Shown piece by piece: positions 1 through 50,877 of a DNA stretch of 50,877 bases. The stretch spans positions 1 through 50,877 of the forward strand of contig NZ_JAEUMO010000087.1 of assembly GCF_016793285.1 (NCBI RefSeq), in the 5' to 3' direction. Every line of letters starts with the position of its first letter. Within the stretch, counting starts at the first letter, position 1. The DNA comes from Phenylobacterium sp. (GTDB lineage: Bacteria; Pseudomonadota; Alphaproteobacteria; Caulobacterales; Caulobacteraceae). The translations under genes were made by a program, and so were the position numbers. Below the pieces are notes generated by a model. That model worked only from the letters and a program-made list of their open reading frames with translations, did not search any database and was not told where the DNA came from.

Positions 1-12
1 GGTCTAAATCAA

Positions 13-588
13 ATGCACAGACACTTTCACGAACACCGTTTCCACCGCAGCCGCCATGGCTGGGGCGGCCACATGGGCTCCGCCGGCGGCCGGCACGACC
101 GTCATGAGCGTGGCGAGCGCCGCGGCCGCCGGTCCGGCCGCTTCTTCGAGCACGGCGACCTGCGCTACGTGGTCCTGGCCCTGCTCGCCGAACAGTCGCG
201 CCACGGCTACGAACTGATCAAGGAACTGGAAGACCGCACGGGCGGCGCCTACCGGCCCTCGCCGGGCGTGGTCTATCCCACGCTGGCCATGCTCGAGGAC
301 GAGGCCATGATCCGCCAGACGGCGGGCGACGGCGGTCGCAAGCAGTTCGAGATCACGGAGGCCGGCCGCGCCGAACTGGAGCGGCACAAGTCCACCGTCG
401 AGGCGCTCTTCGCCCGCATGGACGAGGCCGGCCGCGCGTCGGGCCCCGGCCGGCCGCGCGTGGGACGCGCAATGATGAACCTCGGCATGGCGCTGAAGAA
501 CCGCATGGCGCGCGGCTGCTCTGAAGACGAGCTCGACCGGATCGTCAGCATGATCGACGACACCGCCGCGGCGATCGAACGCTCCTGA
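13..588 (+). CDS. PadR-family regulator with His-rich N-terminus (YqjI-like)
   Basis: A 191-residue transcriptional regulator. The PadR winged helix runs from about residue 45 to 125 and carries the family motif PSPGVVYPTL at 82-91, preceded by a block of the HGYELIKELE type. The first 31 residues hold nine histidines, followed by an Arg/Gly-rich linker. This layout (His-rich tail, then an FFxHGDLR-type PadR domain) resembles E. coli YqjI, a nickel/iron-responsive repressor, so metal sensing through the tail is a reasonable inference but not shown. The C-terminal part is helical and likely dimerises. The ATG at 13 is the first in the window, so the promoter and any divergent target gene lie to the left and cannot be seen. 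A terminator follows the gene. Confidence 0.9.
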   Translation: MHRHFHEHRFHRSRHGWGGHMGSAGGRHDRHERGERRGRRSGRFFEHGDLRYVVLALLAEQSRHGYELIKELEDRTGGAYRPSPGVVYPTLAMLEDEAMIRQTAGDGGRKQFEITEAGRAELERHKSTVEALFARMDEAGRASGPGRPRVGRAMMNLGMALKNRMARGCSEDELDRIVSMIDDTAAAIERS

Positions 589-619
589 TCAGATCCTCCC
601 CGATCGGCTGCGAAACTGG

Positions 620-647
620 GCCTCCGCTGCGAAGCGGAGGCTCTCTT
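620..647 (+). terminator. Rho-independent terminator after the PadR gene
   Basis: An 8-bp perfect GC-rich stem (620-627 with 634-641) and a 6-nt loop, followed by a pyrimidine run TCTCTTCCT. It sits 32 bp after the PadR stop and before the sulfatase start. Confidence 0.65.
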
Positions 648-695
648 CCTGCCCGATCCATGCTTTCCTGCGTCCGAGTCGGGCGGGGGGAAAGC

Positions 696-2003
696 ATGCG
701 GCGGCGCGAGGTTCTGACGGCTCTGGCGGGGCTGGGCGCGACGGCGGCGGCGCCCGCGCGGCGACCACCCAACGTAGTGGTGATCCTGGCCGACGACCTG
801 GGCTGGGGCGACCTCGGCAGCTACGGCTCGAAGCTGATCGCCACACCGAACCTCGACCGCCTGGCGCGCGAGGGCGTGCGGCTCACCGACTTCTACGCTT
901 CGGCCAACGTCTGCACGCCGTCACGGGCCGGGCTGCTCACCGGCCGCTATCCGATCCGCACCGGCCTTGCGAACCAGGTCATCCAGGCGCCCGACACCAA
1001 CGGCCTGCCGCTGTCGGAAGTGACGCTCGCCGAGGCGCTGAAGCCCGACTACGCCACCGCCCTGGTCGGCAAGTGGCACCTGGGGCACGTCGCGCCCTAC
1101 TGGCCGCCGACGGTGCAGGGCTTCGACCTCTTCTTCGGCCTGCCGTACAGCCACGACATGAAGCCGCTCGCGCTTTACGAGAGCCGCGCCGGCGGCGACC
1201 TCACGCGCGAGGACGTGGATTTCCCGCGGCTCACGCAGCGGTTCTTCAAGCGCGGCCGGCGCTTCATCGAGGACAACCGCGACCGCCCGTTCCTGCTGAT
1301 GCTGACCCTGACGGCGCCGCACCTGGAGCTGTTCCCGAACCCCGCGTTCGCCGGCCGCTCGCGCGCCGCCGCCTACGGCGACGTGGTGGAGGAGATCGAC
1401 GTCGAGGTGGGCCGGCTGCGCGAGCACCTGAAGCGCCTGTCGCTCGACCGCGACACCATCGTCATCTTCACCTCGGACAACGGGCCGTGGTTCGAGGGGT
1501 CGGCCGGACCGATGCGCGACCGCAAGGGCGGCGCGTCGTGGGACGGCGGCTACCGCGCGCCCTTCATCGCCTGGGCGCCCGGCCGCCTGCCGGCCGGCAA
1601 GCTGCGCCGCGGCATCGCCATGAACACCGACGTGCTGCCGACCGTGCTTTCGCTCTGCGGCCGTCCCGCCCCCGCCGTCGAACTGGACGGCCGCGACCTC
1701 ACGGCGCTCCTGACCCGCGACGCGGCGAGTCCGCACGACGAGCTGGTGCTGTTCAACAACGAGCAGGTGGCGGCCATCCGCACCGACCGCTGGAAGTACG
1801 TCGACCGCAGCTACTACCGCACGATCGACCTGCCGCTGTCGGCCCGCTACCAGCCGCTGCTGTTCGACGTCCGCGCGGACCCCGCGGAGGTCTACAACCT
1901 GGCCTCCCTGCATCCGGCCGTCATGGCGGAGATGAAGGGCCGCTTCGACCGCGCGAAGGCGACGTTCGAGCCGCTGGGCAGGCGTTACAAGCCGCCGGGC
2001 TGA
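696..2003 (+). CDS. Sulfatase (arylsulfatase family)
   Basis: A type I sulfatase of about 435 residues that hydrolyses sulfate esters; the substrate cannot be told from sequence. The signature CTPSR at residues 73-77 supplies the cysteine converted to formylglycine. An early Asp pair (33-34, in LADDLGWGDLGSYG) fits the metal site, and TSDNGPW carries later metal ligands. The N-terminus MRRREVLTALAGLGATAAAP looks like a Tat-type signal, suggesting periplasmic export. I prefer the ATG at 696, which has a purine-rich GGGGAAAG just upstream and starts at the signal peptide; an in-frame ATG at 660 would add 12 residues. No formylglycine-generating enzyme gene is in the window. Length is normal for the family. 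Confidence 0.92.
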   Translation: MRRREVLTALAGLGATAAAPARRPPNVVVILADDLGWGDLGSYGSKLIATPNLDRLAREGVRLTDFYASANVCTPSRAGLLTGRYPIRTGLANQVIQAPDTNGLPLSEVTLAEALKPDYATALVGKWHLGHVAPYWPPTVQGFDLFFGLPYSHDMKPLALYESRAGGDLTREDVDFPRLTQRFFKRGRRFIEDNRDRPFLLMLTLTAPHLELFPNPAFAGRSRAAAYGDVVEEIDVEVGRLREHLKRLSLDRDTIVIFTSDNGPWFEGSAGPMRDRKGGASWDGGYRAPFIAWAPGRLPAGKLRRGIAMNTDVLPTVLSLCGRPAPAVELDGRDLTALLTRDAASPHDELVLFNNEQVAAIRTDRWKYVDRSYYRTIDLPLSARYQPLLFDVRADPAEVYNLASLHPAVMAEMKGRFDRAKATFEPLGRRYKPPG

Positions 2004-2046
2004 CCCGGCGGCGCCGCACGATGGTGCGACGGCGCGAGCTTTCGCC

Positions 2047-2052
2047 TATATA
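2047..2052 (+). promoter_or_regulatory. Candidate -10 element just upstream of dapF
   Basis: TATATA lies 10 bp before the dapF ATG, in otherwise very GC-rich DNA. If used as a -10 box, transcription would start about 3-4 nt before the ATG, giving a nearly leaderless mRNA. No Shine-Dalgarno-like sequence is present and no clear -35 is visible, so this is tentative. Confidence 0.3.
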
Positions 2053-2062
2053 GCCCGCCGCC

Positions 2063-2884
2063 ATGAGCCGTCCGTTCCTGAAGATGAACGGGCTCGGCAA
2101 CGACTTCGTCGTCGTCGAGACCCGCAGCGCCCCGTTCGAACCGACGGCCGACGAAGTGCGCGCGATCGCCGACCGCGAGACGGGCGTCGGCTGTGACCAG
2201 CTCATCGCCATCGACAGGGCCGAGGGCGCCGACGCGCGCGTTCGCTTCTGGAACGCAGACGGCGAGGCGGTGGGCGCCTGCGGAAACGGGACGCGCTGCG
2301 TCGGCTGGCTGCTCATGCAGTCGTCCGGCAAGGACGAGGCGGTGATGGAGACGGCGGCCGGCCGGCTCGTCGCCACCCGCGCCGGCGAGCGGCTGGTCAG
2401 CGTCGACATGGGCGAGCCGCGGCTCGACTGGCGCGAGATTCCGCTCGCCACCGAACACGACACCGCGACCCTGCCCGTGGCGCTCTACCCGCACGCCGAT
2501 CTGATGGCCCCGCCGGGTTGCGTCTCGATGGGCAACCCGCACGTCGTGTTCTTCGTGCCGGACGTGGCCCAGGCGCCGGTCGCCGAGGCGGGTCCCGTGG
2601 TCGAAAAGCACCCCCTGTTCCCGGAGCACGTCAATGTCGGCTTCGCCCAGATCGGGGCGTCCGACCGGATCCGCCTGCGGGTCTGGGAGCGCGGCGCGGG
2701 GCTGACGAAGGCGTGCGGCACCGGCGCCTGCGCGGCGCTGGTCGCGGCGGCGCGGCGCGGCCTGACCGGCCGCCACGCGACGATCGAGCTCGACGGCGGC
2801 GAACTCTTCATCGAGTGGCGCGACGACGGCCACGTGATCATGACCGGGCCCGCGGCCGTCGACTTCGCCGGCGAACTGCCGTGA
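2063..2884 (+). CDS. dapF: Diaminopimelate epimerase
   Basis: Cofactor-free epimerase converting LL- to meso-diaminopimelate in lysine and peptidoglycan synthesis; cytosolic. The 273-residue length is typical. The two catalytic cysteines are visible: C73 in GACGNGTRC and C218 in KACGTGACA. The N-terminus FLKMNGLGNDFVVV is the family's usual opening, which fixes the ATG at 2063. The stop overlaps the GTG start of the next gene (GTGA), so the signal-peptidase-like protein and then mtaB appear translationally coupled to it. In many alphaproteobacteria dapF sits beside mtaB, so the gene between them is the unusual part of this locus. Confidence 0.97.
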   Translation: MSRPFLKMNGLGNDFVVVETRSAPFEPTADEVRAIADRETGVGCDQLIAIDRAEGADARVRFWNADGEAVGACGNGTRCVGWLLMQSSGKDEAVMETAAGRLVATRAGERLVSVDMGEPRLDWREIPLATEHDTATLPVALYPHADLMAPPGCVSMGNPHVVFFVPDVAQAPVAEAGPVVEKHPLFPEHVNVGFAQIGASDRIRLRVWERGAGLTKACGTGACAALVAAARRGLTGRHATIELDGGELFIEWRDDGHVIMTGPAAVDFAGELP

Positions 2885-3780
2885 CGGCGCCCACGACGGA
2901 CGCGCGCCCGCGCCACTGGTGGGCGGCGATGATCCTGAACGTGCTGTTCCCGCCTGCGGGCTACGCCTACGTCGGCGCCTGGATGGCCGTGGCGATCACC
3001 CTGCTGATCATCGTCACGGTGCCGATCCTGGTGATGGTGGCGACGCTGGAGTATCCGCCCGGGCTCTACGCGGCCGGCATGGGGCCGGCGATCTGGGCCA
3101 GCCTCGCCGTCCTTGCGGTCCTGGGCCTGCACGCTGCGCTGCTGGCGCGCCGCGCGCCGTCGCGGACGGGGTCGCAACTGCCGCATGGCCTGCTCTACAT
3201 GGCGCCGTGGGCGGTGGCGTTCGCGGTGAATCTCGCGTTCAACGCCTACTGGCCGAACCCGGCCTACGCGATCACGGCGCGCGCCATGCAGCCCACGCTG
3301 GAGCCTGGCGATGTGCTGGCGGTCGAAGGCGCGCGCAACGCCTGCGCGGCGCAGCCCAAACCCGGCGACGTGGTGCTCTACCGCACCGGCCCGGCCAGCC
3401 AGGCCCTGATGCGCGTCGTGGCGGGCCCCGGCCAGCGGGTGATGATGGCCTCGGGCCAGCTCTTCATCGACGGCAAGCCGGTCGAGCGGACGTCGGCGGG
3501 CGCGACGCGGGTCATGGAGACGCCGCTGCCGGTCGAGATCGTCGAGGAGACGCTGGCGAACGGCGCGCGCTACCGCACCCTGGATTTCGGCCCGGAGGGC
3601 GCCCTCGACACCCTGCACGAGGTCACGGTCCCGGCCGGCGCGTGGTACGTCCTGGGCGACAACCGCGACAACGCCGCCGATTCCCGCACGAACGGCCTCG
3701 TCGCCGCGCGCGACATCTGCGCGGTGGGCCTGAAGGTGCTGTCGAGCAAGGACGAGAGCCGTGTCGGCCAACGACCCTGA
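2881..3780 (+). CDS. Signal peptidase I-like protein lacking the catalytic Ser and Lys
   Basis: A 299-residue protein with an S26-type signal peptidase domain (about 130-290) behind roughly four hydrophobic segments (about 15-35, 35-55, 70-88, 105-122). Family boxes are easy to align: RAMQPTLEPGD (134-144), GDVVLY (162-167), LMRVVAGPG (176-184) and GDNRDNAADSR (259-269). In active enzymes the first box has Ser before Met and the third has Lys before Arg. Here these are Ala135 and Met177, both confirmed in the codons. The Ser-Lys dyad is therefore gone while the fold markers remain, so I predict a non-proteolytic homologue, not the cell's essential LepB. The start is a GTG overlapping the dapF stop, and the end overlaps mtaB by 20 bp. 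Its role is unknown; a chaperone-like or regulatory membrane role is speculation. Confidence 0.85.
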   Translation: MTAPTTDARPRHWWAAMILNVLFPPAGYAYVGAWMAVAITLLIIVTVPILVMVATLEYPPGLYAAGMGPAIWASLAVLAVLGLHAALLARRAPSRTGSQLPHGLLYMAPWAVAFAVNLAFNAYWPNPAYAITARAMQPTLEPGDVLAVEGARNACAAQPKPGDVVLYRTGPASQALMRVVAGPGQRVMMASGQLFIDGKPVERTSAGATRVMETPLPVEIVEETLANGARYRTLDFGPEGALDTLHEVTVPAGAWYVLGDNRDNAADSRTNGLVAARDICAVGLKVLSSKDESRVGQRP

Positions 3781-5098
3781 CCTGGGCCAGCCGGGCCTCG
3801 AGCCGGGCGCCGCGGACGTCGTGGACGATGCCGCCGACGCCGACGTGCGCATCGTCACGTTCGGCTGCCGCCTGAACGCCTACGAGAGCGAGGTCATCAG
3901 GAAGCGCGCCGCCGAGGACGGACTGACCGACGCGGTCGTCTTCAACACCTGCGCGGTGACCAACGAAGCCGTGCGCCAGGCGCGGCAGGCGATCCGGAAG
4001 GCGCGGCGCGAACGCCCGGCCGCGAAGCTGATCGTCACCGGCTGCGCGGCGCAGATCGACCCCGCCGCCTTCGGCGCCATGCCCGAGGTCGACCTGGTCC
4101 TGGGCAACGCCGAGAAGAGCGCGGCCGGCGCCTACAAGCCGCAGCCTGAACCGATGAAGGTCCGCGTCAACGACATCATGAGCGTGCGCGAGACGGCCGG
4201 CCACCTGATCGACGGGCTGAAGGACCGGGCGCGGGCCTATGTCGAGGTCCAGAACGGCTGCGACCATCGCTGCACCTTCTGCATCATCCCCTACGGCCGC
4301 GGGAACTCGCGCTCGGCGCCGGCGGGCGAGGTGGTCGAGCAGGTGCGCAAGCTCGCCGCACAGGGCTACCGCGAGGTGGTGCTGACCGGGGTCGACGTGA
4401 CGAGCTGGGGCGCCGACCTGCCGGGCCGGCCGACGCTGGGCCAGCTCGTGGCGCGGATCCTGAAGCTGGTCCCCGGCCTGCCGCGGCTGCGCCTGTCGTC
4501 GATCGATGCGGCCGAAATCGACCCCGACCTGATGCGCTGCCTGGCCGAGGAATCACGGCTGATGCCGTATCTGCACCTCAGCCTCCAGGCCGGCGACGAC
4601 ATGATCCTGAAGCGGATGAAGCGGCGGCACCTGCGGGCCGACGCGCTCAGGCTGGTGCGCGAGGTCCGCGCCGTGCGGCCCGACGTGGCGTTCGGCGCCG
4701 ACCTCATCGCCGGCTTCCCGACCGAGACGGACGAGATGTTCGCCAACACGCTGCGGCTGGTGGACGAGGCCGACCTGGCCTTCCTGCACGTCTTCCCCTT
4801 CAGCCCGCGGCCCGGCACGCCCGCCGCACGGATCCCGCCCGTGAAGCGCGACGTCGTGAAGGCCCGGGCGGCCGAGCTGCGTGCGTTCGGCGAGGCGGCG
4901 CTGGCGCGGCACCTGGGCCGGCAGCAGGGCCGCGTGCTCTCGGGCCTGGTCGAACGCCCCGGTGTGGCGCGCGCGGAGGACTTTACTGAGATCGCCTTCA
5001 CGGGCGAGGCGCCGGTGGGCGAGGTCATCTCGCTGCGGGTGACCGGCCACGACGGCAAGCGCGTGCTGGCCGAGACGCTGGCCACGGCGGTCGCATGA
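3761..5098 (+). CDS. mtaB: tRNA t6A37 methylthiotransferase MtaB
   Basis: Radical-SAM methylthiotransferase that converts N6-threonylcarbamoyladenosine at tRNA position 37 to its 2-methylthio form. The N-terminal UPF0004 domain has its three cluster cysteines (C36 in FGCRLNA, C64 in FNTCAVT, C95 in VTGCAAQ). The radical SAM motif CDHRCTFC has C167, C171 and C174. FGCRLNAYESEV is typical of MtaB as opposed to MiaB or RimO. The GTG at 3761 gives an acidic/Ala-rich lead of about 29 residues before the conserved domain; a later start, for example a GTG near 3846, is possible. The gene overlaps the preceding gene by 20 bp and the following gene by 4 bp (ATGA). Confidence 0.94.
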   Translation: MSANDPDLGQPGLEPGAADVVDDAADADVRIVTFGCRLNAYESEVIRKRAAEDGLTDAVVFNTCAVTNEAVRQARQAIRKARRERPAAKLIVTGCAAQIDPAAFGAMPEVDLVLGNAEKSAAGAYKPQPEPMKVRVNDIMSVRETAGHLIDGLKDRARAYVEVQNGCDHRCTFCIIPYGRGNSRSAPAGEVVEQVRKLAAQGYREVVLTGVDVTSWGADLPGRPTLGQLVARILKLVPGLPRLRLSSIDAAEIDPDLMRCLAEESRLMPYLHLSLQAGDDMILKRMKRRHLRADALRLVREVRAVRPDVAFGADLIAGFPTETDEMFANTLRLVDEADLAFLHVFPFSPRPGTPAARIPPVKRDVVKARAAELRAFGEAALARHLGRQQGRVLSGLVERPGVARAEDFTEIAFTGEAPVGEVISLRVTGHDGKRVLAETLATAVA

Positions 5099-5532
5099 GC
5101 ATCACCGGCGGCTGCCAATGCGGCGCCGTCCGCTTCCGCGCCGACGGCCTGGGCGAGGCCAGCATCTGCCACTGCCGCATGTGCCAGAAGGCCACAGGCG
5201 GCCTCTTCGGTCCCTATGTGGCGCTGGACGGCCTCGTCTGGACGCGGGGCGAGCGCAGGCGCTTCCAGAGTTCCAACAAGGTCTGGCGCGGGTTCTGCGA
5301 GGCGTGCGGCACGCCTCTGACCTGGGAGCACGCAGGCGGCCTCATGTCGGTGACGATCGGGGCGCTGGACGATCCGGCGCGCGTGCGCGTCTCCGAACAA
5401 CTCGGCAGTGCGGCCAAGGTCCCGTGGGTCGACGACCTTCCGCGCCTGCCGGTCCACGAGCCGACCGAGCCGCAGGCTGCCGCGCACCTCGCCAGCATCG
5501 TCAGCCGGCAGCACCCCGACCACGACACCTGA
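5095..5532 (+). CDS. GFA-family zinc protein, copy 1
   Basis: A 145-residue member of the GFA/CENP-V family, small zinc proteins named after glutathione-dependent formaldehyde-activating enzyme; most members have no proven substrate. Zinc-ligand cysteines are present: GGCQCGAVRF, ICHCRMCQKATGG and CEACGTPL. It overlaps mtaB by ATGA, so it is co-translated with it. It is closely similar to the next gene (both begin with the same CQCGAVRF block and share the CHCRMCQKATGGLFGPYV stretch), showing a tandem duplication. The function beyond the family name is not known. Confidence 0.9.
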   Translation: MSITGGCQCGAVRFRADGLGEASICHCRMCQKATGGLFGPYVALDGLVWTRGERRRFQSSNKVWRGFCEACGTPLTWEHAGGLMSVTIGALDDPARVRVSEQLGSAAKVPWVDDLPRLPVHEPTEPQAAAHLASIVSRQHPDHDT

Positions 5533-5542
5533 CGGAGGCGAC

Positions 5543-5977
5543 ATGGCGTTCACCGGCGGCTGCCAGTGCGGCGCGGTGCGGTTCGAAGCGGGGCGGCTGG
5601 GCCGCTCCAGCATCTGCCATTGCCGCATGTGCCAGAAGGCGACGGGCGGGCTCTTCGGCCCCTATGTCGACGTCTTCGACTTCACCTGGACCCGCGGGCC
5701 GCCGCGGTACTTTGCGAGCTCGGAGGCGGTGAAGCGCGGCTTCTGCGGGGCCTGCGGCACGCCGCTCAGCTTCGAGATGGGCGAGAGCGTCGGCGTGTCC
5801 ATCGGCGCCCTCGATGATCCCGAACTCGCGCCGCCCGCCCGCCAGCTCGTCTGGCCCGCGAAGCTCTCGTATGTCGACCGCCTGGGCGGCCTGCCGCACT
5901 GGACGAACCCGAAGACCGGCCAGGGCCCGTCCGAGACCTTCGCGGCGGTGAAGTCGAACCAGGACACCTCTTCCTAG
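5543..5977 (+). CDS. GFA-family zinc protein, copy 2
   Basis: A 144-residue paralogue of the preceding gene, with the same zinc ligands (CQCG, CHCRMC, CGACGTPL). The ATG at 5543 is chosen because a strong GGAGG lies 5 bases upstream and because it aligns with the start of copy 1; the reading frame stays open further upstream but that would overlap copy 1. The gap from copy 1 is 10 bp, so both are in the dapF-mtaB transcription unit. The C-terminal third (PARQLVWPAKLSYVDRL) has diverged from copy 1, which suggests the duplication is not recent. Confidence 0.9.
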   Translation: MAFTGGCQCGAVRFEAGRLGRSSICHCRMCQKATGGLFGPYVDVFDFTWTRGPPRYFASSEAVKRGFCGACGTPLSFEMGESVGVSIGALDDPELAPPARQLVWPAKLSYVDRLGGLPHWTNPKTGQGPSETFAAVKSNQDTSS

Positions 5978-6020
5978 CTTCGGGGCGGGAGGGCCGGGCA
6001 AGCCTGACGCTCAGGGATGT

Positions 6021-6659
6021 TCAAGACGGAGGGGGTCCCGGCGGGGCTCGTCCCGGGAAGCCGGGCATCCGCCAGCCGAACAGCATCGCGCCGGCGCGCA
6101 CCGCGAAGGCGGTGAGGAAGCCCAAGACACCCGCGAGGGTCGCGGCCACGCCCATCGCGTCAAGGCCCACGAAGGCGCCCGCGCCCAGCAGGGCCGGGGT
6201 GATGTAGAGTTCGCGCTTCAGCAGGATCGAAGGCTCCTCGGCGAGCACGTCGCGGATGATGCCGCCGAAGGCGGCCGTCAGCACGCCCATGACGATGGCC
6301 GAAAGCGGCGGCACGCCCAGCGACAACGCCTTCAGCGCGCCCACGACGCAGTAGGCGGCCATGCCCAGCGCATCGAGCCAGTTCAGCATCCGCTCCCCGC
6401 GGCGTCCCCAGCCGAACACCCACACCGCGGCGGCGGCCGCGACGCAGACCGCGACGTATTGCGGCTTGGGCACCCAGAACACCGGCGCCCCGATCAGGAG
6501 GTCGCGCAGCGTGCCGCCCCCGACGCCGGTGACGGCGGCGAAGAAGCCGAAGGTGATGATGTCGTGCTTGCGCCGCGCGGCCGCCAGCGCGCCCGTCGCC
6601 CCGAACACGGCGACGGCGGCGTAGTCCAGCACCATCAGGGTCGTGGCGAGCGGGTCCAT
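6021..6659 (-). CDS. TRIC-family (UPF0126) membrane cation channel protein
   Basis: A 212-residue inner-membrane protein with about seven hydrophobic helices arranged as two repeats. Each repeat bears the UPF0126/TRIC hallmark: GGGTLRDLL in the first and FGGIIRDVL in the second. Structures of bacterial TRIC homologues show trimeric potassium-permeable channels; the physiological role in bacteria is unclear. It is transcribed opposite ftsY, with a 60-bp divergent gap. The C-terminus ends in a Pro/Gly-rich tail. Confidence 0.9.
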   Translation of the reverse strand: MDPLATTLMVLDYAAVAVFGATGALAAARRKHDIITFGFFAAVTGVGGGTLRDLLIGAPVFWVPKPQYVAVCVAAAAAVWVFGWGRRGERMLNWLDALGMAAYCVVGALKALSLGVPPLSAIVMGVLTAAFGGIIRDVLAEEPSILLKRELYITPALLGAGAFVGLDAMGVAATLAGVLGFLTAFAVRAGAMLFGWRMPGFPGRAPPGPPPS

Positions 6660-6719
6660 CGCGGCCCTTGATGCGGTGGCGCGTGACGCGGAGCAAGCCT
6701 GAGGCTAGAAGGCGCGCCC

Positions 6720-7660
<941 letters not shown>

Positions 7661-7664
<4 letters not shown>

Positions 7665-8245
7665 GCGACGCCTCCAAGCGGCACTGGGTGCGCTGGTTCG
7701 TCGACTATTCGGCCCTGGCGGTCTTCCTCGTGGCCTTTTTCGCGACCGGCCGCGACCTGCAGAAGGCGACGTGGGCCCTGGTGGCCGGCTCGGCGATGGC
7801 GCTGGTGGTGGGCCTGGCGGTGGAGCGGCGGATCGCGCCGTTCCCGGCGATCGCCGGCGGCGCGGCGCTCCTCTTCGGCGGCCTCTCGCTGATCTTCCAC
7901 GACCCGCGGGTGCTGAAGATCAAGCCGACGGTCATGAACGGCCTCTTCGGCGCGGCCCTGTTCGGCGGCCTGCTCATGGGCAAGAACCCGCTGAAGCTGG
8001 TGCTGGCCGACGCCTTCGAAATGCCCAACGAGGTCTGGCGGACGCTGACGGTGCGCTACGGCCTGATGTTCTTCGCGCTGGCGGCGCTGAACGAGGTGGT
8101 CTGGCGCACGCAGTCCGACGCGACCTGGGTGCTGTTCCGCTTCCCGGGCCTGATGATCCTGACCCTGATCTTCACGCTGACGCAGGTTCCGCTGCTGATG
8201 AAGTACGTGAAGGCCGAGGATATGCCGCCGCCCCCGACCGAATAG
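7661..8245 (+). CDS. yciB: Septation protein A / YciB family inner-membrane protein
   Basis: A 194-residue polytopic membrane protein of the YciB/IspZ family, linked to septation and envelope integrity in other bacteria. About five to six transmembrane segments are evident. The conserved C-terminal region has LNEVVWRTQSDATWVLFRF and an LTQVPLLMKY ending. It starts inside the ftsY stop codon (ATGA), so it is co-translated with ftsY, a pairing often seen in alphaproteobacteria. Its stop is 3 bp from the convergent small gene, leaving no room for a terminator. Confidence 0.93.
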
Positions 8246-8248
8246 GGC

Positions 8249-8437
8249 TCAGCCCTTCGGGAAGGCGATGTTCGACGGCCGCAGATGGTCGGTGGCCAGC
8301 CGGCTGTAGGCCTCCCGGGGCAGATCGCCCAGGATCCCGTCGAGGATGGCTGCGGCGTCGCCCGCCGGCGGCGGTTCGCCATAGAGTTGGCGCCAGAGCG
8401 CGGCGGCCTCCTCGTAGATGCGTTCGTCCCGTCCCAT
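8249..8437 (-). CDS. Small orphan protein
   Basis: A 62-residue soluble, acidic-to-neutral protein beginning MGRDERIYEEAAALWRQLYG and ending HLRPSNIAFPKG. I do not recognise the family with certainty, though the sequence has clear coding character (a structured amphipathic N-terminal helix, typical GC3 codon use). An in-frame ATG at 8458 would add seven residues (MYLPGSA). The start at 8437 is preferred because MGRDER looks like a natural N-terminus. Upstream is an AT-rich patch with a near-perfect full CtrA box (8503-8517), suggesting cell-cycle control. It is convergent with yciB. Confidence 0.65.
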   Translation of the reverse strand: MGRDERIYEEAAALWRQLYGEPPPAGDAAAILDGILGDLPREAYSRLATDHLRPSNIAFPKG

Positions 8438-8502
8438 GGCTGACCCTGGCAGATACAAAATACTTGCCCTGGAGAACCCCCGGCGTGGACCGACGTTCCT
8501 TG

Positions 8503-8517
8503 ATAAATTGTAGTTAA
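8503..8517 (-). promoter_or_regulatory. Candidate full CtrA box upstream of the 62-residue orphan gene
   Basis: On the minus strand the sequence reads TTAA, seven bases, TTAT, matching seven of eight positions of the CtrA consensus TTAA-N7-TTAA. It lies 66 bp upstream of the orphan's preferred ATG and stands out in DNA that is otherwise very GC-rich. Binding is inference. Confidence 0.45.
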
Positions 8518-8552
8518 TTGTGAGGCTTAGCCGTGGAACCCTATCTTCGGGT

Positions 8553-8819
8553 TCAGACGCGGATGTCGAGCAGCGACCCTGGCCGCAGGATCTTCTGGGG
8601 CGCCTCGACGGACTGGGAGCCGGTCGCGCGGCCGGCCGGCTGGGGCCCCGGTGTGATCGTCGTCGCCATCGGGGCGGCCGCCTGAGCCGCGCCGCCGGCC
8701 TGGCGCAGCGCCGCGTCGAAGAAGGCCCGCGCCGCGGCGGCCTTGGCCGGGTCCTGGGGCTGGGCCTGGGGGCCGTGGCCGCCGGGCGGCGGCGAGAGGT
8801 TCGGGCGGATCGTCGTCAC
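8553..8819 (-). CDS. Small Pro/Ala-rich orphan protein
   Basis: An 88-residue protein, MTTIRPNLSPPP... to ...PQKILRPGSLLDIRV. It has low-complexity Pro/Ala/Gln stretches around one short helix (AKAAAARAFFDAALRQAG) and a well-defined C-terminus, RPGSLLDIRV. I do not recognise a named family and there is no signal peptide or membrane segment. It lies just downstream of ccmG on the same strand, but two TTAACCAT half-sites and a GACTC (CcrM) site in the 60-bp gap suggest its own cell-cycle-regulated promoter and not simple membership of the ccm operon. A short inverted repeat (8536-8541 / 8549-8554) covers its stop. Confidence 0.6.
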   Translation of the reverse strand: MTTIRPNLSPPPGGHGPQAQPQDPAKAAAARAFFDAALRQAGGAAQAAAPMATTITPGPQPAGRATGSQSVEAPQKILRPGSLLDIRV

Positions 8820-8830
8820 AGGTCGCCAAC

Positions 8831-8883
8831 ATGGTTAACGGGTCGCGCCCCAGACTCGCGCGTCGCTCTCAACGCATGGTTAA
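8831..8883 (-). promoter_or_regulatory. Two CtrA half-sites (TTAACCAT) and a GANTC site
   Basis: The 11-mer CATGGTTAACG occurs twice, at 8830-8840 and 8875-8885, starting 45 bp apart. On the minus strand each contains TTAACCAT, a motif reported for CtrA-controlled promoters in Caulobacter. A GACTC (the CcrM methylation target GANTC) lies between them at 8853-8857. The second copy overlaps the ccmG stop. Together they sit directly upstream of the 88-residue orphan gene. Confidence 0.45.
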
Positions 8884-9398
8884 CGCGCGCGGTTCGCCAG
8901 TTTCTGGGCGGCGGCCTCGTCCAGCGGGCCAGTGTGCTTGTCCAGCACCTTGCCGTCGCGACCGATCAGGTAGGTTTCGGGCACGCCGGTGACGCCGAAC
9001 TCGACGCCGGCGCGGCCGTCGCGGTCGACGAGGATCTGCGCGAACGGATCGCCGAGGCGGGTGAGGAAGGCGCTCGTGTTGGTGGGGGCGTCCTTGTAGG
9101 CGACGCCGACGACGCGGACGCCGCGGCCCTTCAGGCCCATCAGCACCGGGTGCTCGATCTCGCAGGGCGCGCACCACGAGGCGAAGAAGTTGACCAGGAT
9201 CGGCCCCTCGGAGGCCGCGGCGGCGGGGATCCGCACCGGCTGCCCTTCGGCGAGCGTCGGCAACGTCAGGTCCGGAACCTGCCGCCCGACGAGGGCCTTG
9301 GGCTGCACCTGCGGGTCGCGCTTCAGCGCGAAGAAGTAGAAGAGCCCGCCCAGCGCCGCGAGGGCGACAAGCGGCAGGACCGCGAGCCAGCGGTTCAT
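8880..9398 (-). CDS. ccmG: Thiol:disulfide interchange protein CcmG/DsbE
   Basis: A 172-residue periplasmic thioredoxin-fold protein that keeps apocytochrome c haem-binding cysteines reduced during cytochrome c maturation. A single N-terminal anchor (about residues 5-24) is followed by the redox motif WCAPC (C76, C79). A conserved cis-Pro loop, GVPETYLIGRDGKV, is also present. It is the last ccm gene here (order ccmA, ccmB, insert, ccmC, ccmD, ccmG). The gap from ccmD is 22 bp. Confidence 0.94.
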   Translation of the reverse strand: MNRWLAVLPLVALAALGGLFYFFALKRDPQVQPKALVGRQVPDLTLPTLAEGQPVRIPAAAASEGPILVNFFASWCAPCEIEHPVLMGLKGRGVRVVGVAYKDAPTNTSAFLTRLGDPFAQILVDRDGRAGVEFGVTGVPETYLIGRDGKVLDKHTGPLDEAAAQKLANRAR

Positions 9399-9420
9399 CC
9401 TGCTTCGCTCCGGTGGAGGG

Positions 9421-9558
9421 TCACGTCCTGTCCAACTCCTCGAAGCGCTTCTTCCAGCGCGCGGCGTGGGCGAGCGCGCTCCAGACCATGGCGGCGAAGA
9501 CCAGGGCGGTGACGACGAAGGCCGGGACGATGAACTCTGCGTATCTGAAGTCGAACAT
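9421..9558 (-). CDS. ccmD: Haem exporter protein CcmD
   Basis: A 45-residue single-span membrane protein found by reading the minus strand between ccmC and ccmG: MFDFRYAEFIVPAFVVTALV, then a hydrophobic segment to about residue 30, then a basic AARWKKRFEEL tail. This is the expected CcmD pattern (N-out helix, short basic cytoplasmic tail). CcmD helps release holo-CcmE from the CcmABC complex. The start is 12 bp after the ccmC stop, so all three genes form an operon. Confidence 0.88.
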   Translation of the reverse strand: MFDFRYAEFIVPAFVVTALVFAAMVWSALAHAARWKKRFEELDRT

Positions 9559-9570
9559 CAGGCCCTCTTC

Positions 9571-10299
9571 TCAGGCTCGGGCGGCCCTGAGCGCCGCGGC
9601 CTCCGCGCGACGGCGCCACACCTCGCCGCGGATACGCACCAGCCAGAGCGCGCCGAACGTCGCCATGTAGGCCAGCGCCATGATCAGCAGCGGCTCGAGG
9701 AACACCGGCGCCAGCGTGGGTCCCTCGGCGCGGAAGACCGAGGCGCCCTGGTGCAGCGTATTCCACCAGTCGACGCTGAAGTGGACGATGGGCAGGTTGA
9801 TCGCGCCCACGAGCGCCAGGATGGCCGCCGCGCGGGCCGCCTTCGCCTCGTCGTCGAGCGAGGCCCGGAGCGCCATGTAGGCGAGGTAGAGCAGGAACAG
9901 CACCAGCACCGATGTCAGCCGCGCATCCCAGACCCAGTAGGCGCCCCACATCGGGCGGCCCCAGAGCGAGCCGGTGACCAGCGCCAGGAAGGTGAAGGCC
10001 GCGCCCAGCGGGGCCGCAGCCTGGGCGGCGGCGTCGGCCAGCACATGGCGGAAGATCAGCGACAGGAAGCTCGCCGCCGCCAGGCAGACGTAGATGAACA
10101 TGCAGAGCCACGCCGCGGGGACGTGGATGAACATGATCCGGACCGTCTGGCCCTGCTGGTAGTCGTCCGGGACGTTGAAGCCGAGGCTGAGCCCCCAGAT
10201 CGCCAGGCCCAGCGCGACGGCTCCGAGCAGCGGAGCCGCCCAACGCGAGAACGCCATGAAGCGCTCGGGATTCGACAGGAAGGCGGGCGCCCAGCTCAT
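9571..10299 (-). CDS. ccmC: Haem ABC exporter permease CcmC
   Basis: A 242-residue membrane protein with six hydrophobic helices that presents haem to CcmE in cytochrome c maturation. The tryptophan-rich WWD region reads GSLWGRPMWGAYWVWDARLTS, and conserved periplasmic histidines are visible (IMFIHVPAAW; PIVHFSVDWWNTLHQG). A short low-complexity tail, RRRAEAAALRAARA, ends the protein. It lies downstream of the inserted heptad-repeat gene and directly upstream of ccmD. Confidence 0.95.
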   Translation of the reverse strand: MSWAPAFLSNPERFMAFSRWAAPLLGAVALGLAIWGLSLGFNVPDDYQQGQTVRIMFIHVPAAWLCMFIYVCLAAASFLSLIFRHVLADAAAQAAAPLGAAFTFLALVTGSLWGRPMWGAYWVWDARLTSVLVLFLLYLAYMALRASLDDEAKAARAAAILALVGAINLPIVHFSVDWWNTLHQGASVFRAEGPTLAPVFLEPLLIMALAYMATFGALWLVRIRGEVWRRRAEAAALRAARA

Positions 10300-10339
10300 G
10301 TCCTTCGCATAGGGCCGGCGCGTCCGCGTCGCAAGCGGC

Positions 10340-11092
10340 CTACAGCCGGGGCATCGGCGGGACCGGGGGAAGCGGCGGCGCCGGAGGGACGTGAGCGATC
10401 GGGATCCGCGCCGGGATGAGCATCGGCCCGACCGAGGGGCCGACCATCATCAGCATCGGCATGCCGTCGAAGGCCTTCTTCTGCCCGGCGTCGAGCTGGC
10501 CGTAGAAGGCCCTGATCGCGGCGATCCTGCGGTTGGCGTCGGCCTGCTGGGCGGCCATGCGCGACTGCATGTCGTCGAGCCGCTGGAGCGTGGACCTTGC
10601 GGCGTCGCGGTCGTGGTCGAAGCGCACCATGGCGTCGTGGCGGCCGGTCGTCTTCGTGGCGTCCAGGAAGGCGGCCAGCGCCGGCTTCTGGTCGGGCCTC
10701 AGCCGCAGCACGTCGGCCAGGTAGTCCTCCCGATCCATGCCGCGCGAGACGGACACGAAGTCCCCGTCGCGGCGGACGGCGAGGGTCGCTTCACGGGCGG
10801 CGTCGCGGGCGCGCTCTGCGGCTTCGCGAGCGCGTTCGCCCGCTTCCCGAGCGCGGTCGGCGGCATCGCGGGCGCGGTCCTGGGCGTCCTCGCGCGCCTC
10901 GCGGGCCCGGTCGCGCGCCTCTCGGGCGGCATCGCGGCTGTCGCGGATCGCACCGTGGGCGTCTGCAGCGGCGGCGCGCGCGTCGGCTTCGGCCTGGCGG
11001 GCCGCGTCCTCGGGGTCGATGGCGGCGACCGCGGCCCCAGCGCAAAGGGCGAGCGCGGCTCCGGCCAGGAGCCAGGTCTTCGTGCGGGTCAT
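10340..11092 (-). CDS. Secreted heptad-repeat (coiled-coil) protein between ccmB and ccmC
   Basis: A 250-residue exported protein. The ATG at 11092 is chosen because it follows an AGGAGA ribosome site and begins a clean signal peptide (MTRTKTWLLAGAALALCAGA, cleavage near AVAA). Residues about 25-95 are an uninterrupted Ala/Arg/Glu/Asp heptad array with period 7 (AREA, ARDA, AERA units), a likely long coiled coil. The C-terminal half has an LTxxQ/Spy-like feel (LRLRPDQKPALAAFLDATK; a second DAGQKKAF block) and ends in a Pro-rich tail. The function is unknown; a periplasmic Spy/CpxP-like role is possible. It interrupts the usual ccmB-ccmC adjacency. Confidence 0.8.
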   Translation of the reverse strand: MTRTKTWLLAGAALALCAGAAVAAIDPEDAARQAEADARAAAADAHGAIRDSRDAAREARDRAREAREDAQDRARDAADRAREAGERAREAAERARDAAREATLAVRRDGDFVSVSRGMDREDYLADVLRLRPDQKPALAAFLDATKTTGRHDAMVRFDHDRDAARSTLQRLDDMQSRMAAQQADANRRIAAIRAFYGQLDAGQKKAFDGMPMLMMVGPSVGPMLIPARIPIAHVPPAPPLPPVPPMPRL

Positions 11093-11209
11093 GTCGGCGT
11101 CTCCTGCAAGAGGCGAGTTCCCTCCGCCGGCCAGCATGCGGCGCGGGACGCGGGAGGCCAGTTAAGCTTTGGTCATGCTCGGGACGCCCCGAAGCCGGGA
11201 AGCCGAAGG

Positions 11210-11875
11210 CTAGGACAGGGCGTTCCGGCAGGCGGCGGCCATGGCGATGGGCCCTACCGCGATCGCGCCCAGCGCGTAGGCGCCGAGCAGCGCGAAGCCG
11301 CCCGTCCACGGCAGCCCGCCGGCGAAGGCGTCGAGGGCGCCGCCGCCGAAGATCACCGGCGGCACGAACAGCGGCAGGACGATCACCGCGGTCAGGAGCC
11401 CCCCGCGCCGCGCGCCCAGGCTGAGCGCCGCGCCGATGCCGCCCACGAAGGCGAAGGCCAGCCCGCCCAGCAGCGCACAGGCGAAGGCCAGGGGGCCCAG
11501 CTCGGGCTTCGCGCCCAGCGAGATCGCCGCGACCGGGGCGGCGAGCGCCAGCGGCGCGCCGTTGGCCAGCCACTGGCCCAGGCACTTGACCAGGCAGGTG
11601 AGCTCCAGGGGGACCGGCGACAGGAAGAGCTGGTCCAGCGCCCCGTCCTCGTAGTCGCGCTCGAACAGGCGCTCGAGCGAGAGGAGCGAGGCCAGCGCCA
11701 GGGCCACCCAGGCCGCGCCGGGCGCGATCGCCGCCAAGCGCGCGGGCTCCGATCCGATGGCGAGCGGCAGGAAGGTCGTGACCCCGGCATAGAAGCCCAC
11801 GGCCACCAGCGGGCCGCCGCCGCGGCCCCAGGCCAGGGCGGTCTCGCGGCCGAGCAGCGCGAGGAGCCGACTCAT
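11210..11875 (-). CDS. ccmB: Haem exporter permease CcmB
   Basis: A 221-residue integral membrane component of the CcmAB ABC module, which powers haem release from CcmE in cytochrome c maturation. About six transmembrane segments are seen. The conserved stretch [23 protein letters not shown] is diagnostic for CcmB. The ATG at 11875 overlaps the ccmA stop (ATGA) and gives [20 protein letters not shown], the expected N-terminus; the frame remains open upstream only as a shadow of ccmA. Confidence 0.94.
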
Positions 11876-12474
11876 GCCGGCAGGTCCAGGCCGACCGTCG
11901 GGATCGGCAGAGGGTCGTGTACGGCCGCCAGGATCAGGCCGCCGCCGTCGAGGTGGCGGCGCATCAGGCCGCCGAAGGCTTCGCGCCAGCGGGCATCGAG
12001 GGGGCTGAGCGGCTCGTCCAGCAGCCACAGGGCGCGGGGCGCCGCCAGCAGGCGGGCCATGGCGAGGCGACGCCGCTGGCCGGCGGAGAGGCGGCGCACC
12101 TCCAGCGGCAGCAGGGTCTGCAGCTCCAGCGTTTCCGCCGCCGCGCGGGCGGAGGCCTCGGTCCCGCCGCACCAGCCGGTCCAGAACGCCAGTTCCTCGG
12201 CGGCCGTGCGCGCGGGTTTCAGCCCGTCGGCATGGCCCACGATGTGCAGTCCGCCGCCGCGCGCCTCCTCGGCTTCCACCGCGCCGAACCGGATCGCGCC
12301 CGCCTCCAGCCTCACGAACCCGGCCACCGCGCGCAGCAGGCTCGTCTTCCCCGACCCGTTCGGCCCCGTCAGCGCGCACGCTTGCCCGGCCCGCAGCTCC
12401 AGCGACACCCCCTCGAACAGAAGCCGGCCACCCCGACGGATTGCGGTGTCTTCGAGAACCAGTTGCGTGATCAC
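11872..12474 (-). CDS. ccmA: Haem exporter ATP-binding protein CcmA
   Basis: A 200-residue ABC ATPase partner of CcmB. Walker A is GPNGSGKT (37-44); the signature [16 protein letters not shown] and the Walker B region [13 protein letters not shown] are clear. I prefer the GTG at 12474, which has GGGGTGA six bases upstream and yields MITQLVLED; an ATG at 12516 would add 14 atypical residues. It is first in the minus-strand ccm group and is divergent from acnA, with about 200 bp between them. ccmE, ccmF and ccmH are not in the window. Confidence 0.93.
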
Positions 12475-12671
12475 GCCGTCACCCCAGCTTTTCCCGACCC
12501 GCGTCCTGCGGCGCATGGACGACTTTGGAGGGCGGGTTTATGAACGGCGGGGCCGCCGCCCCTGGGGGGAGCCAACGCCGCGCGGAGACGGACCCTGTGA
12601 GTCCGCCTCTTCGATAGCGCGCGATCCCCCGGATGGTCCTGGTTGGCCGGAACAGAGAAAGGATCTCCCCT

Positions 12672-15371
<2,700 letters not shown>

Positions 15372-15399
15372 TCCTCAGTTCCGACGGACGATGATGTTG

Positions 15400-15430
15400 G
15401 GAGCCCTCGCGCAAGCGGGGGCTCCTTCAT
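15400..15430 (+). terminator. Terminator after acnA
   Basis: An 11-bp stem (15400-15410 with 15415-15425, one G-T wobble) closed by a GCAA tetraloop, followed by TTCATTT. It lies between the convergent acnA and the 181-residue gene. Confidence 0.75.
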
Positions 15431-15473
15431 TTGAAACCCCGGCTCATCGAATGATGGCGCCTGCGGCGGGCGG

Positions 15474-16019
15474 CTATCTCAGCGGGCGCATCGCGGCCTT
15501 GAGGCCCATGCGGGTATAGGTCGGCCGCAGGCGGCGTTCGAGGTCGTCGGCGAAGCGCTGGTCGGCGGTGGCTTCGACGATGGCGCCGAGGCCGGCCTGG
15601 GCGGCGGCGATGCCGGGGCGGGTCAGCGCGCAGGCGGTGGCTTCCTCGGTGAGGGGCAGGACCTCGTGTCCGCGCTCGGTGTCGTCGAGGCGAACGGTGT
15701 AGCTCTCGGCGCAGGCCAGCTTGCCCGTGATGCTCTCGAAACAGGGCTCGCGCTCCAGATAGCTCGTGACGACCCACTGGCAGTGGACGGGCGGCGGCGG
15801 CCCGTCGGGCCGGGCGGGGTCCTGTCGCGCCTCGATGTCGGTTCGCACGAAGAGCTGGTAGCGGATCAGGGCCTTTTCGCCCGGATCCTTCGGCGCCGCC
15901 TTCTCGCGGCTGATCAGGATCGGCACATCCTTGCGCGCCACCCGCAGGTAGGCCGACTCGGTGCGGACGACCTCGGGCGGTTGCGTCGGCGTCGGCGTCG
16001 GCGGGACCTGGAAGAACAT
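15474..16019 (-). CDS. Conserved-looking hypothetical protein, 181 residues
   Basis: I do not recognise the family. The protein starts MFFQVPPTPTPTQPPEVVRT with a Pro/Thr-rich lead and no signal peptide, then a mixed alpha/beta domain with five cysteines (HCQW, EPCFES, LACAES, TACALT among the contexts), and ends GLKAAMRPLR. The paired cysteines could form disulfides if exported, but no export signal is seen. It is convergent with acnA and divergent from the first DUF1223 gene, with an 84-bp gap. Codon use matches its neighbours. Confidence 0.7.
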   Translation of the reverse strand: MFFQVPPTPTPTQPPEVVRTESAYLRVARKDVPILISREKAAPKDPGEKALIRYQLFVRTDIEARQDPARPDGPPPPVHCQWVVTSYLEREPCFESITGKLACAESYTVRLDDTERGHEVLPLTEEATACALTRPGIAAAQAGLGAIVEATADQRFADDLERRLRPTYTRMGLKAAMRPLR

Positions 16020-16103
16020 CCCCCCACCTTAGCCACGGCGGCGCTCGATTTCGCCATCCGGTCGCGTGCGCGCCTTGCGGCGCTTCACCACGTACAATGG
16101 AGC

Positions 16104-16808
16104 ATGCGCCAAGCTCTCCTCGCCCTTTCGCTGCTCGGGGCCGCCCTGCCGCTGCTGGGCGTCGCGCCCGCGCCCAGCCAGCCCGTCGTGCTGGAGCTGT
16201 TCACCAGCCAGGGCTGCTCGTCGTGCCCGCCGGCGGATCTGGCGGTGGCCAAGGCCGCGGACCGGCCCGATGTGATCGCGCTCAGCTTCAACGTCACCTA
16301 CTGGAACCACCTGGGCTGGAAGGACACGTTCTCGCGGCCTGAGTTCACCGACCGCCAGGTGGCGTATGCGAAGGCGCTGGGCCAGGGCGCGCCCTATACG
16401 CCAGAGGTGGTCGCCGGCGGCCGCGTGGGCGGGGTGGGCAACACGGCGAGGGCTGTCGATCAGCTCATCGCCCGCGGCCGCACCGCTGCGACGACCACGG
16501 TCAGCGCCTCCGGCGACAGGATCGTTGTCGGCGCCGGCGTGGCGCCCCGGCGCGGCGCCGAGGTCTGGCTGGTGCGCTACGATCCGCGCACCCTGCAGAC
16601 GCCCGTGAAGGCGGGCGAGAATACGGGCAAGACCCTGCCGCAGCGCAACGTCGTGCGCAGCCTGAAGCGCCTGGGCGACTGGTCGGGCGGCGCGGCGAGC
16701 TTCGGACGGCCGAGGTCTGAGCCGGGGCTCAACGAGGTGGTCATCGTCCAGGCCAAGGGCGCGGGGCCGATCCTGGCCGCCGCGCGGCTGCCGCTCACGC
16801 CTTCTTGA
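16104..16808 (+). CDS. DUF1223 secreted thioredoxin-like protein, copy 1
   Basis: A 234-residue exported protein of the DUF1223 family, thioredoxin-like proteins with no assigned reaction. The signal peptide (MRQALLALSLLGAALPLLG) leads into PVVLELFTSQGCSSCPPAD, whose CxxC is C38/C41. Further family blocks are NVTYWNHLGWKDTFSRPEFT and APYTPEVVAGGR. The ATG at 16104 is chosen for the signal peptide. Its end overlaps the upstream region of copy 2, and the pair is likely one transcript ending at 17566-17596. Confidence 0.87.
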   Translation: MRQALLALSLLGAALPLLGVAPAPSQPVVLELFTSQGCSSCPPADLAVAKAADRPDVIALSFNVTYWNHLGWKDTFSRPEFTDRQVAYAKALGQGAPYTPEVVAGGRVGGVGNTARAVDQLIARGRTAATTTVSASGDRIVVGAGVAPRRGAEVWLVRYDPRTLQTPVKAGENTGKTLPQRNVVRSLKRLGDWSGGAASFGRPRSEPGLNEVVIVQAKGAGPILAAARLPLTPS

Positions 16809-16846
16809 GATTGCCAGCCCGCGGAACCTTCCTTAAGTCGAAAGCG

Positions 16847-17542
16847 ATGCCGAAGGCCGCGCTTTTCAGCCTGATCCTGCTCGCCTGGCCGGTCGGCGCG
16901 GCGGCGGCCAAGCCTCCCGTCCTGGTGGAGCTGTTCACGGCGCAGGGCTGCGCCTCGTGCGCGGACGCCAATCCCTACTTCGCCAAGCTCGCCGACCGGC
17001 CGGGCGTGCTCGCGCTCACGTTCTCGGTGGACTACTGGGACTACCTCGGCTGGACCGACACTTTCGCCCGGCCCGAGTTCACCGAGCGGCAGAAGGCCTA
17101 TGTGACGCGGCTGAAGCTGCGCGAGCCCTACACGCCGCAGATCGTCATCGAGGGCCGCGAACAGGCCCAGGGCCTGAAGACCGCCGAAGTGGACCGCCTG
17201 GTGCGCGCCGCCGCGGCCGCGCCGAAGAATCCGCCCGACATCCGCTTCGTGGGCGCGCGCCGGGTCGACGTCGGCTCGGGGCGCGCGGGCAAGGGCGGCG
17301 CCGATGTCTGGTTGATCCGCTACGACCCGCGGGCGGAGGTGCAGGTGCGCGCCGGCGACAACCGCGGCGAAACCGTCGTTCAGAAGAACGTGGTGCGGCA
17401 GATGGAGCGCCTGGGCGCCTGGCGCGGCCGGCCTCAGGCCTATCGGATCCCCCCGATGGCCGAAGAGGGGCTCAAGACGGCGATCGTCGTGCAGCAGCCC
17501 CGCGGCGGCCGCGTCCTCGGCGTCGCCGAACCCAGGTCCTGA
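16847..17542 (+). CDS. DUF1223 secreted thioredoxin-like protein, copy 2
   Basis: A 231-residue paralogue of the preceding gene. The signal peptide MPKAALFSLILLAWPVGAAA is followed by PVLVELFTAQGCASCADANP with C35/C38. The matching block VDYWDYLGWTDTFARPEFTERQ confirms descent from a common ancestor. The residues after the CxxC differ between the copies (PPAD versus ADAN), so redox properties or partners may differ. An in-frame TTG at 16805 exists but would put 14 residues before the signal peptide. Confidence 0.87.
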   Translation: MPKAALFSLILLAWPVGAAAAKPPVLVELFTAQGCASCADANPYFAKLADRPGVLALTFSVDYWDYLGWTDTFARPEFTERQKAYVTRLKLREPYTPQIVIEGREQAQGLKTAEVDRLVRAAAAAPKNPPDIRFVGARRVDVGSGRAGKGGADVWLIRYDPRAEVQVRAGDNRGETVVQKNVVRQMERLGAWRGRPQAYRIPPMAEEGLKTAIVVQQPRGGRVLGVAEPRS

Positions 17543-17565
17543 CGGGGCGGTCCGGAAAGACGAAA

Positions 17566-17596
17566 GCCCGCCCGGCTGGAGAGTGACCGGGCGGGC
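17566..17596 (+). terminator. Terminator after the DUF1223 pair
   Basis: A 10-bp perfect stem (17566-17575 with 17587-17596) and an 11-nt loop, then a T-containing tail, TCGTCGGGTTTCT. It ends the DUF1223 unit and precedes the folded region upstream of DUF2794. Confidence 0.7.
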
Positions 17597-17614
17597 TCGT
17601 CGGGTTTCTAGAGT

Positions 17615-17785
17615 GTCGGTTGGCCAGACTGCCAGTCCAGGGGGGCTGGGGGGGCTGTTCAGGATCCGAGGCCGGCCGTCTTCGGGGCCAACCGACGATA
17701 GCAATATCGGCAGGCTATCGGGCGGGTGCTGGACCGAAATAAGGTCATTTCGCGGCGCCCGGACCACCAGGGATGGTGGCGTTTT
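17615..17785 (+). ncRNA. Candidate structured RNA ending in a terminator, upstream of DUF2794
   Basis: There is no convincing gene here, but four inverted repeats follow one another. An 11-bp perfect arm, GTCGGTTGGCC (17615-17625), pairs with 17686-17696, and the stem extends by AGAC/GTCT (17626-17629 with 17678-17681) across a 4-nt bulge. CGATAGC (17696-17702) pairs with 17714-17720. CGAAAT (17735-17740) pairs with 17747-17752. CCACCA (17764-17769), loop GGGA, pairs with TGGTGG (17774-17779) and is followed by CGTTTT, like an intrinsic terminator. A weak promoter, GTGACC-17 bp-TTCTAG, could start it near 17617. I do not match it to a known RNA; it could be a small RNA or an attenuating leader of DUF2794. 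Confidence 0.4.
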
Positions 17786-17826
17786 GGGGTGGAAGGACTC
17801 AAAAACTTCATCCAAGCTCGACGTCG

Positions 17827-18162
17827 ATGTCACTCGATCCGAGTCACGCGGCCCCACGAGGGGCCGGAATCTTCTTCGAACGGCGCGAGCTGGAGCGCCT
17901 TCTCCGCCTCTACGGACGCATGGTCGCCGCCGGCGAATGGCGCGACTACGGCATGGACGCGCTGCACGACAGCGCGGTCTTCTCGGTGTTTCGCCGCACC
18001 GCCGAGGCGCCGCTCTACCGCATCGAGAAGCGTCCGGCCCTCGCCAAGCGACAGGGCGCCTGGGCGATCTTGGGCCACGGCGGCCACATCCTGCGCCGCG
18101 GCCACGACCTGGATCAGGTGCTTCGCTTCTTCGACAAGGGCCGCTTCTCGGTGGTGGATTAG
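17827..18162 (+). CDS. DUF2794 protein
   Basis: A 111-residue alphaproteobacterial protein of unknown function. The family core is plain: FFERRELERLLRLYGRMVAAG, then WRDYGMDAL, AVFSVFRRTAEAPLYRIEKRP and ILRRGHDLDQVLRFF. The ATG at 17827 gives the normal length; an upstream in-frame ATG at 17773 lies inside the folded terminator-like region and is unlikely. Its stop TAG shares bases with the stop of the convergent adenylate-forming enzyme (TTAG), so there is no terminator between them. Confidence 0.9.
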   Translation: MSLDPSHAAPRGAGIFFERRELERLLRLYGRMVAAGEWRDYGMDALHDSAVFSVFRRTAEAPLYRIEKRPALAKRQGAWAILGHGGHILRRGHDLDQVLRFFDKGRFSVVD

Positions 18163-19583
18163 GCGCCGCCGCGCTTCAGCGCCGCCATCGTCCGCTCGCG
18201 GAGCGCCGCGCGGTCGACCTTGCCGGTCTCGCCGCGGGGCAGGGTCTGGCTCCAGGCGAAGCGCATCACCGGCAGCTTCACCCCCCGCCCGCGCAGGTGC
18301 TCGGCCATGTCGTCGCGGCCGATCTCCTCGTCCGCGACGAGCGCCAGCCAGACCTCGTCGGCGCCCTTCGCGCCGGGGACGGCGAAGCAGGCGGCATCGC
18401 GCACGGCGGGGTGCTCCAGGGCGGCAGCCTCGATCGGCGCGGGCCAGACCTTGACGCCGCCGATGTTGAGCTGGTCGTCGGCGCGGCCCTCCAGCACCAG
18501 GGCGCCGTCCGGCAGAAAGCGGCCCAGGTCGCCGGTGTAGACCGCCGCGTCGCGAAAGCGCCCGGCCGCCGCGGGATCCTCGTCGAGGTAGCGCGCGGCG
18601 CTCGCGGGCCCCGAGACGCGCACCTCGCCCACCGCGCCCGGCGATACGGGCGCGCCCGCCTCGTCGACGACATCCACGGTCACCCCGGGCGCGGGCCAGC
18701 CGACGAAGCCGGGATCGGTCTCCAGACGGCTCGCCGGGCCCAGGGCGACGCGACCGCTCTCGGAGGCTCCGTAGACGATGTGCAGGTCGGCGGAGAGGCG
18801 CAGGCGGGCCTGGCGGGCGGTGGCCGGGGCGAGCAGCCCGCCCGTGGCCAGCACCCGGTAACCGGGCGCGCCGGGGTAGTCCCGCGGCAAGGCTGCGAGC
18901 AGCTCGCGCAGGTGCAGCGGGGTCAGCCCCAGGATCCCGTCGGCCTCGGTTTCCATGAGCTCGGCGATCTCGCGCGACCCGAGGTCCGACGCGACCGGCG
19001 CGCCGATGCTCCAGGCGCCGGCGGCGAGCGCCTGGCCCAGGCCGCTCTCGAGCCCGGTGCGGACGATCCAGGGCCCGGGCCGGTCCAGCCCGAACAGCGC
19101 CACGGCCTCGGCCGCGCGGCCCTCCAGCACGCGCCAGCTCCGGCCCACGCGGCGCGGCTGGCCGGTGCTGCCGGAGGTGAGCTGGACACGCCCGATGGCG
19201 TCGGGATCCCGCGGCGCCGGGGCCACCGGATCGGGCGCGGCCGCCTCCACGGCCGCCGTCCAGCGGCCGGAGATCAGGACCCGGTTGGCGGCGCCTTCGC
19301 GCGGGCGGGGGCTGACGCGCAGATCCGCGCGGCGGTCGGTCCAGGGCGTCACCGTGGCGCCGAGGCGGTCCAGCGCCAGGGTGATCACGCGCTGGCGATA
19401 GCGGTTGGAGGCCTCGACCGCCACGCAACCGCTGGCGGGGCCGACGCCGAGGTCGCGCAGGCCGCGGGCGTAGCGGTTCACGTCGGCGTCGAGCTCGGCG
19501 TAGGTGACCCGCCGCCCCGGAATGATCAGGGCCAGAGCCCGCGGCCGGACGCGGGCGTGGTAGCTCAGGTAGGCGGTCGACAC
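18159..19583 (-). CDS. Adenylate-forming (ANL) enzyme, copy 1
   Basis: A 474-residue member of the acyl-CoA synthetase/adenylate-forming superfamily, shorter than typical acyl-CoA ligases (about 520-650). Core motifs: LTSGSTGQPRR (135-145) for phosphate binding, VYGASESG for the adenine loop, YTGDLGRFLPDGALVLEGRADDQLNIGGVK near the hinge, and PRGETGKVDRAAL with the catalytic Lys at about 455. The N-terminal region VTYAELDADVNRYARGLRDLGV is also typical. The substrate is unknown. It follows its paralogue by 4 bp, so the two form an operon. No carrier protein, condensing enzyme or thioesterase sits beside it. Confidence 0.85.
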   Translation of the reverse strand: MSTAYLSYHARVRPRALALIIPGRRVTYAELDADVNRYARGLRDLGVGPASGCVAVEASNRYRQRVITLALDRLGATVTPWTDRRADLRVSPRPREGAANRVLISGRWTAAVEAAAPDPVAPAPRDPDAIGRVQLTSGSTGQPRRVGRSWRVLEGRAAEAVALFGLDRPGPWIVRTGLESGLGQALAAGAWSIGAPVASDLGSREIAELMETEADGILGLTPLHLRELLAALPRDYPGAPGYRVLATGGLLAPATARQARLRLSADLHIVYGASESGRVALGPASRLETDPGFVGWPAPGVTVDVVDEAGAPVSPGAVGEVRVSGPASAARYLDEDPAAAGRFRDAAVYTGDLGRFLPDGALVLEGRADDQLNIGGVKVWPAPIEAAALEHPAVRDAACFAVPGAKGADEVWLALVADEEIGRDDMAEHLRGRGVKLPVMRFAWSQTLPRGETGKVDRAALRERTMAALKRGGA

Positions 19584-19587
19584 CGCC

Positions 19588-21015
19588 TCAGGCCCCGCCG
19601 GGTTGCAGCGCGGCGGCGACCTGGTCGCGCAGGACCCCGCGCTCGATCTTGCCCATGGCGTTGCGCGGGATCTCCTCGCTCCAGGCGATGCGCACCGCCG
19701 GCAGGCGCTGGGGGCACTGAGCCAGGTAGGTCATCAGCGTCTCGCGGGTGATCTCCTGCCCCGCGACGACGGCGATCCAGAGCTCGTCCTGGCCGCGCGC
19801 GTCGGGGAGCGCAAACGCCGCGGCGTCCTGCACGTCGGGGCAGGCGAGCGCTGCGTCCTCCAGCAGGTTCGGCATCACCTTCACGCCGCCGATGTTCATC
19901 CGCTCGTCGATGCGGCCGTCGATGACATAGGCGCCGTCGGGCAGCCGCCGCGCGAGGTCGCCGGTATAATACCAGCCGTCGCGGAAGGCCTGCGCGCCGG
20001 CCTCGTCGTCGCCCAGGTAGCCCTCGGCCAGACGGTCGCTGCGGATGCGCAGTTCCCCGGCCTCGCCATCGGGCAGGATCTCGCCCTCGGGCCCGACGAT
20101 TTCGATCTCGACGCCCGGGAGCGCCCAGCCGGCGAAGCCCGGGTCGCGGTCGAGCCTGGTGGCGGGGCCCGCGGTGGCGCGGCCGGACTCGGTGGAGCCG
20201 TAGACGATGACCACGTCGGGGCTCAGCCGCATCCGCGCCTCGCGGGCGACCGAGGCCGGCAGGACGCCGCCGCCGACGGCGATCCGCCACCCCGGTTTCA
20301 GCTCGAAGCCGCGCGGCAGGTTGCCCAGGAGGTCGCGGAGCTGGATGGGCGTCAGGCCGACGACGCCGGGCTGGTTGCGCTCCATCAGGCCCGCGATGTC
20401 GGCGGCGGCGAAGTCGGCGGCCACGCCCGCGCCTGCCGTCCAGGCCAGGCTCGCCATCATGTAGCCGATGCCGGAGTCGATGCCGGTGCGGACGATCCAC
20501 GGCCCCAGCCGGTCGGCGCCGTAGACCGACAGGCCGTTCAAACCGTTGGCGGCGACGCGCCGCCAGGTGAGCGGGATGCGCTTGGGCGTGCTGGTCGTGC
20601 CCGACGAGAGCATGACGCGGGCGATGGAGTCAGGGTCGCGCCGGACGGTGAGCACCGGCGTCGGCGGCGCGCCTTCGGTCCGCGCGGTCCAGGCGGCGTC
20701 GAGATGCACGACTGGCCGGCGTTCGTCGGACGGCGCGCGCTGGGAGAGGACGAGGTCGGCGGCCAGGTCCTCCTTCGGCGTCGAGGCGACGCCCAGGCGG
20801 GCGAGCGCCAGGATCAGCAGGTGATGGTGATGGGTGCTGGTCGCATCGACCGCGACGATGCCGCGTTCGGGCCCGATCCCCAGCGCCTGCAGGCCGGCCG
20901 CAAAGCGGTTGATGTCGGCGTCCAGGTCCGCGTAGGTCGCGCGGTGGCGGGGTGTCACCAGGGCGAGAGCGCGCGGCCGTGTCCTGGCGTGGTAGGCGAT
21001 ATAGCTGTCGAACAT
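19588..21015 (-). CDS. Adenylate-forming (ANL) enzyme, copy 2
   Basis: A 475-residue paralogue of the next gene downstream; both open with an SY(I/L)xYHAR(T/V)RPRALAL block. Motifs: LSSGTTSTPKR (136-146; the usual Gly after TT is Ser here), VYGSTESG, YTGDLARRLPDGAYVIDGRIDE, NIGGVKVMPNLLE, and PRNAMGKIERGVL with the catalytic Lys at about 456. The ATG at 21015 gives an N-terminus matching copy 1; an ATG at 21045 would add ten residues. Upstream is a terminator for the BI-1 gene, so this gene probably has its own promoter. The substrate is unknown, and the divergence between copies suggests two different acyl substrates. Confidence 0.85.
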   Translation of the reverse strand: MFDSYIAYHARTRPRALALVTPRHRATYADLDADINRFAAGLQALGIGPERGIVAVDATSTHHHHLLILALARLGVASTPKEDLAADLVLSQRAPSDERRPVVHLDAAWTARTEGAPPTPVLTVRRDPDSIARVMLSSGTTSTPKRIPLTWRRVAANGLNGLSVYGADRLGPWIVRTGIDSGIGYMMASLAWTAGAGVAADFAAADIAGLMERNQPGVVGLTPIQLRDLLGNLPRGFELKPGWRIAVGGGVLPASVAREARMRLSPDVVIVYGSTESGRATAGPATRLDRDPGFAGWALPGVEIEIVGPEGEILPDGEAGELRIRSDRLAEGYLGDDEAGAQAFRDGWYYTGDLARRLPDGAYVIDGRIDERMNIGGVKVMPNLLEDAALACPDVQDAAAFALPDARGQDELWIAVVAGQEITRETLMTYLAQCPQRLPAVRIAWSEEIPRNAMGKIERGVLRDQVAAALQPGGA

Positions 21016-21047
21016 CGGCCGCCAAGCTAGACGATGGTCGTGCAACG

Positions 21048-21074
21048 AAAAACCCCGGCGGTGACCCGCCGGGG
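21048..21074 (-). terminator. Terminator after the BI-1 family gene
   Basis: On the minus strand a 9-bp perfect stem (21066-21074 with 21053-21061) and a 4-nt loop are followed at once by TTTTT (21052-21048). It separates the BI-1 gene from the adenylate-forming pair. Confidence 0.85.
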
Positions 21075-21102
21075 CTTCGCATGCTGGTCCTGGTCGGTCG
21101 TC

Positions 21103-21855
21103 CTAGCGGCGGTCACCGAAGAGGCGGAGCAGGAACATGAACAGGTTGATGAAGTCGAGGTAGAGGCTGAGCGCGCCGTAGTTGGTCGCCACGCCCATGG
21201 CCGCCTGGTCCCCGCCCAGCTCGTAGTAGGTCATCTTCAGGCGCTGGGTGTCGTAGGCGATCAGGCCCGCGAAGATCAGCACGCCCACCACGTTGATGAT
21301 GAAGTACAGCATCGAGCTGGCCACGAAGATGTTGACCACCATCGCGATCATCAGGCCGAAGGCGCCGAGGATCAGGAAGCTGCCCATCGGCGAGAGGTCC
21401 TTCTTGGTCGTGTAGCCCACGAGGCTGAGGCCGCCGAAGGCCGTGGCCGTGATCAGGAAGGTCTGAAAGATCGAGGCGCCCGTGTAGACGAGCGTGATGG
21501 CGCCCAGGCTGGCGCCGATCATGGCCACGAAGGCCCAGTAGTAGATGCCGGAGGTGCGCGGCGTGGCGTTGCGCATGCCGAACATGCCGAAGAACATCAG
21601 CACGAGCGGGCCAAAGGCCACGACGTAGCCCGCGAGGGTGTAGCCCGCCAGCCGGCCGTCGGCCGTCACCTGGTAGAGCAGCCGCTGCACGGGCTCGACC
21701 TGACCTGTGATGTAGGCCAGCAGGGCCGAGACCACGAGGCCAAGCGCCACCTTGTTGTAGACGCCGAGCATGAAACTGCGGAGGCCCGCGTCCACCGACA
21801 TGTCGGCGCGATCCGCGGGGACCGTGCGCGCGTAGTCGCGGTTGAAGTCGCTCAT
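21103..21855 (-). CDS. Bax inhibitor-1 / YccA family membrane protein
   Basis: A 250-residue protein with seven hydrophobic helices, homologous to YccA/YbhL and the BI-1 (TMBIM) family; YccA is known to modulate the FtsH protease in E. coli and other members leak calcium or protons. A family block near the C-terminus reads VLIFAGLIAYDTQRLKMTYYELGG, and the ending is SLYLDFINLFMFLLRLFGDRR. The ATG at 21855 gives MSDFNRDYARTVPADRADMS; an ATG at 21885 would add ten residues. It is divergent from thpR. Confidence 0.92.
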   Translation of the reverse strand: MSDFNRDYARTVPADRADMSVDAGLRSFMLGVYNKVALGLVVSALLAYITGQVEPVQRLLYQVTADGRLAGYTLAGYVVAFGPLVLMFFGMFGMRNATPRTSGIYYWAFVAMIGASLGAITLVYTGASIFQTFLITATAFGGLSLVGYTTKKDLSPMGSFLILGAFGLMIAMVVNIFVASSMLYFIINVVGVLIFAGLIAYDTQRLKMTYYELGGDQAAMGVATNYGALSLYLDFINLFMFLLRLFGDRR

Positions 21856-21953
21856 CTGAGCTAGGCCCTTCGTTGCACGTCCCAAATCGGACGCCCGCCA
21901 AATATCGTTTTGCCGCGTGTCGTAAGCAAGGCCCCTGCTATGACACCCGTGAA

Positions 21954-22490
21954 ATGATCCGCCTGTTCGCCGCTCTTTCCATCCCCCCGGACGTCGGCCG
22001 GGCCCTGCAACCGCGCCAGACCGGCATCGACGGCGCGCGCTGGCGGCCGCTGGAAGCCCTGCATGTGACGCTGCGGTTCTACGGCGACATCCGCGAGGAC
22101 GTGGCGCGTGACCTGGACGCCGAGCTGGTGCAGGTCCGCGGCCATGCCCTGGAGATCGAACTCAGCGGCGCCGGCGCGTTCGACAACGGCGACGGCATCG
22201 ACGCCGTCTGGGCCGGCGTCGCCGAGAACGCCGAGCTGCGCCGGCTGGCCGAGGCGTGCGAGACGGCCGCGCGCCGCGCCGGCCTGAAGCCCGAGAAGCG
22301 CAACTACAAGCCCCACGTGACGCTGGCTTACCTGCGCCGTGCCGACCCGGCCGAGGTGGCGGCCTGGATTCAGGCGAACAACCTGCTGAAGAGCCCGCCG
22401 ATCGAGATTGACCGCTTCGGCCTCTATTCCAGTCACCAGGCCAAGGACGGCTCCTACTACCGCCTCGAGGCGGAGTACGGACTGGGGTAG
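21954..22490 (+). CDS. thpR: RNA 2',3'-cyclic phosphodiesterase (2'-5' RNA ligase family)
   Basis: A 178-residue 2H phosphoesterase. Both catalytic HxT motifs are present: HVTLRF (H37) and HVTLAY (H121). The opening MIRLFAALSIPPDV is typical of ThpR, which opens 2',3'-cyclic phosphates on RNA; the physiological substrate is not settled. The ATG at 21954 is chosen for this N-terminus. A GCTATG sequence at 21937-21942 could be a -10 box, giving a short leader. Confidence 0.92.
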   Translation: MIRLFAALSIPPDVGRALQPRQTGIDGARWRPLEALHVTLRFYGDIREDVARDLDAELVQVRGHALEIELSGAGAFDNGDGIDAVWAGVAENAELRRLAEACETAARRAGLKPEKRNYKPHVTLAYLRRADPAEVAAWIQANNLLKSPPIEIDRFGLYSSHQAKDGSYYRLEAEYGLG

Positions 22491-22509
22491 CGATGGAGGG
22501 AGAGGCGTC

Positions 22510-22902
22510 CTACGCCTCGACGGCATAGTCCTTCAGGACGCCCAGCGCGACGATGGCCAGGGTCTCCTCGTGGGTGCTCTCCAGCACCACCTTCGGCGCG
22601 GCGCCGGCGTCGAGGGCCTCCTTCCAGCGGGGCGCGCAGAGGCACCAGCGGTCGCCGGGGTTCAGGCCCGGGAAGCCGAGGTCCGGCCGCGGCGTCGAAA
22701 GGTCGTTGCCCATGCTCCGCGAGAAGGCCAGGAACTCGGCGGTCATCACCGCGCAGACGGTGTGCATGCCCACGTCGTGCGGGCCGGTCTCGCAGCAGCC
22801 GTTGCGGAAGAAGCCGGTGACCGGGTCGAGAGAGCAGGGGACCAGCTCCTGCCCCAGCACGTTCCTGGCGTCGGCGTCGTAGCGGATCGGACGTGTGGCC
22901 AT
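22510..22902 (-). CDS. DUF2237 protein
   Basis: A 130-residue protein of the DUF2237 family, found in many bacteria but without an assigned function. Typical blocks are RNVLGQELVPCSLDPVTGFF, RNGCCETGPHDVGMHTVCAVMTAEFL and GDRWCLCAPRWKEAL, with six or so conserved cysteines that suggest a metal or redox role (inference). It is convergent with thpR (20-bp gap) and divergent from the CitE-like gene. Confidence 0.9.
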   Translation of the reverse strand: MATRPIRYDADARNVLGQELVPCSLDPVTGFFRNGCCETGPHDVGMHTVCAVMTAEFLAFSRSMGNDLSTPRPDLGFPGLNPGDRWCLCAPRWKEALDAGAAPKVVLESTHEETLAIVALGVLKDYAVEA

Positions 22903-22963
22903 GAGCCCATCCTAAACGCTAAGACTTCCCCGTCGCCAAGGCGCGAGGAGCCGAAGTCCACAC

Positions 22964-23830
22964 ATGATCGCCGCCCAGCCCCGACGCAGCGCCCTCTACC
23001 TGCCCGCGTCCAACGCCCGGGCGATCGAGAAGGCCCGGACGCTGCCGTGCGACGTGGTGATCCTGGACCTGGAGGACGCGGTCGCGCCCGACGCCAAGGC
23101 CGAGGCCCGGGCGGGCGCCGTCGCGGCGGTCCGGGCCGGCGGCTTCGGCGGGCGCGAGCTGGTGGTGCGGGTCAACGGACTCGATACGCCGTGGGGCGCC
23201 GACGACCTCGCCGCGGTCGGCGCTGCGCAACCCCGCGCGGTGCTGATCCCGAAGGTCGCCGCGCCGGCGGACCTCGCCGCGGCGCGCACGCGGCTGCCCG
23301 GCGGCGTGGCGCTCTGGGCGATGATCGAGACCTGCGCGGCGATGTTCCGGCTGGATGCGCTGGGCTCCGGGTCGGTGAGCGAGGGCGTCGAGGCCTGGGT
23401 GATGGGCACGAACGACCTCGCCAAGGAGATGCGCTGCCGGCTGACGGTGGAACGTGCGCCGCTGATGGCGGCCCTGTCGCTGTCGGTGATGGCCGCCCGT
23501 GCGCATGGGATCGCGGTGCTGGACGGCGTGTTCAACGAGATCGCCGACGCGGACGGGCTGGCCAGGCAATGTGCGCAGGCTGCCGACCTCGGCTTCGACG
23601 GCAAGACGCTGATCCATCCGAGCCAGGTGGAGGCCGCCAACGCCGCCTTCTCGCCCGATCCCGAGGCCGTGGCCTGGGCGCGGACGGTGGTGGCGGCCTT
23701 CGAGGCGCCCGAGGCCGCGGGCAAGGGCGTGCTGAAGGTCGACGGGCGGATGGTCGAACGGCTGCATTTCGATCAGGCTCGGCGTCTCATCGGGGTGGCC
23801 GAAGCCATCGCGGCGCGGGAAGCGGCATGA
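22964..23830 (+). CDS. HpcH/HpaI aldolase / CitE-like CoA ester lyase
   Basis: A 288-residue TIM-barrel enzyme of the CitE / malyl-CoA lyase group. Motifs: RRSALYLPASNARAIEKA at the start; VVILDLEDAVAPDAK with the metal/acid residues; ELVVRVNGLDTPWG with the conserved Arg; and GKTLIHPSQVEAANAAF. Members cleave or form (3S)-citramalyl-, malyl- or citryl-CoA, or act as thioesterases on malyl-CoA; sequence alone does not decide which. Nearby mdh fits a role around malate/acetyl-CoA chemistry. It overlaps the next gene by ATGA. Confidence 0.88.
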   Translation: MIAAQPRRSALYLPASNARAIEKARTLPCDVVILDLEDAVAPDAKAEARAGAVAAVRAGGFGGRELVVRVNGLDTPWGADDLAAVGAAQPRAVLIPKVAAPADLAAARTRLPGGVALWAMIETCAAMFRLDALGSGSVSEGVEAWVMGTNDLAKEMRCRLTVERAPLMAALSLSVMAARAHGIAVLDGVFNEIADADGLARQCAQAADLGFDGKTLIHPSQVEAANAAFSPDPEAVAWARTVVAAFEAPEAAGKGVLKVDGRMVERLHFDQARRLIGVAEAIAAREAA

Positions 23831-24459
23831 GGCTGACGGGGGGGCTGATCGCTGGGTTTGCGGCGGTGCTGGCGGCGACGCCCGCGCCGGCCCAGACGGC
23901 TGCGCCCGTCGCGGACCCGATCGGCGACCTGCTGCGCCAGCGCGCGATCGACCCCGAGGAACCGGACACCGCCGCGGCGGGGAACAGCCGGGTCGATCCC
24001 GATCCGGTCCCGGGCGTCCGCAGCTACGTTCGCCCGCCGGCGCCGGTGCTGACCCGGCCGGTCTACGTCGACGAGACCGGCCGGAACCCCGACGCGCCGC
24101 CCTCGCCGGCGGACGTCGCCTATGACAGCCGCCTGAAGGCCTCTGCGGCCTCTGCGCGGGGCTTCCAGGGCCCGATGGACGGCGGCTGGACGCTGTCGGT
24201 GGGCGGTCGCGACCGCTACGCGCTGCAACTGATCGACCGGAACGGCGTCGTCGAGGGCGCCTGGCGCGACCTGCGCCGCGCCGGTGCGCTGGAAGGCTCG
24301 GGTTTCATCGACGCAGTGGAGCGGGCCGGCGTCGACGTGACATTCCGCTTCGCCGGCGGCGCGGTGGCCGTGCTGCACGCCGCGGGCGAGCGCTGGACGG
24401 GCGACCTCACCGAGGGCGGACGCACCGAGGCGGCGACGCTGGCGAAGCGCGTGCCCTGA
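23827..24459 (+). CDS. Secreted hypothetical protein coupled to the CitE-like gene
   Basis: A 210-residue protein of unrecognised family. The start overlaps the lyase stop (ATGA). The signal peptide is MRLTGGLIAGFAAVLAATPA with a cleavage site near PAPAQTA. A Pro/Asp-rich middle (about 35-100) precedes a compact beta-rich C-terminal domain (GGWTLSVGGRDRYALQLIDR ... GAWRDLRRAG). It is probably periplasmic. Because a cytosolic lyase and an exported protein are translationally coupled, the link may be only transcriptional convenience. Confidence 0.75.
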   Translation: MRLTGGLIAGFAAVLAATPAPAQTAAPVADPIGDLLRQRAIDPEEPDTAAAGNSRVDPDPVPGVRSYVRPPAPVLTRPVYVDETGRNPDAPPSPADVAYDSRLKASAASARGFQGPMDGGWTLSVGGRDRYALQLIDRNGVVEGAWRDLRRAGALEGSGFIDAVERAGVDVTFRFAGGAVAVLHAAGERWTGDLTEGGRTEAATLAKRVP

Positions 24460-24481
24460 CCGCGGCGCGCGGGAGGGCAGG

Positions 24482-24901
24482 TCAGAGGTCGAGCGCCCTG
24501 CGCGCCGCCGCGATCGCTGTTCCGACATCGTCCGGCCCATAGGCCTCTACTGTCCCCGCGCCCCACACCGGACCCGGCCAGGCCGCGTCGTCGCTGCGGC
24601 GGCCGACGATGTGGACGTGGAGTTGCGGGGTGACGTTGCCCAGCGCGCCGACATTCAGCTTTGCGACGGGGCGGCCGAGGGCCTCGCCGATGGCGCGGAC
24701 GGCGCCGCCGCCGCGGACGATTTCCTCCATCAGCGCGGCGCGGTCGTTGGCGGGAAGGTCCTCCACCTCGCGCGCGCCGGCGATCCGCGGGATCAGCACC
24801 AGCCAGGGAAACCGCGCATCGGCCTGCAGGCGAACGTGGCAAAGCGCGAGGTCGCCCACGGCTTCGGAGGTCGGCGGGAAGGCGGGATGCAGCTCGAACA
24901 T
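24482..24901 (-). CDS. HIT-family nucleotide-binding protein
   Basis: A 139-residue histidine-triad protein. The motif reads [11 protein letters not shown]: the middle and last His are kept (H95, H97) but the first is Gln93, a variant common in proteobacterial HIT proteins of this subgroup. HIT enzymes hydrolyse nucleoside phosphoramidates or dinucleoside polyphosphates; the exact substrate is unknown. [17 protein letters not shown] is another family block. It is divergent from mdh across an 80-bp gap. Confidence 0.9.
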
Positions 24902-24981
24902 CGCCCCGGCGCGTGCGGCATTGCAGCGGTCACGTCAACGGGCTAACGAGCCCGCGCACATCGAAACCCAAGGAGTGGCAG

Positions 24982-25968
24982 ATGGCGAAGAAGCCTATTC
25001 GCGTGGCGGTCACCGGCGCGGCCGGCAACATCGGCTACGCCCTGCTGTTCCGGATCGCGTCCGGCGCGATGCTGGGGCCGGACCAGCCGGTCATCCTGCA
25101 ACTGCTCGAAATCCCGGTCGAAGGCCCGCAGAAGGCGCTGAAGGGCGTGGCGATGGAGCTGGAGGACTGCGCCTTCCCGCTGTTGCAGGACATGGTGCTG
25201 ACGGGCGACGCCGACGTCGCCTTCAAGGACGCCAACTGGTGCCTGCTGGTGGGCTCCAAGCCCCGCGGTCCCGGCATGGAGCGCGCCGACCTGCTGAAGG
25301 ACAACGGCAGGATCTTCATCGCCCAGGGCCAGTCGATCGACAAGGTGGCCGCCGACGACGCGCGGATCGCCGTGGTGGGCAACCCCTGCAACACCAACTG
25401 CATGATCGCCGCCAGCCAGGCCAAGCGCCTCACGGCCGACCGCTTCACCGCCATGGTGCGCCTCGACGAGAACCGCGGCCGCAACCAGCTCGCCAGGAAG
25501 GCCGGCGTCCAGGTGACCGACGTCTCCGAGCTCTTCATCTACGGCAACCACAGCCCGACGATGTTCGCCGACTTCACCCACGCGAAGATCGGCGGCAAGG
25601 CGGCGAGCGACGTCATCACCGACCGCGCCTGGCTGGAAAACGACTACCTGCCGACGGTCGGCAAGCGTGGCGCGGCGATCATCGACGCGCGCGGCGCGAG
25701 CTCGGCGGCCTCGGCGGCCGGCGCGCTGATCGACCACGTGCGCGATCTCTCCACGCCCGGCGCGATCCACTCGGTGGCGGTCAGGTCGGAAGGCCGCTAC
25801 GGCTTCGACCCGAACGTGTGGGCCGGCATGCCGGTGAAGACCACGACGCCGGGGTCGTTCGAGGTGATCGAAAGCTACGAGATGGACGACTTCGCCAAGT
25901 CGAAGATCAAGATCACCAACGACGAGCTGCTGGGCGAGCGCGACACCGTGAAGGACATGCTCGCGTAG
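24982..25968 (+). CDS. mdh: Malate dehydrogenase
   Basis: NAD-dependent oxidation of malate to oxaloacetate in the TCA cycle. The 328 residues belong to the cytosolic-type (MDH type 2) branch, not the LDH-like form (about 320 residues) frequent in alphaproteobacteria. Motifs: nucleotide loop [11 protein letters not shown] (11-21), mobile loop [23 protein letters not shown], substrate Arg block [12 protein letters not shown], and catalytic H190 in [18 protein letters not shown] lies seven bases before the ATG. It sits 3 kb upstream of the suc operon with three unrelated genes between them. Two hairpins follow the stop. Confidence 0.96.
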
Positions 25969-25986
25969 GACGCGTCGGGGATCCGC

Positions 25987-26071
25987 GCCTCGCCGGACGG
26001 CGAGGCCCTACGACCCACCGAAATACACACCAGAGTCTGCGGCGGGGCCCCTCGAACCCTCGATGGGCCCC
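25987..26071. terminator. Two hairpins between convergent mdh and the LprI-like gene
   Basis: An 8-bp perfect stem, 25987-25994 with 25999-26006 (loop GGAC), and a second stem of 7 plus 4 bp, 26044-26055 with 26060-26071, with one mismatch and loop ACCC. Neither has a strong T-run, so termination is inferred from position between convergent genes. Confidence 0.5.
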
Positions 26072-26086
26072 GAACGCGTTGCGGCG

Positions 26087-27337
26087 TCAGTTCTCGCGCG
26101 CGTCCCGCGTCTGGTCCTTCAGCTCCGAGATGCGCGCGACGTAGACGTCCTCGACGGCCCAGGGGGCTTCGCGGGCGGCGGCGGCGCGGGCCTGGGCCCA
26201 GCGCGCCTGCTGGGCGCGCAGCGCCGACGCCGGGACGCCCGCGGCCTCGGCGTTGCGGTAGGCCTGCTGCAACTGCCGCTCACGGGCGGAGAGGCGCGGA
26301 TCGGCGCAGACGACCGCTTCGCCCGGGTCGTACGAGGCGCAGGGGTTCGCGCGCGCGACGCGCATCGGGCCCTCGCCGCGCGGGACCACGACCCGCCTGG
26401 GCGCCGGCGCGCGCTGGGCGGTCTCGACGCGCGTCGGGCGCGTGGTCTTCGCGGCAGGCCTCGCCACCTTAGGCGCCTTCGGCCGCGCCTCGGCCACCTG
26501 GGTCGCGGGCTTCTTCTTCGCGAGCTGCTTCACCTCGGCCTTCAGCTTGCCGGGCGCCGACTTCACGGCCTTGGCGAGGTTCGCCAGGCGGCGCTTCTCC
26601 CTGGCTGCGGCCTCCCTGCGCGCGTCCAGCTTGGCGAGGCGAGCCTTCTCGGCGCCCTCCGCCTTGACTTTCCGGGCCTTTTCCGCGCGGGCGAGCTTCC
26701 CGGCGCGCGCCTTCCCGGCTCGCGCCTCTTCCGCCCGGGCCTTCTGCGCCTGCGCCTCGCGGGCGTCCGCGAGTTCCGCCTTCCTCGCCCGCGCCGCCGC
26801 GGCGCGCGCGTCGGCGATCCTGGCCTTGGCGGGGGCCGCGGTCCCGGCGTCCCTTGCAGGCCTGTCCGCGCTGACCTCGGCGCTTCGCGACCCCGCCGCC
26901 GCCTCGGGTGCGGCCTTGGCCGGCCTGCCGCCGGTCGGCTTCACGGGCTGTACCGGGGCGACCGCCGGCGCCACGGCCTCGGGCGCGATCAGGGTGGCCG
27001 CGATCGGGGCGTCCACCCTCACCAGCCCCGAGGCCGCGCCGCGCGGAACGACCACGTCGGGAGCCGGCCGCGCCGGCGTGTCGTCGTCGGGCAGCACCTC
27101 GAGGTAGTCTCCTGCGGGCGCAAACGCTTCCTCGACGACCACCTGCAACGCCGGCGGACGGGTCTCGACCGGACTCGGGGCGGCCTGCGCTATGGCCGTG
27201 GGCCGCGCCCACAGCCCGAGGCCGGCGCCCGCGGCGCAGGCGACGGCGATGCCGGCGAAGACGAGCGCGCCCGAACCGCGCCGCCGCGGCGGCAGGCCCT
27301 CTTCCGGATACGCGTCGTTCTGCTGGTCCTGCGTCAT
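26087..27337 (-). CDS. Membrane-anchored Lys/Ala-rich coiled protein with C-terminal LprI-like domain
   Basis: A 416-residue protein. A short cytoplasmic N-terminus (residues 1-21, ending PPRRRGSG) precedes one transmembrane helix (about 22-43). A Pro/Ala-rich spacer follows, then a long Ala/Lys/Arg/Glu-rich region (about 170-290) likely to be helical or coiled, and a C-terminal domain (330-416). That domain has the spacing C333...C344ADPxLSxxExxLxxxYR and a later RAQQARWAQAR block, like LprI lysozyme-inhibitor-type domains, but it keeps only two cysteines. The ATG at 27337 follows GAGGGG. A periplasmic, envelope-associated role is inferred; the highly basic stalk could bind anionic polymers. 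It is convergent with mdh. Confidence 0.75.
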   Translation of the reverse strand: MTQDQQNDAYPEEGLPPRRRGSGALVFAGIAVACAAGAGLGLWARPTAIAQAAPSPVETRPPALQVVVEEAFAPAGDYLEVLPDDDTPARPAPDVVVPRGAASGLVRVDAPIAATLIAPEAVAPAVAPVQPVKPTGGRPAKAAPEAAAGSRSAEVSADRPARDAGTAAPAKARIADARAAAARARKAELADAREAQAQKARAEEARAGKARAGKLARAEKARKVKAEGAEKARLAKLDARREAAAREKRRLANLAKAVKSAPGKLKAEVKQLAKKKPATQVAEARPKAPKVARPAAKTTRPTRVETAQRAPAPRRVVVPRGEGPMRVARANPCASYDPGEAVVCADPRLSARERQLQQAYRNAEAAGVPASALRAQQARWAQARAAAAREAPWAVEDVYVARISELKDQTRDAREN

Positions 27338-27543
27338 GGACGACCCCTCGTACTCCCGGGTCCCTCGGCGCATGGGATCGGAGGCAGGCGCGCAACCGCG
27401 CGGAAAGCCCCAACCCCGAACTCTCTCCCAACCCCAGATTGAGGTCAAACGCGCCCGGCGCCAAGTCCCCGCAGCGGGACAGAACGTCTCATTCGCGACG
27501 CGCTCCGCCCCGCGACTCCGGACCGGCCGGAGCGCCGAATGAT

Positions 27544-28305
27544 CTAGATCCAGCCGCGCTCGCGCAGGAGGCCGGCGTAGGTGCGGCTCACGGGGACCTC
27601 CGCGCCGTCCTTCAGCGTCAGCGTGGCGCGGCCGTCGCCGCGTTTCGCATCGGTGATGGCGTCGCGGGCCACCCACCACGAGCGATGGACCTGGGCGCCC
27701 TCGATGCCTTCGAGCTCGGCGACCGCATCGGCGAGGCGCATCAGGATCAGGTCCTGCCCCTTGGAGGTGTGCAGGCGCAGGTAGTGGTCTTCGGCCTCGA
27801 CCGCCCAGACATCGGCGCCGCGCAGCTTGAGCGGCAGGCGCTCCAGGAACTTCGGAGGCTGCGGCGAGGCGTGGGTGATCGCGGTGCGACGCGTTTCGAC
27901 GATCGTGTTGATGGCGGTCAGCGCCAGGCAGACGGAAAGCACGGGGACGAACAACACCGGCAGGCTCGCCGGCTGCATGCGCGAGCCGAAGAAGAGACTG
28001 GAGCCGACGCTGACCAGCGCCGTGAAGGGGATCGCCATCAGCAGCGACGCGGCGACGACCCGCAACCAGGTGGGCCAGCTCCGCCGCGCGCCGTGGAAGA
28101 AGAAGCGGACGATGAACGAGCCGAAGACGTAGCCGACCACCATCAGCGTCAGCCAGTAGGCGGCCCGGACGCCGAAGGGCGCGTCCCCGGTGCCGAAGGC
28201 GCCTGCGAAGGTCAGGAAGGCGGCCGCCGCCAGGGCGATCACGAATCCGCGCAGATAGCCGCCCGTCTCGTCGTAGGGCGTGAAACGCCGCAGCAGGTCC
28301 CTCAT
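27544..28305 (-). CDS. LytTR-type membrane-bound transcriptional regulator
   Basis: A 253-residue protein: four predicted transmembrane helices (about 20-140) followed by a LytTR DNA-binding domain (about 155-250) with the typical VWAVEAEDHYLRLHTSKG, QVHRSWWVARDAI and PVSRTYAGLLRERG blocks. It carries no receiver domain, so it is a one-component membrane sensor-regulator. The ATG at 28305 is preferred; the frame is open further upstream into the intergenic palindrome. It is divergent from the DUF2306-like membrane protein, a pairing that suggests direct regulation (inference). Confidence 0.9.
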   Translation of the reverse strand: MRDLLRRFTPYDETGGYLRGFVIALAAAAFLTFAGAFGTGDAPFGVRAAYWLTLMVVGYVFGSFIVRFFFHGARRSWPTWLRVVAASLLMAIPFTALVSVGSSLFFGSRMQPASLPVLFVPVLSVCLALTAINTIVETRRTAITHASPQPPKFLERLPLKLRGADVWAVEAEDHYLRLHTSKGQDLILMRLADAVAELEGIEGAQVHRSWWVARDAITDAKRGDGRATLTLKDGAEVPVSRTYAGLLRERGWI

Positions 28306-28342
28306 GCCGCCGCTCGCGAAGCGTGAACGGCGGGCGGCGGTC

Positions 28343-28352
28343 GTTCGCGAAC
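28343..28352. promoter_or_regulatory. Palindrome between the LytTR and DUF2306-like genes
   Basis: GTTCGCGAAC is a perfect 10-bp palindrome 38 bp upstream of the LytTR start and 109 bp upstream of the divergent gene. It could be an operator, though LytTR proteins usually bind imperfect direct repeats, so the link is weak. Confidence 0.25.
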
Positions 28353-28460
28353 CGGCGCTGCCTGTCGACGCATCCGCGCTCGCACCCCGATCCTCACCGC
28401 CGCAAACCCTGACCCGACAGCGGCGCGTCCCGGCGCCGTCCACAGGTTCGGAGATAGAAT

Positions 28461-29012
28461 ATGTCGTCGGTTTCGCAAACGGCGCCCGCCCGAAAGGGTG
28501 TGGGCTTCGGCGCCCGCCTGACGCTCAGCACGGTCGCCGTCGCCAGCGTCGTGGCGCTTGCGATCGGGCCTGCCGGCGGCGCGGTGGCGAGCCTCGCGGG
28601 CCAGGCGCGGCTGCATGCGCCGAACTTCGCGCTGCTGGGCGACCTGTCGCCGGCCATCAGGATCCATCTGGCCACCGCGCTGGCGGCGCTGGTGCTGGGC
28701 GGCGTGCTGATGGCGGTGCGCAAGGGCCGCACCTTCCATCGCGTGGCGGGCTGGCTGTGGGTGGGTCTCGTCGCCGTCACCGCGGGCGCCACGCTCTTCA
28801 TCACGAGCCTGAACCACGGCGCGTGGTCGTGGCTGCACCTGTTCACGGCCTGGACGCTGATCATCCTGCCGCTGGGCGTGATGGCGGCCAAGCGCCGCGC
28901 GGTCGCCGCGCACCGCGCGCGGATGATGGGGCTCTTCTACGGCGGTTTTGCGATCAACCTGCTGATCGCGTTCCTGCCCGGCCGGACCCTCTGGACGACG
29001 TTCTTCGGCTAG
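28461..29012 (+). CDS. DUF2306-like small membrane protein
   Basis: A 183-residue protein with about five transmembrane segments. Typical features are RIHLATALAALVLGGVLMAVRKG, FHRVAGWLWVGLVAVTAG, and a histidine in SWLHLFTAWTLI, then AHRARMMGLFYGGFAINLL; this pattern of helices with His residues fits the DUF2306/YozB-like group. The function is unknown. It is divergent from the LytTR regulator, which is often found with such proteins. A large hairpin follows before the suc promoter. Confidence 0.8.
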   Translation: MSSVSQTAPARKGVGFGARLTLSTVAVASVVALAIGPAGGAVASLAGQARLHAPNFALLGDLSPAIRIHLATALAALVLGGVLMAVRKGRTFHRVAGWLWVGLVAVTAGATLFITSLNHGAWSWLHLFTAWTLIILPLGVMAAKRRAVAAHRARMMGLFYGGFAINLLIAFLPGRTLWTTFFG

Positions 29013-29052
29013 CCCGGGGGGCGCCGCCCACAGCACGGCGTTCCCCCACCTG

Positions 29053-29113
29053 CGCCCGCCGCGCGCCGGCTGACCTGACCCCAGGGGAGCTTCATGCGCG
29101 GCGGGCGGCTTTT
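29053..29113 (+). terminator. Long-stem terminator-like hairpin upstream of the suc promoter
   Basis: A 12-bp perfect inverted repeat (29053-29064 with 29096-29107) around a 31-nt loop that itself holds CCCC-A-GGGG, followed by GCTTTTCG. It likely ends the DUF2306-like transcript and insulates the suc operon. Confidence 0.5.
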
Positions 29114-29128
29114 CGCGGCCTCACGCGG

Positions 29129-29157
29129 TTGTCATCGGTGGGAGCAGTTTCTATAAG
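29129..29157 (+). promoter_or_regulatory. Sigma-70-type promoter of the suc operon
   Basis: TTGTCA (29129-29134), a 17-bp spacer, then TATAAG (29152-29157), 48 bp before the sucC ATG. It is one of the best promoter matches in the window. Confidence 0.65.
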
Positions 29158-29205
29158 CCGCGTCACTCGCCACAGGGGCGAGCCTGCCAGCCGCCCCAAG
29201 GCCTC

Positions 29206-30402
29206 ATGAACATCCACGAACACCAAGCCAAAGCCGTCCTCGCGGAGTTCGGCGTCGCGGTCCCGCGCGGGTTCGCCGCCTTCACGGTCGAAGAGGCGGT
29301 CGAGGCCGCCAGGAAGCTGGGCGGCCCGGTCTTCGTGGTGAAGAGCCAGATCCACGCCGGCGGACGCGGCAAGGGCCGCTTCGAAGGGCTCGGGCCCGAC
29401 GCCAAGGGCGGCGTCCGGGTGGTGAAGTCGGCGGACGAGGTGAAGGCCAACGCCGCCGAGATGCTGGGCCGGGTGCTGGTGACCCACCAGACGGGCCCGA
29501 AGGGCAAGCAGGTGAACCGCCTCTACATCGAGGAAGGCGCCGCCATCGCCAAGGAGTTCTACCTCTCGCTGCTGGTCGACCGCGAGACGAGCCGGGTGTC
29601 GGTCGTCGCGTCCACCGAGGGCGGCATGAACATCGAGGACGTCGCGCACGAGACGCCCGAAAAGATCACCACCTTCTCCATCGACCCGCTGACCGGCGTG
29701 CGCGGCTACCACGGCCTGCAACTGGCGCACGCGCTGAAGCTTTCGGGCGACCTGGCCAAGCAGGCGCGCGTGCTGCTGGAGCAGCTCTATGCGGCGTTCG
29801 TCGACAAGGACATGAGCCTGCTCGAGGTGAACCCGCTGATCGTCACCGCCGACGACCAGCTCCGGGTTCTGGACGCCAAGGTCAGCTTCGACTCGAACGC
29901 CCTCTTCCGCCACAAGGACATCCAGGCGCTCCGCGACGAGACCGAGGAGGACGCCAAGGAGATCGAGGCCCACAAGTACGATCTCAGCTACATCGCCCTC
30001 GACGGCGAGATCGGCTGCATGGTCAACGGCGCGGGCCTGGCGATGGCCACCATGGACATCATCAAGCTCTACGGCGCCGAGCCCGCGAACTTCCTGGACG
30101 TGGGCGGCGGCGCCGACGAGGCCAAGGTGACGGCGGCCTTCAAGATCATCATGGCCGACCCCAACGTGAAGGGGATCCTGGTCAACATCTTCGGCGGCAT
30201 TGCCCGCTGCGACGTGATGGCCAACGGCGTGATCGGCGCGGTGAAGCAGGTGGGTCTGAAGGTGCCGCTGGTGGTGCGCCTGGAAGGCACCAACGCCGAA
30301 CTCGGCAAGCAGATCATCAACGAGAGCGGCCTGAACGTCATCGCGGCCAACGACCTGGCCGACGGCGCCGAAAAGATCGTGAAGGCGGTCCGGGGCGGCT
30401 GA
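29206..30402 (+). CDS. sucC: Succinyl-CoA ligase (ADP-forming) subunit beta
   Basis: A 398-residue ATP-grasp subunit that, with SucD, converts succinyl-CoA to succinate with substrate-level phosphorylation. The N-terminus [17 protein letters not shown] is canonical. The GGRGKGRF loop, the metal-site region VNPLIVT, and the C-terminal GGGADEAKV and [15 protein letters not shown] segments are all intact. It is first in the suc operon, with the promoter at 29129-29157 and the next gene 50 bp on. Confidence 0.97.
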
Positions 30403-30452
30403 GCGCCCCGACCTCATCGAACGCCCGACAGACGCGACAAGAACGAGCAAGC

Positions 30453-31331
30453 ATGTCCATCCTCATCGGCAAAGAAACCCGCGTCATCTGCCAGGGCCTC
30501 ACCGGCGCTCAGGGGACGTTCCACTCCGAGCAGGCCATCGCCTACGGCACGAAGATGGTCGGCGGCGTGACGCCCGGCAAAGGCGGGACCACCCACATCG
30601 GCCTGCCCGTGTTCGACGGCGTCCGCGAGGCGGTGGATGCGACCGGCGCCGACGCCAGCGTGATCTACGTGCCGCCGGCGTTCGCCGCGGATTCGATCCT
30701 GGAGGCCATCGACGCCGAGGTCCCGCTGATCGTCTGCATCACCGAGGGCATCCCGGTGATCGACATGATCCGCGTGAAGCGGGCCCTGGCCGGTTCGAAA
30801 TCGCGGCTGATCGGCCCCAACTGCCCCGGCGTGCTGACCCCCAACGCCTGCAAGATCGGCATCATGCCGGGCAACATCTTCAAGCAGGGCAGCGTGGGTG
30901 TTGTCTCGCGCTCGGGCACGCTTACCTACGAGGCCGTGTTCCAGACCACCCAGGCAGGGCTCGGCCAGACGACGGCCGTGGGCATCGGCGGCGACCCCGT
31001 GAAGGGCACCGAGTTCATCGACGTGCTCGACATGTTCCTGAAGGACCCCGAGACGGAGTCGATCATCATGATCGGCGAAATCGGCGGTTCGGCCGAGGAA
31101 GACGCGGCCGAGTTCATCAAGAATTCACCAAACAAGAAGCCCATGGTGGGCTTCATCGCGGGACGCACCGCGCCGCCCGGGCGGCGCATGGGTCACGCGG
31201 GCGCGATCATCTCGGGCGGCAAGGGCGGGGCCGAGGACAAGATCGCCGCGATGGAAGCCGCGGGCATCCGCGTCTCTCCGTCTCCGGCGGCGCTTGGCAC
31301 CACGCTGGTCGAGGTTCTCAAGGGCGGCTGA
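30453..31331 (+). CDS. sucD: Succinyl-CoA ligase (ADP-forming) subunit alpha
   Basis: A 292-residue CoA-binding subunit carrying the phospho-histidine. It opens [21 protein letters not shown] with the CoA-binding fold, then has [12 protein letters not shown], and the active-site histidine in [14 protein letters not shown]. The preceding 50-bp gap and the following 97-bp gap to sucA hold no obvious terminator, so co-transcription with sucC and sucA is likely. Confidence 0.97.
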
Positions 31332-31428
31332 CGCCGCGACATCGGTATTGGGCGGTCCGCGCTCGGCTCCTTCTCTCCGAAGTCCGTGGCCCGCCCGCGG
31401 AAGCGAAGGCGCCGAAAGGCGAAGCGAC

Positions 31429-34380
31429 ATGGCGGACGACGCAGGCCTGATCAACGACGTTCTGGCCGAGACCTCTTTCCTCTACGGCGGCAACGCGGCC
31501 TTCGTGGAGGACCTCTACGCGAAGTGGGCGAACGACCCGAAGTCGGTGGAGCCCTCCTGGGCGGCGTTCTTCGCCTCGCTGGCGGACGGGACCGACGCGG
31601 TGAAGCGCGCCGCGGCCCAGCCGGCCTGGACCAGCCCCGCCGCACCGGCCGCCCGGCCCGACTGGATGAGCGCGATCGACGGCCTCTGGCCGGCGGTGGA
31701 GGCCAAGCTCGGCAAGGGGATCGAGACCCGCAAGCCCGAAGCCTCGGTCGACGAAGTCCGCGCCGCCACCCTGGACAGCCTGCGCGCCATCATGATGATC
31801 CGCGCCTACCGGATGCGCGGCCACCTCAAGGCCAACCTCGATCCGCTGGGCCTGGCCACCACCCCCGGCGACGCCTCCGAGCTGGATCCCGCGACCTACG
31901 GCTTCGCCGAGGCCGACTTCGACCGGCCGATCTTCCTCGACTACGTGCTGGGCCTGGAGACCGCCTCGATCCGGGAGATCCTCGCGATCGTGCGCCGCAC
32001 CTACTGCGGGAACGTCGGCATCCAGTACATGCACATCTCCGATCCGAAGGAGAAGGCCTGGCTGCAGGAGCGGATCGAGGGCCGCGACAAGGAGATCGTC
32101 TTCACCAGGGAGGGCAAGGTTGCCATCCTGAAGAAGCTGATCGAGACGCAAGGGTTCGAAGGCTTCCTGCACCGCCGCTTCCCCGGCACCAAGCGCTTCG
32201 GCCTCGACGGCGGTGAGTCGATGGTCCCTGCGCTGGAGCAGATCATCAAGCGCGGCGGCGCGATGGGCGTGAAGGACATCGTCATCGGGATGCCGCACCG
32301 CGGGCGCCTGAACGTGCTCGCCGCCGTGATGGGCAAGCCGTACCATGTGATCTTCCACGAGTTCCAGGGCGGCTCGTCGCTGCCCAGCGACGTGGAAGGC
32401 TCGGGCGACGTGAAGTATCACCTGGGCGCCAGCTCGGACCGAGAGTTCGACGGCAACAGCGTCCACCTGTCGCTGACCGCCAACCCGAGCCACCTCGAGA
32501 TCGTGAACCCGGTGGTGATCGGCAAGGCGCGGGCCAAGCAGGCCTTCACCCTTCGCGAAACGCCGAACGCGGGGCGCAGCCATGTGATGCCCCTGCTGCT
32601 GCACGGCGACGCGGCCTTCGCGGGCCAGGGCGTGGTCTCGGAGTGCTTCGCACTGTCGGGCCTGCGCGGCTACGGCGTGGGCGGGACGATGCACTTCGTC
32701 GTCAACAACCAGATCGGCTTCACCACCAGCCCGAGGAACAGCCGCAGCTCGCCCTATCCGACCGATGTGGCGCTGGCGGTCGAGACGCCGATCTTCCACG
32801 TCAACGGCGACGACCCCGAGGCCGTGACCTTCGCCGCGAAGGTGGGCACCGAGTATCGCCAGCTCTTCGGCAAGGACGTGGTCATCGACATGTTCTGCTA
32901 CCGGCGCTTCGGTCACAACGAGGGCGACGACCCCACGATGACCCAGCCGCTGATGTACGCGAAGATCAAGAACCACCCGACGGTGCGCGACCTCTACGCA
33001 GCGCGCCTGATCGGCGAGGGGGTCTGCAGCCAGGGCGACGTCGACGGCTGGATCAAGGCGTTCGACGGCTTCCTCGACGAGGAGTTCGACGGCGGCAAGG
33101 TCTACCACGCGAACAAGGCCGACTGGCTGGACGGCAAGTGGTCGAGCGTGAAGCTCGCCACAGGCGACGAGCGCTACGCGACGGGGGTGGCCAAGCAGAA
33201 GCTGCTCGACCTCGGCCGCAAGATGACCACGATCCCCGAGCGGATCGCCGTCCACAAGACCGTCGAGCGCGTCGTCGCCGGCCGCCGCGAGGCGATCGAG
33301 AGCGGCCAGGGCATCGACTGGGCGACCGGCGAGCAGTTCGCCTTCGCGACCCTGCTGGACCAGGGCTATCCTGTGCGCCTGTCGGGCCAGGACAGCGTGC
33401 GCGGCACGTTCAGCCAGCGGCACTCGGGCTGGGTCGATCAGCAGACCGAGGCGGTCTACTTCCCGCTGCGCAACCTGGGCCCCAGCCAGGCGCACTTCGA
33501 GGTGCTGGACTCGGCGCTGTCCGAAGAAGCGGTGCTGGGTTTCGAGTACGGCTTCTCGCTGACCGACCCCGACACGCTGACCATGTGGGAAGCCCAGTTC
33601 GGCGACTTCGTGAACGGCGCCCAGGTGGTGATCGACCAGTTCATCAGCTCGGGCGAGCGCAAGTGGCTGCGGATGAGCGGCCTGGTGATGCTCCTGCCGC
33701 ACGGCTACGAGGGCCAGGGCCCCGAGCACTCGTCGGCGCGTCTGGAGCGCTTCCTGCAGCTCTGCGCGGAAGATAACATGCAGGTGGTCAACTGCACCAC
33801 CCCGGCCAACTACTTCCACGTCCTGCGCCGGCAGTTGCTGCGGGAGTACCGCAAGCCGCTGGTGGTGATGACGCCCAAGTCGCTGCTGCGCCACAAGCGG
33901 GCGGTCTCGAACCTCGACGACATGGTCAGCGGCACCGGCTTCCACCGTGTCATGATCGACGGCGCCGAGGCCGGGTGCGACGTGGGCGGGATCGCCCTGC
34001 AGGCCGACGACAAGATCAAGCGCGTCGTCGTCTGCTCGGGAAAGGTCTACTTCGACCTCGTGGAACAGCGCGCCAAGACAGGCCGCGACGACGTCTACAT
34101 CCTGCGCCTCGAACAGTTCTATCCGTGGCCGCTGAAGTCGCTCACCAACGAGCTGAAGCGGTTCCGGAACGCCGAGCTGGTCTGGTGCCAGGAAGAGCCG
34201 AAGAACATGGGCGGCTGGATGTTCGTCGACCCCTGGCTGGAGCTGACCCTGGAGCGGATGAACGTGAAGGCCAAGCGGGCCCGCTACGTCGGCCGTCCGG
34301 CCTCGGCCTCGACCGCCGCCGGCCTCATGGCCCGGCACATGAAGGAACTCGAGACTTTCCTTACGGAAGCCTTCGCGTAG
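31429..34380 (+). CDS. sucA: 2-oxoglutarate dehydrogenase E1 component
   Basis: A 983-residue thiamine-diphosphate enzyme that decarboxylates 2-oxoglutarate and passes the succinyl group to SucB lipoate. The N-terminal targeting-type segment SFLYGGNAAFVEDLYAKWAN matches OdhA/SucA. The ThDP region has GMPHRGRLNVLAAV and GDAAFAGQGVVSE, and later YEGQGPEHSSARLERFLQL. I choose the ATG at 31429 (MADDAGLINDVLAETS) by family alignment; the frame is open 135 bp further up. RBS-bearing spacing to sucB is 56 bp. Confidence 0.97.
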   Translation: MADDAGLINDVLAETSFLYGGNAAFVEDLYAKWANDPKSVEPSWAAFFASLADGTDAVKRAAAQPAWTSPAAPAARPDWMSAIDGLWPAVEAKLGKGIETRKPEASVDEVRAATLDSLRAIMMIRAYRMRGHLKANLDPLGLATTPGDASELDPATYGFAEADFDRPIFLDYVLGLETASIREILAIVRRTYCGNVGIQYMHISDPKEKAWLQERIEGRDKEIVFTREGKVAILKKLIETQGFEGFLHRRFPGTKRFGLDGGESMVPALEQIIKRGGAMGVKDIVIGMPHRGRLNVLAAVMGKPYHVIFHEFQGGSSLPSDVEGSGDVKYHLGASSDREFDGNSVHLSLTANPSHLEIVNPVVIGKARAKQAFTLRETPNAGRSHVMPLLLHGDAAFAGQGVVSECFALSGLRGYGVGGTMHFVVNNQIGFTTSPRNSRSSPYPTDVALAVETPIFHVNGDDPEAVTFAAKVGTEYRQLFGKDVVIDMFCYRRFGHNEGDDPTMTQPLMYAKIKNHPTVRDLYAARLIGEGVCSQGDVDGWIKAFDGFLDEEFDGGKVYHANKADWLDGKWSSVKLATGDERYATGVAKQKLLDLGRKMTTIPERIAVHKTVERVVAGRREAIESGQGIDWATGEQFAFATLLDQGYPVRLSGQDSVRGTFSQRHSGWVDQQTEAVYFPLRNLGPSQAHFEVLDSALSEEAVLGFEYGFSLTDPDTLTMWEAQFGDFVNGAQVVIDQFISSGERKWLRMSGLVMLLPHGYEGQGPEHSSARLERFLQLCAEDNMQVVNCTTPANYFHVLRRQLLREYRKPLVVMTPKSLLRHKRAVSNLDDMVSGTGFHRVMIDGAEAGCDVGGIALQADDKIKRVVVCSGKVYFDLVEQRAKTGRDDVYILRLEQFYPWPLKSLTNELKRFRNAELVWCQEEPKNMGGWMFVDPWLELTLERMNVKAKRARYVGRPASASTAAGLMARHMKELETFLTEAFA

Positions 34381-34436
34381 AAGACCGCTCGCCGATCCGT
34401 TCGCGAGACCAGAACCTTTAGGAGCTCTACCCCCCG

Positions 34437-35660
34437 ATGGCCGACATCATGACCCCGGCGCTGGGCGAATCCGTCACCGAAGCGACGGTCGCCCGCTGGA
34501 CCAAGAAGGCGGGGGACGCTGTCCGCAAGGACGAGATCCTGGTCGAGCTGGAGACCGACAAGGTCTCGCTCGAGGTGGCCGCCCCGGCCGACGGCGTGCT
34601 CGCCGAGATCAGCGCCGAGGAAGGCGCCACCGTCGAGCCCGGCGCAGTGCTGGGCCGGATCAGCGACGGCGCGGCCGCGCCGGCCCCGAAGGCCGACGGC
34701 GGCGCCAAGACCGAAGCCCCAAAGGCGGCGGCCACGCCCGAGCCGAAGCCGCAACCCGCGCCGGCCGCCAAGGCCGCCACCGAGAAGGTGCTGGCCCCCT
34801 CGGCCCAGCGCGTCGCCGCCGAGAACAGCCTCGACACCTCGTCCATCGCGGGCACCGGCAAGGACGGCCGCGTGACCAAGGGCGATGCGCTGGCGGCGCT
34901 GGAGGCCCGCGCCAAGGCTCCGGCCGCCGCGCCTGCCCCTGCCGCGCCCCGCGCCATCCATGAGCGCGAAGAGCGCGTGAAGATGACCCGGCTGCGCCAG
35001 ACGATCGCGCGCCGGCTGAAGGAGGCGCAGAACTCGGCCGCCATGCTGACCACCTTCAACGAGGTGGACATGTCGGGCGTGATGGCGGTCCGCAACCAGT
35101 ACAAGGACGTGTTCGAGAAGAAGCACGGCGTGAAGCTGGGCTTCATGTCCTTCTTCGTGAAGGCGGTGATCCACGGCCTGAGGCAGGTTCCGGACGTCAA
35201 CGCCGAGATCGACGGCACGGACGTCATCTACAAGAACCACTACGACATCTCGGTCGCCGTGGGCACCGAGAAGGGCCTGGTGACGCCGGTCGTCCGCGAC
35301 GCCGACGCCATGAGCCTGGCCGACATCGAAAAGGAGATCGGCAACCTCGGCAAGAAGGCCCGCGACGGCCAACTGTCGATGGAGGACCTGCAGGGCGGCA
35401 CCTTCACGATCTCGAACGGCGGCATCTACGGGTCGCTCATGTCCACGCCGATCCTGAACCCGCCGCAGTCCGGCATCCTGGGCATGCACAAGATCCAGGA
35501 GCGGCCGATGGTGGTGAACGGCCAGATCGTGGCGCGGCCGATGATGTATCTGGCCCTCAGCTACGATCACCGGATCGTCGACGGGAAGGGCGCGGTGACG
35601 TTCCTCGTGCATGTGAAGGAAGCCATCGAGGATCCCCAGCGCCTGCTGCTGGACGTCTGA
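34437..35660 (+). CDS. sucB: Dihydrolipoyllysine succinyltransferase (E2)
   Basis: A 407-residue E2 core of the 2-oxoglutarate dehydrogenase complex. It has one lipoyl domain with the lipoylated K42 in ETDKVSLEV, an Ala/Pro-rich linker (about 80-115), a peripheral-subunit-binding domain ([20 protein letters not shown] region), and the catalytic domain with H378 and D382 in [17 protein letters not shown] precedes the start by about 11 bases. The natural operon partner lpdA lies 432 bp further on, past a degraded VapC fragment. Confidence 0.97.
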
Positions 35661-35665
35661 TCCGG

Positions 35666-35993
35666 TTGAAATCGGGCGCGCACCTGAGCCGGCGGCCCGT
35701 CGTGCAACTCGACGCCTTCGGGCGTCTCCTCGCAGATCTGCGCGTCGAGCCCTGGTCCTGGGAAGATGCGCTGGCGACCGGCCGCCTACGTGCGGAGTGC
35801 GAACGTGCGGGTCGACGCGGGGGCCTATGATGTCCTCATCGCGGGCCAGGCGCTGGCGCGCGGCTGGACCGTCGTCACCGCCAAGGTGCGGGACCTCTGG
35901 GAGGTGGAGGGCCTGAAGATCCAGGACTGGTCCGATCCCGGCGAGGTGAAGACCGTCACGGGAGGCCTGCAATACCGTCCGCCGCCGCGCTGA
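35666..35993 (+). pseudogene. Degraded VapC (PIN-domain) toxin fragment
   Basis: Two adjacent frames together spell the back two-thirds of a VapC-type PIN protein. Frame one (35666-35821) reads LKSGAHLSRRPVVQLDAFGR, then LLADLRVEPWSWEDALATGR and LRAECERAGRRG. Frame two, from 35823, continues AYDVLIAGQALARGWTVVTA, then KVRDLWEVEGLKIQDWSDPG. The switch lies in a run of five G (35819-35823); removing one G restores a single frame. The N-terminal 40-50 residues with the first catalytic Asp are missing, as the match begins right after the sucB stop. No antitoxin gene is beside it. It is non-functional as seen. A sequencing error at the G run could explain the frameshift but not the truncation. Confidence 0.7.
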
Positions 35994-36039
35994 CGTGGAC
36001 CACTGTGAGCGCTTCCGGCCCGTTCGCAGCGACGGGCGG

Positions 36040-36067
36040 TTGACCTCGGCCTTTCCAAGCCTAGTTT
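36040..36067 (+). promoter_or_regulatory. Candidate promoter of lpdA
   Basis: TTGACC (36040-36045), a 16-bp spacer and TAGTTT (36062-36067), 24 bp before the lpdA ATG. It suggests lpdA can be transcribed independently of sucAB, fitting its separation by the VapC remnant. Confidence 0.45.
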
Positions 36068-36091
36068 GCGCCCCCAAATCCAGGACGGACC

Positions 36092-37507
36092 ATGGCTGAA
36101 TCCACCTACGACGTCGTCATCATCGGGGGCGGCCCCGGCGGCTACAACGCGGCGATCCGCGCGGGTCAACTGGGCCTGAAGGTCGCCTGCGTCGACAAGG
36201 GGATCGACGGTGGCGGCACGCTGGGCGGCACCTGTCTCAACGTCGGCTGCATGCCGTCGAAGGCGCTGCTGCACGCGTCCGAGCTCTATGAGCTGGCGAC
36301 CAAGGATTTCGCCGGCCTCGGCATCGACGTCGCGCCCAAGCTGAACCTCAAGCAGATGCAGGCGCAGAAGGCCGACTCCGTCGGCCAGCTCACCAAGGGC
36401 ATCGAGTTCCTGTTCAAGAAGAACAAGGTCGACCGCTACCAGGGCGCCGGCAGGATCGCCGGCCCGGGCAAGGTCGAGGTGACAGGCGCGGACGGCGCGG
36501 TCACCAGCCTCGCCGCCAGGGACATCGTCATCGCCACCGGCTCGCTGCCGTCGGGCCTGCCGGGCGTCGAAGTGGACAACAAGCGTATCCTGGACTCCAC
36601 CGGCGCGCTGTCGCTGCCGGACGTCCCCGGCCACCTGGTGGTGATCGGCGCGGGTATCATCGGCCTGGAACTGGGCTCGGTGTGGCGTCGCCTCGGCGCG
36701 AAGGTGACGGTGGTGGAGTTCCTCGACCGCATCACCCCCGGCATGGACGGCGAGGTCGCCAAGACCTTCCAGCGCGCGCTGACCAAGCAGGGCATGGTGT
36801 TCAAGCTGGGCGCCAAGGTGACCGGCGCGAAGGCGTCGAAGAAGGGCGTCAGCCTCACCTGCGAGCCCGTGGCCGGCGGCGCGGCCGAGACCATCGAGGC
36901 CGACTACGTGCTGCTGGCGATCGGGCGGAAGCCCTACACCGACGGCCTGGGCCTGGAGAGCGTAGGGATCACCCCCGACAAGCGCGGTTTCATCGAGACC
37001 GACCACTGGAAGACCTCGGCGCCCGGCGTCTGGGCCATCGGCGACGTGACGCATGGGCCCATGCTGGCGCACAAGGCCGAGGAGGAGGCGGTGGCCTGCA
37101 TCGAGACGATCGCGGGCAAGGCCGGCCACGTGAACTACGGCATCATCCCGAGCGTCGTCTACACCTATCCGGAGGTCGCCTGGGTCGGGAAGACCGAGGA
37201 GGAGCTGAAGGCCGAGGGCCGCGCCTACAAGGCCGGAAAGTTCCCCTTCACCGCCAACAGCCGCGCCAAGATCAACCACGAGACCGAGGGCTTCGCGAAG
37301 GTCCTGGCCGACGCCGCGACCGATGAAGTGCTGGGGGCCCACCTGATCGGCCCGTCCGTCTCCGAGATGATCGGCGAGTACTGCGTGGCCATGGAGTTCC
37401 GCGCGGCGTCCGAGGACGTGGCCCGCACCTGCCACCCGCACCCGACCCGCTCGGAGGCGCTCAGGCAGGCCGCGATGGGGGTCGAAGGTTGGACGATGCA
37501 GGCCTGA
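36092..37507 (+). CDS. lpdA: Dihydrolipoyl dehydrogenase
   Basis: A 471-residue FAD flavoprotein (E3) that reoxidises lipoamide of 2-oxo acid dehydrogenases. Motifs: FAD loop [12 protein letters not shown] (10-21), redox pair C48/C53 in [16 protein letters not shown] loop [18 protein letters not shown] loop [23 protein letters not shown], and the C-terminal active-site base in [18 protein letters not shown] ribosome-site-like sequence precedes the ATG. The end overlaps the following GNAT gene by 19 bp. Confidence 0.97.
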
Positions 37508-37929
37508 CGCCTGTCCTCGGCGTACGCCACGCCCGGCCGGACGAGCTTTCGGCCTGCGCGGACCTCTACGTGCGTGTCCTCTCCGACACCTTCACCTGGA
37601 TCCCGAAGGACCGGCACAGGGCCGAGGACTTCCTGCGCGCCGCCCGCGACGAGGACATCTTCGTCGCCGTCGAGGCGGGCCGGATTCTGGGGCTGGCGGC
37701 CCTCTACCGGCCCCAGGCGTTCCTGCACTCGCTCTACGTCGCCGAGCGGGGGCGCGGGATCGGCAAGGCGCTCCTGGACCATGTGGTCGCCGCGGCGGGC
37801 GGGCGGCTGTCGCTCAAGTGCCAGACCGCAAACCTCGGCGCCCAGGCCTTCTACGTGCGCGAAGGCTTCCGCTGCACCGAAGCCGGCGAGGACGGCGGCG
37901 TCGCCTGGCTGCGGTTCGTCATCGGCTGA
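37489..37929 (+). CDS. GNAT-family N-acetyltransferase
   Basis: A 146-residue acetyltransferase of unknown acceptor. The acetyl-CoA loop reads [18 protein letters not shown] (the R/QxxGxG/A signature) and the C-terminal part has [14 protein letters not shown]. No ATG is available at the N-terminus; the TTG at 37489 gives the full domain and overlaps lpdA by 19 bp, implying translational coupling. A start further in would cut the first beta strand. Confidence 0.85.
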
Positions 37930-38021
37930 CCGCACGGCCGCACGGCTAGGTGACCGAAGCGTAATTTGGCGATCTCCGCGACCGGTGGCAGCTTGGCGGT
38001 ATTGCGTAACGGGAGGCCGCA

Positions 38022-38270
38022 ATGCTCGTCACGATCGCCGCCGCCGTTCTGGCCCTGGCGCCCGTCGAGCGTCCGGCCCCGCAACCTGCCGCGAAATCCG
38101 TCCTGATCGCCCTCGAAGAGGCGCGGCCCATGGCCGTCTGCAAGGGCGCCGGCCGGATGCAGGTGAAGACGGAGCCGGCGCTGCTCTACCGCGCCGACCC
38201 GGACGAGCGGATCAGGAAGCTGATCGAGATGCCGATGGCGCAGGCCTGCCTGCTGGGGGGGACCCGATGA
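38022..38270 (+). CDS. Small secreted two-cysteine protein, 82 residues
   Basis: I do not recognise this family. GGGAGG lies six bases before the ATG. A short signal-type lead (MLVTIAAAVLALAPV) is followed by a small domain with two cysteines, in AVCKGAG and AQACLLGG, about 35 residues apart, which could form one disulfide in the periplasm. It overlaps the next gene by ATGA, and the two are clearly co-translated. Confidence 0.7.
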   Translation: MLVTIAAAVLALAPVERPAPQPAAKSVLIALEEARPMAVCKGAGRMQVKTEPALLYRADPDERIRKLIEMPMAQACLLGGTR

Positions 38271-38578
38271 GCGCGCTGGCCGCCCTGCTGCTGTTCGCCA
38301 CGGCGGCTCCGGCGCTGCCCGCGCCCGCGCCGCCGTCGGCTGTCAACCCGCCGGTCCGGGAGGTGGAGGGCCGCACGCCGATCCGCTGCCGGCCCGCGCC
38401 GTACTACGTCAGCGACCTCGGCGAACGTCCGCGCGCCGAGCGCATCCTGATCACCGGCAGCCGCATTCCCCTGCGTGGCGTCGAGAAGCGGCCGCGGCCG
38501 TGCCTGCTGATGCGCACCCTGGACGCGCCGTCGCAGGACACCCACGCCCAGAGCATCGCGAGAGTCGCCGACAATTGA
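38267..38578 (+). CDS. Small secreted two-cysteine protein, 103 residues
   Basis: The start overlaps the stop of the 82-residue gene (ATGA). It has a signal-type lead (MSALAALLLFATAAPALPAP) and two cysteines, in PIRCRPAPYY and RPCLLMRTLD. The shared layout (signal, Cys, about 35-40 residues, Cys-Leu-Leu) suggests the pair are distant paralogues or interacting partners. The family is not recognised. It is convergent with xerC, with only 6 bp between the stops. Confidence 0.68.
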   Translation: MSALAALLLFATAAPALPAPAPPSAVNPPVREVEGRTPIRCRPAPYYVSDLGERPRAERILITGSRIPLRGVEKRPRPCLLMRTLDAPSQDTHAQSIARVADN

Positions 38579-38584
38579 CGCCGC

Positions 38585-39523
38585 TCAGGCGTGCGGGTGC
38601 GCGGCGCTGTAGGCGCTGAGCAGCGCCGTGGCGTCCACCTCGGTGTAGCGCTGCGTCGTCGAGAGCGATGCGTGGCCCAGAAGCTCCTGGATCGACCGCA
38701 GGTCCGCGCCCGCGCCGAGGAGGTGCGTGGCGAACGAGTGGCGCAGCGCGTGCGGCGTGGCGCTGGCGGGCAGGCCCAGGCGGCTCCGCAGCGCCTGGAC
38801 GGTCGCCTGAACGTGGCGAGGCGAAAGCGCGCCGCCCCGTCTGGCGCGGAATAGGGCGTCGTCGGCCTCGATCGCGAACGGGACCTCGGCGACGTAGGCG
38901 TCGACCGCGGCGCGCACGGCCGGCAGCACCGGGACCATGCGAGTCTTGCCGCCCTTGCCGGTGATGCGGATCAGCTCGCCGAGCGGGGCGTCCGAGCGCT
39001 TCAGGCCCAGACCCTCCGAGATCCGCAGGCCGCAGCCGTAGAGCAGCGTCAGCACCGCCTGGTCGCGGGCGGCCTCCCAGTCTTCGCGGTCGGGGTCCAG
39101 GGCCGGCTCGGCCAGCAGGCCCGCCGCCTGATCCTCGGTGACCGGCCGCGGCGCGCCCGGCTTCACGCGCGGACCCCGGACCAGGGCGATGGCCGAATTG
39201 GGCGCGTCCAGGCGGCGGTCGAGGAAGCGGTGGAACGTGCGGATGGCCGAGAGCGCCTGACTGAGCGAGCGCGGCGACAGCGGGCGGTCTCCGCCGCGCA
39301 GGTGGGCCAGCCAGGCGCGGACCTCGGCGGGCGTGACGCCGCTCATGGCCGCGACGCTCAGGCTCTCGCCGCGGTGCCGCTCGAGGAAGGTCAGGTAGCG
39401 CTGGGCTGCGAAGCCGTAGGCCTCCAGCGTGCGCGGGGAGGCGCGGCGCTCGTGCGCCAGGTGCTGGAGCCAGGCCTGCCGTGCGGCTTCGGCCGTCCGC
39501 GGGGCGCTCAGAGCAGCGGCCAT
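38585..39523 (-). CDS. xerC: Tyrosine recombinase XerC
   Basis: A 312-residue site-specific recombinase that resolves chromosome dimers with XerD at dif. The catalytic set is complete: R167 (GCGLRISEGLGL), K190 (TGKGGKTR), H258 and R261 (HALRHSFATHLLG), H284 (LLGHASLSTTQRY) and the nucleophile Y293. The N-terminal SAM-like domain has ERRASPRTLEAY. The ATG at 39523 overlaps the DUF484 gene by 16 bp; the DUF484-xerC neighbourhood supports XerC over XerD. Confidence 0.94.
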   Translation of the reverse strand: MAAALSAPRTAEAARQAWLQHLAHERRASPRTLEAYGFAAQRYLTFLERHRGESLSVAAMSGVTPAEVRAWLAHLRGGDRPLSPRSLSQALSAIRTFHRFLDRRLDAPNSAIALVRGPRVKPGAPRPVTEDQAAGLLAEPALDPDREDWEAARDQAVLTLLYGCGLRISEGLGLKRSDAPLGELIRITGKGGKTRMVPVLPAVRAAVDAYVAEVPFAIEADDALFRARRGGALSPRHVQATVQALRSRLGLPASATPHALRHSFATHLLGAGADLRSIQELLGHASLSTTQRYTEVDATALLSAYSAAHPHA

Positions 39524-40188
39524 CGCTCGGCCGTGCGCTCGACGACGCGGGCCAGGAAGGCGACCAGTTCGCTGCCCATCTCCGCCGTGAACCCCCCGGG
39601 GTCGGTCGAGCCGAAGGCCAGCAGGCCCTGGCGGGCGGGCTCCCAGATCGCCATGCGCACCATGGCCATCGAGGCGATCCCGTCCGCGCCCTCGCCGAAG
39701 AGTCCCATGGCGGTCGGTGCGAAGCCCATGCGCGCCAGACGGTGGGATCCGTCGAGGATCAGGTCGACCTGGCCTGCGACGAGGCCGCGCCAGCCAGCCG
39801 GCGGCAGACCCTCGCACTCCAGGGCGATGACGCCTGCGGCCAGACCGAAGCGGCTGCGGGCCACCTCGTCGACGCGCCGGGCGAGGTCGGAGTTGTTGCG
39901 CGCGTCCAGCAGGTCGACGACGGCGCCGTGCGTCTGGGCCTGGGCGGCGAAGTTGGCGCGCGCCACCTCCTCCAGCATCTGGCGCTGCTTGGTCTCTTCC
40001 TGGTGGGCGGCGTGGACCCGGGCGAGCGGCGCGAACTCCACGACGTTCGAGGTGGCGACCGTCAGGCCCAGCTCGGCCAGCAGGCCGTCGTCGCCCTTCA
40101 GGAAGTCCGGGTTGTCGGCCAGGAAGCGGCGGACCTCGGAAGGATCCAACGGCGCGGCTCCGAAAAGTTCGCCCTGCGACCCGTCCAT
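39508..40188 (-). CDS. DUF484 protein
   Basis: A 226-residue GAF-like protein of the DUF484 family (COG3159), usually encoded immediately before xerC; its function is unresolved. The N-terminal helix block DPSEVRRFLADNPDFLKGDD is diagnostic, followed by a coiled segment (QRQMLEEVARANFAAQAQ) and a GAF-type domain with LLAFGSTDPGGFTAEMGSEL near the end. It is the middle gene of a minus-strand group fsa-DUF484-xerC, 16 bp after fsa. Confidence 0.92.
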   Translation of the reverse strand: MDGSQGELFGAAPLDPSEVRRFLADNPDFLKGDDGLLAELGLTVATSNVVEFAPLARVHAAHQEETKQRQMLEEVARANFAAQAQTHGAVVDLLDARNNSDLARRVDEVARSRFGLAAGVIALECEGLPPAGWRGLVAGQVDLILDGSHRLARMGFAPTAMGLFGEGADGIASMAMVRMAIWEPARQGLLAFGSTDPGGFTAEMGSELVAFLARVVERTAERWPLL

Positions 40189-40204
40189 ATCCGCCTCAAG
40201 CTCC

Positions 40205-40858
40205 CTACAGGATGGACTGCCCCGTCTTGGCCCAGTCCGCCATGAACTGTTGGAGCCCCCGTTCGGTTAACGGATGCTTGAAAAGCGCCTGGAAGACGTC
40301 GGGCGGGATGGTCGCGCAGTCGGCGCCCGCGAGCGCCGCCTGGGTCACATGGGCCGGCGTGCGGATCGAGGCGGCCAGGATCTCGGTGTCGAAACCGTAG
40401 TTGTCATAGATGGCCCGGATCTCGGTGATCAGGTCCATGCCGTCGGCGCCGTGATCGTCGAGGCGGCCGATGAAGGGGCTGATGTAGGTCGCCCCCGCCT
40501 TGGCGGCCAGCAGCGCCTGGGCGGCCGAGAAGCAGAGCGTGACGTTGGTCTGGATGCCTTCCGCGGCGAACTCGCGGACCGCGATCAGCCCCTCGCGGGT
40601 GAGCGGCGCCTTCACGACGACGTTGGTGGCGACGCCCGCCAGCTTGCGGCCCTCGGCCAGCATCCCGTCCACATCCATGGCGGCGACCTCCGCCGAGACC
40701 GGGCCGTCCACCAGACCGCAGATTTCTGCGATCACCTCCAGCATGTTGCGTCCGCTTTTGGCGATCAGGGATGGGTTTGTGGTGACGCCGTCGACGAGGC
40801 CCGTGGCGGCCAGGTCCTTCAGGACGGCGGTGTCGGTCGTATCGAGGAAGAGCTGCAT
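40205..40858 (-). CDS. fsa: Fructose-6-phosphate aldolase / small transaldolase
   Basis: A 217-residue TIM-barrel enzyme of the small transaldolase (FSA/TalC) group. The N-terminus [16 protein letters not shown] and the block [15 protein letters not shown] are typical. The Schiff-base lysine lies in [10 protein letters not shown], and [15 protein letters not shown] follows. Such proteins act as fructose-6-phosphate aldolase or transaldolase; sequence does not settle which. It is divergent from priA across 57 bp. Confidence 0.93.
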
Positions 40859-40915
40859 CTTGATCCGTCTCTTGTTCGCGCCGCTTGTAGCTGCGAAGGG
40901 CTCGGTCTCAAACCC

Positions 40916-43069
40916 ATGAGCCGCATCGCTTCTGTCCTGATCCCCATGCCGCTGCCCGAGGCGTTCGACTACGCCGAGCCCGAGGGCATGGGGCTCGAGG
41001 CCGGCGACCAGGTCGCGGTGCCGCTGGGTCCGCGGCTGATCCGCGGCGTGGTCACCGGGCTGCGCGACGCGACGGGCGGGAATCGCCCGCTGAAGCCCGT
41101 GGCCGAGCGGCTGGACGATCCGCGTCTGCCGCCGGGTACGGTGGAGTTCGTGCAGTGGGCGGCCCGCTACGCCGTCGACGCGCCGGGCCAGCCGCTGGCG
41201 ATCGCGCTCCGCGGCGCGCGTGCGCCGAAGCCGCGGCCGACGCGGGTCGTGCGGGCGACAGGCGTTCAGCCGGCGCGGCCCACGCCGGCGCGGGCGAAGG
41301 TGCTGGCCGCCGCGACGCGGGCAATGGCGCCCGCCGAACTCGCCCGCGCCGCGGGCGTTGGCGCGGGCGTCGTGAAGGGGCTGATCGACGAAGGGGTGCT
41401 GGCGCTGGACCACGTCACGCCCGATGCGCGGTTCGACGTCCCGGACCTGACGCGGCGCGGCCCCGACCTCAGCGCCAGCCAGGCGGCGGCGGCCGAGGCG
41501 ATGACGGCCGGGCTGGGCGGCTTCGGCGTCACGCTGCTGGACGGCGTGACCGGGTCGGGGAAGACCGAGGTCTATCTGGAAGCCGCCGCGGCCGCCTTGG
41601 CCGCCGATCCCGACGCCCAGGTGCTGATCCTGCTGCCCGAGATCGCGCTGACCCAGGCAGTGATCGCCCGGGTGACGGCGCGGTTCGGCGCCCAGCCCGG
41701 CGAGTGGCACTCCGACGTCGCGCCGCCGATGCGCCGCAAGGTCTGGGAGGGGGTGGCGGCCGGAACCTGCCGGATCGTGGTGGGCGCGCGTTCGGCGCTG
41801 TTCCTCCCGTTCCGGCGGCTGAAGCTGATCGTCGTCGACGAGGAGCACGACGGGTCGTTCAAGCAGGAGGACGGCTTCATCTACCACGCCCGCGACCTGG
41901 CCGTCGTGCGCGGGCGGATCGAGGACGCGGCCGTGGTGCTGGCCTCGGCGACGCCGTCGCTGGAGAGCCTGCGCAACGCCGAGACCGGCCGCTATCGCTG
42001 GCTCAAGCTGGCCGCGCGCCATGGGACGGCGCGGCTGCCGGACATCGAGCTGGTCGACCTGCGCGAGACGCCGCCCGAGGCCGGACGCTGGCTCTCGCCG
42101 CCTCTGGTCGCGGCCATGGGCGAGACCTGGGCGCGGGGCGAGCAGACGCTGCTGTTCCTGAACCGCCGGGGCTACGCGCCGCTGGTGCTCTGCAAGGCCT
42201 GCGGCGAGCGGATGACGGCGCCCGATACGGACTCCTGGCTGGTCGAGCACCGCTACACCGGACGCCTCGTCTGCCACCTGACGGGCTTTTCGATGCCCAA
42301 GCCGGCGGCCTGCCCGCACTGTGGGGCGAAGGACAGCCTGGTTTCCATCGGACCGGGCGTGGAGCGGGTTGAGGAGGAGGCGCGCGCGCTGTTCCCGGAC
42401 GCGCGGATCGCGGTCTTCTCGTCCGACACGGTGTTCGACGCGCGCGAGGCGCGGCGGCTGGTCGAGACCATGGCGGCGGGCGACATCGACATCCTCGTCG
42501 CCACCCAGGCGGCGGCGAAGGGTCACAACTTCCCCAAGCTCACCCTGGTCGGCGTGGTCGACGCCGACCTCGGCCTGCGCGGCGGCGACCTGCGCGCCGC
42601 CGAGCGGACCTACCAGCTCCTCGCCCAGGCCACCGGGCGGGCAGGGCGCGCCGACCGGGCGGGCCGCGCCCTGCTGCAGACCTACGCGCCCGAGCACGCG
42701 GTGATGCAGGCGCTGAAGGCGCAGGACCGCGACGCCTTCGTCGCCGCCGAGATGGCCGAGCGGGAGCTGGCGGGTCTGCCGCCGTTCGGCCGGCTGGCGG
42801 CCGTGATCGCCTCGGGCCCGGACGCAGCGCAGCTCGACGCCTTCGTGCGCGAGATGGCCGAGGTCGCGCCGAACACGCCCGGGGTCGAGGTCTATGGCCC
42901 GGCCGACGCGCCGCTGGGGCTGGTGCGGGGACGGCGGCGCAAGCGCTTCCTGGTCCGCTGCGACCGCGGCGTCGACCTCTCGGCCTACATGGCCGCCTGG
43001 CGGGCGCGGGTGAAGGTCCGCGGCCAGCTCCGCGTCGCCATCGACATAGACCCGTACAGCTTCCTCTGA
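40916..43069 (+). CDS. priA: Primosomal protein N' (replication restart helicase) with reduced zinc site
   Basis: A 717-residue superfamily 2 helicase that reloads the replisome at stalled forks. Helicase motifs: Walker [18 protein letters not shown] in [26 protein letters not shown], and QAAAKGHNF / [13 protein letters not shown] near the end. PriA normally has eight cysteines in four CxxC pairs; here only C426, C429, C453, C466 and C469 remain. The second pair is replaced by APDT and the third keeps one Cys (CHLT). One zinc could still be held by the first and last pairs. The ATG at 40916 is fixed by [20 protein letters not shown]. Confidence 0.95.
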
Positions 43070-43087
43070 CGCCCCCAGCGGGGAGGA

Positions 43088-43861
43088 TTAGTGCAGTGTC
43101 TTGTCCTGGACCGTCGCGTTGCGCCGCCGCGCCAGCATGTTCAGGGCCTCGACGCCGGCGGAAAAGGCCATGGCGGCGTAGATGTAGCCCTTCGGCACAT
43201 GCATGCCGAAGCCGTCGGCGATCAGCACCGCGCCGATCATCAGCAGGAAGCCCAGCGCCAGCATCACCACGGTCGGGTTCTTGTTGATGAAGTTGGCCAG
43301 GGGATCGGCCGCGACCAGCATGATGGCGACGGTGGTGACCACCGCGACGACCATGATCGCCAGGTGATCCGTCATCCCGACGGCGGTCAGGATCGAGTCG
43401 ATCGAGAAGACCAGGTCCAGCAGGATGATCTGGAAGATCGCCGCGCCCATGCCTGTGACGACCTTGCCCGAGGTGTCCATGACGCCGTGGCCGTCGCCGG
43501 GCTCGACCTTCTCGTGGATCTCTGTGGTGGCCTTCCAGACCAGGAACAGGCCGCCGGCGATCAGGATCAGGTCGCGCCACGAGAACGAGAAGTCCATGCC
43601 CCCCGGCGCCGGGAAGGGCAGGGTGAAGACCGGCTGCACGAGGCCGACGATGAAGGCCAGGGTCGAGAGCAGGCCCAGCCGCATGACGAGCGCCAGCGCG
43701 ATGCCGATCCGCCGCGCCTTCGCGCGCTGATGTTCTGGCAGCTTGTTCGAGAGGATCGAGATGAAGATCAGATTGTCGATGCCGAGCACCACCTCCATGA
43801 CGATGAGGGTGACGAGCGCAGCCCAGGCGGCCGGGTCGCTCACGAGCGCGGCGATATCCAT
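43088..43861 (-). CDS. TerC-family integral membrane protein
   Basis: A 257-residue protein with seven predicted helices, of the TerC/YkoY family linked to metal (manganese) export and tellurite resistance. Conserved acidic membrane motifs are visible: [19 protein letters not shown] early and [20 protein letters not shown] in the middle. The C-terminus, [19 protein letters not shown], is cytoplasmic. It is convergent with priA (19 bp apart). Its upstream side is the large gene-free region. Confidence 0.92.
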
Positions 43862-44361
43862 TGTGATCTCCGAATTTCCCCTTCCGTCCTATCTAGGGGC
43901 TCGTTTCGCGGGAACCAGGGGCGCGCGCGACTCTGCGGCGCCGCTTTTTCGGGCGCCGGCGGCCGCGTTCAACGGTTCGTGAAGCCGAAAATTCTCCTCT
44001 TGCGCGAATTTCAGCCAAGCCTTGCCGCCTTTCGGCGAGCTCTTATTTCGGCTTGTTACGACAACGTGAAAGGCGGCTATCAAAAGAAAATTATCGGTTA
44101 ACGACAGGTGGAAATCGAGTTTCTTACAGCTCAATTACGCGATCCCGCACCAATGTTCGCCAATAGTTTTCTTGCGAGGCGAAATTTTACTGATCGAAGA
44201 CATGGATATTGCCTTCCGAAGGCGGCGGCGTGCGCCTCCATGCCTGAGCGATCCTGTGGATAATTCACCTGCGACCGCTCGCCGCGCGGCGTAAACCCTC
44301 TTTTCACTCAAGGCGGATACGGTTACCCCTTCGCCTGGGAGTGTCGGGGAGTCACCGATCA
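43862..44361. other. Gene-free, AT-richer 500-bp region
   Basis: No supportable gene is present. It is the longest gene-free stretch and is visibly richer in A/T than its surroundings (especially 43985-44215). It holds a hairpin GGCGCC (43937-43942) / GGCGCC (43952-43957) with a T5 loop, one GANTC site near each end (43929-43933; 44349-44353), a GTTAAC sequence at 44097-44102, and a perfect DnaA-box match at 44255-44263. It presumably carries the promoters of terC and the CHAP gene. Confidence 0.6.
44255..44263 (-). promoter_or_regulatory. Consensus DnaA box
   Basis: TGTGGATAA on the plus strand is the exact complement of the DnaA-box consensus TTATCCACA, 99 bp upstream of the CHAP gene start. 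A single box does not make an origin; it could mark DnaA-dependent transcription or titration. Confidence 0.45.
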
Positions 44362-45030
44362 ATGCTTAAACGGACGCGGGCCCTTCTGGGCGCCATGGCC
44401 GCTGCGGCGTTTGTCGCCTTCGCCCCTGGCGGAGCGACCGCCGACACCTACTGGCAGTGCGTGCCCTTCGCGCGCCTGATCTCCGGCATCCAGATCTTCG
44501 GCGACGCCTGGACCTGGTGGCAGCAGGCGGCCGGCAAGTACGAGACCGGCTTCTCGCCCAAGGCGGGCGCCGTCCTCTGCTTCAAGCCCACCCAGCGCAT
44601 GCGTCTCGGCCATGTGGCCGTGGTGAGCCAGGTGCTGACCGACCGCGTCATCCAGATCACCCACGCCAACTGGAGCCCGATCGAGGGCTCGCGCGGCAAG
44701 GTCGAGAAGGACGTCACCATCATCGACGTCTCGCCGCAGGGCGACTGGAGCGAGGTGAAGGTCTGGTACGACCCGAACCGCGACCTGGGCGGCTCCACCT
44801 ACGCCACGCACGGGTTCATCTATCAGGACACGTCGGCGCGCATGCTGGCGGCCTCGGGCGTGACCCGCTTCCAGAACGGCGCGATCGCCGTCGCCCAGTC
44901 GGCCGCCAGCCAGATGGCCAGCGCCGTGCGTCCAGGCCAGGGCCCGATGAGCGTGCTGACCCAGGCGGCGGACCAGACGGACCGGATCGCGGCCCTGATC
45001 GCGGCGGCCACGCGCCCCGACAACAAGTAG
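44362..45030 (+). CDS. Secreted CHAP-domain (amidase/peptidase) protein
   Basis: A 222-residue protein with a signal peptide (MLKRTRALLGAMAAAAFVAF, cleavage near ATA-D) and a CHAP domain carrying catalytic Cys33 (YWQCVPFAR), His84 (LGHVAVVS) and polar N103 (HANWSP). CHAP enzymes cleave peptidoglycan peptides or act as amidases. The C-terminal 60 residues are Ala/Gln-rich and low in structure. An in-frame GTG at 44341 would add seven residues. The DnaA box and GANTC sites upstream hint at cell-cycle control, sensible for a wall-remodelling enzyme (inference). Confidence 0.88.
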   Translation: MLKRTRALLGAMAAAAFVAFAPGGATADTYWQCVPFARLISGIQIFGDAWTWWQQAAGKYETGFSPKAGAVLCFKPTQRMRLGHVAVVSQVLTDRVIQITHANWSPIEGSRGKVEKDVTIIDVSPQGDWSEVKVWYDPNRDLGGSTYATHGFIYQDTSARMLAASGVTRFQNGAIAVAQSAASQMASAVRPGQGPMSVLTQAADQTDRIAALIAAATRPDNK

Positions 45031-45039
45031 CCTCCGCGG

Positions 45040-45068
45040 TTGACGCTCTGCGCGACGCACCGTCCTTA
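45040..45068 (+). promoter_or_regulatory. Candidate promoter of the CorA-family gene
   Basis: TTGACG (45040-45045), a 17-bp spacer and TCCTTA (45063-45068), 19 bp before the corA ATG. TTGACG is the usual -35 form in Caulobacterales; the -10 is weak. Confidence 0.4.
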
Positions 45069-45087
45069 GGCGGGCGGAGGCAGCGCC

Positions 45088-46041
45088 ATGCTCAGGGTCC
45101 TTCGGCGCAGCGCGCGCGGGGTGCAGACGGAAACGTGCGCGGCCGGCTGGTCGCCGGGCGCCGACGTGGTCTGGATCGACCTGATGAAGCCGACCCGCGA
45201 GGAGGAGCTGGCCGTGGAGGCGGCGCTCGGCCTCGAACTGCCTACCGCCGAGGAGATGGCCGCGCTGGAGCCTTCCAGCCGCCTCTACCAGGAAGACGGC
45301 GCCACCTTCATGACGGCCACGATGCTGGCGCGCAGCCACGAGGCCTCGCCCTTCGCGACGCCGGTCACCTTCGTCCTCGCCAAGGGGGTGCTGGTGACCT
45401 TGCGCTATGAGGAGCTGCGGGCGTTCACGCTGTTCTCCGACCGCGTCCCGGAGAGCGACATCCAGAGCGGCACGGTGGCGCTGCTCGACCTCTTCGACGC
45501 CGTCGTCGAACGGCTGGCGCGAACGCTGGACGACATGGCCGACAAGGTGGAGGACGTCTCCACCGCCATCTTCCGCCGGCCGCCCGGCGGCAACTTCCGA
45601 CCGCTGCTCACCGGCCTGGCGCAGGCGCAGTCGGTGACGTCGCTCACGCGCAACGGCCTGGTGAGCGTGTCGCGGACGCTGGGCTACGCGGGGCTGGCGA
45701 GCGAGATCGCGACGGATCCCGAGTGCCGCGCGCACCTCGACACCCTGCAACACGACGCCCGCTCGCTCACCGAGCACGCCGGCTACCAGTCGAGCCACAT
45801 CGCCTTCCTGCTGGATGCGGCGCTGGGCCTGATCAACATCGAGCAGAACGGCATCATCAAGTTCTTCTCGGTGGTCGCGGTGGCCTTCATGCCGCCCACG
45901 CTGATCGCCTCGATCTACGGCATGAACTTCATCCACATGCCCGAGCTGCGTTGGATGGCGGGCTATCCCTTCGCCCTGCTGCTGATGTTCGTCGCGGGGG
46001 TCCTGCCGGTCGTGTGGTTCAAGAAACGCGGCTGGCTCTGA
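45088..46041 (+). CDS. corA: CorA-family magnesium/divalent cation transporter
   Basis: A 317-residue transporter with a large cytoplasmic N-terminal domain and two C-terminal transmembrane helices. The selectivity signature YGMNF is intact (SIYGMNFIHMPEL), with the stalk helix ending INIEQNGIIKFFSVVAVAFMPPT. The C-terminus is WFKKRGWL with the usual basic residues. It moves Mg2+ or related cations (Co2+, Ni2+); selectivity cannot be read from sequence. The ATG at 45088 gives the full domain. Confidence 0.93.
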   Translation: MLRVLRRSARGVQTETCAAGWSPGADVVWIDLMKPTREEELAVEAALGLELPTAEEMAALEPSSRLYQEDGATFMTATMLARSHEASPFATPVTFVLAKGVLVTLRYEELRAFTLFSDRVPESDIQSGTVALLDLFDAVVERLARTLDDMADKVEDVSTAIFRRPPGGNFRPLLTGLAQAQSVTSLTRNGLVSVSRTLGYAGLASEIATDPECRAHLDTLQHDARSLTEHAGYQSSHIAFLLDAALGLINIEQNGIIKFFSVVAVAFMPPTLIASIYGMNFIHMPELRWMAGYPFALLLMFVAGVLPVVWFKKRGWL

Positions 46042-46110
46042 GCGATCGGGAGTTGTGCTCAAGGTTTCATAAAGGACGTCGCGAAACCCATCCTTAAAGC
46101 CGGCCGCGCC

Positions 46111-47346
46111 ATGGTGAACGCGAAGGCCTTCATGTCGTCCGTACCCCAACAGCATCACACGACGCTCGACGTCCACGCCCTCCGCGAGGCGCTCGAGGCC
46201 CACCAGCGCTACCTGGCGGGACGGTCGGGCGGACGGCGCCTGGCGCTGCACTATGCCGACCTCGCCAACTGCAGCCTGGAAGGCGTCGACCTGCGCGACG
46301 CGGACCTGACGGGCGCGAAGCTCGCCGGCGCGACCCTGGCGCGCTCCAACCTCTCCCGCGCGATCCTCTTCGGCGCCGACCTGCGCGAAGCCGACATGCG
46401 CCACGTCAACCTGAAGCGGGCCGACCTGCGCGGCGCGTGCATGCGCGGCGCGAACCTGGCGGGCGCCGAACTCGCCGGCTGCGACCTGCGCGAGGGCCGC
46501 ATCGCCCTGCAGGACAAGCTGGACGGCTTCCGGATCCTTCGCCACGAGCACCGGCCGGGCGAGCTGAACTTCGCCGTGCTGTCGGGCGCCAACCTGGCCG
46601 GCGCGCAGATGAGCGGCGCGGTCGCCATGACCAGCGACTTCACCGACGCGAACCTGGCGGGCGCGGTGCTGGTGGGCGCGAAGCTCATGCGCGCGGTGCT
46701 GGACGGCGCCGACCTGTCGGGCGCCGACCTGGGCGGCGCCGACCTCACGGGCGCCTCGATGAAGCGCGCGGTGCTGAACGGGGCGAACCTCAACCAGGCG
46801 CGGCTCGACGACTGCGACCTGGCGGGCGTGCTGCGCGCGCCGCCGCCGATCTTCTACATCGACGACAAGTCGCTGACCGAGGTAGTGGCCGAGCACGAGG
46901 CCTTCTGCGACACCAACGGCGGTCAGGGCGTGGTGATGAAGCTCTCGGAGGTCGACTTCCGCCCGCTGAAGTCGCTGAAGCGCCGGCGGCTGTCGGGGCT
47001 CTCGGCGCCCAACTCGATCTTCTTCGGCATGGACCTGGAGGGCGCGCAGCTCCAGGGCGCCGACCTGTCGGGCTGCGACTTCCGGGGCGCGAACCTGCGC
47101 GAGGCCGACCTGCGCGGCGCGCGCTTCACGAACGCCCAGCTCGCGCGGGCCGACCTGCGCGGCGCGAAGATGGGACCGCTGGCGATCGGCGACAACCGCT
47201 TCGTGCGCACCGACTTCTCCCGCGCCTCGCTGCGCGGCGCCGACCTGCGCGGCGCCTCCGCGCCGCGTGCGCGGTTCCTGGAGGCCGAGATGGACGGAGC
47301 CCGTCTCGCCGGCTGCGACATCTCCGGCGCCGAGCTGGAAATCTGA
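46111..47346 (+). CDS. Pentapeptide-repeat protein
   Basis: A 411-residue protein built largely of A(D/N)LxG-type pentapeptides that should fold as right-handed beta helices. The repeats fall into two blocks, about residues 50-245 and 305-405, split by a non-repeat segment (about 250-300: DDKSLTEVVAEHEAFCDTNG and onward). A helical lead (TTLDVHALREALEAHQRYLA) precedes block one. There is no signal peptide or helix spanning the membrane. Some pentapeptide proteins mimic DNA and protect gyrase; others have unrelated or unknown roles, so no function is claimed. The start at 46111 is ambiguous; an ATG at 46132 is possible. Confidence 0.9.
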   Translation: MVNAKAFMSSVPQQHHTTLDVHALREALEAHQRYLAGRSGGRRLALHYADLANCSLEGVDLRDADLTGAKLAGATLARSNLSRAILFGADLREADMRHVNLKRADLRGACMRGANLAGAELAGCDLREGRIALQDKLDGFRILRHEHRPGELNFAVLSGANLAGAQMSGAVAMTSDFTDANLAGAVLVGAKLMRAVLDGADLSGADLGGADLTGASMKRAVLNGANLNQARLDDCDLAGVLRAPPPIFYIDDKSLTEVVAEHEAFCDTNGGQGVVMKLSEVDFRPLKSLKRRRLSGLSAPNSIFFGMDLEGAQLQGADLSGCDFRGANLREADLRGARFTNAQLARADLRGAKMGPLAIGDNRFVRTDFSRASLRGADLRGASAPRARFLEAEMDGARLAGCDISGAELEI

Positions 47347-47356
47347 TCCGCCGCCG

Positions 47357-47371
47357 GGTTCGACCCGAACC
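47357..47371. terminator. Small palindrome between convergent genes
   Basis: GGTTCG-ACC-CGAACC (47357-47371) lies in the gap between the pentapeptide-repeat gene and the convergent DUF488 gene. There is no T-run, so termination is only suggested by position. Confidence 0.3.
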
Positions 47372-47418
47372 GCACGAACGGCGGGCGGTCCCCGAGGCTG
47401 TTTCGTGGTCCGGCCTTC

Positions 47419-47877
47419 CTACAGCGTCGTCGGGTAGAGGTTCTCGACCGCAAAGTCGGCCGCCGCCATCATGTGTTCGCACACGATCGAGCGGTGGCAT
47501 CCTCGGTGGTCGGCCTCGTAGCAGAGCAGCGCCGCCTTGCGGCCCTTGGCGATCTCGATGGCCTGGGCGAGCTGCAACTGGGCGGCGGGCTCTGCCATGT
47601 GGGCCTCGAAGATCTCGCGCATCTCGGCCGTCTTGCCGCGCCGGGCGGCCATGCGGCCTTCCTTCGGCGTGCCGAGGTCGCGCAGGTGGACGTAGTCGAT
47701 GCCCGCGTCCTCGAGGCTCGACGACAGCAGGCCTTTGGAGAAGCCGGCGCGGCGCGAGGCGGCGACGGCGCGCACGTCGATCAGCACCTCGACGCCAGCC
47801 GCCTTCAGTTCGTCGATGACCCTGGCCTGCGGGGCGCTCTCGTAGCCGATCGTGGCCAGCGGGATCTTCCTACTCAT
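47419..47877 (-). CDS. DUF488 protein
   Basis: A 152-residue DUF488-family protein of unknown biochemical role. Family landmarks are present: PLATIGYESAPQARVIDELKAAG, VLIDVRAVAASRRAGFSKGLL, YVHLRDLGTPKEGR, and the C-terminal cysteine/histidine block LLCYEADHRGCHRSIVCEHM. The start codon lies inside the end of the TetR gene (8-bp overlap), so the two are co-translated on the minus strand, possibly making DUF488 a target of the same TetR autoregulation. Confidence 0.9.
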   Translation of the reverse strand: MSRKIPLATIGYESAPQARVIDELKAAGVEVLIDVRAVAASRRAGFSKGLLSSSLEDAGIDYVHLRDLGTPKEGRMAARRGKTAEMREIFEAHMAEPAAQLQLAQAIEIAKGRKAALLCYEADHRGCHRSIVCEHMMAAADFAVENLYPTTL

Positions 47878-48481
47878 GACCCTTCATATGGGCGTCGATC
47901 AGCGCCGCCGCAGCGCCCCGGGCGGCGGCGGCCGGTCCCTCGGGGCCGAAGAGCTGGCTGGTGACGAAGACGCCCTCGATGAGGAGCAGCAGGGCGTCGG
48001 CGAGCTTCTTGGGCTTCCTCGCGCCCATCCCCCGGGTCAGGTCGCGCAGGTGGTCGCGGACCTTCTGCTTGTGCTTCACCGAGACCTTGTGGCCGGGGTG
48101 GCCGGCGTCGGGATACTCGACCGCCGCGTTGGTGAGGCCGCAGCCGCGATAGCCGGCCTTCGATGCGCGGCCCGACAGGGCGTCGATGTATGCCAGGATC
48201 TGCGCCTTCGGATCGTCCGGATGCGCCGCGGCGGCCTGCTCGAAATACGACCAGGCGTAGGCGCTCTGGCCTTCCAGGTAGGCGGCGATCAGGTGATCCT
48301 TGCTCTCGAAGGCGCGATAGAGGCTGGGCTTGGTCGCGCCGGCGCGGGCGACGATCTCGTCCACGCCGACCGCCCGGGCGCCTTCGCGGTAGAAGAGCTC
48401 GCTCGCTGTCGAAAGGATGCGCTCGGCGGCTTTCGGCGCGGCGGCGGTGGCAGGCGCGTCGCGGGTGGCGGATTTCGGCAT
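47870..48481 (-). CDS. TetR/AcrR-family repressor
   Basis: A 203-residue regulator. The helix-turn-helix is at about 20-65: AERILSTASELFYREGARAV, then VDEIVARAGATKPSLYRAFE, then SKDHLIAAYL. The C-terminal ligand domain has a GYRGCGLTNAAVEYPDAGHPGHK segment of the LmrA/YxaF-like subgroup. The ATG at 48481 gives MPKSATRDAPA. It faces a divergent MFS transporter across 75 bp with two inverted copies of an operator-like sequence, so it probably represses both itself and the transporter. Confidence 0.92.
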   Translation of the reverse strand: MPKSATRDAPATAAAPKAAERILSTASELFYREGARAVGVDEIVARAGATKPSLYRAFESKDHLIAAYLEGQSAYAWSYFEQAAAAHPDDPKAQILAYIDALSGRASKAGYRGCGLTNAAVEYPDAGHPGHKVSVKHKQKVRDHLRDLTRGMGARKPKKLADALLLLIEGVFVTSQLFGPEGPAAAARGAAAALIDAHMKGHE

Positions 48482-48500
48482 GGCGGCGGCCCTTGACAAG

Positions 48501-48556
48501 GTAACAGACCGGTACGTACCTGACCGGGCTCCGAGTTTCCCGTACCGATCGGTTAC
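48501..48556. promoter_or_regulatory. TetR operator repeats in the divergent promoter
   Basis: A 16-mer at 48501-48516 (GTAACAGACCGGTACG) recurs in inverted orientation at 48541-48556 (CGTACCGATCGGTTAC) with two differences; the second copy is itself a near-perfect palindrome around CCGATCGG. The first copy lies in and just after the spacer that follows TTGACA (48493-48498), a good -35 for the MFS gene; the second abuts the MFS ATG. Repressor binding would block both transcription and ribosome access. Confidence 0.7.
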
Positions 48557-49834
48557 ATGATAGTCCGAAGACGCCCGTTCGGCCAGAACTACGCCTGGGT
48601 GGTGGCGGCGGTCACCTTCCTGGCCCTGCTGTCGGCCGCCGGCCTGCGCTCGGCGCCGGGCGTGCTGCTGCAGCCGTTGCACGACGCCTTCGGCTGGGAC
48701 CGTGGGCGGCTCTCGGCCGGCGCGGCGATCGGCATCTTCCTCTACGGTCTCGTGGGCCCCTTCGCGGCGGCGCTGATGCAGACGCTGGGCTTGAAGCGCA
48801 CCCTGCTGACCGGCCTCGTGCTGATGAGCGCCTCGACGGGCCTCAGCCTCCTCATGACCGCGCCCTGGCACTACCTGCTGACCTGGGGCGTGCTCTCGGG
48901 CCTGGGCTCGGGCGCGGTGGCGCTCTCGATGGGCGCGACCGTCGTGAACCGCTGGTTCCAGGCCCGCCGCGGGCTCGTCATGGGCCTGCTCAGCGCCTCG
49001 ACGGCCACCGGCTCGCTGATCTTCCTGCCCGGCATGGCGGCCCTGGCGGAAGGCAGCGGCTGGCGCGCGGTCGCGACGGCCGTGGCGCTCGTGACGGCGG
49101 CGATGGTCCCGCTGGTCCTGTTCCTGATGCCCGAACGCCCGGCCGATATCGGCCAGCCGCCCTACGGCGCCTCGGAGGTCGAGCCGGCGCCCCCGCGCGG
49201 TCGGGCGCGGGATGCCGTGGCGCTGGCGCTGGGCGTCCTGGCGCGCGGCATGCGCACGCCGGCCTTCTGGCTGCTGTTCGCCACTTTCTTCGTCTGCGGG
49301 TTCACCACCAACGGCCTCGTCGGCACGCACCTGATCTCGCTCTGCGGCGACAGGGGCATGGCTCTGGTCCAGGCCGGCATGCTGCTGGCCGCCATGGGCG
49401 TCTTCGACATGATCGGGACGACGGCCTCGGGCTGGCTCACCGACCGCTACGATCCGAGGAAGCTGCTGTTCGTCTACTACGGCCTGCGCGGCCTCTCGCT
49501 GATGGCGCTGCCGTTCCTGGACTTCAACGCCGTCAGCCTGGGGGTCTTCGCGGTCTTCTACGGCCTGGACTGGCTGGCGACGGTGCCGCCGACCGTCCGG
49601 CTGTCGACCGAGACCTTTGGCGAGCGCGACGGGCCGATCCTCTTCGGATGGGTGGCGTTCGGGCACCAGATCGGCGCGGCGAGCGCGGCGTTCGGGGCCG
49701 GGGTGCTGCGCGAGCTGCAGGGCCGCTACCTGGAGAGCTTCGTCATCGCGGGCGTGCTGGCCGTGCTCGCCGCCTTCGCCGCGCTCGCGATCCGCCGGGC
49801 CGGCGACGCCCCGCGACGGACGGCGGCCGCCTGA
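48557..49834 (+). CDS. MFS transporter (monocarboxylate/oxalate-formate-like group)
   Basis: A 425-residue major facilitator protein with about 12 helices. The conserved loop after helix 2 and the NRWFQARRGLVMGLLSAS block place it near the monocarboxylate/oxalate:formate antiporter-type MFS group; the substrate is unknown. A second-half repeat, GWLTDRYDPRKLLFVYYGLRG, is the loop 8-9 motif. The ATG at 48557 follows directly on an operator copy and has no Shine-Dalgarno sequence. Control by the divergent TetR is likely, with a substrate or toxic compound as inducer (inference). Confidence 0.92.
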   Translation: MIVRRRPFGQNYAWVVAAVTFLALLSAAGLRSAPGVLLQPLHDAFGWDRGRLSAGAAIGIFLYGLVGPFAAALMQTLGLKRTLLTGLVLMSASTGLSLLMTAPWHYLLTWGVLSGLGSGAVALSMGATVVNRWFQARRGLVMGLLSASTATGSLIFLPGMAALAEGSGWRAVATAVALVTAAMVPLVLFLMPERPADIGQPPYGASEVEPAPPRGRARDAVALALGVLARGMRTPAFWLLFATFFVCGFTTNGLVGTHLISLCGDRGMALVQAGMLLAAMGVFDMIGTTASGWLTDRYDPRKLLFVYYGLRGLSLMALPFLDFNAVSLGVFAVFYGLDWLATVPPTVRLSTETFGERDGPILFGWVAFGHQIGAASAAFGAGVLRELQGRYLESFVIAGVLAVLAAFAALAIRRAGDAPRRTAAA

Positions 49835-49875
49835 GCGGCTTTCCTGCCTTCGCGTCACCGGGCTAAGAGCGGGCC

Positions 49876-50781
49876 ATGGATGCGATGGTCGAGTACGAGC
49901 CGCGGCCGCGGCGGGTGAGCCTTCCGGGGCGCGGCGGCGAGATGGCGGCGCTCGACTTCGGGCCGCAGGACCGCCCCGTCGACGTGATCTTCTCGCACGC
50001 GAACGGCTTCAACGGCCGCACCTACCGCACGATCCTCGCGCCCCTGGCGCAGGAGCGCCGGATCCTGGCGCTGGACCTGCGTGGTCACGGCGCCTCGACG
50101 CTTCCGGCGGTGATCGAGGATCGGCAGGGCTGGCTGGAGTTCCGCGACGACCTGCTGGCGCTGCTGGACGAGGCGGCGGAGGCGCCCGTCGTGCTGGCCG
50201 GGCACTCGATGGGGGGAACGACCAGCCTGCTGGCGGCCGCCGCGGCGCCGGAGAAGGTGAAGGCGCTGGCGCTGTTCGACCCTGTCATCTTCGACGCGGC
50301 CCGCGCCGCGCAGGACATGGTCGGCGACAACCCGCTGGCCGAGGGCGCCGACCGTCGCCGCGCGGTATTTCCGGACAAGGCGGCGGCGCTCGCCGCCTAC
50401 ACCGGCCGCGGCGGGTTCAGGACGTGGCGGCCCGAGCAACTGGCCGACTATGTCGAGGCCGGCTTCGCGCCTACCACCGACGGGCAGGTGACCCTGACCT
50501 GCACGCCCGCCTGGGAAGCCTCGAACTTCCGCATCCACAACTACGACGCCTGGGCCGCCTTCCGCGCGGTGCGCTGCCCGATCCGGATGCTGCGGGCCGA
50601 GTTCGCGTCGACCGCGCGGATCGACGACAACCTCGCCGACCTCGACGCCGTCGGCGCGCGCTACGAGACCGTGCCCGGGACGACCCACTTCCTGCCGATG
50701 GAGCGGCCCGAACGCGTGCGCGAGGTTCTGCGCGAGCTAGAGCGTGATCCGTTCACACTGAAGCGTATCCGGAGTTGGTGA
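49876..50781 (+). CDS. Alpha/beta hydrolase with IS-derived C-terminal tail
   Basis: A 301-residue alpha/beta-hydrolase. The oxyanion-side block is FSHANGFNGRTYRTIL, the nucleophile S111 lies in AGHSMGG, and the catalytic His is in GTTHFLPMERPERV. The substrate is unknown. The genuine gene runs to about codon 288 (REVLREL); at 50740 an IS630-family element begins and its sequence supplies the last 13 codons (ERDPFTLKRIRSW) and the TGA. The catalytic residues all lie before the junction, so activity may survive. It follows the MFS gene by 41 bp and may share its transcript. Confidence 0.88.
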   Translation: MDAMVEYEPRPRRVSLPGRGGEMAALDFGPQDRPVDVIFSHANGFNGRTYRTILAPLAQERRILALDLRGHGASTLPAVIEDRQGWLEFRDDLLALLDEAAEAPVVLAGHSMGGTTSLLAAAAAPEKVKALALFDPVIFDAARAAQDMVGDNPLAEGADRRRAVFPDKAAALAAYTGRGGFRTWRPEQLADYVEAGFAPTTDGQVTLTCTPAWEASNFRIHNYDAWAAFRAVRCPIRMLRAEFASTARIDDNLADLDAVGARYETVPGTTHFLPMERPERVREVLRELERDPFTLKRIRSW

Positions 50782-50877
50782 GGTAGTTAGCGCACTCGGC
50801 GGGGGTGAAGTGGTCGAGGAGTTGTCCGATACGCCGCCATGTGGCTTCGACGGTGCGTTCGGCGGCCTTGCGCAGGA
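50740..50877 (-). mobile_element. IS630-family insertion sequence, one end (runs off the window)
   Basis: The element's end lies next to a TA dinucleotide (50738-50739), the target-site preference of IS630/Tc1-like elements. Inside it the minus strand encodes the end of an IS630-type transposase. Only this end is visible; the other end, the terminal inverted repeat partner and the second TA are beyond 50877. The exact boundary at 50740 is inferred from where the hydrolase reading frame stops making sense. Confidence 0.7.
50753..50877 (-). CDS. IS630-family transposase, C-terminal fragment
   Basis: Partial at the window edge. The minus strand translates as LRKAAERTVEATWRRIGQLL, then DHFTPAECANYLTNSGYASV and a stop at 50753-50755. 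The LRKAAERT...FTPAECANY ending is typical of IS630-family DDE transposases. The catalytic triad lies outside the window, so whether the transposase is intact cannot be judged. Confidence 0.8.
   Translation of the reverse strand, partial: LRKAAERTVEATWRRIGQLLDHFTPAECANYLTNSGYASV

What the first reader, a model, noticed from the sequence alone, without database searches (positions are those of the whole stretch)
2881..3780. Signal peptidase I homologue that has lost both catalytic residues
The S26 boxes are well preserved, yet the serine-before-Met is Ala135 (codon gcc) and the lysine-before-Arg is Met177 (codon atg). Losing both while keeping GDNRDNAADSR and the membrane segments looks like a maintained pseudoenzyme, not decay. 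The tight coupling between dapF and mtaB (GTGA and 20-bp overlaps) implies it is expressed. A non-proteolytic signal-peptidase fold fused to several membrane helices could bind signal peptides or modulate the true LepB.
Basis: partly seen in the sequence, partly recalled or inferred. Interest (0 to 1): 0.72.

Follow-up and report, generated by a model that had tools for sequence, protein, structure and literature searches.

The report
Signal peptidase turned catalytically dead protein
A relative of the enzyme that trims export tags off secreted proteins has lost its cutting residues in this bacterium, yet its shape and peptide groove appear to be kept by selection, so it has probably become a binding protein instead of an enzyme.

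Summary
Observation confirmed. The ORF at 2881-3780 is a 299-aa protein: a membrane domain (three long predicted helices) plus a type I signal peptidase (S26) domain. The catalytic Ser is Ala135 and the catalytic Lys is Met177; the equivalents of Ser88 (A133) and Ser278 (A265) are also gone. The genome has two intact LepB genes.

I collected 23 family members in 390 Caulobacteraceae genomes. Lys is kept in 3, Ser in 16, both in the same 3. The Lys145 position holds ten different residues, while the flanking Arg146, the Asp/Arg residues of the GDNR-D-R box and a family-specific Cys pair are invariant in 23 of 23. None of the 15 members in the window's genus has the dyad; intact dyads occur only in other genera, so the ancestor was probably active. 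After the loss the S26 domain is still under purifying selection (omega 0.285, bootstrap 0.15-0.48), near that of an active LepB pair (0.21).

Best reading: a maintained pseudo-signal-peptidase that binds peptides without cutting, working like streptococcal SipA. It is dispensable over evolution: close relatives lack it and one keeps only the membrane domain. Known kind, new variant; ligand and partner are inferred, not shown.

The parts
2881..3780 (+). pseudo-signal-peptidase CDS (299 aa, GTG start)
   Evidence: ORF and translation; PF10502 E=7.4e-22; 23-member family alignment A3
2881..3252 (+). N-terminal membrane domain, aa 1-124; model helices 34-57, 67-91, 101-123 plus short 13-22; motif LNxxFPPxGYAYxGAW
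   Evidence: predicted structure; alignment A6; in 199 genomes searched its 10 matches are all in members of this family
3253..3777 (+). S26 (signal peptidase) domain, aa 125-299, predicted periplasmic (inference)
3277..3279 (+). Ala133, equivalent of LepB Ser88 (oxyanion side, recalled)
   Evidence: column counts in A3: S 18, A 3, T 1, N 1 of 23
3283..3285 (+). Ala135 (gcc) in place of the catalytic Ser90
   Evidence: sequence; column counts S 16, A 7 of 23
3343..3345 (+). Cys155, first of the family-specific invariant Cys pair
   Evidence: C in 23 of 23; I, V or L in 12 of 12 lepB rows
3409..3411 (+). Met177 (atg) in place of the catalytic Lys145
   Evidence: sequence; ten residue types in 23 members, K in 3
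3655..3687 (+). GDNRDNAADSR box, aa 259-269; Ala265 in place of Ser278
   Evidence: D260, R262, D267, R269 in 23 of 23; Ser278 equivalent S 7, A 16
3718..3720 (+). Cys280, second invariant Cys
   Evidence: C in 23 of 23; V or I in 12 of 12 lepB rows
2063..2884 (+). dapF (diaminopimelate epimerase), upstream, overlaps by 4 bases
   Evidence: Pfam DAP_epimerase E=1e-56
3761..5098 (+). mtaB-like tRNA methylthiotransferase, downstream, overlaps by 20 bases

Best explanation
The protein is a maintained, membrane-anchored pseudo-signal-peptidase. It descends from an active S26 peptidase that sat in the dapF-mtaB slot of Caulobacteraceae. The general base (Lys145) went first and Ser90 later, in several lineages; the window lineage has lost Ser88, Ser90, Lys145 and Ser278. 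Three transmembrane helices hold the S26 domain on the periplasmic face of the inner membrane, where its still hydrophobic S1/S3 groove binds a short extended peptide without cutting it. The likely peptides are the c-region of signal peptides or the N-terminus of an exported protein, so that it acts as a chaperone, scaffold or decoy, as is proposed for SipA in pilus assembly. Shown: domain identity, residue losses, constraint after the loss, presence of intact LepB. Inferred: order of the losses, topology, disulfide, peptide binding, identity of the ligand.
Against: No ligand, partner or phenotype is known. The gene is patchy: 15 of 101 genus genomes have it, and G178, whose DapF is 93% identical, has dapF directly abutting mtaB. 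It evolves faster than its neighbours (G000/G136 omega 0.273 against 0.085 for dapF and 0.137 for mtaB). One pair (G160/G408) has an S26-domain omega of 0.532 (0.348-0.808), and G442/G424 0.437 over all, so constraint is weak in places. G409 keeps only the membrane domain, so the groove is not always needed. The model is of middling quality (mean pLDDT 76.1, pTM 0.61, 12 sequences). For SipA itself the cited paper could not show binding of pilin peptides.
Confidence: 0.5

Rival explanations
1. Slowly dying relic: a redundant paralogue of LepB whose activity became unnecessary; it drifts under weak constraint on folding and insertion only, and is being deleted from lineage to lineage, sometimes in pieces.
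For: Patchy presence, 23 of 390 family genomes and 15 of 101 genus genomes; dapF and mtaB adjoining without it in 15 of the 30 dapF loci read; a membrane-domain-only protein in G409; faster evolution than dapF and mtaB; ten residue types at the Lys position.
Against: Omega clearly below 1 after the dyad was lost (S26 0.285; 0.068 in G163/G438); open frame in all 23 members, though G522 has no clear start; two Cys and seven box residues invariant over members that are 32-86% identical to the window protein; 4-base start overlap with dapF in 11 of 12 full-length genus members (positions; starts chosen by me, partly for that overlap).
Confidence: 0.33
2. Still or newly catalytic: sister members with Ser plus His at the Lys position (5 of 23) work as Ser-His peptidases like the archaeal/ER type (S26B), and the window protein uses another residue.
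For: His at the Lys145 position in 8 of 23, with Ser90 kept in 5 of these 8; Asp280 invariant; the family profile finds human SEC11A and SEC11C weakly (E 1.9e-4 and 3.7e-5).
Against: The window has neither Ser nor His in the site and no Ser at aa 99-172; no new conserved Lys or His near the site: columns with K in 8 or more of 23 are 160, 285, 290, 292, and with H 84, 126, 177; His is replaced by M, L or A in near relatives of the His members.
Confidence: 0.08
3. The membrane domain is the working part (for example a partner of an exporter or of LepB), and the S26 domain is a spare part.
For: G409 keeps a 142-aa membrane-only protein in the slot; in G160/G408 the membrane domain is more constrained (0.129) than the S26 domain (0.532).
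Against: Three genus members (G172, G163, G438) and four of another genus keep only the S26 domain behind a short N-terminus, the reverse of this prediction; in the other pairs the two domains are about equally constrained.
Confidence: 0.09

Closest known systems
Type I signal peptidase LepB (MEROPS S26A), E. coli
   Different: Ser88, Ser90, Lys145 and Ser278 all lost; three long N-terminal helices instead of the two of LepB (the two are recalled); an invariant Cys pair that the 12 lepB rows compared do not have.
SipA of Streptococcus pyogenes (pseudo-signal-peptidase needed for pilus assembly; PMC4049620: outline and abstract, sections 8 and 9 and part 1 of 2 of section 12 read)
   Different: SipA belongs to sortase-pilus operons of Gram-positives; the window gene lies between dapF and mtaB, and none of the five proteins scanned at 660-5532 is a pilin or sortase. 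No three-helix domain in SipA (recalled). The losses are probably independent (inference).
SpsA of Staphylococcus aureus (inactive paralogue of SpsB; PMC12445088, two passages seen)
   Same: Second SPase-like protein beside an active one; said to lack two conserved catalytic residues and to be dispensable.
   Different: No sequence comparison was made here.
S26B, SEC11 / archaeal Ser-His-Asp signal peptidases
   Same: 8 of 23 family members have His where S26B has its base (the S26B position is recalled).
   Different: The window has no His there; the profile match to SEC11 is weak.

Membership tests
Active type I signal peptidase (S26A) | S26 fold | tested here: met
Active type I signal peptidase (S26A) | Catalytic Ser90 | tested here: not met
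   Ala135, gcc at 3283-3285
Active type I signal peptidase (S26A) | General base Lys145 | tested here: not met
   Met177, atg at 3409-3411
Active type I signal peptidase (S26A) | Ser278 that positions Lys145 | tested here: not met
   Ala265; role of Ser278 from PMC4049620 section 8
Active type I signal peptidase (S26A) | Cleaves pre-proteins | not testable with these tools
   needs an assay
SipA-type pseudo-signal-peptidase | Dyad lost, fold and hydrophobic cleft kept | tested here: met
   the cleft by residue type only, no coordinates were available
SipA-type pseudo-signal-peptidase | Lies in a sortase-pilus operon and serves pilus polymerisation | tested here: not met
   neighbours are dapF and mtaB; the function itself was not tested
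SipA-type pseudo-signal-peptidase | Binds peptide in the cleft | not testable with these tools
   needs binding or co-crystal data
S26B Ser-His-Asp peptidase | Ser nucleophile and His base | tested here: not met
   Ala135 and Met177 in the window; Ser and His both present in 5 of 23 members
Decayed pseudogene | Frame breaks or loss of purifying selection | tested here: not met
   open frame of 299 codons; omega 0.273, bootstrap 0.176-0.400

The most novel reading that the evidence does not exclude
The Caulobacteraceae dapF-mtaB slot holds a natural series that shows a signal peptidase turning into a non-catalytic binding protein: intact Ser-Lys-Ser, then Ser alone or Ser with His, then Ser lost as well, with anchors swapped (three-helix domain, lipoprotein-like or short hydrophobic N-terminus) and, in one genome, the membrane domain alone. 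The window protein has lost four of four site residues, more than its nearest relative, and is still under selection, so it would be a Gram-negative periplasmic signal-peptide receptor or LepB regulator that arose from the enzyme itself.
Probability: 0.35. Interest if true: 0.65.

Novelty: new variant of a known kind. Interest (0 to 1): 0.5.

Why it matters
A standard model calls this protein 'signal peptidase I' (TIGR02227, an equivalog, well above its cutoff), which is wrong as to chemistry. Pseudo-signal-peptidases are known to me from streptococci (SipA) and staphylococci (SpsA); the listings of my seven paper searches showed no Gram-negative case, though most of them were not aimed at that and some lists were cut. 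The family also gives a graded set of relatives (intact, Ser only, Ser with His, neither), one of them in a cultured strain (P. kunshanense BUT-10, L117), with which the change from protease to binder could be tested directly.

Tried and rejected
Sequencing error or frameshift: rejected, G136 has the same Ala and Met. Alternative Ser/Lys alignment: rejected, no Ser at aa 99-172 and no Lys at 161-198. A migrated base: no new conserved Lys or His near the site. Only signal peptidase of the genome: rejected, two intact LepB. Wider homologues: the search of 385 genomes drawn over the class at E<=1e-40 found only the window itself, and in the order-wide search the best hit outside the family was 138.4 bits (G391), an intact lepB. 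These searches scored only the best 6 to 9 candidates of each genome. The genome-contig scan gave 13 loci: 11 full-length relatives, the membrane-only one, and one Solirubrobacteraceae locus at 28% identity that I did not pursue. Other carriers of the N-terminal domain: in 199 family genomes 10 matches at E<=1e-5, all in family members with the S26 domain (G409 was not in that sample). Link between Lys loss and Ser278 loss: too few independent pairs to test, 2 on supported branches. N-terminal domain in Pfam: DUF2628 E 0.82 in the window, YitT E 0.078 in one of 23 members, neither significant. Peptidase_S24 matches in 10 of 23 members, best E 1.7e-6, are weaker than the S26 match and were not pursued. 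Plasmid search with the window protein: 63 records, none covering 80% of the query, the ten rows seen at 32-34% identity. Papers: seven searches gave no report of this family in what they listed; 'signal peptidase' with 'Phenylobacterium' found 0 papers. PMC10211241 (pseudoenzyme review): passages only, no mention of signal peptidase. Closeness of Cys155 and Cys280 in space could not be measured: no model coordinates are in the box.

Full report
WHAT IS THERE. Window 2881-3780 (+) encodes 299 aa. The C-terminal part is a signal peptidase S26 domain (PF10502, E=7.4e-22; TIGR02227 87.9 bits against a cutoff of 47). Against E. coli LepB the site residues read: Ser88 to Ala133, Ser90 to Ala135, Lys145 to Met177, Ser278 to Ala265; the equivalents of Arg146, Gly272, Asp273, Asn274, Arg275, Asp280 and Arg282 are kept (the roles of Ser90, Lys145, Gly272 and Ser278 from PMC4049620 section 8, other roles and the LepB numbering recalled). 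So four site residues are gone, not two. There is no Ser at aa 99-172 and no Lys at 161-198.

THE GENOME HAS REAL SIGNAL PEPTIDASES. A PF10502 search of the whole genome (4.49 Mb, 96.9% complete) gives three places: two are intact LepB (SASM, YVKR, GDNRDNSSDSR), one of them beside a ribonuclease III gene, and the third is the window gene.

THE FAMILY. A profile of the first 14 members (A2) finds 23 of 390 genomes of the family at E<=1e-42 (20 of 311 among the better genomes), 15 of 101 of the genus, and none but the window in 385 genomes drawn over the class at E<=1e-40. In the family and class searches only the best six candidates of each genome were scored, so some members could be missed. 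The weakest member has 213 bits; the best outsider in the order-wide search has 138.4 bits. 8 of the 11 record titles of full-length relatives say Phenylobacterium, a genus of Caulobacteraceae; the tools give the window's genome no name. Membership of the 14 profile rows is by construction; 9 members were found by the profile. All 23 match PF10502. In the tree of the 23 members and 34 lepB rows (33 different after trimming) the members are one side of a branch (SH-aLRT 100), as in the careful tree with 12 of those 34 (100/100, site columns left out). The lepB rows were picked from 43 loci by a pattern that asks for an intact Ser and Lys, so their being intact is no finding.

SITE RESIDUES (Ser90/Lys145/Ser278). 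Genus: G000 A/M/A, G136 A/M/A, G108 S/H/S, G160 A/H/A, G039 S/H/A, G006 A/H/A, G408 S/H/A, G427 A/H/A, G419 S/H/A, G457 S/A/S, G442 S/H/A, G424 A/L/A, G172 S/S/A, G163 S/G/A, G438 S/G/A. Other genera: G191 S/K/S, G076 S/S/S, G010 A/D/A, G100 S/K/S, G117 S/I/S, G189 S/R/A, G522 S/R/A, G494 S/K/S. Ser is kept in 16 of 23, Lys in 3 of 23, both in 3 of 23; 0 of 15 in the genus have the dyad. All 7 without Ser also lack Lys; 13 have Ser without Lys; none has Lys without Ser. So Lys probably went first (inference). The fewest changes on the tree are 5 for Ser90, 10 between letters (4 for kept or not) for Lys145, and 6 for Ser278; several deep forks are weakly supported and three rows (G010, G076, G100) have long branches. 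Around these free positions others are fixed in 23 of 23, among them Tyr129, Pro138, Asp144, Cys155, Arg178, Asp260, Arg262, Asp267, Arg269 and Cys280. The two Cys stand where 12 of 12 lepB rows have I, V or L; with a periplasmic domain a disulfide is likely (inference).

CONSTRAINT. Nei-Gojobori omega with bootstrap over codons (dS is likely underestimated at this GC content): G000/G136, both A/M/A, 0.273 (0.176-0.400) over all and 0.285 (0.152-0.480) in the S26 domain, with 30, 20 and 72 differences at codon positions 1, 2 and 3. G163/G438, both S/G/A, 0.068 (0.030-0.118). G160/G006 0.264, G408/G427 0.269, G160/G408 0.356 with S26 alone 0.532 (0.348-0.808). Three more pairs without bootstrap: G006/G419 0.286, G160/G039 0.416, G442/G424 0.437. 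Yardsticks for G000/G136: dapF 0.085, mtaB 0.137, one LepB pair 0.211 (no bootstrap). So selection acts on the protein after the dyad was lost, not far from the strength seen for an intact LepB, but less than on the neighbours.

PLACE. 18 of 23 members lie with both dapF and mtaB in the fetched stretch, 4 with dapF only, 1 (G010, beside priA) with neither. In G191 and G076 a short-chain dehydrogenase-type ORF stands between dapF and the gene (Pfam for G191, by eye for G076). In the 30 genus loci with the best dapF matches (of 94 genomes with dapF among 101) 13 hold the gene, 15 have dapF and mtaB adjoining without it, one (G409) holds a 142-aa membrane-only protein and one (G421) a MAPEG-family protein. 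In the eight such junctions that I read no remnant was seen, so the slot gains or loses the gene whole. G178, with 93% identical DapF, lacks it.

ANCHORS. 16 members have the three-helix domain; 7 do not: G172 starts with a lipobox-like LAGC, G163 and G438 with a short hydrophobic stretch, and four members of another genus are short at the N-terminus (by eye). With G409 this shows that either module can stand without the other. The N-terminal domain has no significant Pfam match and in 199 genomes was found only in members of this family. Topology from the model helices and the Arg residues 90, 91 and 95 in the loop before the last helix would put the S26 domain in the periplasm (inference).

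READING. The protein cannot be a Ser-Lys peptidase (about 0.95). It is kept by selection in this lineage (about 0.8). [quoted passage not shown] even there binding to pilin peptides could not be shown. The relic reading is the serious rival, because the gene is so often missing. Pseudo-signal-peptidases are known (SipA; SpsA, PMC12445088 passages), so this is a new variant of a known kind; I saw no paper on this family in the listings of seven searches.

Noticed in passing
L089:2322-2750 (G409; L123 is a like locus in a named record): A 142-aa protein in the same dapF-mtaB slot keeps only the membrane domain of the family and has no S26 domain, with mtaB starting at its end.
   Followed up: partly
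L103:2321-2740 (G421): A MAPEG-family protein (PF01124, E=6.9e-17) occupies the same slot between dapF and mtaB.
   Followed up: partly
L013:1501-2076 (G172): A family member reads as a lipoprotein (LAGC, by eye) with the S26 domain directly behind, an anchor not usual for signal peptidases.
   Followed up: partly
L125:2471-3040 (Rhizobium tumorigenes plasmid, WP_111222228.1): A protein annotated lepB has Thr at the Lys position (VALTRIIGLPGE) with Ser kept and no membrane anchor evident by eye: another probable pseudo-S26 in Alphaproteobacteria.
   Followed up: no
window:5095-5974: Two adjacent GFA-domain paralogues (PF04828, E=6.6e-20 and 4.3e-18), which look like a tandem duplication.
   Followed up: partly
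window:46111-47343: A 411-aa protein made largely of pentapeptide repeats (PF00805, E=7.6e-72).
   Followed up: no
L026 and L028: Each holds two S26 matches about 0.4-0.5 kb apart in one genome (G103, G111), tandem pairs of lepB-like genes.
   Followed up: no
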